Shown here piece after piece: positions 1-40,514 of a DNA stretch of 40,514 bases. Both the position numbers and the translations under genes were made by a program. The DNA is from Actinomycetes bacterium. GTDB lineage: Bacteria; Actinomycetota; Thermoleophilia; BMS3ABIN01. How positions within the stretch are numbered: the stretch's first letter is position 1; every line of letters begins with the position of its first letter. Location of the stretch: contig JAJRWQ010000007.1 of assembly GCA_024276735.1 (NCBI GenBank), forward strand, positions 1 through 40,514, given 5' to 3'. The notes beneath the pieces are model-generated. The model ran no database searches, had not been told where the DNA came from, and was given only the letters and a program-made list of their open reading frames with translations.

Positions 1-272
1 AGCGCCCGGTAGGCGGTCTCCACGCCGCTGATGGTGGCGGCGGCGTTCTCGAACGCCGAGTGGATGAAGGAATCCTTCCAGGCGGTGTAGGGGTAGATGG
101 TGGTGGATACCTCGAGGCAGCCGGTGGAGGAAGTGACCACCGCCGCGCCCGGGCAGGTGGCGAGCACCTGCCGCACCACCAGCGGGGCGCCGCAGCCGGC
201 GCAGAGCCGGTGCCCCCCGGTGAGCCGCTCGGGCTTGTTTGCTATTTCTTTCGGTTTGATCGCCATCCCCAT
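1..272 (-). CDS. porB: 2-oxoacid:ferredoxin oxidoreductase beta subunit (PorB), N-terminal part
   Basis: This is the thiamine-diphosphate-binding subunit of a four-subunit pyruvate (or related 2-oxoacid):ferredoxin oxidoreductase, which reversibly converts pyruvate and CoA to acetyl-CoA and CO2 with electrons going to ferredoxin in the cytoplasm. Only about 90 residues are inside the window; the gene continues past the left edge. The visible part has the family signature HRLCAGCGAP, whose CxxC binds a [4Fe-4S] cluster, followed by the VTSSTGCLE stretch near the TPP site. The ATG at 272 overlaps the porA stop by one base (TGATG) and has GAGAGGA just upstream, so translation is coupled to porA. 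A second in-frame ATG at 266 is possible. Pyruvate is the likeliest substrate from subunit layout, but 2-oxoisovalerate or 2-oxoglutarate cannot be excluded. Confidence 0.93.
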   Translation of the reverse strand, partial: MGMAIKPKEIANKPERLTGGHRLCAGCGAPLVVRQVLATCPGAAVVTSSTGCLEVSTTIYPYTAWKDSFIHSAFENAAATISGVETAYRA

Positions 273-1456
273 CAGTCCTCTCTCAGGTTGAGATAATGTC
301 TTTCCTGTGTCACCGATTCCCCGGCGGCGGCCTGCTCGCAGACGCTAACGGCCTCCTCGATGTCGGAGGGGAAGATGTCGCGGCCACCCAGGCCGTAGAT
401 GAAGTTCAGCACCTGGGGCCGGGGCACGGCGTCGTAGAGGGCGGAGCGGATCTCGGTGAAGAGGGGCCCGCCCTGGGCGCCGAAGGAATCGGAACGGTCC
501 ATCACTCCCACCACCTGCACGCCGGCGAGCGCCTCGGCCACCTGCGCGGCGGGGAAGGGACGGAAGGTGCGGACCTTGAGCAGCCCCACCTTGCGGCCCT
601 TTTCCCGCAGGCCGTCCACCACCGTCTTGGCGTTGCCGGCGGCGGAGCCGATGGCTACCAGCGCCACCTCGGCGTCGTCCAGGTGGTGGGTGGTGAAGTG
701 GGAGTAGGGCCGGCCGGTGAGCTTGCCGTACTCGGCACCCACCTCCTCGATCACCCGCATGGCGTTCTCCATCGCCCGGTTCTGGGAGACCTTGTGCTCG
801 AAGTACCAGCCGTGCAGGCCGTCGAAGGGGCCCACGGTCACGGGGTTGTCGGCGTCCAGCAGCGGGTTCACCGCTTGGTACTCGCCCACGAACTCCTTGA
901 CCTTGTCGTCGTCGAGCGTCTGCACCGGGCCGATGGCGCCGCTGATGATGAAGCCGTCGATCATGGTCATCACCGGCAGGCGCACGTCCATGTGCTCGGC
1001 GATGCGGAAAGCCTGGATGGCGTTGTCGTAGCCCTCCTGGGCGTCTTCGCCGTAGAGCTGGATCCAGCCGCAGTCGCGGCCGCCCATGCTGTCGGAATGG
1101 TCACAGTGGATATTTATAGGGCCGGAGAGCGCCCGCGTGATCACCGGCATGGTGATCGGCAGCCGCAGCGAGGCGGCGATGAACAGCATCTCCCACATCA
1201 GCGCGAACCCCTGCGAGGAGGTGGCGGTGATGGTGCGCGCTCCCGCCGCGGCGGCGCCGATGGCGGCGCTCATGGCGCTGTGCTCGCTCTCCACGGCGAT
1301 GTACTCGGTCTTGACGTCGCCGTTGGCGACGAACTGGGCGTAGTTCTGGGCGATCTCCGTCTGGGGCGTGATGGGGTAGGCGGACATCACGTCCGGCTCC
1401 ACCTGCTTCAGCGCTAGGGCGACGGCCCCGTTTCCGGTTATGGCTTTTCGGCTCAT
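272..1456 (-). CDS. porA: 2-oxoacid:ferredoxin oxidoreductase alpha subunit (PorA)
   Basis: A 394-residue alpha subunit of the same oxidoreductase. It carries the pyrimidine-binding half of the TPP site. The N-terminus shows the family hallmark AYPITPQTEIAQ (residues about 25-36), then YIAVESEHSAMSAAIGAAAAG and a TSSQGFALMWE stretch typical of PorA. The C-terminal third has the transketolase-C-like segment around VRTFRPFPAAQVAEAL. Length and domain order fit the archaeal-type four-subunit enzyme, not the fused single-chain Nif-type enzyme. The start overlaps the porD stop (ATGA), and the stop overlaps the porB start, so the subunits are probably made in fixed ratio from one mRNA. Confidence 0.96.
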   Translation of the reverse strand: MSRKAITGNGAVALALKQVEPDVMSAYPITPQTEIAQNYAQFVANGDVKTEYIAVESEHSAMSAAIGAAAAGARTITATSSQGFALMWEMLFIAASLRLPITMPVITRALSGPINIHCDHSDSMGGRDCGWIQLYGEDAQEGYDNAIQAFRIAEHMDVRLPVMTMIDGFIISGAIGPVQTLDDDKVKEFVGEYQAVNPLLDADNPVTVGPFDGLHGWYFEHKVSQNRAMENAMRVIEEVGAEYGKLTGRPYSHFTTHHLDDAEVALVAIGSAAGNAKTVVDGLREKGRKVGLLKVRTFRPFPAAQVAEALAGVQVVGVMDRSDSFGAQGGPLFTEIRSALYDAVPRPQVLNFIYGLGGRDIFPSDIEEAVSVCEQAAAGESVTQERHYLNLRED

Positions 1457-1779
1457 TCTTCCTCCTTGCGGCGGGCCTCGAGCTCGTCGGTCATCTCGAT
1501 GGCGTCACGCGGGCAGACGGCGGCGCAGAGGCCGCAGCCCTTGCAGTGTTCCAGGTCGATCTCCGCCATCTTGCCGTCTTCCACCACCACGGACGAGTCG
1601 GGGCAGGCGAAGAAACAGATCATGCAGTCGTTGCACTTCTCGCGGTCGCGGACGGGCCGCTCCACCCGCCAGCCGCCGGTATTGTAGTCGTCGGCGGTGC
1701 CGGAGCGGGGGATGGTGGCTCCCAGCTCGTGCCGCGAGGGGCCCCAGGTGTCGATATCGTCGATCTGCCACTTTTTCAT
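1453..1779 (-). CDS. porD: 2-oxoacid:ferredoxin oxidoreductase delta subunit (PorD), 2x[4Fe-4S] ferredoxin
   Basis: A 108-residue ferredoxin-like subunit that passes electrons from the catalytic subunits to external ferredoxin. Two CxxCxxC-type clusters are visible: CNDCMICFFACP (about residues 49-60) and CKGCGLCAAVCP (about residues 82-93). The N-terminal stretch MKKWQIDDIDTWG followed by a short spacer is usual for PorD. The chosen ATG at 1779 lies inside an ATGA overlap with the porC stop; the longer frame upstream is only porC read in another frame. It is the second gene of the gamma-delta-alpha-beta order. Confidence 0.95.
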   Translation of the reverse strand: MKKWQIDDIDTWGPSRHELGATIPRSGTADDYNTGGWRVERPVRDREKCNDCMICFFACPDSSVVVEDGKMAEIDLEHCKGCGLCAAVCPRDAIEMTDELEARRKEEE

Positions 1780-2348
1780 TCTCCCGAGACCTCCTCGTAT
1801 CCGCGCCGCACGGCCTCGAGGTTGGCGTTTACCACCTCGTCGCCGAACTTCTTCGAAAGCGAGGCGCGCACCTCGTCGGTGACCGCCTCCAGGGGGAACA
1901 GCCCGCTCACCTTGGCCAGGGCGCCGATGAGGGGGGTGTTGGGGATGGCCCGCTTGATGGTCTCCAGGGCGATCCTGGTGGCGGGCACGGTATAGACGCT
2001 CCTGCCGCTCATCTCCGGGCGCCCGGCCAGCGCCGCCGCCGGCTCCTCGGAGTTGACGATCACCACGGCGCCGTCGGGGGTGCCCTCGGTGACGTCGGTG
2101 ACGTCCAGCAGCGTCGGGTCCAGCACCAGCACGTAGTCCGGGTGCTCCACGGCGCTGTACACCTGGATCGGTTCGTCGGACAGGCGGGTGAAGGCCACCA
2201 GGGGCGCTCCCGAGCGTTCCGGCCCGTACTCGGGGAACGCCTGGAAGTACTTGTCCTGGCTGAGGGCCACCTCCGCCGTCATCTTGGCGGCCGTGACCGC
2301 GCCCTGCCCCCCGCGGGCGTGCCAGCGAATCTCGGTTACCTCTTGCAT
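1776..2348 (-). CDS. porC: 2-oxoacid:ferredoxin oxidoreductase gamma subunit (PorC)
   Basis: A 190-residue gamma subunit, first gene of the por operon. It has the family start IRWHARGGQGAVTAAKM (residues about 7-23), which binds CoA/nucleotide near the catalytic interface, then YGPERSGAPL and a C-terminal region matching the PorC fold. I chose the ATG at 2348 because AGGAGGT lies 5 bases upstream and because residues before it would run through the hairpin and T-tract at 2366-2399. The stop overlaps the porD start (ATGA). A sigma-70-like promoter and a structured 100-base leader lie directly upstream. Confidence 0.95.
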   Translation of the reverse strand: MQEVTEIRWHARGGQGAVTAAKMTAEVALSQDKYFQAFPEYGPERSGAPLVAFTRLSDEPIQVYSAVEHPDYVLVLDPTLLDVTDVTEGTPDGAVVIVNSEEPAAALAGRPEMSGRSVYTVPATRIALETIKRAIPNTPLIGALAKVSGLFPLEAVTDEVRASLSKKFGDEVVNANLEAVRRGYEEVSGE

Positions 2349-2365
2349 TTGTACCTCCTGAGGGT

Positions 2366-2399
2366 AAAAAAGCATCCCGGCCTTGGCCGGGGCGGATGC
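2366..2399 (-). terminator. Terminator-like hairpin in the por leader (possible attenuator)
   Basis: Read on the minus strand, GCATCC and CGGCC pair with GGCCG and GGATGC (11 pairs, a four-base bulge on the 5' side, AA loop) and are followed directly by six T. It sits between the promoter at 2457-2485 and the porC ribosome-binding site, 18 bases before the start codon. That position fits conditional termination, not end-of-gene termination. No antiterminator was worked out. Confidence 0.55.
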
Positions 2400-2412
2400 C
2401 GATGTTTGCCTG

Positions 2413-2445
2413 CCGGCGCTCGAGTGGTGCTGGCGCACCCGCCGG
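2413..2445 (-). promoter_or_regulatory. Nested hairpin in the por operon leader
   Basis: CCGGCG at 2413-2418 pairs with CGCCGG at 2440-2445. Inside it GGTGC (2426-2430) pairs with GCACC (2435-2439) around a four-base loop, leaving a seven-base asymmetric internal loop. It starts just after the predicted transcription start and precedes the terminator-like hairpin. It matches no riboswitch class I know. Confidence 0.4.
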
Positions 2446-2456
2446 AAAGACGCCCC

Positions 2457-2485
2457 ATTCTATCAGGAGTGGCCGGCGATTTACA
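2457..2485 (-). promoter_or_regulatory. Sigma-70-like promoter of the por operon
   Basis: On the minus strand TGTAAA (2485-2480) and TAGAAT (2462-2457) are separated by exactly 17 bases. The predicted start is near 2450, giving a leader of about 100 bases to porC. The -10 TAGAAT is the same as in the promoter at 4316-4344. Confidence 0.5.
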
Positions 2486-2488
2486 GGC

Positions 2489-2527
2489 GGGCGGGCGGCG
2501 GGGCGGGGACCGCCCCGCCGCCCGCCC
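2489..2527. repeat. Perfect 18-bp GC-only inverted repeat, possible factor-independent terminator
   Basis: An 18-base arm (2489-2506) built of G-runs and single C is exactly complementary to 2510-2527 with a three-base GGA loop. It lies downstream of the beta-propeller gene stop and 4 bases upstream of the por -35 element. No T-run follows on either strand, so if it terminates transcription it does so as a very stable hairpin alone, as proposed for other high-GC bacteria. Confidence 0.5.
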
Positions 2528-2635
2528 GGGAACAACAACTCTTTTCAGCTGCGAACGCGGGCTGTCATTCGGGAAGCCATCGAGGCAATGGCCAGCCTGG
2601 TTGAAGAGGAAGAACCCGGATGCAGAGAGTAAGGG

Positions 2636-4234
2636 TCAGGCCCCCGGCGGCGGTCCGGGGAAGTAGTGGGTGCCGCCGCAGGCGTCCCCGCAGACGATGT
2701 ACACGGTGGTCTTGAAAGAGGTGGCGCCGGGAGGTATGAGGTATTTAACCGGCACCGTCACCGACTGGCCGGCGGCCAGGGGAACCGGCGGTGTGGGCAG
2801 CCCCACGGCGATGACGCCGGCGCTCGCCGGCGAGGCGGCGATGTAGAGCTCGTCGGCGGCGGCAGCATCGGCTGCCTCGGCGATCTCGAAGTCCACCGTC
2901 AGCAGGCCGGCGTTGTAGTCTTCGAGGCTGGCCCAGTAGACCCGGGTGCCGGCGATCACCGGCTGGGGATCGGCGGTGGTGAAGGACCACTCGCTGGTCG
3001 TCGTGTTTCCTGCCGCGTCGTTGACGGTGATGGAAACCGTGTGACTCCCGGGATCCAGCGCCCCCGGCTGGTATTCCACGCTGCTTTCCGTGATCGTGGC
3101 TGCGCCGGTGACGTCCTCGCCGTCCAGGGTGAGCACCAGTGATTGCAGGTCGATCCCGGTGCGGTTGTCGGCGAGCGCGGCGCTGATCGGCGGCGAGACG
3201 CAGGTGACCGTGCCGTCCGCCGGCGACCGGTTCGTCACCGCGGGCGGCGTGGTATCCGGCACGGTGGTCATCCAGACGTCGTAGTTGCCGGCGGCGGTGT
3301 CTTCCCACACCACCGTCTCCCCGTCTACGGCGGGCCGCGCCTGGATCGAGGGGCCGCTGGCCAGCGGGCTTTCGACGCCCGCGGTCAGGTCGTACATGTA
3401 GATGTCGTAATCGTAGTAGGTGTCGTTGGGATCGGGATCGTTGCGGAAGTCCTCCCAGACCACCAGGTCGCCGCTGATGCGCGGTGAGCCCTGGAAAGCA
3501 GCGTCGTCGGTCAACGCCCGTACTGAACCATCGGCCAGGTTCTTGGTGTAGATGTCGTACTGGCCGTCGCTGTTTTCTTCCCAGACAACCCGGTCGCCGT
3601 CGATGTCACCAACCGTGTGATTGCCGGGACCCACGGCCACCGGCGTCTCCTGGTGCGTCCGCAGGTCGTACATGTAGATGTCCCACTTGCCGCTGCGGTC
3701 GTCCTGCCAGACCACGCGGTGGCCGCTGATCCGCGGCTGCCACTGGTGGGCGGGGCCGGTGGCCACCGGGATCACCTCGCGGGTGGCGAGGTCGATGACG
3801 TAGACGTCGTTGCTGCCGCTGCTGTCGTCGACGTAGGCCACGTAGTCGCCGCTGATGTCGGGGATGCCCTGGTTGCCGGGACCGGAGACCAGCACCTGCT
3901 CGAATCCCGGCAGGACGTCCTTCATGTAGATGTCGTTGTCGCCGCCGCGGTTGTCCTGCCAGACGACCACGAAACCGTTGGTGACGGGAAGGTTCTGGTA
4001 GGCGGGGTTGTCGGTCACCAGGGTGGTGGTGCCGGAATCGATGTCGTAGCGGTAGATGTCCCAGTTGCCGGCCTGGAGGCTCTTCCAGACCACCATGCCG
4101 CCGCCGACGTCGGGCCGGCCCTGGTTGGCGGGGTCGTTGGTGAGCTGTACCGGTGTCGCCGCCGCGGCATCGATGGGCACCAGCGCCAGTATCAACAACA
4201 GGATGCCAAGGCAAGTGGTCATGCGAAGCGGCAT
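2636..4234 (-). CDS. Exported beta-propeller (TolB-like repeats) protein with C-terminal Ig-like domain
   Basis: A 532-residue secreted protein. An N-terminal signal peptide (LGILLLILALVPIDAAAA, about residues 9-26) is followed by seven tandem repeats of about 42 residues with the pattern G-x-x-VVW-x(7)-G-x-DIYxYDL, a bladed-propeller signature like TolB/WD40-like periplasmic proteins. After residue about 325 comes an Ig-like domain (TVSITVNDAAGNTTTSEWSF) and a beta-rich C-terminal region ending FPGPPPGA. There is no sortase motif or C-terminal membrane helix, so it is probably released or held by the envelope through the propeller. Function is unknown; ligand or protein binding at the surface is the family expectation. 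It has its own promoter at 4316-4344. An alternative start is the Met 4 codons in. Confidence 0.85.
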   Translation of the reverse strand: MPLRMTTCLGILLLILALVPIDAAAATPVQLTNDPANQGRPDVGGGMVVWKSLQAGNWDIYRYDIDSGTTTLVTDNPAYQNLPVTNGFVVVWQDNRGGDNDIYMKDVLPGFEQVLVSGPGNQGIPDISGDYVAYVDDSSGSNDVYVIDLATREVIPVATGPAHQWQPRISGHRVVWQDDRSGKWDIYMYDLRTHQETPVAVGPGNHTVGDIDGDRVVWEENSDGQYDIYTKNLADGSVRALTDDAAFQGSPRISGDLVVWEDFRNDPDPNDTYYDYDIYMYDLTAGVESPLASGPSIQARPAVDGETVVWEDTAAGNYDVWMTTVPDTTPPAVTNRSPADGTVTCVSPPISAALADNRTGIDLQSLVLTLDGEDVTGAATITESSVEYQPGALDPGSHTVSITVNDAAGNTTTSEWSFTTADPQPVIAGTRVYWASLEDYNAGLLTVDFEIAEAADAAAADELYIAASPASAGVIAVGLPTPPVPLAAGQSVTVPVKYLIPPGATSFKTTVYIVCGDACGGTHYFPGPPPGA

Positions 4235-4315
4235 TGCTCTTTCCCTGTGACGACCGATCGCGGCTGCGGCCTGCAGTCGGCCGGCCGCCCCCCAATAGCT
4301 TTCCAGTGACGTCTC

Positions 4316-4344
4316 ATTCTACCGCAGGAATAGCAGCTTGTAAA
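4316..4344 (-). promoter_or_regulatory. Promoter of the beta-propeller gene
   Basis: On the minus strand TTTACA (4344-4339) and TAGAAT (4321-4316) have a 17-base spacer. The start of transcription would be near 4309, about 75 bases before the ATG at 4234. Confidence 0.6.
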
Positions 4345-4346
4345 CA

Positions 4347-4389
4347 CGGGCCCGCGCCGACCGGGCGTCGGCGGGCCGCCGCGGGCCCG
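4347..4389 (-). terminator. GC-rich hairpin after the WYL regulator gene
   Basis: CGGGCCCGCG (4347-4356) pairs exactly with CGCGGGCCCG (4380-4389). Inside it CCGAC (4357-4361) pairs with GTCGG (4367-4371). It begins 10 bases after the regulator stop codon and lies just before the next promoter, which suits a terminator, but it has no T-run. Confidence 0.45.
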
Positions 4390-4398
4390 GCACCGCGT

Positions 4399-6465
4399 TC
4401 AGCGATAGCGGCCGGCGAGGGCGTCGGCGTCGGCGGCGATGCGGCGGCGCATATCCTCCGGTGCCAGCACCACTGCCTCGCCGGCGTAGCCGAGGATCTC
4501 GTCCCGCAGCCAGCGGTCGTCGAAGTAGGCCAGCTCCTCCAGCAGGGAACCATCCTCCAGGAGGGTGCCCCCGGGACGGCGTTCGGCCACCCAGCGGGCG
4601 ACCCGGTCGCTGAAGAGCACGCGGGCCTTCTTCGGCGGCTCGCTTCCCGAGGGTCGGCGGGGGTGCCGGCGGAAGCGGTCGAGGTCGAGGTCACGGGGCT
4701 CGAAGTGCTCGTCTAGGAGCCGGGCGCTCTTGATCATGTCGATGATGAAGGTGCGCAGGTCGTCGCGCTTGCGGCACCAGGCCACCAGGTACCACTTCTC
4801 CCCGGAGCGGGTGAGCAGGTAGGGTTCCACCACCCGCGGTTCCGGCATCCTGCCCTCTTTTGAAAGGTACTCTATCTCCAGCAGCCGCCGTTCCCGCAGG
4901 GCGGTATTGACGGTCCGGCACACCTCGAAGTCCGCGCCGGAACGCGCCACGGACACGGCCTCGTCGCCGCCGGCCGCGGCCGCCACTATCTTCCGCCGCG
5001 CCGATTCCAGCGAGGGGAATTCACCCGACAGCACCATCTCTCCCACCAGGTCGATGGCCAGCAGCAGCGCCCGCGCCTCGCGGGGGGAGAGACGCACCGG
5101 CCGCCGCAGCAGCTCGCCGTCGGGGCAGGCGTCCACGCGCAGCTCGTCCCCCTCGAGCACGGCCTCCACCAGGTACTGGCCGAAATCGCTGGAAACCATG
5201 TAGAGCAGCTCCACCGCCTGCTCGAGCTCATGGCGGTCCAGGCCCAGGTCCCGGGTGACCTCCGCCACCGGCAGGGTCACCGAGCTTTCGTCGCCCAGGC
5301 GGCTCACCAGGTAGCTCGCGGTCTGGGCCAGCAGCGAGAAGCGTTCCGGCTCCACCTGGGGCGCGGGCCCGGCAGCGGGCGCTTCCGCTTTTTCCGTCTC
5401 CGGTTCGGCGGCAACGGCGGCGGCCTCCGGCGGCGGCCCCGAGTGCAGCTCCTCGATACGCTCCAGGAAGTGAAGCATGCGTCGCCGTAGCTTCGCGGGT
5501 GCCGCCAGGGTGGCGTCCTCCCCCAGGCCCAGCACCATCGAACAGAGGCGGTCCCCGTTCGCGTACGAGGTGCGCAGCACGGCGGCGCCGCTCTCGTCCA
5601 GGCTCACCTCGGCGCTGCGGGAGAGCACGCCGGCGACCTTCCAGCCCAGGCGGGGCGAGACGTGAACCTCCGCCTCGCCGCGGGGCGGCCCCAGTTGCCA
5701 GGGCTCGAGGTTGAGGTAGTCGCGCAGCCGGAAGTCGCCGGGGACGTCGAAGTCGTGCTCGGCGGCGGTGGCGTTGCGGATCTTGCCCCGGATGCGGTCG
5801 AGCTTGAACATGCGGATTCCCTCGCGCTCGTGTGAGTAACCCACCAGGTACCAGCCGCCGCGAGTATGTACCTGGCCGTAGGGATCGACGCGCCGGCTCT
5901 CCACGCGGTCGCTGCTGAACGAATGGTAATCGAAGACGATGGTCTTGCGCCGGGAGATGGCCTTCTCGATGCGGGCCTGCCGCGCCGCCACGGCCTCGCC
6001 GCCGAAGGCGTGCGGCTGAACGGTGATGAAGTCGGTTTCCGGGTCCTCCAGGGGGTTGCCGGTTCCCAGCGCCAGGCTCTGCAGCGCCGGCCGCAGCAGC
6101 CGGCTGTAGGCGAACTTGCCGTCCAGGAGGTAGAGGCAGGTATGAAGGGCGGCCAGCTCGCCGGGGGTGAAATCGATGCGCGGCAGGTAGAAGTTCTCTT
6201 CCGGCAGCCAGTAGACGTCGCCGTCCCCGTAGGGATCCGGCTCGCTGGCGATGACGATTCCCAGCTCCGCCAGTTCCTCGCGATCGGCGTAGAAACGGCG
6301 GGTGAAGGATTCGAAGCCCTGGTACTCGCCTCCGTACCCTTCCACCTCGTACTTGATGGTATGGGCGTCGATCTTGCGCCCCCGCCGCGCCATCAGGTAG
6401 GCGACCAGCGACAGCTGCCGGATCATCTTGTCGGTATCCCTGGGTCGCGCCGCCGTTTTCCTCAC
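4399..6465 (-). CDS. pafBC: PafB-PafC fusion: double WYL-domain transcriptional regulator
   Basis: About 688 residues made of two halves, each with a helix-turn-helix and a WYL domain. Half one: HTH around LVAYLMARRGRKIDAHTIKY, then a WYL domain with GGWYLVGYS. A Pro/Ala/Glu-rich linker follows near residue 400. Half two: a second HTH-like region (LPVAEVTRDLGLDRHELEQ) and a WYL domain with KWYLVAWC. In mycobacteria PafB and PafC are separate, form a heterodimer and activate the RecA-independent DNA-damage response; natural fusions occur in other actinobacteria. The divergent neighbours are double-strand-break repair nucleases, which fits. I chose the GTG at 6465 because it places about 13 residues before the conserved HTH, as in PafB, and a TATTAT -10-like element lies about 28 bases upstream (6498-6493). 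ATG 6426 is the alternative. I saw no clear RecA-NDp-type motif nearby. Confidence 0.86.
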   Translation of the reverse strand: MRKTAARPRDTDKMIRQLSLVAYLMARRGRKIDAHTIKYEVEGYGGEYQGFESFTRRFYADREELAELGIVIASEPDPYGDGDVYWLPEENFYLPRIDFTPGELAALHTCLYLLDGKFAYSRLLRPALQSLALGTGNPLEDPETDFITVQPHAFGGEAVAARQARIEKAISRRKTIVFDYHSFSSDRVESRRVDPYGQVHTRGGWYLVGYSHEREGIRMFKLDRIRGKIRNATAAEHDFDVPGDFRLRDYLNLEPWQLGPPRGEAEVHVSPRLGWKVAGVLSRSAEVSLDESGAAVLRTSYANGDRLCSMVLGLGEDATLAAPAKLRRRMLHFLERIEELHSGPPPEAAAVAAEPETEKAEAPAAGPAPQVEPERFSLLAQTASYLVSRLGDESSVTLPVAEVTRDLGLDRHELEQAVELLYMVSSDFGQYLVEAVLEGDELRVDACPDGELLRRPVRLSPREARALLLAIDLVGEMVLSGEFPSLESARRKIVAAAAGGDEAVSVARSGADFEVCRTVNTALRERRLLEIEYLSKEGRMPEPRVVEPYLLTRSGEKWYLVAWCRKRDDLRTFIIDMIKSARLLDEHFEPRDLDLDRFRRHPRRPSGSEPPKKARVLFSDRVARWVAERRPGGTLLEDGSLLEELAYFDDRWLRDEILGYAGEAVVLAPEDMRRRIAADADALAGRYR

Positions 6466-6632
6466 CGCCCTGTTTCTTTGTGTCCGACTGGCATAATATG
6501 ATGGGGCCGACGCCGATTCTAGCGCGTGCCGCCTCCAGGTAAAAGGGGCTGCCGCCGCCGGCAGGCTCGGCGGCACGCGGCGCGGGCTGCCATCCGGCTG
6601 CAAGAGCAGGCGGCGCGAAGGAGGGATCGCTG

Positions 6633-6776
6633 GTGAAACTCACATCGTTACTGTACCGGTTGGCCCGTACCTCGCGGGACGTGGAGGTGCTGGCCTCGGG
6701 CAATCCCAAGAAGATCGCCCGCCGGGCACGGAACAAGGTGATCGGCCGCAAGCTGGGGCGGCTCTTCCGCTGGTAG
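6633..6776 (+). CDS. Small basic conserved-looking protein, 47 aa, function unknown
   Basis: A GTG-started reading frame of 47 codons with GGAGGG 7 bases upstream. The product, beginning [20 protein letters not shown] and ending RKLGRLFRW, is strongly basic (a [10 protein letters not shown] core) and predicted helical. I recall similar short proteins of actinobacteria with a [14 protein letters not shown]-like core, none with a known role. Its basic character suggests nucleic-acid or membrane-surface binding, which is inference only. It is divergent from the WYL regulator and 156 bases upstream of addB, so it may share a transcript with the repair genes. Confidence 0.68.
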
Positions 6777-6932
6777 TGGCGGCGGGCGCTGTCTTCATCA
6801 CCAGGGGTGCGCCCGGTCCCCGGGCCGGGACCGTCCCCTGCCCGCAGGCGGTGGGTGCCGGCCAGTCGCTGCCAGCGGGGCCGGTCCCGCGAGCGGCCCC
6901 GGAAACCCGAAACCAGTGAGCACGGAGGACCG

Positions 6933-9900
6933 ATGTCGTTCGAGTTGATATGCGGGCCGGCGGGATCGGGCAAGACGCGGGCGGCGATGGATGCCTTCCT
7001 GGAGGAGCTCGACCGCGGCGGCACGCCCCTCTATATCGTTCCCAGCGGCCCCGACGCGCGGCATTTCCGGCGGCAGCTCCTGCGCCGGCGGCAGGCGCTG
7101 CTGGGAGGCGAAGTGCTCACCTTCGAGCGGCTCTATCACCTGCTGGTGGAGCGCGCCGGCCGGCGGCTGCGCTATCCGGAGGGCGGCGAGAAGGTGCTGC
7201 TCGCGGAGGCGGCGCTGGCCGCTGCCGGTGAGCTGGAGCTGTTGTCGCGGCAGGCGCCCACGCCCGGGTTCACCGGTGCGCTCTGCCGTTTCTTCGACGA
7301 GCTCCTGGAACAGGAGATCGACCCGGCGCGGCTGGGGGGACTGTTGCGCTCCTGGGCGGGGAGTGACCGCCGCCGCCGCGCCCTCACCGGCGATCTCTTC
7401 CGGGTCTATTCCGAGTACCACGGGCTGCTGGCGGAGAGCGGTACCTACGACCTGGAGCCGCTGTCGGCGGTGGCCGCCCGCCTGCTGGAGGAGCAGCCCG
7501 GGCTCCTGGGCGGCGAGCTGGTGGTGATCGATGGTTTCTGGGATTTCACCTGGCAGGAGCGGCGGTTCATCGGCGTGCTGGCCCGGACGGTTCCCCGGCT
7601 GCTGGTGACCCTTCCCTGGGAGGAGGGACGGCTGGCGACGGCGGCGGTGGCGGACGGGCTCGGGGAGCTGAAAAGGGCCGGCGCCGAGGTGGTGTCCCTG
7701 CCCCGGCGTAATGATCCCGCACGGCCGCTGGCCCACCTGGAAGCGCATCTCTTCGAAGAAGGAGAGCAGGAGGTGTTGCCGGCCGGCGAGGCCGTCTGCG
7801 TGCTGCGCGCCGCCGGCGAACGGGGCCAGGCGGCGCTGGTGGCGGAGGAGGTGCTGCGGCTCTGGCGCCGCGGCACCGCCCTCGACGACATCGCCATCGT
7901 CTGCCGCCGCAGCACCGGCCCCGAGGCGCAAGCACTGGCGGCCGCCTGCGAGCGCCTGGGCGTGCCCGCCGAGCTGGCGGCGGCGCTGCCTTTCAACCGG
8001 ACCGCCCTGGGGCGGACGCTGGCGGCGGCGTTGGACTACGCCGCCAATCCCGGGGACGCCGGTCGCTTCCTGGCTTACCTGCGCTCACCGTTACCGGTGG
8101 CGCCGGGGGCGCAGGTGGACCGCTTCGAACGCTTCCTGAAGACGAGTCGCCGCCCCCTGCCCGCCGATCACCGGGAGCTGGTCGCGGCCTGGGAGAACGG
8201 CGGCGGCCGCCGGCTGCCGGAGCTGGAGCGCCTGCTGAAAGCACGGGATCGGCGCCGTGAGCTGGCGGCGGCGCTCCGGGAAAACGCCGCTTACCTGGTA
8301 TCGGCGGCAGCCATGGGCAGCAGGGGCGCCGGTGAGAGCGATACCGGCGACCTGGCCGAGGACCTGGCGGCGCTGGCGGTGCTGGAATCGTTTTGCGAGC
8401 GGCAGGCGACGGCACCGGACGGTGCCGCCGCGGACGAGGGGGCGGTGGCACTGTTGTCCCGGGCCCTGGCGGCAGAGCGGGTGCGGCTGCCGGCGGGCAC
8501 CACCCGCGGCTGCGTGCGCATCCTCGATCCCCACCGGGTGCTCAACCAGCGCTTCGACGTGGTCTTCGCCTGCGGCCTGCTGGAAGGAAACTTCCCCAGC
8601 GGCGGCCGCGAGGACGTGTTCATCGACGACGCCGGCAGGGCCATGCTCAACCGCGACCAGGGCACCAGGTTTCGTACCAGGGAACAGCGGCTGGACCAGG
8701 AGCGCTTTCTATTCCACCGTACCCTCTCCCGCGCCCGCGAGCGCATATACCTCTGCTTTCCCTACTGTGACGAGGAGGGGCGACCCACGGTTCCCTCGCT
8801 ATTCGTAGGCGACGCCCTCTCGCTCTTCGAAGAAGGCTCCTGGGGGAAACGCGATCGCGGCATCGGCGAACTGGTGCACATCCCGGAGCAGGCGCCCACT
8901 GAAAGCGCGGCACTGGCGGCACTGGCGGCGCTTGCCGGCGATGGCAACGAGGGCCTGGCCCTGGAGGCAGCGGCCGCGGCGGGACTGGAGCCGCGGCTGC
9001 AGCAGGTGCTGACCGCCTGCCGGCCGCCGGTGGTTTCCCTGGGGGCGGAGGTCCTAGACGTGCTGGGGGAGCGGCGCGCCTTCCGGGTGACGGAACTGGA
9101 GCGCTACCTCGAATGTCCCTTCCGCTACTTCCTGGAGCACCTGGTGGATCCCCAGGACCTCACTCCCGAGAAGATCATGTTGCGCCGGGGGATCCTGGCG
9201 CACCGGATCCTCAGCGAGTTCGGCCGGCAGATGCGCGCTTCCGGGGTCCACCTGCCCCGCGCCGAACGGCCGACGCTTGCTGCCGCCCGCAGGGAGATGG
9301 CGGCGATGGTGGACCGGGAGCTGGAGGGCGAAGAGGGGCTGGAAGCGGCGATGTTGCGCGTCCAGCTTCATCGGTACCTGGAACGTTTCGTGGCCCGCGA
9401 GGCCGCCTGTCGGCGCCGTTTCAAGCCTTACGATTTCGAAGTCTCTTTCGGCGGTGACGATGGGCCCGGCATGCTGAAACTGGGGGAGATCGCCGTCTCC
9501 GGCCGCATCGACCGCGTGGACCTGGAAGAAGGCTCCAATCGCGCCCTGGCGATCGACTACAAGACCGGCGACGTCCACGGGGCGGGAGCCTTCGCGGGCC
9601 AGGGGCTGATCCAGTTGCCGCTCTACCTGCGGGCACTGAAGAACGTGATGGGCCTGGAACCGGTGGCGGGCGAGTACTACTCGCTGTCCCGGGAAAAGCG
9701 GCGGGGTGTCTACCTGGAGCAGTACCGGGAGGAGCTGTGCGGGGAGTGCCCCGGCGCGGGCGTCAAAAGCGACTTGCTGGATGCCGCCGAATTCGAGGAA
9801 CTGCTGTCGGCGGCGGAGGCGGCGGCGCGGGAGGCGGCGGCCGGCATTCGCGGCGGCGATTTCCCGGCCCAGCCCCTGCAGGGAGAAGATACCTGCAAAT

Positions 9901-9956
9901 ATTGTGACCTAGCCCACCTGTGCCGGCGCGGGGAGGATGGTGAAAGCGATGCCTGA
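6933..9956 (+). CDS. addB: AddB-like ATP-dependent nuclease subunit (PD-(D/E)XK, Fe-S)
   Basis: A 1007-residue protein of the AddB family, which works with AddA to resect double-strand DNA breaks for recombination. The N-terminus has an intact Walker A, GPAGSGKT (residues 8-15), followed by a helicase-like core without obvious DExx box, as in AddB. The C-terminal third holds the nuclease: GRIDRVDLEE then LAIDYKTGD (about residue 873), the D...DYK core of a PD-(D/E)XK fold. Four cysteines expected to bind [4Fe-4S] are present: one in YLECPFRYFLEHL (about residue 727) and three in CKYCDLAHLC (about residues 987-996). The start at 6933 is set by GGAGGACCG in front of it; an upstream in-frame ATG at 6807 would add 42 low-complexity residues. 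The 3' end overlaps addA by 8 bases. Confidence 0.87.
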   Translation: MSFELICGPAGSGKTRAAMDAFLEELDRGGTPLYIVPSGPDARHFRRQLLRRRQALLGGEVLTFERLYHLLVERAGRRLRYPEGGEKVLLAEAALAAAGELELLSRQAPTPGFTGALCRFFDELLEQEIDPARLGGLLRSWAGSDRRRRALTGDLFRVYSEYHGLLAESGTYDLEPLSAVAARLLEEQPGLLGGELVVIDGFWDFTWQERRFIGVLARTVPRLLVTLPWEEGRLATAAVADGLGELKRAGAEVVSLPRRNDPARPLAHLEAHLFEEGEQEVLPAGEAVCVLRAAGERGQAALVAEEVLRLWRRGTALDDIAIVCRRSTGPEAQALAAACERLGVPAELAAALPFNRTALGRTLAAALDYAANPGDAGRFLAYLRSPLPVAPGAQVDRFERFLKTSRRPLPADHRELVAAWENGGGRRLPELERLLKARDRRRELAAALRENAAYLVSAAAMGSRGAGESDTGDLAEDLAALAVLESFCERQATAPDGAAADEGAVALLSRALAAERVRLPAGTTRGCVRILDPHRVLNQRFDVVFACGLLEGNFPSGGREDVFIDDAGRAMLNRDQGTRFRTREQRLDQERFLFHRTLSRARERIYLCFPYCDEEGRPTVPSLFVGDALSLFEEGSWGKRDRGIGELVHIPEQAPTESAALAALAALAGDGNEGLALEAAAAAGLEPRLQQVLTACRPPVVSLGAEVLDVLGERRAFRVTELERYLECPFRYFLEHLVDPQDLTPEKIMLRRGILAHRILSEFGRQMRASGVHLPRAERPTLAAARREMAAMVDRELEGEEGLEAAMLRVQLHRYLERFVAREAACRRRFKPYDFEVSFGGDDGPGMLKLGEIAVSGRIDRVDLEEGSNRALAIDYKTGDVHGAGAFAGQGLIQLPLYLRALKNVMGLEPVAGEYYSLSREKRRGVYLEQYREELCGECPGAGVKSDLLDAAEFEELLSAAEAAAREAAAGIRGGDFPAQPLQGEDTCKYCDLAHLCRRGEDGESDA

Positions 9957-10785
9957 AGCAGGCGGCGGGATCGATCCCACCGAGAGCCAGCGGGCGGTCA
10001 TCGAAGCGGGGAGCGGCAGTATCTTCGTCGCTGCCGGTGCCGGCTCGGGCAAGACCGGTACCCTCACTTACCGCTTCGTCAACGCCGTCGCCCGCGGCGA
10101 GGCACGGGTGGAGGAGATCCTGGCGATCACCTTCACCCGCAAGGCGGCGGCGGAGATGCTGGATCGCATCAGGAGCTGCCTGCGTGAGGGCGACACCGGC
10201 ACCGGCACGGCCACGGAAGAGCAGCGCCGGCGCATGGCCGAGGGATGGCGCGAGATGGAGCGCGCCCAGATAGACACCGTGCACGGCTTCTGCGCTACCG
10301 TGCTGCGCGCCAACGCCCTGGCCGCCGGTATCGACCCCGACTTCGCAGTGATCGGCGACGCCATGCGCGCACAGGTGGAGGACGAGGTCTTCGACGAGGC
10401 GCTGGCGCAGCTGCTGGACGAGGAAGGGGAGCGGGCGCTGGAGTTCATGACTGCTTACGACCGGAACTTCTCCCGCAAGCTGAAAAAGGGGTTGGTCGGC
10501 ACCTACAACCTGATGCGCAGTCGCGGCCTGGCGGTGGAGCTGCCGCCACCCGGCGGCGCGCCCGAGGTGGACCAGGCGGGCCGCCGCCTCTCCCGGGCGG
10601 CGCGGGCGCTCGAGGCCGCCGTCAGGGAGAAATACTCCAAGAGCAGCGTCACGGTGGAGCAGAACCTGGCAGCCGCCGCGCGGCTCAAAGACGTATGGAA
10701 CCGGGGAGATCCGCGTTGGCGCCTGGGGGTGGTGGCCGCGACCAAGGGTCACCGCGGCCTGAAGGCGGTCCGGGAAGAGGTGTAG
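9949..10785 (+). CDS. addA: AddA-like helicase-nuclease, N-terminal part, ended by an in-frame TAG
   Basis: The first 278 residues of a UvrD/RecB-family helicase-nuclease. They contain the Q-motif region (TESQRAVIEA), Walker A VAAGAGSGKT (about residues 27-36) and motif Ia AITFTRKAAAEML. The frame is then cut by TAG at 10783-10785 in the sequence GAG GTG TAG GAG CTC; the same frame continues at once with GAG CTC ATG GAC and the rest of the enzyme. The stop falls in a charged linker before the DExx box, where a Glu codon (GAG) would fit. I chose ATG 9949 because GGTGA lies 5 bases upstream; ATG 9937 is possible. It overlaps addB by 8 bases. Treat 9949-13455 as one interrupted gene unless readthrough or two-piece assembly is shown. 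Confidence 0.8.
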   Translation: MPEAGGGIDPTESQRAVIEAGSGSIFVAAGAGSGKTGTLTYRFVNAVARGEARVEEILAITFTRKAAAEMLDRIRSCLREGDTGTGTATEEQRRRMAEGWREMERAQIDTVHGFCATVLRANALAAGIDPDFAVIGDAMRAQVEDEVFDEALAQLLDEEGERALEFMTAYDRNFSRKLKKGLVGTYNLMRSRGLAVELPPPGGAPEVDQAGRRLSRAARALEAAVREKYSKSSVTVEQNLAAAARLKDVWNRGDPRWRLGVVAATKGHRGLKAVREEV

Positions 10786-10791
10786 GAGCTC

Positions 10792-13455
10792 ATGGACGCC
10801 CGCGACGAATACCTGTGGGCCCTGCGCTCGCAACTGGGGCGTGTTCACTGGGAGCTGCTTGACCGCCTGCTGCGACTTTTTCACCGCGGTTACACGCGGC
10901 GCAAGCGGCAGGCGGGCATGCTCGACTACGAGGACCTGGAAACCCTCACCCGCGACCTGCTCGCCGGAGACGAAGGCCTGCGCCGGCACATCGCCGGCCG
11001 CTACCGGCTGGTGTTGGTGGACGAGTTCCAGGACATCAACCCCCTCCAGTGCGAGATCATCCGCCTGCTGGACCAGGACAACCTGCTGCTGGTGGGAGAC
11101 GAGAACCAGTCGATCTACGGCTTCCGCGATGCCGAGGTGGAGCTCTTCCGCCGCGAGGGAGAACGGGCCGAGCGGGAGGGCCGTTTTCTCACCCTGGGCG
11201 ACAACTTCCGCAGCCAGCGCCAGATTCTCTCTTTCGTGGACTTCCTGTTCGATCGCGACCAGATGCTGCGGCCGGGATACCTGCGGCTGGAGCCGTGTGC
11301 CCCGGCGGAACCGGATCCCGGCGAGCCCCGGGTGGAGATAGTTCTCGTGGACAAGAAGTGTGGCGGTGACGGTGAACTCGATGCCGACCATGCGCGCGTG
11401 GCCGAGGCACGCCTGGTGGCGGCACGGTTGCAGGCGCTGAAGGATGAAGACGGTTATGACTTCGGGGAGATGGCGATTCTCTTCCGCAGCCGCAAGGCCA
11501 TCGCCGTTTTCCAGAGGGAGCTGGAGGCCGCCGGCATCGATTGCTACCTGGCGGCGGGCCGGGGATACTTCGAGCGGCTGGAGCTGGGGGACGTGATCAA
11601 CCTGATGAAGCTGTTGGTGAATCCGCTGGACGACAAGGCCCTGGCAGCGGTGCTCAGGTCGCCCTACGCGGGCGCCGGGGACGACGTTCTCTTCTGGCTG
11701 GGGCGGGCAGCGAAGGAAGGCGAAGGCTACCGGCGCCCCTTCTGGGAGCTGGTGCGGGAGGGCGACGGGCTGGAAAAGCTGGGTGGCGACGAGCGGCGGC
11801 GCCTGGAGCGGTTCGTCGACGAGTTCACCCGGCTGCGCTCCCTGGCGCGCCGTGGCGACCTGTCGCGGCTGGCGGAAGCAGCCTGCGACTTCAACGATTA
11901 CCGGGCGGCGCTCGCCACCGGTGGGCGGGGCCGGCGGGGCCTCGCCAACCTGGAGAAATTCGTGGCGCTGGCGGCGGAGTTCGCCGAGACCCGGGGGGGC
12001 CACCTGGAAAGTTTCGTCTCCTTTCTCGAACACCAGCAGGGTGCACGGGTGCAGGAAGTGGATGCCCCGGTGGAAGAGGAAGGCGTGGAGGCGGTGACGC
12101 TGCTCACCATTCACGCGGCCAAGGGGCTGGAATTTCCGGTGGTGGTGCTGCCCCAGCTGGGGGCCGACATGCCCAGGGACGACAAGCCCCTGGTGTTGCT
12201 GGATCGTGCCCCCGGCGGCGGTTGCGGCCTGTACTACCGCCACGTCGGCACCAGGATCGCCGACGAGGTGGACGGCCCCGCGTTCGACTACGCGCGGCTG
12301 GAAGAGGAGGAGAAGGAGCGCGAAGCCGCGGAAGAGAAACGCCTCTACTACGTGGCCATGACCCGCGCCCGTTCCCGCCTGCTGTTGGTGGGCACCGGCG
12401 ATGCCGGCGGGTCGCCCAAGGAGGAAGGGGAAGGAAAACCCCTGGACTGGATCCGCCATTGCTTCGCGCTGTCGCGGGGGTCGCGGCGGGAGCTGGACGA
12501 TGTCGACCGCCTCGATGACATCGAGGGCATGGAAGTGGGCTTCCGGCTGGTCACGGACGCGCGGTCGCTGGTGGCGGAGCGGCCGCCGCGACCGGAGGCG
12601 ACCGCGCCAGGGACGGCACCGACCATGGCGGAAGACCTGCGGCGGCTGCCGCCGCCGGCCGCCTACGTGCCGTCGACGATCGCTGCCACCGCGGTGAAGC
12701 TCTACCAGGATTGCCCCCGGCGCTACTACCTGGAAGCGGTGCTGCGCGTCCGGGAGCCGGCCGCCGCCGGCGCCGGAGGCGCCGGCGGCGGCCTCTCGCC
12801 GCTGGACCTGGGGACCCTGGTTCACGCCGTACTGGAACACTCGCCGCTGCCGCTGCCCCGGGAAGACCCGCTGGCGGCAGTGGACCTGCAGGCGCTGGCC
12901 GCCGGCTCGCTGGGCGAGGCGGTGACCCTGGGCGAGGAGGAGCAACAGAGCATCGGCCGGCTCGCCGCCAACCTCGACCGCGCGCCCGTGGCCGCCAGCC
13001 TGTACGCCGCCGCGGCGGCGGGCGAGCTGAGACGCGAGGTGCCGTTTTCCTTCCTCTCGGGGGAGACCATCGTCGGCGGCCGCATCGACGTAATGGTCAC
13101 CGGCGGCGAACGGGTGCTGGTGGTGGACTACAAGACCGGCGCCGTGAGCGAGGAAAAGGAAGTCGGGTCCCTGGGCGCCGGGTACCGGGGCCAGATGGAC
13201 ACCTACGCGCTGGCGGCGGCCGCCGCCTTTCCCGGCCGGGAAGTGGAGGTGGTGCTGGTCTTTCTCGATGCCCCGGGCCGGGAGTACCGGCTCTCTTACG
13301 ACGAGCGCGGGCTGGCTGCTGCCCGCGAACGGCTGGAGGCGGTGCTGGCGGACATGCGAAGCGGCGACTTCCCGCCCCGGGCGGACGCCGCCGGCGGCTG
13401 CCGCGGCTGTCCCGGCCGGGGGCGGCTGCCGCTCTGCCCCTCCGCGCCGGCATAG
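10792..13455 (+). CDS. addA: AddA-like helicase-nuclease, remainder after the in-frame stop
   Basis: 887 codons in the same frame as the preceding fragment. It holds the rest of a superfamily 1 helicase: motif II RLVLVDEFQDINPLQ, motif III LLLVGDENQSIYGFRDAE, motif IV NFRSQRQIL, motif V LTIHAAKGLEFPVVVLPQ and motif VI RLYYVAMTRARSRLLLVG. The C-terminal PD-(D/E)XK nuclease has LGTLVHAVLE, GGRIDVMV and LVVDYKTGAV. Cysteines in DCPRRYYLE and CRGCPGRGRLPLC suggest a second Fe-S nuclease domain, as in AdnA/AdnB/Cas4-type enzymes. No good ribosome-binding site precedes ATG 10792, and this piece lacks Walker A, so on its own it could not hydrolyse ATP. All later motifs look intact, which argues that the stop is recent, erroneous or read through. 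Confidence 0.8.
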   Translation: MDARDEYLWALRSQLGRVHWELLDRLLRLFHRGYTRRKRQAGMLDYEDLETLTRDLLAGDEGLRRHIAGRYRLVLVDEFQDINPLQCEIIRLLDQDNLLLVGDENQSIYGFRDAEVELFRREGERAEREGRFLTLGDNFRSQRQILSFVDFLFDRDQMLRPGYLRLEPCAPAEPDPGEPRVEIVLVDKKCGGDGELDADHARVAEARLVAARLQALKDEDGYDFGEMAILFRSRKAIAVFQRELEAAGIDCYLAAGRGYFERLELGDVINLMKLLVNPLDDKALAAVLRSPYAGAGDDVLFWLGRAAKEGEGYRRPFWELVREGDGLEKLGGDERRRLERFVDEFTRLRSLARRGDLSRLAEAACDFNDYRAALATGGRGRRGLANLEKFVALAAEFAETRGGHLESFVSFLEHQQGARVQEVDAPVEEEGVEAVTLLTIHAAKGLEFPVVVLPQLGADMPRDDKPLVLLDRAPGGGCGLYYRHVGTRIADEVDGPAFDYARLEEEEKEREAAEEKRLYYVAMTRARSRLLLVGTGDAGGSPKEEGEGKPLDWIRHCFALSRGSRRELDDVDRLDDIEGMEVGFRLVTDARSLVAERPPRPEATAPGTAPTMAEDLRRLPPPAAYVPSTIAATAVKLYQDCPRRYYLEAVLRVREPAAAGAGGAGGGLSPLDLGTLVHAVLEHSPLPLPREDPLAAVDLQALAAGSLGEAVTLGEEEQQSIGRLAANLDRAPVAASLYAAAAAGELRREVPFSFLSGETIVGGRIDVMVTGGERVLVVDYKTGAVSEEKEVGSLGAGYRGQMDTYALAAAAAFPGREVEVVLVFLDAPGREYRLSYDERGLAAARERLEAVLADMRSGDFPPRADAAGGCRGCPGRGRLPLCPSAPA

Positions 13456-13482
13456 CGGCCGGCGGGCGGGCCGGCGCCGCGC

Positions 13483-13971
13483 TCAGAGAAACTCCTTGTC
13501 CTCTTCGTCCTGGGCCAGGTCGACGAGGCGCGGCCGCGTGAGCTCGAGGAAGTCCGCCCCGGAGACGCGCACCGAGATGCCGCGGGAGCCGGCGGCGAAG
13601 ACGACCTCCGGTACCGTTTCCAGGCGCCGGTCCAGCAGCACCGGGAGCTGCAGCAGGTCCGGCAGCGGCGGCAACGCGCCCAGCTCGAATTCGCCGTGCG
13701 CCGCCGCCATCTCCTCCTCGCTGGCCAGGCGGGCGTGGTTGTCCCCGGTGGCGAGCCGCAGCTTGTGGACGTCGAGGCGCTCCGTGGCGGGAAGCACCGC
13801 CAGCACCTCGCCGCCGCCGGTTTCGACGAGCAGGGTTTTCGCCAGTCGCTCGGCGGGGACGCCGGCGGCCCGCGCCGCGTCGCCGGCAGAGAAGGCCTCC
13901 CGGTGGCGGATCACCTCGTGGGCGATCTTGCGTTCCTCCAGCAGGTGCACGATATCGTCGACGGCGGCCAT
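13483..13971 (-). CDS. YbaK/ProX-family aminoacyl-tRNA deacylase
   Basis: A 162-residue single-domain protein of the YbaK / prolyl-tRNA synthetase-associated domain family, which hydrolyses mischarged tRNAs in trans. Supporting sequence: the N-terminal stretch LLEERKIAHEVIRHREAFSA, then ERLAKTLLVETGGGEVLAVLPA with the conserved Lys used in catalysis, KLRLATGDNHARLASEEEM, and ELGALPPLPDLLQLPVLLD near the end. The length is that of a free-standing YbaK-type protein. The ATG at 13971 has AGGAAG about 8 bases upstream. The gene is convergent with addA, 27 bases between stops. The amino acid handled cannot be read from sequence. Confidence 0.85.
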   Translation of the reverse strand: MAAVDDIVHLLEERKIAHEVIRHREAFSAGDAARAAGVPAERLAKTLLVETGGGEVLAVLPATERLDVHKLRLATGDNHARLASEEEMAAAHGEFELGALPPLPDLLQLPVLLDRRLETVPEVVFAAGSRGISVRVSGADFLELTRPRLVDLAQDEEDKEFL

Positions 13972-14467
13972 GGGCAGCTTCCTGCGGACCGTTCTTTCGG
14001 AAACACTCTTCTTCCCGTCCGGCGCGAAATCTACACCCGTGCGATGCCATCGGCAGGCACGCGGCGCCCGGCCGTGCCTGCTCGCCGTTTTTTCTCCGTC
14101 GCCGGTCTCCGTCATGGTGACCTGGGGGGGGCGAAGCAACGGGTCGCTGCCGGGAGAAGGGTTTGAGGAAATTTTGAAACGGGCAGCAATACTTGTCGCC
14201 CGTCACGGTAAGTACACGGGAACTTGCAGGGGAGCATGCCAGGAAGAGTGGCCGCCGGCAGTGCTTCCCCTAAAGCGGCACCGGCGTCCTGCCGATGGGC
14301 GCTTTGCCTGTCCTCGCCGCCTGCCGGGGACGGCGGCGGCAGGCGGCAGGTGGTCGGAAGCATCGCCCGGTGCCGCCCTCGCTTGCGGGGTAAAGCGGCG
14401 CCGACAGGGATCGGTGAGTTGCCGGGACCGGCACGTGCCATGCCGGCCCGGGCCCTGGGAGGTAGGG
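13972..14467. other. Gene-free stretch between the deacylase and the histidine kinase
   Basis: 496 bases between divergent genes. I see no convincing gene. The pattern TAAAGCGGC(A/G)CCG occurs twice about 120 bases apart (near 14270 and 14390), each time as the right arm of an imperfect hairpin, so the kinase leader may be structured. A TTGAAA at about 14174-14179 lacks a good -10 partner. No known riboswitch consensus was recognised. Confidence 0.4.
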
Positions 14468-17020
14468 ATGGCTCAGCGAGACGGGGAGAGAGATACGAAC
14501 GTCGCGGTCGTGGGGGCATCGCCGCGGCCGCTGTCATCGGTGCTGGGCGAGGAAATAGTTGCCGAGACCATCGGTTCTTTCGTCGATTACCTGGAGAACG
14601 CCATCGCCGTCTACGAGCGGGACGGCACCCTGGTGGGAGAGATCCAGGCGGGCAATGACTACTGCCGGCTGCTGGTGTCTGCCGCCGGGGGCAACGGCTC
14701 CGGGGGCACCACCACCGCGGACTGCCGCCGCGCCGGCAGCAAGGCCGCCCTGGCGGCGATGCGCAGCGGCGCCCCGGCGGAATCGCTCTGCCCGGGAGGA
14801 TTCCTTCTCTACGCGGTTCCCGTCTTCAGCGAGGAGAAAATCATCATCGGCGCCTGCGTGGCCGCCGTTTCGGAGACCCCCGGCGATCCTGAAATCCTGG
14901 AAGCGGCGGCGGCGCGGTACGGCGTCCGTCCCCGTGACCTCGAGCGGGCGGCGGCCGCTTCCTTCCACAAGCCTGCCTACCTCTACGAGGCGGGGAGGAG
15001 CCACGTGGAGCGGCTGGCGAAGACGCTGGCGCGCCTCTACGGGGCAGCGCGCGAGAAGGAGGCGGTGATCTCACGCCAGCTGACCTCGGTGGCGGCGATC
15101 GCCGGCCTCTACGACCGCCTGCGGCGTTCCGAGGCCCGTTACCGCGAGATCTACGACGGCGCCGCGGACTGGATCTACACCCTGAGCGACGAGGGGACGA
15201 TCCTGGGTTGCAACCGGGCCATGGCGGAAGCCCTGGGACACGATCGCGGCGATATCGTCGGCCGCCGGATATACGAGTTCGTCTACCGGGCCGACCGCGA
15301 GAGGGACCGCGCCGCCATCGAGGAGACCAGCCAGCAGGGCGCTTCCGTGTTCCAGGCCGAGCGCCGCTTCGTGGCCCGCGGCGGCAAGGTGTTCACCATG
15401 GAGATACACGCCCGCTCGGTGAGGGACGGGAGCGACGCCCGTGCCCGCTGGCAGGTGGTGGCCCGGGACGTGACGGAGAAGAAAGAGGCGCAGCGGCAGC
15501 TGAACCTGATGGCCACCGCCATCGACAACTCACGCGACGGCGTGGTGATCTCCGACCTCGACGGCGACATCGTCTTCATCAACCGGGCGGGCGCCTCCCT
15601 GCTCGGCGGCTCCGTGGGAGAGATCCTCGGCCGGCACTTCGGCTCCTTCTGGTCCAGCGGCAATCCCGCCGGCCTCAAGGAGGCGATCCTCAGGGAAACC
15701 ATGGAGGGCGGATGGGAAGGTCAGCTGGCATACCGGCGCCTCGACGGCGAGGAGATCGCCGTGCACGCCTCGTCGGCGCTGGTTACCGGGGACGACGGCA
15801 AGCCCGCGGCCATGGTGGGCATGTTTCACGACATCTCCGAGGAACAGCGGATGACCCGCGAGATACTGAGGCGCAACCGGGAGCTGGCGGTGATCAACGC
15901 CGTCAGCACCACCAGCGCCCGCTCCTTCGATCTCGAGACCATTCTCCAGGAGGGGATCGAGTCCGTGGTGCGGACGATGAACTACGACGCCGGCGTGATC
16001 TACCTCAAGGAAGAGGGCTCGGACCGGCTTACTTGCCGGGCACATTACGGTATCCCCGAGGAATCGCTGGTGTCGCTCGCCGACTCGGATCACGCGTATG
16101 CCGGGGCGGTGACCTGCCGCGACGAGCCCGTGTTCATCGAGGACGCCGGCGGCGAGTGGTTCGAATCGGTGGCCGGGGTGCCCGTCGTTGCCAAGGGGCG
16201 TTACCTGGGGGTGCTCTCGCTGTTCACCTTCGGCCCGCACCGGTTCGACCGCCTGGAGCAGTCGCTGCTGGTGACGGTCGCCGGCACCATCGGCGTGGCG
16301 GTGGACAATGCCCGCCTCTTCGCCGATGTCGCCAGGGCCAAGAACGAGTGGGAGACCACCTTCGACGCCATGACCAACGGCGTCTCGATCCATGACCGTG
16401 ATTTCAACATCGTCCGCGCCAACCGGGCCCTGGCGGAGATGCTGGGAACGACCACGGAGGAGCTGGTGGGGCGGAAATGCTACCAGGTCTTTCACGGCCG
16501 CTCCGAGCCCATACCCGGCTGCCCCCACCGCAAGGCGTGTTCCTCCGGCAGGAACGCCTCCCTGGTGTGGTACGAGCAGCGGCTGGAGAAGACGCTGGAT
16601 ATCACCGCGGACCCGCTGTTCGACGGCGACGGCAGGGTGAGCGGCACCGTGCACGATACCCGGGACATCACCGAGGAGGAGAGGCTACGGGAACAGTTGT
16701 CGCGCTCGGAGAGGATCAGGTCGCTGGGGGAGATGGCCGGCGGCGTCGCCCACGATTTCAACAACTACCTCACGGTGATACTGGGCAACGCCCAGTGGCT
16801 GCTGTCGCAGGAGCCCGGCGACGGGGAGCGCGCGGACTCGCTGCGCACCATCGAGCGGGCGGCGACCGACGCCGCCGAGACCGTGCGGCGCATCCAGGAA
16901 TTCACGCGCGTGCGCACGGTGCGCAGTTTCCATACCGTCGATATCAACGAGGTGGTGAGCGATGCCGTGGAGGTGACCCGTCCCCGCTGGCGCGACCAGG
17001 CGGAGGCCCGGGGCGCCTAG
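14468..17020 (+). CDS. Hybrid sensor histidine kinase (PocR-PAS-PAS-GAF-PAS-HisKA), N-terminal part ended by in-frame TAG
   Basis: 850 residues of a soluble multi-sensor kinase. Domains in order: a PocR-type ligand-binding domain (about 25-210; conserved cysteines and CPGGFLLYAVPVF), PAS (about 220-335; ARYREIYDGAADWIYTL), PAS (about 345-465), GAF (about 470-620; ELAVINAVSTTSARSFDLET), PAS (about 625-735) and HisKA with the phospho-acceptor His at about residue 762 in GGVAHDFNN. There are no membrane helices, so it senses cytoplasmic signals. TAG at 17018-17020 (GCC TAG ATC CAC) cuts it between HisKA and the ATPase domain; the frame stays open after it. GGGAGGTAGGG precedes the ATG at 14468. 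PocR domains are thought to bind small metabolites such as propanediol; the ligand here is unknown. Confidence 0.82.
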   Translation: MAQRDGERDTNVAVVGASPRPLSSVLGEEIVAETIGSFVDYLENAIAVYERDGTLVGEIQAGNDYCRLLVSAAGGNGSGGTTTADCRRAGSKAALAAMRSGAPAESLCPGGFLLYAVPVFSEEKIIIGACVAAVSETPGDPEILEAAAARYGVRPRDLERAAAASFHKPAYLYEAGRSHVERLAKTLARLYGAAREKEAVISRQLTSVAAIAGLYDRLRRSEARYREIYDGAADWIYTLSDEGTILGCNRAMAEALGHDRGDIVGRRIYEFVYRADRERDRAAIEETSQQGASVFQAERRFVARGGKVFTMEIHARSVRDGSDARARWQVVARDVTEKKEAQRQLNLMATAIDNSRDGVVISDLDGDIVFINRAGASLLGGSVGEILGRHFGSFWSSGNPAGLKEAILRETMEGGWEGQLAYRRLDGEEIAVHASSALVTGDDGKPAAMVGMFHDISEEQRMTREILRRNRELAVINAVSTTSARSFDLETILQEGIESVVRTMNYDAGVIYLKEEGSDRLTCRAHYGIPEESLVSLADSDHAYAGAVTCRDEPVFIEDAGGEWFESVAGVPVVAKGRYLGVLSLFTFGPHRFDRLEQSLLVTVAGTIGVAVDNARLFADVARAKNEWETTFDAMTNGVSIHDRDFNIVRANRALAEMLGTTTEELVGRKCYQVFHGRSEPIPGCPHRKACSSGRNASLVWYEQRLEKTLDITADPLFDGDGRVSGTVHDTRDITEEERLREQLSRSERIRSLGEMAGGVAHDFNNYLTVILGNAQWLLSQEPGDGERADSLRTIERAATDAAETVRRIQEFTRVRTVRSFHTVDINEVVSDAVEVTRPRWRDQAEARGA

Positions 17021-17026
17021 ATCCAC

Positions 17027-17821
17027 GTGCAGGTGCAGGCCGGCGAGGTGCCGCCGGTGAACGGCAACGCCTCGGAGCTGGGAGAAGTGCTGATGAACCT
17101 GATCCTCAACGCCGCCGACGCCCTGCCCGCGGGAGGGAATATCAGCATAGGGAGCCGCGCCGAGGGCGACTGGGTGCTGGTGGAGGTGAAGGACGACGGC
17201 GTCGGCATGAACGGCGAGGTGGCACGCCGCGTTTTCGACCCCTTCTTCACCACCAAGGGAGCCGAGGGAGTGGGCCTGGGACTCAGCGTCGCCTACGGCA
17301 TCGTCGCCCGCCACGGCGGCGAGCTGCTGGTGGAAAGCAGTCCGGGCGCCGGCTCCACCTTCACCATCCGCCTGCCCGTCGCCACGGTGATGGACCTCAA
17401 GTCCGACCGGCAGCCGGAACCGCTGGCGGACCCGGGGCGCCCGGCGCGGATCCTGGTGATCGACGACGTGGAGATGATACGCTCGCTGCTCACCGTGGTG
17501 CTCGAGGGGGCGGGCCACACGGTGGTCACCGCCGGCTCCGGGAACGAGGGCCTGGAGAGCTTCCGCCACGGGCTGGCGAACGGCGCCGGCGCCTACGACC
17601 TGGTGATGACCGACCTGGGCATACCGGGCCTCTCCGGCTGGGACGTGGTGGACGGCGTGAAGCGCCTCAGCCCGGAAACGCCGGTGATCCTCATCACCGG
17701 CTGGGGCGACCAGCTGGACCGCGAGCGGATGCAGGAGAGCCGTGCCGACGCGGTTCTCGCCAAGCCCTTCGAGACCCGCGAAGTGCTGGACCTGGTGGCC
17801 CGGAGCGTCAGCCGGTCCTAA
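17027..17821 (+). CDS. Histidine kinase remainder: HATPase plus receiver domain
   Basis: 264 codons in the same frame as the preceding kinase fragment, starting from the first GTG after the stop. The HATPase_c domain has N-box NLILNAADALPAGG, G1 box VEVKDDGVGMNG, F-box FDPFFTTKG and G2 box GVGLGLSVAYG. The receiver domain follows from about residue 140: acidic pair in LVIDDVEM, phospho-acceptor Asp at about residue 196 in MTDLGIPG, and the conserved Lys in LAKPF. With the stop real, the phospho-acceptor His and the ATP-binding domain would be on separate chains, and start-up here would rely on a GTG with no clear ribosome-binding site. No response-regulator gene is next door; output may go through the fused receiver to a distant partner. 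Confidence 0.8.
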   Translation: MQVQAGEVPPVNGNASELGEVLMNLILNAADALPAGGNISIGSRAEGDWVLVEVKDDGVGMNGEVARRVFDPFFTTKGAEGVGLGLSVAYGIVARHGGELLVESSPGAGSTFTIRLPVATVMDLKSDRQPEPLADPGRPARILVIDDVEMIRSLLTVVLEGAGHTVVTAGSGNEGLESFRHGLANGAGAYDLVMTDLGIPGLSGWDVVDGVKRLSPETPVILITGWGDQLDRERMQESRADAVLAKPFETREVLDLVARSVSRS

Positions 17822-18123
17822 AATGCCTGTTCCGCGGCACTGGACGAGGCGTGCCCGCGTGCTGCAATCGAAACCGCCGTGGAGACGCGCCGCCGGCGAG
17901 CGTTATGATACCGGCCCCGCCGCCGGCCCGGTGGGACGGCTGCGTGCGGGACGTTTTCCGCAGGGGCGGCGCCGGCGAGGGCGAATGATGGTTGTGGGGG
18001 CTGGCCCCGTGGCGGCCTGGAAAAGGTGGAAGCGCTGCTACCGTTAAACCCGGCTGGGCACGGCGCCCTGTCGGGCCCATGCAGCTTTCCGCCGCCAGCT
18101 GTTTGAGCAGGAGTAGCTTATCG
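17822..18123. other. Gene-free stretch before the glycosyltransferase
   Basis: 302 bases. A TATGAT occurs near 17903 but lacks a matching -35. AGGAG lies about 10 bases before the glycosyltransferase ATG. I see no RNA gene or coding region. Confidence 0.4.
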
Positions 18124-18648
18124 ATGCTGAAGATCGGATTCGACGCCCGCATGATAGCCTGGAAAGGCGTGGGCACCTACTCGCGCAACCTGCTGCGGTG
18201 CTTCGCCCACGCTCCCGGCCTGGAAGTGGTCTGCTTCGGCAACAGCGAGACGCGCGACCGCATTCCCCGGGGAGAGAACTTTTCCCTGCGAGTGCTGGAC
18301 GAGGAGATCGCCTCGTCCCGCGGGCTGGGGAAGATCGGCAAGGCCGTGAACGAGGCCGGCTGCGACCTCTTTCATTCGCCCTACGTGGTGGCGCCCTCGA
18401 ACCTGGAATGCCCCCTGCTGGTGACGGCGCACGACATCATTCCCCTGCTCTTTCCCAAGTCCATTCCCAGCTTCCGCCAACGGCGTACCTACAAGAGCCT
18501 GCTGGTGGATGCCATCCACAAGGCCGACCACGTGGTGACCGTTTCCACCGTCTCCCAGTCCTACCTGGTGGCCAACTTCAACCTGCCGCTCTCGCAGGTG
18601 TCGGTGATCCTCGACGGCGTGGGAGAGGAGTTCCGGCCCCGGGGATAA
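18124..18648 (+). CDS. Family-4 glycosyltransferase, N-terminal domain, ended by in-frame TAA
   Basis: 174 residues forming the acceptor-side Rossmann domain of a GT4 retaining glycosyltransferase (MLKIGFDARMIAWKGVGTYS, the usual G-x-G-x-Y start of the family; then CDLFHSPYVVAP, VTAHDIIPLLFP and ADHVVTVSTVSQSYL). It ends at TAA 18646-18648 in the codons CGG GGA TAA GAG GAG, exactly in the variable linker before the second domain; the frame stays open beyond. GAA (Glu) is the one-base neighbour of this stop and suits the linker. Intact, the gene would make about 369 residues, normal for GT4. The likely role is transfer of a sugar from an NDP-sugar onto a glycan or lipid at the cytoplasmic face. 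Confidence 0.8.
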   Translation: MLKIGFDARMIAWKGVGTYSRNLLRCFAHAPGLEVVCFGNSETRDRIPRGENFSLRVLDEEIASSRGLGKIGKAVNEAGCDLFHSPYVVAPSNLECPLLVTAHDIIPLLFPKSIPSFRQRRTYKSLLVDAIHKADHVVTVSTVSQSYLVANFNLPLSQVSVILDGVGEEFRPRG

Positions 18649-18663
18649 GAGGAGCGCGCCGCG

Positions 18664-19233
18664 GTGACGGCGAAGTACGGCATCCGCCCGCCGTTCGTTC
18701 TCTGGCTGGGAGAGTTTTCGGCGCACAAGAACGTGGACGTGCTGGGGGACGCGTTCGCCGACCTGCCCGGCAGCCTCCGCTCCCGGTACACGCTGGTGCT
18801 GGCGGGCGAGAAGGGACAGTCGTGGAAGAGTGTCCGCAGGGAGGCGGAGAGGCGCGGGGTGGCGGGCCGCGTCTTCTTTCCCGGTTACATCGCGGAGGAG
18901 GACCTGCCGGCCCTGTACTCGGCGGCGGACATCTTTTGTTTCCCCTCGCTCTACGAGGGTTTCGGCCTGCCACCGCTGGAGGCGATGGCCTGTGGCACCC
19001 CGGTGGTGTGCGCCAACACCTCTTCGCTGCCGGAGGTCGTCGGCGACGGCGGCCTGCTGGTGGCGCCGCGGGCGCCGGCGATGGGCGCGGCGATCACCGA
19101 GGTGCTCACCAACCCCAGCCTGGGCCGGCGCCTGGGCCGCCGCGGCCGCGAGCGCGCCGCCCTATTCTCCTGGGAACATACCGCTGCCAAGACGATCGAC
19201 ATCTACCGCGAGCTGGCCAGCTCGCGGGAGTGA
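18664..19233 (+). CDS. Family-4 glycosyltransferase, C-terminal donor-binding domain
   Basis: 189 codons in the same frame as the N-terminal piece, from the first GTG after the stop (four more sense codons lie between). It is the NDP-sugar-binding domain: FVLWLGEFSAHKNVD, GYIAEEDLPALYSAADIF and the EX7E-type motif FPSLYEGFGLPPLEAMACGT with both catalytic Glu residues, then VVCANTSSLPEVVGDGG. The TAA is followed by GAGGAG about 10 bases before this GTG, which might allow reinitiation, but a free donor domain would not be expected to work unless it pairs with the N-terminal piece. Confidence 0.78.
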   Translation: MTAKYGIRPPFVLWLGEFSAHKNVDVLGDAFADLPGSLRSRYTLVLAGEKGQSWKSVRREAERRGVAGRVFFPGYIAEEDLPALYSAADIFCFPSLYEGFGLPPLEAMACGTPVVCANTSSLPEVVGDGGLLVAPRAPAMGAAITEVLTNPSLGRRLGRRGRERAALFSWEHTAAKTIDIYRELASSRE

Positions 19234-19264
19234 TAGCCCGCGGCCGCGGCTGCCGGCCCCGTCT

Positions 19265-19293
19265 TTCCGCCTGCGCTGCCGATCATTTATAAT
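19265..19293 (+). promoter_or_regulatory. Promoter of tRNA-Thr(CGU)
   Basis: A perfect TATAAT (19288-19293) lies 16 bases before the tRNA. The hexamer TTTCCG 17 bases upstream is a poor -35. Confidence 0.5.
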
Positions 19294-19309
19294 TCTTAGG
19301 GTCCAAGGT

Positions 19310-19385
19310 GCCGACGTAGCTCAGTTGGTAGAGCGGCTCACTCGTAATGAGCAGGTCTGCGGTTCGATTCCGCACGTCGGCTCCA
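19310..19385 (+). tRNA. tRNA-Thr (anticodon CGU)
   Basis: A complete cloverleaf: acceptor GCCGACG/CGTCGGC, D-stem GCTC/GAGC, anticodon stem GCTCA/TGAGC with loop CTCGTAA (anticodon CGT, reading ACG), T-stem TGCGG/CCGCA with TTCGATT loop. The CCA end is encoded at 19383-19385. Confidence 0.96.
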
Positions 19386-19423
19386 GGCCGCCCGGCGGAC
19401 CACCGCCCCGGGAGGAGGTAGCC

Positions 19424-19645
19424 TTGAAGGTTTTCTGCGATCGTGACCGCTGCCGTTTCAACCTGAACCATGAATGCCGCACGTCGGCGATTTCCGTCTC
19501 CGCCGGCGAGTGTTCCACCTTCGAGCTGCAGGAGGGAGCCGGGAGCGACAGCGGCGGCGTCACCTTCTGGGGGCACCTCTCCATCGAGCCGCCGATCGGG
19601 GATCCCTCGGCGCGGCCGGGCCTGGACGGCACCGCCCGGGACTGA
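19424..19645 (+). CDS. Small cysteine protein resembling DUF1540
   Basis: A 73-residue protein from a TTG start with GGAGGAGG 6 bases in front. The N-terminal half has the spacing C-x4-C-x3-N-x3-C-x4-I-x(8)-C-x-TF (cysteines about 5, 10, 18 and 29), which resembles the DUF1540 cysteine pattern found in many anaerobic bacteria and thought to bind a metal. The C-terminal half is Gly/Pro-rich and unlike any domain I know. It lies 38 bases after tRNA-Thr and is convergent with the DUF362 gene, 3 bases between stops. Function unknown. Confidence 0.68.
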   Translation: MKVFCDRDRCRFNLNHECRTSAISVSAGECSTFELQEGAGSDSGGVTFWGHLSIEPPIGDPSARPGLDGTARD

Positions 19646-19648
19646 GCG

Positions 19649-20797
19649 CTAGCGGTCTAACCGCCGTGCCAGGCGGCTCTTCCAGACAGTCATCGCCCCC
19701 TCGGGGCACATCTCGTTGCAGCAGAAACAGAGAATGCAGGCCGAGCGGTCGATCTCGGGGTAAGGATCCATGGAGATGGCGCCGACCGGGCAGCTCTGCT
19801 CGCAGATGCGGCAGCGGGTACAGGCGTCACGCTCCAGCCGGGGCTCCACCTTCACCAGCCGGCCCACCAGGCGCATCAGCAAGGGGTGGATGTTCACCTG
19901 CCGGCCGCCCGGCTTGCGGTAATCCACGGCCACGTCTTCCACCCGTTCGTCGGGAAGCGTGATCCGCTCCAGGCGTCCCTCTCCCAGGCCGCGCTCGGAA
20001 GCGTTGCGCACGGTGAGGATCTCCTGCGGCTGGAAGCCGATCAGGCGCGAGGCCACCGCGTCCAGGGCCACGGGGTCGCGGGCCGCCAGGATCAGCCCCG
20101 TGTGCCGGGGATCGCCGTGCCGCGGGCCGTCTCCTTCCATGCCCACCACGGCATCCATGACCGCCAGGCGCGGTTTCATCACCGAGTAGATATCGACGAT
20201 GGCCGCGGCAAAGCGCTGGTGGTCGCCGAGGGCATGCGCCTGCTTGCGGGTGGCGGTGGCCACGGCGCCGAACATGTTCTTCACCGCGCCCGTGTACCAG
20301 GTGTTGCTGTGGGTCTTGAGCTTGGGCAGGGTGATGATCACGTCGGCCTCCAGCGCCAGCCGCGCCGCCATCACCTGCCGCAGGTGGACGCCGCCGGGCA
20401 CGGGAGTGCTCACGAAGGGCTTCTCCACGCTCTCGAACTGGAGCGCCTCGACTCCCAGCGGCGCCACCGCGTCGGCGATGCCGGACTTCGCCAGGGCGCG
20501 GCTCTTGCCGCCGGCGAACAGGTAGCCGGGGGCATCGGCCACCACGGGGACGCCGCCGCATTCGAGCACCTGTGCCGCCACCGACCGCACCACGGCGGGA
20601 TGGGTGGTGACGGCGGCGTCGGGCGCGGCGGGTGCCAGCAGGTTGACCTTGAGGAGAACCCTGTCACCAGGCTTCACGACCTTGTCCATGCCGCCGACGA
20701 GGTCCAGCGCCGTGGCCACGGCATCGTCGACCAGTTCCCGCCGGTAGTCACCGCACCTGGTGATGGCTACCTTTTCGCCGGGGGGATGCCGGTTCAT
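19649..20797 (-). CDS. DUF362 protein with C-terminal 2x[4Fe-4S] ferredoxin domain
   Basis: A 382-residue protein. Residues 1-310 are a DUF362 domain (VLLKVNLLAPAAPDAAVTTHPAVVR is cut here to its core KVNLLAP; also KLKTHSNTWYTGAVKNMFG and DAVVGMEGDGP). The C-terminal 60 residues hold two Fe-S motifs, CTRCRICEQSCPVG and CILCFCCNEMCPEG. Such proteins are common in anaerobes and are presumed redox proteins or Fe-S carriers; no reaction is established. AGGAGA lies 8 bases before the ATG at 20797. It follows the hydrolase by 87 bases on the same strand and may be co-transcribed with it. Confidence 0.88.
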   Translation of the reverse strand: MNRHPPGEKVAITRCGDYRRELVDDAVATALDLVGGMDKVVKPGDRVLLKVNLLAPAAPDAAVTTHPAVVRSVAAQVLECGGVPVVADAPGYLFAGGKSRALAKSGIADAVAPLGVEALQFESVEKPFVSTPVPGGVHLRQVMAARLALEADVIITLPKLKTHSNTWYTGAVKNMFGAVATATRKQAHALGDHQRFAAAIVDIYSVMKPRLAVMDAVVGMEGDGPRHGDPRHTGLILAARDPVALDAVASRLIGFQPQEILTVRNASERGLGEGRLERITLPDERVEDVAVDYRKPGGRQVNIHPLLMRLVGRLVKVEPRLERDACTRCRICEQSCPVGAISMDPYPEIDRSACILCFCCNEMCPEGAMTVWKSRLARRLDR

Positions 20798-20884
20798 GGC
20801 GCGTGTCTCCTCTCTTCGATGGTCTCGCCGAGCCCGCGGCAGCGCGGGGCTCGCTGCCCGGCACCGGCGCCGCCGGCCGGCGGG

Positions 20885-21958
20885 CTATTGCAACTGGCCG
20901 CGGAAGAAGCCGACGACGGTCGCCTCCACCTCTTCGCGGCTGGGCTGGGGAGTGCCGCCCACGGGCTTCAGGCCGTGGCCGGCGTTGGCCACGCGCACGA
21001 GGCGCGCCGTCCCCCCCGACTGCTGGATGGCGTGGTAGAACTCCAGCGACTGGGAAAAGGGCACCAGCGAGTCCTCCATGCCGTGCACGATCAGGAAGGG
21101 GGGATCGTCGGCGCCGACGTAGTTCACCGGGCTGGCCTCTTTCAGCAGCGGCGAGGAAGCATCGTTGCTGCCGAACACCTGCTCCCCCAGCTCGGTATCC
21201 ACGGCGCCGCCGGGGAAAGGCACGGTGAGATCGGTGGGCCCGAACATCTCCACCACCGCGCGCACGCGGCTGGAGGCGCCGCTGCCGCCGTCGAAATCGT
21301 CGTCGTCGACGGCGCCGAGCAGCGCCGCCAGGTGGCCGCCGGCGCTGCCGCCGTAAGCGCCGATACGCCGGGGATCGATACCGTAGGCGCTGCTGTTGGC
21401 CCGCAGGTGGCGGACGGCGCACTTGACGTCCTCGATCTGGGCCGGGAAGCGCCACTCGGGGGCCAGGCGATAGTTCACCGCGGCCACCACGAAGCCGGCG
21501 TCCACCAGCTTGCCGGTGAGTGCCGCGCCGGCGGCGTCGCTCTTGTCACCGCTGCTCCAGCCGCCGCCGTGGATCGAGACCACCACCGGCCAGGGCCCGG
21601 GGGTGCGGGGAAAGTAGACATCCATCTTCAGCTCGCCGGCCTCGCTGGTGGAGTAGGTGACGTCGGTCCTGGTCTCTCCCGGGGTGGGGGAGCCGCTGGC
21701 GGAGACGACGACGTCCGACGGGCGGTCCGCCGCGGTCGCCGTTGCTGTCCGGGCAACGGTCGCCGTACCCGTGGCCTCTTCGCCCGCGCAGGCAAAGGCC
21801 AACAGTGAGCCGGCGACGAGGCCGAGCACCAGCAGCAGCACCAGCAGGAAGGGCAGCGGCCTCCGCGGGGCAGCGGGCAGGATCCTGCCCGCTGCCCCAC
21901 CGGCCCGCCGCCGGCGGGTGCCGCCGGTGTCTTTATGCCCAGTTCCCGTGAAGGGCAC
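20885..21958 (-). CDS. Membrane-anchored or exported alpha/beta hydrolase (esterase, BD-FAE/HSL type)
   Basis: A 357-residue protein from a GTG start. A basic N-terminus is followed by one hydrophobic segment (LPFLLVLLLVLGLVAGSLLA, about residues 35-54) ending in FAC, which is close to but not a good lipobox, so it is either anchored or cleaved. A Thr/Ala-rich spacer leads into the hydrolase domain: oxyanion motif SIHGGGW, nucleophile elbow YGGSAGGH, acid in HGMEDSLVP and His in AGHGL. Substrates of such enzymes are carboxylic esters, often acylated sugars or peptides. The start lies 11 bases after the rubredoxin stop. The N-terminal coding region contains a perfect 32-base palindrome (21867-21898); a shorter version starting at a GTG inside the hydrophobic segment is less likely. 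Confidence 0.84.
   Translation of the reverse strand: MPFTGTGHKDTGGTRRRRAGGAAGRILPAAPRRPLPFLLVLLLVLGLVAGSLLAFACAGEEATGTATVARTATATAADRPSDVVVSASGSPTPGETRTDVTYSTSEAGELKMDVYFPRTPGPWPVVVSIHGGGWSSGDKSDAAGAALTGKLVDAGFVVAAVNYRLAPEWRFPAQIEDVKCAVRHLRANSSAYGIDPRRIGAYGGSAGGHLAALLGAVDDDDFDGGSGASSRVRAVVEMFGPTDLTVPFPGGAVDTELGEQVFGSNDASSPLLKEASPVNYVGADDPPFLIVHGMEDSLVPFSQSLEFYHAIQQSGGTARLVRVANAGHGLKPVGGTPQPSREEVEATVVGFFRGQLQ
21867..21898. repeat. Perfect 32-bp palindrome inside the hydrolase 5' coding region
   Basis: GGGGCAGCGGGCAG (21867-21880), GATC, then the exact complement CTGCCCGCTGCCCC (21885-21898). It codes for the peptide GAAGRILPAAPR just before the membrane segment. It would give a very stable mRNA hairpin about 60 bases after the start codon. 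Confidence 0.85.
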
Positions 21959-21969
21959 CGTTTACCGCC

Positions 21970-22107
21970 CTACATGAAGCGTTCGAATTTCTCCTGCTTG
22001 GCCTTGCAGATGGGGCATACCCCGGGTGGATCCTCGCGCCCCGCCAGGTAACCGCAGACGGTACAGCGCCAGACGGGCAAAGACGGCTTGGCGGCATTTG
22101 CTTCCAT
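21970..22107 (-). CDS. Minimal rubredoxin / rubrerythrin-type rubredoxin domain protein
   Basis: A 45-residue iron-binding electron carrier. Two CxxC pairs are visible: [13 protein letters not shown] and [10 protein letters not shown], the arrangement of the rubredoxin-like C-terminal domain of rubrerythrin, here standing alone. GAGGAGG lies about 8 bases before the ATG at 22107, so the longer upstream frame is not used. In anaerobes such proteins often serve oxygen or peroxide detoxification. It is followed after 11 bases by the hydrolase gene. Confidence 0.88.
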
Positions 22108-22243
22108 GTTCTTTCCTCCTCTTTCCTGCAGAAGCCCCGGCTGGCGGCCGCCCGCCTCCAACCTGCCGCTTCCGCGTTCTGGTTGCCGAAAATACGGGAT
22201 GCAGGAGCGGCCGCGGCACGGCAACGGCCGTCACCCGCGCCGG

Positions 22244-22555
22244 TCAATCCTCGTGGTCACTGCCGGTCTCGGGCAGGCCCTCGATGTCCCTGCGCGTGAG
22301 GTAGCGGCTGTAGTTGTCCTGCAGGGCTTCCAGCAGCCGGGGCATGAACTCGTGGCTGATCATCACTCGCGCTACCACCACCGCGGGGATGTTGCCCTCG
22401 GCGTCCTGCCCGGCGAAGTCGGCGTTGGCGAAATCGATGGAGAATTCGAACTCCGAGTGATTGACCCGCGCCATGTTGGCATAGACGCCTCCCTGCAGGT
22501 CCGGCGGCACCTGGACTTTCACCTGCGGGGGCTGGTTTCCTTCCCTTTCATCCAT
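22244..22555 (-). CDS. DUF3467 family protein
   Basis: A 103-residue cytoplasmic protein with the family pattern YANMARVNHSEFEFSIDFA followed by ARVMISHEFMPRLLEALQDN. DUF3467 proteins are small, widespread in bacteria and archaea and without known function. AAGGAGA lies 6 bases before the ATG at 22555. It is divergent from the small-RNA region. Confidence 0.87.
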   Translation of the reverse strand: MDEREGNQPPQVKVQVPPDLQGGVYANMARVNHSEFEFSIDFANADFAGQDAEGNIPAVVVARVMISHEFMPRLLEALQDNYSRYLTRRDIEGLPETGSDHED

Positions 22556-22647
22556 GTGCCGTCTCCTTGTCGAGTTACGGGCTGCCCGGTCGGCGCCGGG
22601 CTTCGCCACTGATTATCTCCGCCCGCCGCGGGATAGGCAAGCGCGCC

Positions 22648-22666
22648 AATTAAAACTTTTTTAATT
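22648..22666. promoter_or_regulatory. AT-only palindrome, possible operator
   Basis: AATTAAAA, CTT, TTTTAATT: an 8-bp inverted repeat with a 3-base centre, in an AT-rich island that stands out in this GC-rich sequence. It lies between the divergent DUF3467 gene and the candidate small RNA, so it could be a regulator site or an UP-like promoter element for either. Confidence 0.4.
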
Positions 22667-22707
22667 GTATTTAAGGATTTGGCAGGGAGGGTCGATATAG
22701 TCAGTGA

Positions 22708-22808
22708 ATGACCCACTACAAAGGACTGAGGCGAATGCCTCCGCCCTAAAAGGGAGCCCGTAGGTTGTGAGTTTAGCCTCCCCCCACCTGCGGGCTCATC
22801 CTTTTTTT
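22708..22808 (+). ncRNA. Candidate stand-alone small RNA
   Basis: About 100 bases with no coding frame, bounded by a possible -10 (TATAGT, 22696-22701) and a strong terminator. Visible hairpins: GAGGC-GAAT-GCCTC (22728-22741), CCCT-AAA-AGGG (22744-22754), and the terminator stem 22754-22797, whose loop carries a run of six C (22780-22785). The next gene has its own promoter after the terminator, so this is not simply that gene's leader. The C6 loop recalls the actinobacterial 6C RNA, but I see only one C-run and cannot assign it. The 5' end is uncertain because no good -35 is present. Confidence 0.45.
22754..22808 (+). terminator. Intrinsic terminator of the candidate small RNA
   Basis: GAGCCCGTAGGT (22754-22765) pairs with ACCTGCGGGCTC (22786-22797) through 12 pairs including one G-T, and seven T follow at 22802-22808. 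It is the clearest intrinsic terminator in the window and points only to the plus strand. Confidence 0.8.
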
Positions 22809-22828
22809 CCTATATCCTTCCCCTTGCC

Positions 22829-22857
22829 TTTTCAAACCCGGCAAGGCTGGTTATAAT
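22829..22857 (+). promoter_or_regulatory. Promoter of the FAD oxidoreductase gene
   Basis: TTTTCA (22829-22834), 17 bases, TATAAT (22852-22857). The transcript would start near 22864, giving a leader of about 138 bases before the ATG at 23002. Confidence 0.55.
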
Positions 22858-23001
22858 TGATGTCCAGCGTCGCCGATGCAGTCGCCTGCCTGCTTTGAAT
22901 CCTCTTCCAGAAAGGCAGTGCGGCGGACCGGTGCCGGGAGTGGAGGGGTCCCCTGATGCTTCCCGTTGCCTGCCGGAGCCAGGGCGGCGCCAGGCAAGCA
23001 A

Positions 23002-24456
23002 ATGGGCGGTGAAATGGGAGACGAAGCATCCACACCCAGGGTGCAGGTGGGGGTCATCGGCGCCGGGCCGGCGGGCCTGAGCGCTGCCTACATTCTCAGC
23101 AAGAACGACGTCGGCACCGTGGTGCTGGAGATGGGCGACCAGGTGGGCGGTATCTCGCGCACGGTGGTGCGAGACGGCTTCCGTTTCGACCTGGGCGGCC
23201 ACCGCTTCTTCACCAAGGACCAGGAGGTGGAAGATCTCTTCCGCGAGGTCCTCGGCGACGAGATCATCTGGGTCGACCGCTCCAGCAAGATCTTCTACCA
23301 CGACAAGTACTTCGATTATCCCTTGAAGCCCGCCAACGCCCTGCTGGGCATGGGCATCGGCACCACCATCAAGTGCCTGGCCGACTACGGCGCCGTGAAG
23401 GTGAAGAACCTATACCGCAAGCCGGAGATCGTCTCCCTGGAAGACTGGGTGAGCAACGAGTTCGGCCACGAGCTCTTCCGCCATTTCTTCAAGGCCTACA
23501 CCGAGAAGGGATGGGGCATAGACTGTAACCGCATCTGCGCCGAGTGGGCGGCGCAGCGCATCAAGGGGCTGTCGCTGCGGGTCGCCGTCAAGGACGCCCT
23601 CTTCCCCTCCAAGAACGGCAAGGTGAAGACGCTCATCGACCGCTTCATGTACCCGCGGCTGGGCATCGGCCGCATCAGCGAGAACCTGGCCGAGCGGGTG
23701 GAGGAGCGGGGCAACCAGGTGCGCCTGCGGCAGCGGGTGGCGGCGGTGAACCACGAGGGTGACCGGGTGGTATCGCTCACCATCCAGTCCGGCGACGGCG
23801 AGTACGAGCTGGCGGTGGACGAGGTGGTTTCCAGCATGCCCCTCACCGAGCTGGTGGCGGCCATGCGGCCGGCGGCTCCCGACGACGTGCTGGAGGCGGC
23901 GCGCTCGCTGCGCTACCGCGACCTGATCACCGTCAACCTGATGATCGACAAGCCCCGGGTCACCGACCAGACCTGGATCTACATCCACGATCCCTCCATC
24001 ACCCTGGGCCGCATCCACGAGCCGCGCAACTGGAGCCCGGAGATGGCGCCGCCGGGCAAGAGCTCGCTGGTGGCGGAGTACTTCTGCTTCGCCGGCGGCG
24101 AGGTGTGGAACATGGACGACGCCGACCTCATCGATCTCACGGTGGGCGATCTCGACCGCAGGCTGCACTTCCTCCGCCGCGAGGACGTGATCGACGCCTT
24201 CGTGGTGCGGATCCCCAAGGCCTATCCCATGTACGAGCTGGGCTACGAGCGGCCGCTGAAGAAGGTGCTCGACTACGTGGACGGCTTCGGCAACCTGCAG
24301 ATCGTGGGCCGTTATGGCACGTACAAGTACAACAACATGGACCACTCGATGAAGACGGGGATGCTGGCGGCGCTGAACATCATGGGCGAGGACCACGACA
24401 TCTCCCGCGTCAACGTCGAGCAGGAATACCACGAGGAGAAGTCGGTCGACGAGTGA
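23002..24456 (+). CDS. FAD-dependent oxidoreductase, protoporphyrinogen-oxidase / UDP-galactopyranose-mutase-like
   Basis: A 484-residue flavoprotein. The N-terminus holds the dinucleotide-binding GVIGAGPAGLSAAY (about residues 17-30) followed by EMGDQVGGISRT and GFRFDLGGHRFF, the pattern of the amine-oxidase/UGM-like fold. The end has GRYGTYKYNNMDHSMKTG, the FAD-closing motif of the subgroup often found in polysaccharide gene clusters. The neighbours downstream are two membrane glycosyltransferases, so a role in sugar-nucleotide, polyprenyl or glycan chemistry is more likely than haem synthesis; this is inference. An alternative start is ATG 23014. It has its own promoter. Confidence 0.84.
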   Translation: MGGEMGDEASTPRVQVGVIGAGPAGLSAAYILSKNDVGTVVLEMGDQVGGISRTVVRDGFRFDLGGHRFFTKDQEVEDLFREVLGDEIIWVDRSSKIFYHDKYFDYPLKPANALLGMGIGTTIKCLADYGAVKVKNLYRKPEIVSLEDWVSNEFGHELFRHFFKAYTEKGWGIDCNRICAEWAAQRIKGLSLRVAVKDALFPSKNGKVKTLIDRFMYPRLGIGRISENLAERVEERGNQVRLRQRVAAVNHEGDRVVSLTIQSGDGEYELAVDEVVSSMPLTELVAAMRPAAPDDVLEAARSLRYRDLITVNLMIDKPRVTDQTWIYIHDPSITLGRIHEPRNWSPEMAPPGKSSLVAEYFCFAGGEVWNMDDADLIDLTVGDLDRRLHFLRREDVIDAFVVRIPKAYPMYELGYERPLKKVLDYVDGFGNLQIVGRYGTYKYNNMDHSMKTGMLAALNIMGEDHDISRVNVEQEYHEEKSVDE

Positions 24457-24574
24457 CGCCGCCGCCGCGGCGGGCGGCCGACAGATTGACTTGGGGGGAG
24501 AACGCAGCTATCATCTTCACCCGGCGGTTCCGCCGCCGGCAAGGGTTTTCCAACAGCGGAGCGAAGGTTTTTCC

Positions 24575-25681
24575 ATGATCTGGTCCGTGTTGCGTTCCTT
24601 CCTCGCGAGCAGGGCGGCGGTGCTGTTTTTCGCCGCCGCCGGGTTGTTTCTCCTTCCCCGGGTGCAGCAGGGTTTCGAGCAGCCGCTGCCCGATTCCACC
24701 CCCGAGTTCGTTTCCGCCTGGTACCAGTGGGACGCCCACTGGTACATGTCCATCTCCACCGACGGCTACCAGTGGGTGGACGGTGACCAGTCCAACGTGG
24801 CCTTCTTTCCGCTCTACCCGCTGGCGGTGAAGGCCGCGGGCGGCATGCTGGGGGGACGCTACCTGGAGGCGGGGCTGGTGCTGTCGGCTGCCTTCCTGCT
24901 GGCGGGAATGTTCTTCTTTCACCGGCTGGTGCGCCTGGACTACGACGAGGCGACGGCGAACCGCGCCGTCTGGTTCCTGGCCATTTTTCCCACGGCGGTT
25001 TTCTTCAGCTCCTTCTACACGGAGTCACTGTTCCTGCTCACCAGCGTGGCCTCCTTCTACTACGCCCGCCGGGGCCGCTGGGCCGCCGCCGGCGCCTGGG
25101 GCTGCCTGGCGGCGCTGACGCGGGTGACCGGGGTTTTCATCTTCCTGCCGCTTGCCTACGAGTATTTCTCCCGCCGCTCGTTCTCCCTGCGGCGCGTGCG
25201 CCCCTCGGTGCTCTGGATATCGCTGGTGCCGGTGGGGCTGGCGGCCTACATGGCCTATCTCTACATGACCTTCGGCCTGCCGCTGGCCTTCGCCGAGACG
25301 CAGGTGAGCGGCTGGGGCCACCGGCTGACACCGCTGGCGGGCAGCATCAGCAACGACCTGGGTATTCTCGTCACCGGCTCCGAGCCCTGGGTGATCTACG
25401 AGCTGGCGGCAGCGGCGCTCCTGCTGGCGGCGATCGTGGTGGGCACCAGGAAGAAACTGCCCGGCTCGTACATTTTCTACATGATCATCAACCTGCTCTT
25501 TCCCCTCGCCGGCGGCACCACCAAGTCCATGAGCCGCTACCTGCTGGTGGTGTTCCCGCTCTTCATCGTCATGGCACTGGTGACCGAGAGGCGGGCGGCC
25601 CGGTGGCTGGTGACGGCGGTGTCGATGGCGCTCCTGGGAGTCTCCACTGCCGCCTTCGTTACCGGCAGGTGGGTGGCGTGA
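24575..25681 (+). CDS. PIG-V-like integral membrane mannosyltransferase family protein
   Basis: A 368-residue polytopic membrane protein with about nine predicted helices. The luminal-loop signature after helix one, YQWDAHWYMSISTDGYQ followed by NVAFFPLYPLAVK, matches the PIG-V / bacterial mannosyltransferase group of GT-C enzymes, which use a polyprenyl-phosphate sugar outside the membrane; the Asp of WDAHWY would be the catalytic base. SFYTESLFLL and DLGILVTGSEPW are also typical. GAAGG lies 7 bases before the ATG at 24575. Its stop overlaps the next gene (GTGA). Confidence 0.8.
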   Translation: MIWSVLRSFLASRAAVLFFAAAGLFLLPRVQQGFEQPLPDSTPEFVSAWYQWDAHWYMSISTDGYQWVDGDQSNVAFFPLYPLAVKAAGGMLGGRYLEAGLVLSAAFLLAGMFFFHRLVRLDYDEATANRAVWFLAIFPTAVFFSSFYTESLFLLTSVASFYYARRGRWAAAGAWGCLAALTRVTGVFIFLPLAYEYFSRRSFSLRRVRPSVLWISLVPVGLAAYMAYLYMTFGLPLAFAETQVSGWGHRLTPLAGSISNDLGILVTGSEPWVIYELAAAALLLAAIVVGTRKKLPGSYIFYMIINLLFPLAGGTTKSMSRYLLVVFPLFIVMALVTERRAARWLVTAVSMALLGVSTAAFVTGRWVA

Positions 25682-27156
25682 AGCCGGCGGCCCCGGAGAT
25701 CGGCGCCAGCCGGCCGGCGACTGCCGCCCCCGCCGTTCCCCGCCGGCGCCTTTCCGCGGTGCGGGGGATCCTGGCGGATCGCGATCACCGTATCGTCTTC
25801 CTGCTGTGGCTGCTGCTGGTGGTGGAGGGAGCCGCCTTCGCCCTGTTGCAGCCGGTATGGAGCCGCGTGGACGAGGCACAGCACTTCCACTACGTCCAGT
25901 ATTTGGTAGAGAGCCGCGCGCTGCCGGTGGAGGGCGAGACCTTCATTTCCCCGGAGGTGGTGGCGATCTCGCTGGAGCAGGACCAGTGGGGCTGGTACCC
26001 GGCGGGAGCGGTGTCGCCGCCGGTGCACCGGGATCCTTCCCAGTGGACGACCGTACCCGCGGGGCTGGACCAGCAGCAGCGGGAGCGGTGGGTGCGCCGC
26101 AACCTCTGGTACTTCAACTACGAGGCCATGCAACCGCCCCTCTACTACGCGGTCAACGCGCCCCTGTACGCGGCCGTGCCCGGCGGCTCGCTGGCGAAGC
26201 TCTACGCCATGCGGCTGCTGGCGGTGCTGATGGCCTCGTTGATGGTGCCCATCGCCTACATCACCGCCCGCGAGGCGTTTCCCGAAAGCCGCCTGGTGGT
26301 GCTGGGCACGCCGGTGGTGGTGCTGCTGGTCCAGGGGTACGCCCTGAACATGTCCCAGGTCACCAACGATGCCCTGGCAAACCCCCTGGCGGCCGCCGCG
26401 GTGCTGGCGATGCTGATTACGGCCCGGCGGGGCCCGAGCACCCGCCGCAGCCTGGTGACGGGGGCGCTGGTGGGGGCGGCCATGCTCGCCAAGGCGACGG
26501 CGATATTCCTGGTGCCGGCGGTGGCGCTGGCGCTTTGGCTGGCGGCCAGGTACCGGGGCACGACGCCGCGGCAGGCCTGGAAGCAGGCGCTGGTGACGGC
26601 GCTGCCGGCGGCGGCGCTGCTGGGGCCGTGGGTGACGAGAAACTGCCTGCTGTACGGCGATGCCTCCGGGGCCGCGGCCGCCACGCCGCTGATGTCCTCC
26701 TTCTTTGCCTCGCCGCTGCGCGACGTGAGCACCCTGAGGCTCGACGAGCTGCTGCCCACCTTCTGGTTCGGGGAGCCCATCTTTCCCTTCCCGCTCTGGC
26801 GCTATACCTGGGTGGCTGCCTTCGCGGCGATGGCGGTGGCGGTGCTGGGGCTGGGTTACTATTTCTTTTACCGCTTTCGGTACCAGGTGCCGGTGGTGCG
26901 CTCGGGAGTGGTGTTCCTCACCCTCGTTTTCTGCGGCGGCCTGGTGGTGGAACTGCTGTTGCCCTTTGCTTCCGGCATCGGCGGCGTGCCCGGCCGCTAC
27001 CTCTACCCGCTGTTGCCGGCGGGCGCGTTCCTGCTGGTGTTAGGTCTCGACCGGCTGCTGAGGCGCGAGCGTGCCCGCTTCGCCGCCGAGGCGCTGCTGC
27101 TCTGGATGGTAGCCTTCGAGACGGTAAACTTCCTGGCCTACGTCAAGGTGAGGTGA
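25678..27156 (+). CDS. GT-C-type membrane glycosyltransferase (GT39/DUF2142-like)
   Basis: A 492-residue polytopic membrane protein with about ten to eleven predicted helices, starting at a GTG inside the stop of the previous gene (4-base overlap). After the first helix it has VWSRVDEAQHFHYVQYLVE; an acidic DE-x-x-H motif in that loop is the hallmark of GT-C enzymes of the GT39/ArnT and DUF2142 kinds. NLWYFNYEAMQPPLYYAVNA and GRYLYPLLPAGAFLL are conserved-looking elements of the same group. It probably transfers a lipid-linked sugar on the outer face of the membrane; acceptor unknown. Translational coupling suggests it acts with the PIG-V-like protein. Confidence 0.75.
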   Translation: MKPAAPEIGASRPATAAPAVPRRRLSAVRGILADRDHRIVFLLWLLLVVEGAAFALLQPVWSRVDEAQHFHYVQYLVESRALPVEGETFISPEVVAISLEQDQWGWYPAGAVSPPVHRDPSQWTTVPAGLDQQQRERWVRRNLWYFNYEAMQPPLYYAVNAPLYAAVPGGSLAKLYAMRLLAVLMASLMVPIAYITAREAFPESRLVVLGTPVVVLLVQGYALNMSQVTNDALANPLAAAAVLAMLITARRGPSTRRSLVTGALVGAAMLAKATAIFLVPAVALALWLAARYRGTTPRQAWKQALVTALPAAALLGPWVTRNCLLYGDASGAAAATPLMSSFFASPLRDVSTLRLDELLPTFWFGEPIFPFPLWRYTWVAAFAAMAVAVLGLGYYFFYRFRYQVPVVRSGVVFLTLVFCGGLVVELLLPFASGIGGVPGRYLYPLLPAGAFLLVLGLDRLLRRERARFAAEALLLWMVAFETVNFLAYVKVR

Positions 27157-27165
27157 GCGGCGGCG

Positions 27166-29151
27166 ATGGCTGAGGCAAGGGCGGTGCTGGGAGTGGACGT
27201 CGGCGGCACCTTCACCGACGCGGTGCTCTCGGTGGGGGGGCGTTTCCACCGGGCCAAGGTCCCCACTGCCGCCGACCAGTCGCAATCGGTGATGGCGGCA
27301 GCGGAGCAGGTGATCGCCGCCGCCGGCATCGAGGCGGCCGCGGTGACTTACTTCGCCCACGGCATGACCACCGCCACCAATGCCCTGCTGGAGCGCAAGG
27401 GGGCGCGCACGGCCTCGCTGGCGACGTCGGGATTCGGGGACCTGCTGGAGATCGGTCGCCAGGACCGGCCGCGCCTCTACGACGCCTGCCCCCGGAAGCC
27501 GCCGTCCCTGGTGCCGCGGGAACTGCGCTTCACCGTCCGCGAGCGCGTGGGCGCCGGGGGCGTGATCGAGGAGTTGACCGCCGCGGAAGCCGAGAGGGTG
27601 GCGGCGGAGGTAGCGGCGGCGGCGCCGGCGGCGGTGGCCGTGTGCCTGCTGTTCTCCTTCCTGCAGCCGGAACACGAGCGCCGCCTGGGCGAGGAGCTGC
27701 GCCGGCGGCTGCCGGGGGTGCACGTCTCGCTCTCCAGCGAGGTGCTGCCCCAGTTCCGCGAGTACGAACGTTTCAGCACCACCGCCGTCGACGCCTACCT
27801 GACGCCGGTGGTGGCCCGCTACCTGGAGGCGCTGGCGGAGAAGGCGGAGGCAGCAGGCTTACCGGCGCCGGCGATCATGCAGTCCAGCGGCGGCGTGCTG
27901 CCGCTGGAGAAGGCGGCGGCGAGCGCGGCGCTGCTCCTGCTCTCCGGGCCGGCAGCGGGGGTGGTGGGCGCCATTCACGCCGCCTCCGCCAGCGGCGCCG
28001 GCGACCTGATCACTTTCGACATGGGCGGCACCAGCACCGACGTCAGCCTGGTGCGCGGGGGCGAGGTTTCCACCACCACCGGTGTCAACATCGGCGGTTG
28101 CCCGGTGGCGCTGCCCATGGTGGACATCCATACCATCGGTGCCGGCGGCGGCAGCATCGCCTGGGTCGATGCCGGCGGCGCCCTCAGGGTGGGCCCCACG
28201 AGCGCCGGCGCCGAGCCCGGCCCCGCCTGCTACGGCCGCGGCGGCGAGGAGCCCACGGTGACCGACGCCGACATCTGCCTGGGGTACCTGGGCGAGCAGC
28301 TGGGCGGCGACGGCGGCATGGCGCTGGACAAGGTGGCGGCGGAGACGGCGATCGACCGCCTGGCGGCGGCGCTGGATCTCTCGCGTGACGATACCGCCCT
28401 CGGCATCCGCCGCGTGGCCAACGCCAACATGGTGAAGGCGATCAAGGTGATCAGCGTCGAGCGCGGTCATGACCCCCGCGAGTTCACGCTGGTGGCCTTC
28501 GGCGGCGCCGGCCCCATGCATGCGGCGGAGCTGGCGCAGGAGCTGGAGATCCGGCGGGTGCTGGTTCCCGGGAGCTCGGGGGTGCTCTCGGCACTGGGCA
28601 TGGTGGTGGGCGACCAGCGGCGCGACTGGGTGAGAACGGTGCTGGCGGACTGCGGCTGGGACGAGGGATTGCTGGAAGAGGTTTGCGAGCAGATGGCGGC
28701 CCGGGCCCACCGCGAGCTCCCCGGGGCGGAGCTGCGTTTCACGGCCGACGTACGTTACCAGGGCCAGTCGCACGAGCTCGGTGTGGAGCTGGAGCGGCCG
28801 GTGAAACGGGAGCAGGTGGAGGCGGCGCTGGCGGCGGCCCACGAGCAGGCCTACGGGTTCCGGATGCAGTCGCCGCCGGAGCTGGTCAACATCAGGCTCG
28901 CCGCCGTGCGGCCCGGCGAGGCGCCGGCACCGGCGGCGGAGCCGGCGGCCGGGGAGGAAGCAGCGGAACGGCGGCTGGCCTGCTTCGACGGCGAGTGGCT
29001 GGACATCGAGGTTCGGCGCCGGGGGAGCATCGGCGCCGACGGCGTCACCGGGCCGCTGGGGATCGAGGAGGGGGAGGCCACCACCGTGGTGCCCCCGGGC
29101 TGGAAGGCGCGCGGGGACGCCGCCGGCAATCTCTGGCTGGAGCGGTCATGA
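27166..29151 (+). CDS. hyuA: Hydantoinase/oxoprolinase A subunit
   Basis: A 661-residue ATP-dependent subunit of the hydantoinase/oxoprolinase/acetone-carboxylase family. The actin-like nucleotide fold shows LGVDVGGTFTDAVLS (about residues 6-20), YFAHGMTTATNALLERKGA and DLITFDMGGTSTDVSLVRGG, plus IGAGGGSIAWVDAGGALRVG, GPACYGRGG and FTLVAFGGAGPMHAAELA. Members hydrolyse cyclic amides (N-methylhydantoin, 5-oxoproline) or carboxylate ketones at the expense of ATP; sequence alone does not say which. The gene begins 9 bases after the membrane glycosyltransferase and overlaps hyuB (ATGA). Confidence 0.92.
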   Translation: MAEARAVLGVDVGGTFTDAVLSVGGRFHRAKVPTAADQSQSVMAAAEQVIAAAGIEAAAVTYFAHGMTTATNALLERKGARTASLATSGFGDLLEIGRQDRPRLYDACPRKPPSLVPRELRFTVRERVGAGGVIEELTAAEAERVAAEVAAAAPAAVAVCLLFSFLQPEHERRLGEELRRRLPGVHVSLSSEVLPQFREYERFSTTAVDAYLTPVVARYLEALAEKAEAAGLPAPAIMQSSGGVLPLEKAAASAALLLLSGPAAGVVGAIHAASASGAGDLITFDMGGTSTDVSLVRGGEVSTTTGVNIGGCPVALPMVDIHTIGAGGGSIAWVDAGGALRVGPTSAGAEPGPACYGRGGEEPTVTDADICLGYLGEQLGGDGGMALDKVAAETAIDRLAAALDLSRDDTALGIRRVANANMVKAIKVISVERGHDPREFTLVAFGGAGPMHAAELAQELEIRRVLVPGSSGVLSALGMVVGDQRRDWVRTVLADCGWDEGLLEEVCEQMAARAHRELPGAELRFTADVRYQGQSHELGVELERPVKREQVEAALAAAHEQAYGFRMQSPPELVNIRLAAVRPGEAPAPAAEPAAGEEAAERRLACFDGEWLDIEVRRRGSIGADGVTGPLGIEEGEATTVVPPGWKARGDAAGNLWLERS

Positions 29152-31502
29152 GCGCCTCACGCGCGAAGCGCGGCCGCGGCGCCCCGGACCCGGTGACCAT
29201 CCAGGTGATCGCCTCCGCCCTGCGCTCCATCTGCGAGGAGATGGGAGCGGCGCTGGTCAGGGCATCCTATTCCGCCAACATCAAGGAGCGCCGCGACTGT
29301 TCCACGGCGCTGTTCGACTCCCGCGGACGCCTGGTGGCCCAGGCGGAGCACATCCCGGTGCACCTGGGAGCGATGCCCGACGCGGTGGCGGCGGTGCTGG
29401 CAGAGGACCCCGCCCCCGGGGACGTCTTCATCCTCAACGATCCCTTCCGCGGCGGCACCCACCTGCCGGACATCACCCTGGTCTCTGCCATCGAGCGCGA
29501 GGGCGAGGTGATCGCCTTCGCCGCCAGCCGGGCGCACCATGCTGACGTGGGCGGGCGCGAGCCGGGGAGCATGCCCGCCGATTCCACCACCCTGGAGGAA
29601 GAGGGGGTGGTGATCCCGCCGACGCGGCTGGTGGCGGCCGGCGAGCTCGAGGAGGATTTTCTCCGGGACATTCTCTCCCGCATGCGGCGGCCGCAGGAGC
29701 GGCGCGGCGACCTGGAAGCGCAACTGGGGGCGGCCACCATCGCCGCCCGCCGGCTCAACCAGCTGGTGGACCGCAAGGGCATGGAGGCGGTATCGGCGGC
29801 GATGGCGGAGGCGCCCGCCTACTCGGAGCGGCGCATGCACGCTGCCATCGCCAGCCTGCCCGACGGTGTCTACCGCGCCGAGGACTACCTGGAGCGTGAC
29901 GCCCGCGACCTGGTGATCGCCGTGCGGGTGGAGGTGCGCGGCGAGGAGATCTTCATCGACTTCGAGGGCACCTCCCCCCAGGAGGAGGGAAACCTCAACT
30001 GCCCCATGTCCGTGACCAGGTCCGCCTGTTACTACGCGGTGCGGGTGGTGACCGACCCCGATATCCCTCCCAACGCCGGCTCCCTGGCGCCGGTACGGGT
30101 GAGCGCTCCCGAGGGATCGCTGGTGAACGCGCGGCCGCCGGCGGCGGTGGCGGGCGGCAACGTCGAGGCCTCGCAGCGGATCGCCGACGCGGTGCTCCTG
30201 GCCTTCGCGGAGGCCGTCGACCTGCCGGCGCAAGGGCAGGGGACGATGAACAACCTCACCATCGGCAACGATGATTTCAATTACTACGAGACCATCGGCG
30301 GCGGCGCCGGCGCCTGCCCCGACCGCGACGGCGCCAGCGGCATCCACCTGGGAACCACCAATACCCTGAACACGCCCATAGAGGCCCTGGAGATGGCCTA
30401 TCCCCTGCGGGTGGAGCGCTACGAGCTGCGGCGGGGCTCCGGCGGCAGCGGCCGCCACCGCGGCGGCGACGGCATCGTCAGGACGTTGAGGCTGCTGGCG
30501 CCCGCCCGCCTCTCGCTGCTCGCCGACCGGCGGCGGCACGGGCCCCGCGGCGCCGGTGGCGGCGAGGCGGGGATGCCCGGCAGGGACTTCGTCAACGACC
30601 GCGAGGTACCGCCCAAGCTCACCCGCTCGCTGGAGCAGGGAGACATGGTGCGCATCGAGACTCCCGGCGGCGGCGGCTACGGGGCCGCCACCGCGGACAC
30701 GGCGCCGGCCGCGCCGGCCGCCGGGAAGGCAGGGAAAGAAAAGGAAGCGGCCGCGGCCGCGAAAACGGCCCCGGCGGCGGGGGCCGGGGGCGGGCTCGGC
30801 GTCTCGCCGCTGTTGGTGCTGGCGCTGCTCTTGGCGCTGGACCTCGCCATGGGGGTGCTGTTCCTGCTCACCCGCAACAGCCCCTCGGTGGGCCTGATGC
30901 GGGCGTTCCATCTCGACGTGGAGTACAACGTGCCCAGCACCTACTCGACGCTGCAGCTGATCCTGGCGGGTGTTTTCGCCTTCAAGTGTGCCCGCGTCGA
31001 CCGGGAGCGCCGCCTGGGGGGAGTCAGGGCATCCACCGTCTGGCTGGCCATCAGCGCGGTGCTGATGATCATGGCCGCCGACGAGTTTTTTGCCATCCAC
31101 GAGCGGTCCGATTACCTGCTCTACGGTCTCTACGGGCGCTATCCTTCGCTTGCCCAGCTGGGAGGTTACGCCTGGCCGTGGACCGTCTTCGGCTTCATCC
31201 TGGCGGTGGCGGTGGCGGTGCCCATGGCCCGCTACACCTGGCGCATCTTCGCCGGCCGGCGGCGCTACTTCTTCCTGCTGGCGCTGGCGGGCCTGATCTT
31301 CGTCGTCGCCGCCGCCGGCATCGAGGACTTCGACGTCTACATGCTGCACTTCCATGCCGGCTTCAAGGAGGACTACGTCACCCTGGTGGAAGAAGTGCTG
31401 GAGATGGTCGCCGTGTCGCTGGCAGCGTTCGTTTTCGTCGCCTACCGCCGGAGCCGCCTGCGGGAGAAAGGCGCGAAAGAGGGCGGTGACGCTGCTCAGT
31501 AG
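29148..31502 (+). CDS. hyuB: Hydantoinase B subunit fused to a six-helix membrane domain
   Basis: A 784-residue fusion. Residues 1 to about 510 are a full HyuB subunit: YSANIKERRDCSTALFD, HIPVHLGAMPDAV, NDPFRGGTHLPDITLV, SRAHHADVGGREPGSM and the usual C-terminal GGGGYG. HyuB normally stops there. Here an Ala/Lys-rich linker (about 510-550) leads into about 230 residues with six predicted membrane helices, including MIMAADEFFAIHERSDYLL and GIEDFDVYMLHFHAGF, whose acidic and His residues recall a family of uncharacterised membrane proteins with an ADE-x-x-x-x-HE motif. The frame is continuous, and no good internal start with a ribosome site precedes the membrane part. The start overlaps the hyuA stop. 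The fusion would place the catalytic complex at the membrane. Confidence 0.86.
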   Translation: MSASRAKRGRGAPDPVTIQVIASALRSICEEMGAALVRASYSANIKERRDCSTALFDSRGRLVAQAEHIPVHLGAMPDAVAAVLAEDPAPGDVFILNDPFRGGTHLPDITLVSAIEREGEVIAFAASRAHHADVGGREPGSMPADSTTLEEEGVVIPPTRLVAAGELEEDFLRDILSRMRRPQERRGDLEAQLGAATIAARRLNQLVDRKGMEAVSAAMAEAPAYSERRMHAAIASLPDGVYRAEDYLERDARDLVIAVRVEVRGEEIFIDFEGTSPQEEGNLNCPMSVTRSACYYAVRVVTDPDIPPNAGSLAPVRVSAPEGSLVNARPPAAVAGGNVEASQRIADAVLLAFAEAVDLPAQGQGTMNNLTIGNDDFNYYETIGGGAGACPDRDGASGIHLGTTNTLNTPIEALEMAYPLRVERYELRRGSGGSGRHRGGDGIVRTLRLLAPARLSLLADRRRHGPRGAGGGEAGMPGRDFVNDREVPPKLTRSLEQGDMVRIETPGGGGYGAATADTAPAAPAAGKAGKEKEAAAAAKTAPAAGAGGGLGVSPLLVLALLLALDLAMGVLFLLTRNSPSVGLMRAFHLDVEYNVPSTYSTLQLILAGVFAFKCARVDRERRLGGVRASTVWLAISAVLMIMAADEFFAIHERSDYLLYGLYGRYPSLAQLGGYAWPWTVFGFILAVAVAVPMARYTWRIFAGRRRYFFLLALAGLIFVVAAAGIEDFDVYMLHFHAGFKEDYVTLVEEVLEMVAVSLAAFVFVAYRRSRLREKGAKEGGDAAQ

Positions 31503-31648
31503 CGCTTCTTGTACTCGTCACACTCGGTGACGTAAGGGCGGTCGAGGTTGGAGCAGGCCGAGCGCCAGTCGTAGCGGCAGGTGGGGCAGAGGGGTATGGG
31601 CTTGCCGCCGAACAGCCGCCTCAGCTTGTTGGTGAGCTTAATGTTCAT
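31496..31648 (-). CDS. Small cysteine-containing protein, 50 aa, function unknown
   Basis: A 50-residue basic protein with C-x2-C-x7-C-x10-C spacing (CPTCRYDWRSAC...TEC), possibly a metal site. It starts inside the end of the small membrane-protein gene (11-base overlap) and ends tail to tail with hyuB (7-base overlap). The ATG at 31648 is chosen because it opens the Cys-rich part; the longer frame is the membrane-protein gene read out of frame. I recognise no family. Confidence 0.65.
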   Translation of the reverse strand: MNIKLTNKLRRLFGGKPIPLCPTCRYDWRSACSNLDRPYVTECDEYKKRY

Positions 31649-31922
31649 TGCCGTCCACCCCGATCTTCTCGGTTGCCCGCCGCGGGCCGCCCGACGGGCG
31701 CAGCGCTCCCCCCAGGAGCTGGCCGGCAATGGCACATACTATCAGCAGCGGTACCAGCCGCCAGCCGACGCCGCTCAGGAGCCGCATGACGATCACCAGC
31801 GGCACCGGCATGTGCACGGCCAGGAACCATTGCCAGGAGAGCTTGCGCGTGCCGGCACGCCAGTAGCCGAAGGGAAGGTTGACGGCGACCGCCGCCAGGC
31901 AGAGAAGAATTGTCGGCCCCAA
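31638..31922 (-). CDS. Small membrane protein, 94 aa, three predicted helices
   Basis: From a TTG start at 31922 with CAGGAG 9 bases upstream. Helices: ILLCLAAVAVNLPFGYW, WFLAVHMPVPLVIVMRLL and LVPLLIVCAIAGQLLGGAL. The strings NLPFGYWRAGTRKLSWQWFL and HMPVPL look like conserved features of a small unassigned bacterial membrane family that I recall only as hypothetical. It overlaps the following 50-residue gene and probably forms a two-gene unit with it. Confidence 0.72.
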   Translation of the reverse strand: MGPTILLCLAAVAVNLPFGYWRAGTRKLSWQWFLAVHMPVPLVIVMRLLSGVGWRLVPLLIVCAIAGQLLGGALRPSGGPRRATEKIGVDGNEH

Positions 31923-32136
31923 GTCTCGCTGCTCCTGTTCTAGCGCCCACGCTGCCGGCGGCCCTCATGCCGCCGGCGTCCCTCTCCACCCCGGCGGGAC
32001 CGCGAAACGCCGTGCACGAAGGCGGGCGTAACCGTCCTTGCTTCGAAGATAACAGCAATGAGCCGCTGCTTCAAGGCATGCCTGCCGCGGGCACTGTCCG
32101 GGGACAGCTCCGCCGCCGCCTCCAGTAACGGCCCTG

Positions 32137-32145
32137 TGCTATAAT
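32137..32145 (+). promoter_or_regulatory. Extended -10 promoter upstream of the tRNA cluster
   Basis: TGC followed by a perfect TATAAT (32140-32145), the extended -10 form; no -35 is seen. It lies in a 327-base stretch (31923-32249) that otherwise shows no gene. Confidence 0.5.
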
Positions 32146-32164
32146 TTTTCCCGGTTCGGGTAGT

Positions 32165-32193
32165 TTGAAAAGCGCGGCGGCATTGCTTACAAT
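32165..32193 (+). promoter_or_regulatory. Promoter of the tRNA-Tyr-Thr-Met cluster
   Basis: TTGAAA (32165-32170), a 17-base spacer and TACAAT (32188-32193). The predicted start near 32200 is 50 bases before tRNA-Tyr. Confidence 0.65.
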
Positions 32194-32249
32194 TTGCCGG
32201 CCGCGTGGGCAGTACCCGGTGCCCATGGCCCGCCCGGCGAAGACTCAGT

Positions 32250-32334
32250 GGGGGAGTGCCCGAGTGGTTAAAGGGGGCGGACTGTAAATCCGTTGGCGTT
32301 GCCTACACTGGTTCGAATCCAGTCTCCCCCACCA
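32250..32334 (+). tRNA. tRNA-Tyr (anticodon GUA)
   Basis: Acceptor GGGGGAG/CTCCCCC, anticodon loop CTGTAAA (GTA), a long variable arm as in bacterial tRNA-Tyr, T-stem ACTGG/CCAGT, encoded CCA at 32332-32334. Confidence 0.96.
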
Positions 32335-32335
32335 G

Positions 32336-32447
32336 GAGCGGATGCTGGATGCTGGATTCTGGACGCTGGATAAAGTCGTTGGTGGTTCGAAGCTTTGGTG
32401 AGGATGCGATAGTTTATCCAGTATCCAGTATCCAGCATCCAGAGTCC
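32336..32447. repeat. Hairpin-forming tRNA-spacer repeat, copy 1
   Basis: Left arm (about 32341-32371) is a run of degenerate TGGA-y-n-C units; right arm (32416-32447) is a run of ATCCAG-n units complementary to it. The core between them contains GTGGTTCGAAGC and GAGGATGCGATAGTTT. It fills nearly the whole spacer between tRNA-Tyr and tRNA-Thr. Confidence 0.8.
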
Positions 32448-32453
32448 GTATAA

Positions 32454-32529
32454 GCCCGGTTAGCTCAGTTGGTAGAGCACCTCCATGGTAAGGAGGGGGT
32501 CTGCGGTTCAAGTCCGCAACCGGGCTCCA
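32454..32529 (+). tRNA. tRNA-Thr (anticodon GGU)
   Basis: Acceptor GCCCGGT/ACCGGGC, anticodon stem CCTCC/GGAGG with loop ATGGTAA (GGT, reading ACC/ACU), T-stem TGCGG/CCGCA, encoded CCA at 32527-32529. Confidence 0.96.
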
Positions 32530-32533
32530 TTCA

Positions 32534-32650
32534 GCGGACGCTGGACACTGGATTCTGGACGCTGGAAAAAGACCTTCATGGTTCGAAACATTGATGAGGG
32601 TGCGATAGATAGTTTGATCCAGAATCCAGCATCCAGGATCCAGAATCCGC
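32534..32650. repeat. Hairpin-forming tRNA-spacer repeat, copy 2
   Basis: The same arms (GACGCTGGACACTGGATTC on the left; ATCCAGAATCCAGCATCCAG on the right) around a more diverged core, with GGTTCGAAAC in place of GGTTCGAAGC and a small insertion (ATAGATAGTTT). It occupies the spacer between tRNA-Thr and tRNA-Met. Confidence 0.78.
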
Positions 32651-32654
32651 ACAC

Positions 32655-32731
32655 GGCGGTGTAGCTCAGCTGGTTAGAGCAGCGGAATCATAATCCGCGT
32701 GTCGCAGGTTCGAGTCCTGCCACCGCTACCA
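32655..32731 (+). tRNA. tRNA-Met, elongator type (anticodon CAU)
   Basis: Cloverleaf with anticodon stem GCGGA/TCCGC and loop ATCATAA (CAT), T-stem GCAGG/CCTGC, encoded CCA at 32729-32731. The first acceptor pair is G-T (GGCGGTG against CACCGCT). It lacks the three G-C pairs of an initiator, and its position after Tyr and Thr matches elongator Met of actinobacteria; an Ile2 tRNA is less likely. Confidence 0.92.
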
Positions 32732-32735
32732 ATGA

Positions 32736-32861
32736 AGCGGACGCTGGACACTGGATTCTGGACGCTGGATAAAGTCGTTGGTGGTTCGAAGCTTTTGTGA
32801 GGATGCGATAGTTTGATCCAGTATCTAGCATCCAAAATCCAGAATCCAGCACCCAGGATCT
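32736..32861. repeat. Hairpin-forming tRNA-spacer repeat, copy 3
   Basis: The core is almost identical to copy 1 (AAAGTCGTTGGTGGTTCGAA, then GAGGATGCGATAGTTT). The left arm is nearly identical to copy 2. The right arm is longer and partly decayed. It follows tRNA-Met directly. Confidence 0.78.
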
Positions 32862-32877
32862 GCCCTGTGGACCGGGG

Positions 32878-32950
32878 ATGAAGTCGTTAGTGGCTTGAAG
32901 CCAGGCAGGAGATGAGAAGTTTTGATCCAGTATCCAGCATCCAGAATCCG
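32878..32950. repeat. tRNA-spacer repeat, copy 4 (partial, diverged)
   Basis: A truncated copy: core GATGAAGTCGTTAGTGGCTT and right arm ATCCAGTATCCAGCATCCAG without a matching left arm. It is joined to copy 3 and ends 20 bases before the HEAT-repeat lipoprotein gene. Confidence 0.65.
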
Positions 32951-32970
32951 CAATTACCCGATTCCAGGCG

Positions 32971-33867
32971 ATGAGCCCGATGCCTGCTGAAAAAGGAAAT
33001 CCACGCTCCCGTATCCACGCCCTGCCGGCGGTTTGCCTGCTGGCCGCGGTCCTGCTCCTCTCGCTTTCGTTCCTGGCCGGTTGCGGCAGCGAGCCGCAGG
33101 CGGGAGACGGAGACGAGGACCTGGTAGCCAAGCTGGCCAGTGAGGATCAGGGGGAACGCGAGGCGGCGGCGGACGCCCTGGTGGAGCAGGGCGGAGCCGC
33201 CGTACAGCCGCTGGTCGCGGCCTTCAGCGGCGACAACCAGGACGTCGATTTCCTCAAGCGGGTGCAGGCAGTGCTGGTGCGCATCGGCGAGCCGGCGGTG
33301 CAGCCGCTGGTGGACTCGCTGGGCTACTCCGGCAACCGCAGCTCCACGTCGCTGGCATGGAAGAAGAATACGCTGGTTCAAATCGGCGCTCCCGCCGTCG
33401 AGCCGCTGAAGGCGGCGCTGGCGAACGAGGATCCCCGGGCCAGGAAAGCCGCCGCCGACACCCTGGGGAAGATCGGCGATCCCGCGGCGGTGAGCGCGCT
33501 GGCGCCGCTCCTCGACGATGAAGACCGGGAGGTGCGCCTGCAGGTGGCCGAGTCGCTGGGGGCGATCGCCGACCCGGCGGCCATCGAGCCGCTGGTTGAG
33601 GCCCTGGCCACCAATGACTACGGGATGCAGCAGGCGATAGAGAGGTCACTGGCGCTCATCAAGGAGGCCAACGGCCCCTCACCGGCACTCGAGAAAGCCT
33701 ACGATGCCTGCATCGAGATCACCGTGAAGCCGCTCACGGAGCCCATCGGTCTCCAGCTGGACGCCGACGGCAACTTCATCAACCCGGAGGCGATGAACGG
33801 CATGGCCGACGATGACAAGCTGCGGATCGTCTACGCCGTCAGCGACTGCGTGGCCATCAAGCGTTAG
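32971..33867 (+). CDS. HEAT-repeat lipoprotein
   Basis: A 298-residue exported lipoprotein. A signal peptide ends in lipobox FLAGC (lipid-bearing Cys about residue 38). It is followed by four to five HEAT-like repeats such as ERE-AAADALVEQGGAAVQPLV, RKAAADTLGKIGDPAAVSAL and RLQVAESLGAIADPAAIEPL (PBS-lyase type repeats), which form a helical protein-binding solenoid. The last 70 residues are a different, acidic domain ending VSDCVAIKR. It sits on the outer face of the membrane; partner unknown. The gene lies inside an otherwise conserved tRNA-rpmG-tRNA-secE block, right after the spacer repeats, which suggests insertion there. A Met three codons downstream is an alternative start. Confidence 0.84.
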   Translation: MSPMPAEKGNPRSRIHALPAVCLLAAVLLLSLSFLAGCGSEPQAGDGDEDLVAKLASEDQGEREAAADALVEQGGAAVQPLVAAFSGDNQDVDFLKRVQAVLVRIGEPAVQPLVDSLGYSGNRSSTSLAWKKNTLVQIGAPAVEPLKAALANEDPRARKAAADTLGKIGDPAAVSALAPLLDDEDREVRLQVAESLGAIADPAAIEPLVEALATNDYGMQQAIERSLALIKEANGPSPALEKAYDACIEITVKPLTEPIGLQLDADGNFINPEAMNGMADDDKLRIVYAVSDCVAIKR

Positions 33868-33924
33868 CCGGGGGCAGCTGGAAACCGCAAACCTTATTTG
33901 CTATCTTACTGGTGGTTCTTTCGG

Positions 33925-33943
33925 GACGGCGCAGCCGTCTTTT
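33925..33943 (+). terminator. Short intrinsic terminator after the HEAT-repeat lipoprotein
   Basis: GACGGC-GCA-GCCGTC (33925-33939) followed by TTTT and an AT-rich stretch. It lies 58 bases after the stop codon and 27 bases before rpmG, so it may also sit within the rpmG promoter region. Confidence 0.5.
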
Positions 33944-33969
33944 ATATTGCACTGATACGGAGTCCGGAG

Positions 33970-34131
33970 ATGGCGTCTGACAAGAGGCCGATGGTGACGC
34001 TTGCCTGCACCGAGTGCAAGCGGCGCAACTACAATACGACCAAGAACAAGGTGAAGAACCGCGACCGGCTGGAGCTGAAAAAATACTGCCCCTCCTGTCG
34101 CACGCACACGGTTCACCGGGAGACGCGCTAG
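33970..34131 (+). CDS. rpmG: 50S ribosomal protein L33
   Basis: A 53-residue ribosomal protein. [19 protein letters not shown] and the closing [17 protein letters not shown] carry both CxxC pairs, so this is the zinc-binding (C+) form. GGAG lies 7 bases before the ATG at 33970. Its place between tRNA genes and secE is the usual actinobacterial one. Confidence 0.95.
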
Positions 34132-34153
34132 CGCTCGAGGGCGCCGTCCTGCT

Positions 34154-34183
34154 TTGATAATGGCGGCGCGGCGGGGTTATAAT
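34154..34183 (+). promoter_or_regulatory. Promoter of tRNA-Trp
   Basis: TTGATA (34154-34159), 18 bases, TATAAT (34178-34183). The predicted start is about 28 bases before the tRNA. It may also serve secE-nusG. Confidence 0.65.
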
Positions 34184-34217
34184 TCGCCTTGGGAAGCCCC
34201 CTGCCGGGGGTGACCGC

Positions 34218-34294
34218 AGGGCTGTAGCTCCAACTGGTAGAGCGCCGGTCTCCAAAACCGGATGTTGGGGGTTCGAGTCCCTCCAGCCCTGCCA
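34218..34294 (+). tRNA. tRNA-Trp (anticodon CCA)
   Basis: Acceptor AGGGCTG/CAGCCCT, D-stem GCTC/GAGC, anticodon stem CCGGT/ACCGG with loop CTCCAAA (CCA), T-arm with TTCGAGT, encoded CCA end at 34292-34294. It lies directly upstream of secE, as in many bacteria. Confidence 0.96.
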
Positions 34295-34394
34295 GTCGAG
34301 GACTCCCGCCTGTCGAATCCGGTCTGGAGAAAGTGGCGGCGAAGCGTCTCCGGAGCCGGCGGTGCACCGGTGAACATGGCCGGCCAGCGAGGTA

Positions 34395-34787
34395 ATGAAA
34401 TTGGCGAAACCCGCCAGGACAAAAAAGAAAAAGGCTCCTTCGGGCGCTTCCCGCGGGAAGAACAAGAAGGCAGCTGCGGCACCGTCGAAGGGCGGGACCG
34501 CCGGCCCCGGGAAGAAGGCGCCGGCGAAGAAGGGTGGCAGGATCCGCGGCGCCCGGCCTGCCAAGCAGGCAAAGGCGGCGAAGGGAAGCAAGGCGCCCGG
34601 CAGGGGTGGGAACAAGGTAACCAAGTTCCTGCGCGAGGTGCGGCTGGAGCTCACGAAGGTGACCTGGCCCACGCGGGACGAGCTGGTGCAGTCCACCATC
34701 GCCGTGGTGGTCGCGGTGGCGGTTACCGCCGTTTTCATCTTCGTGCTGGACGTGGTCTTTTCGAGACTGATCCAGATGGCTGGTTGA
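34395..34787 (+). CDS. secE: Preprotein translocase subunit SecE
   Basis: A 130-residue SecE with a long Lys/Ala/Gly-rich N-terminal extension (residues 1-70) typical of high-GC actinobacteria, then the conserved part [20 protein letters not shown] and one membrane helix ([20 protein letters not shown]). It clamps SecY in the SecYEG protein-export channel. GAGGTA lies directly before the ATG. It is followed after 13 bases by nusG. Confidence 0.95.
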
Positions 34788-34800
34788 GGGAGACGGCGCA

Positions 34801-35340
34801 ATGGCATTCAACTGGTACGTGATAAATACATACTCGGGACACGAGAACAAGGTCCGCCTCAATCTTCTCCAGCGCATCAAGACCATGCACCAGGAGAAGA
34901 ACGTGAAGGAGATCGTGGTTCCCACCGAGCAGGTGGTGGAGACCAAGAACGGCAAGAAGGTGCAGACGGAGAAGCGGATCTTCCCCGGCTACGTGATGGT
35001 GAAGATGCGCATGACCGACGATGCCTGGACGGTGGTGAAGAACACGCCGGGCGTCACCGGCTTCGTGGGCGCCAGCAACCGCCCGGACAACAAGCCGCTG
35101 CCGCTCACCGCCGAGGAAGTGGGCCGCATTCTCGAGAGCGTCACCACCGAGGAGAAGCCCAAGGCGGTCGCCCGCTTCAGCGTGGGTGAGAAGGTGCGCG
35201 TGATGTCCGGCCCGCTGGCGGACTTCAGCGGCGAGGTCTCGGAGGTCAACGAGGACCAGAACAAGCTCACGGTGATGGTGAACATCTTCGGGCGGGAGAC
35301 GCCGGCGCAGCTCAGTTTCGACCAGGTGAAGAAGGTCTGA
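34801..35340 (+). CDS. nusG: Transcription termination/antitermination protein NusG
   Basis: A 179-residue NusG with the NGN domain ([31 protein letters not shown]) and a C-terminal KOW domain ([19 protein letters not shown], about residues 124-142). It binds RNA polymerase and couples it to Rho or to ribosomal protein S10. Compared with many actinobacterial NusG proteins it lacks a long N-terminal extension. Confidence 0.97.
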
Positions 35341-35412
35341 GATGGTTGCGGCGGCTACGGTCGTTGATGTATTCTTTACCTTCGCGCGTTCACGAAAGGA
35401 GCGTTTCTGACA

Positions 35413-35838
35413 GTGGCTTCCAAGCCGGTAATGACGGTGATCAAGCTGCAGATACCCGCGGGCCAGGCGAACCCGGCGCCGCCGGTAGGCCCTGCCATGG
35501 GCCAGCACGGCGTCAACATCATGGATTTCTGCAAGGCCTTCAACGCCCAGACGCAGCAGGAAGGCGACACCATCATCCCGGTGGAGATCACCGTCTACGA
35601 GGACCGTTCCTTCACCTTCATCACCAGGACGCCGCCGGCGGCGGTGCTCCTGAAGAAGGCGGCGGGCCTGGAGAAAGGCTCCGGTGAGCCCAACCGCGAG
35701 AAGGTGGGAACCGTCTCCCGGGAAGCAGTGAAGGAGATCGCCGAGAAGAAGATGAGAGATTTGAACGCCAACGATATCGAGGCGGCGATGAAGATCATCG
35801 CCGGCACCGCCCGCAGCATGGGACTGGTGGTGGAGTAG
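35413..35838 (+). CDS. rplK: 50S ribosomal protein L11
   Basis: A 141-residue L11, from a GTG start, of the GTPase-associated centre. It has [20 protein letters not shown] and the C-terminal RNA-binding part ending [16 protein letters not shown] lies about 12 bases before the start, a rather long spacing. The 72 bases between nusG and rplK show no clear promoter. It is separated from rplA by one base. Confidence 0.96.
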
Positions 35839-35839
35839 G

Positions 35840-36559
35840 ATGGCTGCCACCGGGGGAAAGCGATACCGTGAAGCAGCAGCGGCGGTGGACCGGGGCAAGC
35901 TGTACGCGCCGCGGGAGGCGGTGGCGGCGCTGAAGGCGTTTCCGCCGGCGAAGTTCGACGAGACCGTGGAAGTGCACTTCCGCCTGGGAGTGGACCCGCG
36001 CAAGGCCGACCAGATGATCCGGGGCACGATGATGCTCCCCCACGGCACCGGCAAGGAGATGCGGGTGGCGGTCTTCGCCGAGGGCGAGAAGGAAAAGGAG
36101 GCCCGTGACGCGGGCGCCGACGTGGTGGGCGGCGAGGACCTGGCCAAGAAGGTGGAAGGCGGCTGGTTCGAGTTCGACGTGGCCATCGCCACCCCGGACA
36201 TGATGAAGGTAGTGGGCAAGCTGGGCCGGGTGCTGGGCCCCCGGGGGCTGATGCCCAACCCCAAGGCGGGCACGGTCACCTTCGAGATCGCCAAGGCGGT
36301 GGAAGAGGCCAAGGCGGGCAAGGTGGAGTACCGCACCGACCGCACCGGCATCATTCACCTGGCGATCGGCAAGCTTTCCTTCTCCGAGCAGCAGCTGCTG
36401 GAGAACTACGCCGCGGTGCTGGACGAGATCATTCGCGCCAAGCCTGCCTCGGCCAAGGGCAGGTACCTGAAGTCGATAGTCATTACCTCGACCATGGGGC
36501 CGGGCATACGCATCGACCCGGCGATCACCCGCGATTTCCTGGAGGAGAGCGCCGCCTGA
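35840..36559 (+). CDS. rplA: 50S ribosomal protein L1
   Basis: A 239-residue L1 of the ribosome's mobile L1 stalk. The signature [20 protein letters not shown] followed by [11 protein letters not shown] is complete. The ribosome-binding site (GGAGTAGG) overlaps the end of rplK, so the two are coupled; L1 is a known translational repressor of its own operon in other bacteria. Confidence 0.97.
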
Positions 36560-36574
36560 GCATTGCCGGCGCCG

Positions 36575-36735
36575 CCGGGAACGACAACAGAATAACCGGT
36601 AACACCGAAGAAAGCCGGTGCCCGCCGCGGCCGCAGGGCCGAGCGGGCCCAAGGGGCCATGAAGGCCCGCCTGCCGAGGTGGAGAAGAAGGCGGCCTCGC
36701 CGCGCCTGTCCATCTCTGCAGGGATGGATTTTTTC
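36575..36735 (+). promoter_or_regulatory. L10 leader (L10-L12 autoregulatory RNA) upstream of rplJ
   Basis: The non-coding stretch before rplJ has the conserved elements of the bacterial L10 leader: an ACCGG/CCGGT hairpin containing CCGAAGAAAGCCGGTG, and further on CCTGCCGAGGTGG, followed by a terminator. The L10(L12) complex is known to bind this RNA and lower rplJ-rplL expression. Confidence 0.75.
36709..36734 (+). terminator. Attenuator terminator at the end of the L10 leader
   Basis: TCCATC (36709-36714) pairs with GATGGA (36723-36728), followed by exactly six T. It ends 18 bases before the rplJ start codon and would stop transcription before rplJ when formed. Confidence 0.7.
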
Positions 36736-36752
36736 ATGCCGGGAGGTGAGAG

Positions 36753-37280
36753 ATGAACAGGGAAGAGAAAGCAGCCAGGGTAGAGGAGCTGGCCGAAAAG
36801 ATCGGGTCCAGCCCGGCGATGTTTCTCGCCGACTACCGCGGCCTCACCGTCGCCGAGGCCAGCGAGCTGCGCAACGAGATGCGCCGGGCGGGAGCCGTGT
36901 TCCAGGTGGTGAAGAACTCGCTGATGGAGCGCGCCGCCGACCAGGCCTCGGTACCGGACCTGAAGCAGTTCCTGGAAGGTCCCACCGCGGTGGCCTTTTG
37001 CCCCGACGAGGGGGTGGCGGCGGCAAAGGTGCTGACGAAGTTCGCCAAGGAACTGAAGCCGCTCCAGATCAAGGGCGGCATTCTCGACGGAGAGGCGGTG
37101 GACCTGGAGCGGATCGAGTTCCTGGCCTCGCTGCCCTCGCTGGAAGAGCTGCAGGCCAAGCTGGTAGGCATGCTCCAGTCGCCCCTGCGCGGCCTGGCCG
37201 GGGTCTGCGCCGGTCCCATGCGCGGGCTGGTGACGGTGCTGGGGCGCGTGCGTGAACAAAAGGAGGCGGAGGCCGCCTGA
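36753..37280 (+). CDS. rplJ: 50S ribosomal protein L10
   Basis: A 175-residue L10, base of the L7/L12 stalk. MNREEKAARVEELAEKIGSS, FLADYRGLTVAEASELRNEM and VVKNSLMERA are characteristic; the C-terminal helix that binds L12 dimers ends KEAEAA. GGGAGGTGAG lies just before the ATG. It is preceded by the L10 leader and attenuator and followed by rplL after 84 bases. Confidence 0.97.
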   Translation: MNREEKAARVEELAEKIGSSPAMFLADYRGLTVAEASELRNEMRRAGAVFQVVKNSLMERAADQASVPDLKQFLEGPTAVAFCPDEGVAAAKVLTKFAKELKPLQIKGGILDGEAVDLERIEFLASLPSLEELQAKLVGMLQSPLRGLAGVCAGPMRGLVTVLGRVREQKEAEAA

Positions 37281-37364
37281 GCCGGGGCCGCCCGCCGCGG
37301 CAAGAACCGCGCCGGCGCCCGGAGAGGGGTTTCGCCCGAACGATATCCGAGGAGGAAAAAAAGA

Positions 37365-37745
37365 ATGGCAGTCGATTCGATAATCGAGGAAATCAAGAAC
37401 CTCAGCGTCTCCGAGCTCGCCGAGCTGGTGAAGGCGCTGGAGGAGGAGTTCGGCGTCAGCGCCGCCGCCCCGGTGGCGGTAGCGGCTCCCGGTGCCGCCC
37501 CCGCCGCCGAGGGTGGCGAGGCCGCCGAGGAGAAGACGTCGTTCGACGTGGTGCTCACCGAGGTCGGCGACAAGAAGATCCAGGTGATCAAGGTGGTGCG
37601 CGCCGCCACCGGCCTGGGCCTGAAGGAGGCCAAGGGCGTGGTCGACGGCGCTCCCAGCCCGGTGAAGGAAGGTGTCTCCAAGGAAGAGGCGGAGGACATC
37701 AAGGCCAAGCTGGAGGAAGTCGGCGCCACCGTGGAAGTGAAGTAG
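37365..37745 (+). CDS. rplL: 50S ribosomal protein L7/L12
   Basis: A 126-residue stalk protein that recruits translation factors. The N-terminal dimerisation part ([20 protein letters not shown]), an Ala/Gly/Pro hinge (about residues 35-58) and the C-terminal domain ([20 protein letters not shown]) are all present. GAGGAGG is placed about 10 bases before the ATG. A stable hairpin follows the stop. Confidence 0.97.
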
Positions 37746-37767
37746 CCCGGCGACTGCCGGGAGCATG

Positions 37768-37799
37768 GGGGCGCCGCGCCCGTCCGGGCGCGGCGCCCC
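37768..37799 (+). terminator. Stable hairpin between rplL and rpoB
   Basis: A 14-bp perfect GC stem (37768-37781 with 37786-37799) and a GTCC loop, 22 bases after the rplL stop, with no T-run. It is the expected place for partial termination or RNA processing between the ribosomal protein genes and rpoB. Confidence 0.55.
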
Positions 37800-37840
37800 T
37801 CCCGCGTTTCACCGCCGTTACGCGGATCCCTCCGCCTTCC

Positions 37841-37869
37841 TTGCTTCTCGGCGGAGCGTGTGCTATATT
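37841..37869 (+). promoter_or_regulatory. rpoB promoter
   Basis: TTGCTT (37841-37846), 17 bases, TATATT (37864-37869), with TGC directly before the -10 (extended -10). The transcript would begin near 37876 and open with a short hairpin CGTGC-GTA-GCACG (37878-37890) followed by GCGG and five T. Confidence 0.7.
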
Positions 37870-37934
37870 GCATTGTTCGTGCGTAGCACGGCGGTTTTTC
37901 CCTGCAATAATCCTGTCCAGGAGGGGTGAGCCTT

Positions 37935-40514
37935 TTGGCCCGAAGTTCGAGTTTTGCAACCAGTCCCCGCCAGCGTAAGTCCTTCTCGAAACTCGAAAAG
38001 CATCTCGAGGTTCCCAACCTCATAGACATCCAGAAGAAGTCCTACGAGTGGTTTCTCACCGACGGCATCCGCGAAACGATAGCGGACATCTCGCCCATCG
38101 AGGACTTCACCAACAACCTGGCGGTGGAGTTCGGCGAACACTATTTCGAAGAGCCGGAAAACACCATCGAGGAGTGCCGTGACAAGGACGGCACCTACTC
38201 GGCGCCGCTGTTCATGAACATCAACTTCATCAACAAGGAGACCGGCGTCATCCGTTCCCAGAAGGTGTTCATGGGCGACATCCCGATGATGACCGACTGG
38301 GGCACCTTCATCTACAACGGCACCGAGCGGGTGGTGGTCACCCAGCTGGTGCGCTCGCCGGGGGCCTACATCATGGAGCCCAAGGACTCGGCGAAGCAGG
38401 TCTTCATCGCCAACCTGATGCCGTCGCGGGGGTCCTGGCTGGAGCTGGAGATAGACAAGAAGGGGCTGGTGAACGCGCGCATCGACCGCAAGCGCAAGCT
38501 GCCGGTGACCATCCTGCTGCGGGCGATGGGCTACGACGAGGAGCAGCTGCTGGAGCTCTTCGACGGCTCGGTGTACATAAAGAAGACGCTGGAGCGTGAC
38601 GGGGCCGCCAGCGAGGAAGAGGCCCTGATCGAGCTCTTCAAGAAGCAGCGGCAGGGAGACCGGCCCACGCTGGACGGCGCCCGCCAGCTGCTCAATGCTC
38701 TTTTCTTCGATCCCAAGCGGTACGACCTCACCAAGGTGGGCCGTTACAAGCTCAACACCCGCCTGGGACTGGACGTGGATCCCTCGCAGCGGACGCTCAC
38801 GCACGAGGACATCATCCCCCTCATCCGCGAGCTGGTGCAGCTTCCCGGCAAGCTGGGCGTGCCGGAGGACGCCGCCGATTACGCCGCCGAGGCGCGCCAG
38901 CTGATGAAGGACGCGCGCGACCGGGTCGCCCACGACCTGGACGAGTTCGAGCACTTCGGCAACCGCCGCCTGCGCACCGTGGGCGAGCTGGTGCAGGACG
39001 CCTTCCGCATCGGCCTCTACCGCATGGAGCGGGCGGTGAAGGAGCGGATGACCACCGAGGACGTGGACACCATCACCCCGCAGACGATCATCAACATCCG
39101 TCCCGTGGTGGCGGCGATCAAGGAATTCTTCGGCTCCTCGCAGCTTTCGCAGTTCATGGACCAGACCAATACCCTGGCGGGGCTGACGCACCGGCGGCGT
39201 CTCAGCGCCCTCGGTGCCGGCGGGCTCACCCGCGAGCGGGCGCCGATCGAGGTGCGCGACGTGCACCCGACTCACTACGGCCGCATGTGTCCCATCGAGA
39301 CGCCGGAAGGGCCCAACATCGGCCTCATCGGCTCGCTGAGCTCCTACGCCACCGTCAACGAGTTCGGCTTCATCCAGACGCCTTACCGCAAGGTGGTCAA
39401 GGGCAAGGTCACCGACGAGATCGTCTACCTCGACGCCAGCGAGGAGGACAAGTACATCATCGCCCAGGCCAACGCCGAGGTGGACCCCAAGACCGGCAAG
39501 TTCAAGAACGACACGGTGCTGGCGCGTTCACGCGAGGGCGAGGCGGTCAACGTTCATCCCAAGGACGTGGACTTCATGGACGTGACGCCGCAGCAGATCG
39601 TCTCGGTGGCCACGGCGCTGATTCCCTTCCTGGAACACAACGACGCCAACCGGGCGCTGATGGGATCCAACATGCAGCGCCAGGCGGTGCCGCTGCTCAC
39701 GTCCGAGGCGCCGCTGGTGGGCACCGGCATGGAGGCGCGGGCCGCCATCGACGCCGGCGACGTGGTGATAGCCAGGAACCCGGGCAAGGTGAAGGAAGTG
39801 GACGCCGACCACATCGTCATCGAGACGCGGAACGGCGAGGACACTTACCGGCTGCAGAAGTTCACCCGCTCCAACCAGGGGACGCTGATCCACCAGCGGC
39901 CGCTGGTGACCGAGGGTGAGCGGGTGAAAAAGAACGCGGTGCTGGCCGACGGCGCCTCCACCGACATGGGCGAGCTGGCCCTGGGCAAGAACCTGCTGGT
40001 GGCCTTCATGAGCTGGGAAGGATACAACTTCGAGGACGCCATCGTCATCAGCGAGCGCCTGGTGAAGGACGACGTGCTCACCTCGGTGCACATCGAGGAG
40101 TACGAGGTGGAGGCGCGCACCACCAAGCTGGGCGACGAGGAGATCACCCGCGACATTCCCAACCGCAGCGAGGAGTCCCTGGCCGACCTGGACGAGGACG
40201 GCATCGTGCGCATCGGCGCCGAGGTGGACTCCGGCGACCTGCTGGTGGGCAAGGTGACGCCCAAGGGCGAGACCGAGCTCACCGCGGAGGAAAAGCTGAT
40301 CCGGGCGATCTTCAAGGAGAAGGCGCGCGAGGTGCGCGATACCTCGCTGAAGGTGCCCCACGGCGAGGGCGGTCGCGTCATCGACGTGAAGATCTTCTCG
40401 CGCGAGCAGGGGGACGACCTTCCCCCCGGCGTGAACAAGATGGTGCGCGTCTACGTGGCCACCAAGCGCAAGATCGCCGAGGGAGACAAGCTGGCCGGCC
40501 GCCACGGCAACAAG
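37935..40514 (+). CDS. rpoB: DNA-directed RNA polymerase beta subunit, N-terminal part
   Basis: 860 codons are inside the window, about three quarters of the protein; the gene runs off the right edge with no internal stop. Landmarks in order: [36 protein letters not shown], the rifampicin region [15 protein letters not shown] with [49 protein letters not shown] and [16 protein letters not shown]. The rifampicin region keeps the usual sensitive residues, including the D of MDQ, the H of LTHRRRLS and its final S. I chose TTG 37935, which has GGTGAG 4 bases upstream; GTG 37926 is only one base after the AGGAGG and is less likely. It has its own promoter. Confidence 0.97.

Follow-up and report, generated by a model that had tools for sequence, protein, structure and literature searches.

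Three tRNA genes, for tyrosine, threonine and methionine, lie on the same strand with short spacers, and because of this arrangement they probably form an operon. They are found in a window (the whole stretch of DNA analysed, 40,514 nucleotides) on contig C41 of a 1.61-Mb draft genome, G000, which is 89.6% complete and split into 120 contigs. Four related elements accompany them (Table 1). The earlier note placed all four in the tRNA-tRNA spacers; in fact copies 3 and 4 come after the last tRNA gene, ahead of the next ORF from about position 32971. That ORF (32971-33867) encodes an N-terminal signal peptide and a lipobox-like LAGC, and reads as a lipoprotein. A promoter-like site ahead of the tRNA cluster, at 32165-32193, is no better than chance. 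An Rfam search of the window returned the tRNAs only and no other known RNA family.

Table 1 Elements and tRNA genes at the locus.
Feature	Position	Strand	Context	Parts
tRNA-Tyr (GTA)	32250..32334	+	upstream of copy 1	
Copy 1	32337..32449	+	tRNA-Tyr/tRNA-Thr spacer	left arm 32339-32370 (CGGATGC and four TGGA heptads); 46-nt core 32371-32416; right arm 32417-32448
tRNA-Thr (GGT)	32454..32529	+	between copies 1 and 2	
Copy 2	32534..32651	+	tRNA-Thr/tRNA-Met spacer	left arm 32535-32566; 51-nt core 32567-32617; right arm 32618-32651
tRNA-Met (CAT)	32655..32731	+	between copies 2 and 3	
Copy 3	32737..32866	+	directly after tRNA-Met	left arm 32738-32769; 47-nt core 32770-32816; right arm 32817-32866, longer, decayed
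Copy 4 (half element)	~32877..32951	+		core-like part 32877-32924; right arm 32925-32951; no left arm

Copies 1-3 are palindromes. Each arm holds five heptads, an outer CGGA unit followed by units of consensus TGGAYNC on the left, with ATCCAGN-type heptads on the right; in copy 1 the arms, 36 nt long, are 86% complementary. RNA folding shows that the inverted arms of these three copies (32-36 nt) would give a long stem in the transcript, as expected of IVS/S23p elements. The folding energies of copies 1, 2 and 3 are -63.5, -54.7 and -52.5 kcal/mol, with z-scores of -9.27, -7.28 and -4.09 against dinucleotide shuffles, none of which folds as well. Copy 4, reduced to a core and right arm as previously noticed, folds no better than its shuffles (z 0.34), so that the earlier description of heptad-armed inverted repeats able to form hairpins holds for three of the four. 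Identity reaches 95% between copies 1 and 3, over 79 nt, and 82% for copy 2, which bears out the relationship already proposed between them. The cores of copies 1-3 contain GGTTCGAA(A/G)C.

The local elements belong to a dispersed family. From genome searches and the examination of individual stretches we count about 30 copies, spread over 13 contigs and some 20 sites. Almost all lie in gene spacers, and crude ORF calls place several of them 3-11 nt from the end of a gene. A BLAST search of the genome with the element finds 79 matches, which fall on more than 12 contigs. The heptad pattern CTGGANNCTGGANNCTGGA (heptad triplets) occurs 36 + 40 = 76 times genome-wide and its reversed control never; a palindrome pattern has 20 matches per strand, against 0 for its control. 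The family is therefore not confined to the tRNA-Tyr/Thr/Met spacers, contrary to what the earlier note had claimed. Many copies lie at contig ends (C7, C18, C24, C87, C102, C111), for which reason the assembly probably breaks at them and the copy number is probably underestimated. A search of viral contigs found no such palindrome, and a literature search by the letters of the repeat gave only unrelated matches among those listed.

Twenty-nine oriented cores align as a single homologous family, flanked on either side by (C)TGGAYN heptads. The typical element is about 110 nt long and consists of five heptads, (C)GGAYN and then four TGGAYNC, a 46-nt core and the inverted heptads. The loop from the innermost TGGA to TCCA measures 46 nt in most copies, although its sequence varies; common to the 29 cores are the motifs AAAtCGcTCG, GnaaCGaG and GanGGTTTtATCCA. 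The T-arm-like GGTTCGAA occurs in only three of them, all on C41, and is absent from the other 26. It is thus a true feature of the local cores, but neither a property of the family nor a sign of T-arm origin, and a tRNA-derived (SINE-like) element was rejected on this ground. Inspected by eye as a possible remnant of the S23p ORF, the core gave no convincing match.

The arms show no compensatory pairing: in 15 distinct copies with 46-nt loops, 354 cells are paired, compared with 356.8 expected when partners are shuffled among copies. Observed pairing equals this expectation, hence the conserved heptad accounts for it and compensatory change does not. In the YN spacer, the two bases of the left arm vary without regard to those of the right. 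This comparison therefore does not demonstrate selection acting on the hairpin as RNA. The core has no covariation either, and RNAalifold on its gapped alignment returns no structure.

Among the 20 or so sites, about 5 (C18, C41, two on C78, and C87) are within ~110 bp of a tRNA gene, when compared with the genome's 33 tRNAs; a rough estimate that takes the small share of spacers in the genome into account puts the expected number at about 1. There may thus be a mild enrichment near tRNAs, not a confinement, and the question raised earlier of whether other copies abut tRNA genes has a divided answer, about 15 sites being away from them. Further tRNA-adjoining copies exist in sister genomes G016 (L079) and G010 (L090).

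The sister genomes also differ in how the tRNA cluster is spaced. The Tyr-Thr spacer is only 3-11 nt long in G005, G009, G016 and G018. In genus g3, heptad hairpins are found in both spacers of G002 and G010, and only in the Thr-Met spacer of G016; both their motifs (GGATGGT, TGGATGC) and their loops have diverged from those of the window's hairpins. Such near-empty and occupied spacers across genera suggest that the elements are insertions, old or repeated, in the tRNA cluster of two genera. The spacers are too diverged to define exact element ends, as a comparison for target-site duplication would need. Heptads occur in 8 of 40 relatives, nearly all from the same family; of the 396 phylum genomes, 3 have palindromes. 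Another dispersed-looking repeat, of the CATCCTGAGG ... GAGGGATCTGC type, occupies the same Tyr/Thr spacer in G003 (L189) and is also present in G014 (L082). Taken with the single core family, its roughly 30 copies and the decayed ones among them, the near-empty Tyr-Thr spacers agree with the earlier suggestion of non-autonomous mobile hairpins that spread and decay.

IVS/S23p elements are selfish, little understood, and best known from 23S ribosomal RNA, where they are cut out of the transcript by RNase III. They have been known for more than 25 years, and we know of no established way of moving or role for S23p. A palindrome scan of GTDB genomes led to 48 stretches in Bacteroidota, Acidobacteriota, Chloroflexota, Pseudomonas, Omnitrophota, Paceibacterota and others. 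In the Paceibacterota stretch (L121), an S23p/IVP gene is framed by the same ATCTGGA arms. PF05635, the S23p family, is over cut-off in 25 of 29 genomes with CTGGA palindromes, drawn from many phyla, often in 5-14 copies. In the window's phylum it passes the cut-off in 39 of 396 genomes, and among control genomes in 0 of 14. Such co-occurrence is suggestive of a link, in a comparison that mixes phyla and may partly reflect phylogeny.

The flanks of S23p genes offer stronger support than co-occurrence. Heptad arms are associated with these genes, which are framed by inverted arms with a period of 7 nt (sometimes 8) and many different motifs. We took 23 S23p loci of the phylum, chosen without regard to repeats, with windows ~1 kb away as controls. 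A 7-nt score of at least 12 is reached at 13/23 loci and in 1/23 control windows, an inverted-arm score of at least 18 at 13/23 and 0/23, respectively; periods 4 to 6 and 9 to 13 give no signal in this sample (14 being a multiple of 7). Among loci from the palindrome-bearing genomes, 14/24 pass the first threshold against 2/24 controls, and 21/24 pass the second against 0/24. On finished cyanobacterial plasmids, heptad arms are strong at six of seven S23p loci, two of the seven being near-copies in one strain, and weak at the seventh. Two such plasmids, of Anabaena sp. 90 and Pseudanabaena galeata, carry heptad-armed S23p genes between cas6 and cas4, and one of Nostoc edaphicum has its gene between nrdB and nrdA (L271, L272, L269 group). 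The full elements are ~425-700 nt long, and those with checked neighbours lie outside rRNA, in operon spacers. We propose, from sequence, that arms of 7-nt units characterise S23p/IVS elements throughout the bacteria, a view that goes beyond that of the earlier note.

ORF-less palindromes and S23p elements have features in common within single genomes. Chloracidobacterium UBA7656 has an S23p gene (L157) with GTCTGGA arms on either side, and the same motif builds the ORF-less palindromes (L118, L119, L139); a common motif likewise unites S23p arms and ORF-less palindromes of one Paceibacterota genome. In Pseudomonadaceae the two kinds of element have common inner ends. The S23p element of P. 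fluvialis has TGCTTTTTCGTTCAGCC just inside its right arm, and of 13 ORF-less palindromes from three Pseudomonadaceae, 12 contain this sequence as well (p ≤ 0.01 each against shuffles). A search of phage records found no P. fluvialis S23p. The direct evidence for ORF loss comes from Pseudomonas, outside the window's lineage. The window's own genome has no PF05635 gene, which may be missing from an assembly that is 89.6% complete. S23p elements of close relatives have other heptads than the window's, and none with exactly a CTGGAYN arm and the window's core was found among close relatives and genomes examined.

The arm motif varies even at one site. In three species of Pseudomonadaceae an S23p element, encoding proteins 52-73% identical, lies between cysD and cysN (named from their PAPS-reductase and EF-Tu-GTPase domains), with a different heptad in each species: CTGGAGG, CAAGCNN or CAGGCNN. 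In these species (L172, L174, L177) each genome has ~20 to 150 related candidates for ORF-less palindromes. Relatives G012, G009 and G014 (L149, L150, L151) have S23p between two adjacent proton-antiporter subunit genes in nuoL-nuoM order, where the arms carry three unrelated heptad motifs. Three motifs at each of these two sites show that arms can change motif in place and yet stay inverted copies of each other.

We weighed three other origins for the hairpins. A conventional MITE or REP/BIME-like family, moved by a transposase (a Y1 RAYT, for instance) with termini to match CGGATNCTGGA, and unrelated to S23p with its 7-nt arms merely convergent, would account for the MITE-like size, the palindromic form, the intergenic position and the one homologous core. 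We hold it to be unlikely. The genome does have one Y1_Tnp gene (C100:5023-5358), but no TGGA/TCCA heptads occur within 1.5 kb of it, and a REP/RAYT element was rejected accordingly; moreover, heptad arms like these frame S23p genes across many phyla, and the Pseudomonas palindromes have the inner ends of an S23p element. The Y1_Tnp product (L265) is RAYT-like with a weak C-terminal match to a DnaA-type helix-turn-helix, and its gene is unflanked by palindromes.

Still less probable, in our judgement, is the earlier note's first option, a host-selected processing or regulatory element whose hairpins were kept because they help the Tyr-Thr-Met transcript to mature. In its favour are the heptad hairpins in corresponding spacers of G000 and three g3 genomes, the possible excess of sites near tRNAs and the tRNA-adjacent copies of sister genomes; against it, about three quarters of the sites are not near tRNAs, sister genomes manage with spacers of 3-11 nt or unrelated ones, GGTTCGAA is private to the local copies, and the arms lack compensatory change. 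Finally, the palindromes could form locally and repeatedly by slippage of heptad tandem repeats and fold-back (template switching), with no mobile parent. The variable unit numbers, the change of heptad flavour at the cysD-cysN and nuoL-nuoM sites and the 7-nt unit favoured everywhere would fit, but a non-repetitive 46-nt core common to some 20 dispersed sites needs whole-unit copying, and we regard this origin as very improbable. Slippage and fold-back may nevertheless explain the change of the arms.

The four elements belong to a genome-wide palindromic family, ORF-less and dispersed, and we consider it probable that in design this family falls into the IVS/S23p class: transcribed stem-loops with tandem 7-nt arms, whose full versions, of ~430-620 nt, hold an S23p gene in the loop and lie in rRNA helices or, at every locus sampled here, in operon spacers. 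The window's hairpins are probably gene-less, MITE-like relatives that RNase III renders tolerable. They would be co-transcribed with the tRNAs, and RNase III would cut the stem of ~35 bp; the cut hairpin would then be removed during tRNA end trimming, so that an insertion would cost little and be tolerated in a tRNA operon. They would spread in the manner of IVSs; S23p may act in trans or may have been lost since. Cleavage is likely by analogy with IVS elements: in the 23S IVS of C. burnetii, the arm holds tandem GACAGAT heptamers, the stem is 28 bp long and RNase III cuts at the first repeat (PMC4990558).

The 23S rRNA IVSs that carry an S23p/IVP ORF (Coxiella, Leptospira; PF05635) resemble the window's elements as transcribed stem-loops with inverted arms, and their ORF can decay. 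The Coxiella IVS has 7-nt arm units in tandem as well; at 428-444 nt, its length is similar to that of the full S23p elements described here. In contrast, the window's elements have a 46-nt core and no ORF, are ~110 nt long, exist in ~30 dispersed copies and lie in gene spacers, including tRNA spacers, none being shown in an rRNA helix. We class them as IVS-type in how they would work, and not as members in the strict sense, since ORF and rRNA location are both lacking. With MITEs and REP/BIME/REPIN the family has in common short, non-autonomous, dispersed palindromes; unlike them it has arms of tandem heptads. No matching transposase ends were found in the window's genome, and the diverged sister spacers revealed no target duplication or exact excision. 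Nor was a full-length mobiliser-coding element with the same terminal repeats found in that genome; in P. fluvialis the ORF-less copies have the inner ends of the S23p element.

Heptamers have been published separately: besides the Coxiella IVS units, intergenic TAACTGA repeats in Beggiatoaceae, Cyanobacteria and Bacteroidetes (PMC4679880), and GGGAATC in Xanthomonas, with 70-75 convergent pairs able to form hairpins (PMC4692102). Both of the latter are 7-nt units in spacers like the window's. The two papers interpret them as regulatory repeats or G-quadruplexes, and the terms S23 and 'intervening' are absent from both. In the open-access literature searched we found no paper that joins these reports or gives heptad arms as a rule for non-rRNA S23p genes.

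More tentatively, at somewhat less than even confidence, we suggest that heptad-armed hairpins form one bacterium-wide, S23p-centred mobile class, with full elements and ORF-less swarms that have its ends, living in operon and tRNA spacers and made harmless by RNase III; the published intergenic heptamers would be parts of it. The arm motif would be renewed in both arms together by a dedicated copying process, since a single cysD-cysN site has three motifs and a single nuoL-nuoM site also three. The S23p ring, a pentamer, could recognise heptads while leaving their two-base spacers free, in the way that TRAP recognises its triplets; a solved S23p structure is that of X. campestris XCC0516 (PDB 2GSC). 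That exactly five heptads match the pentamer fits the window's family, but S23p arms elsewhere have ~3 to 10 units or more, and the match is a speculation.

If the arms are a recognisable 7-nt signature, many dispersed copies would be at hand for testing how the elements move, together with the empty sites and ORF-less derivatives that cultivable Pseudomonas offers. If true, this reading would give a single explanation for the scattered reports of intergenic heptamer repeats, and would show tRNA operons to be tolerated landing sites.
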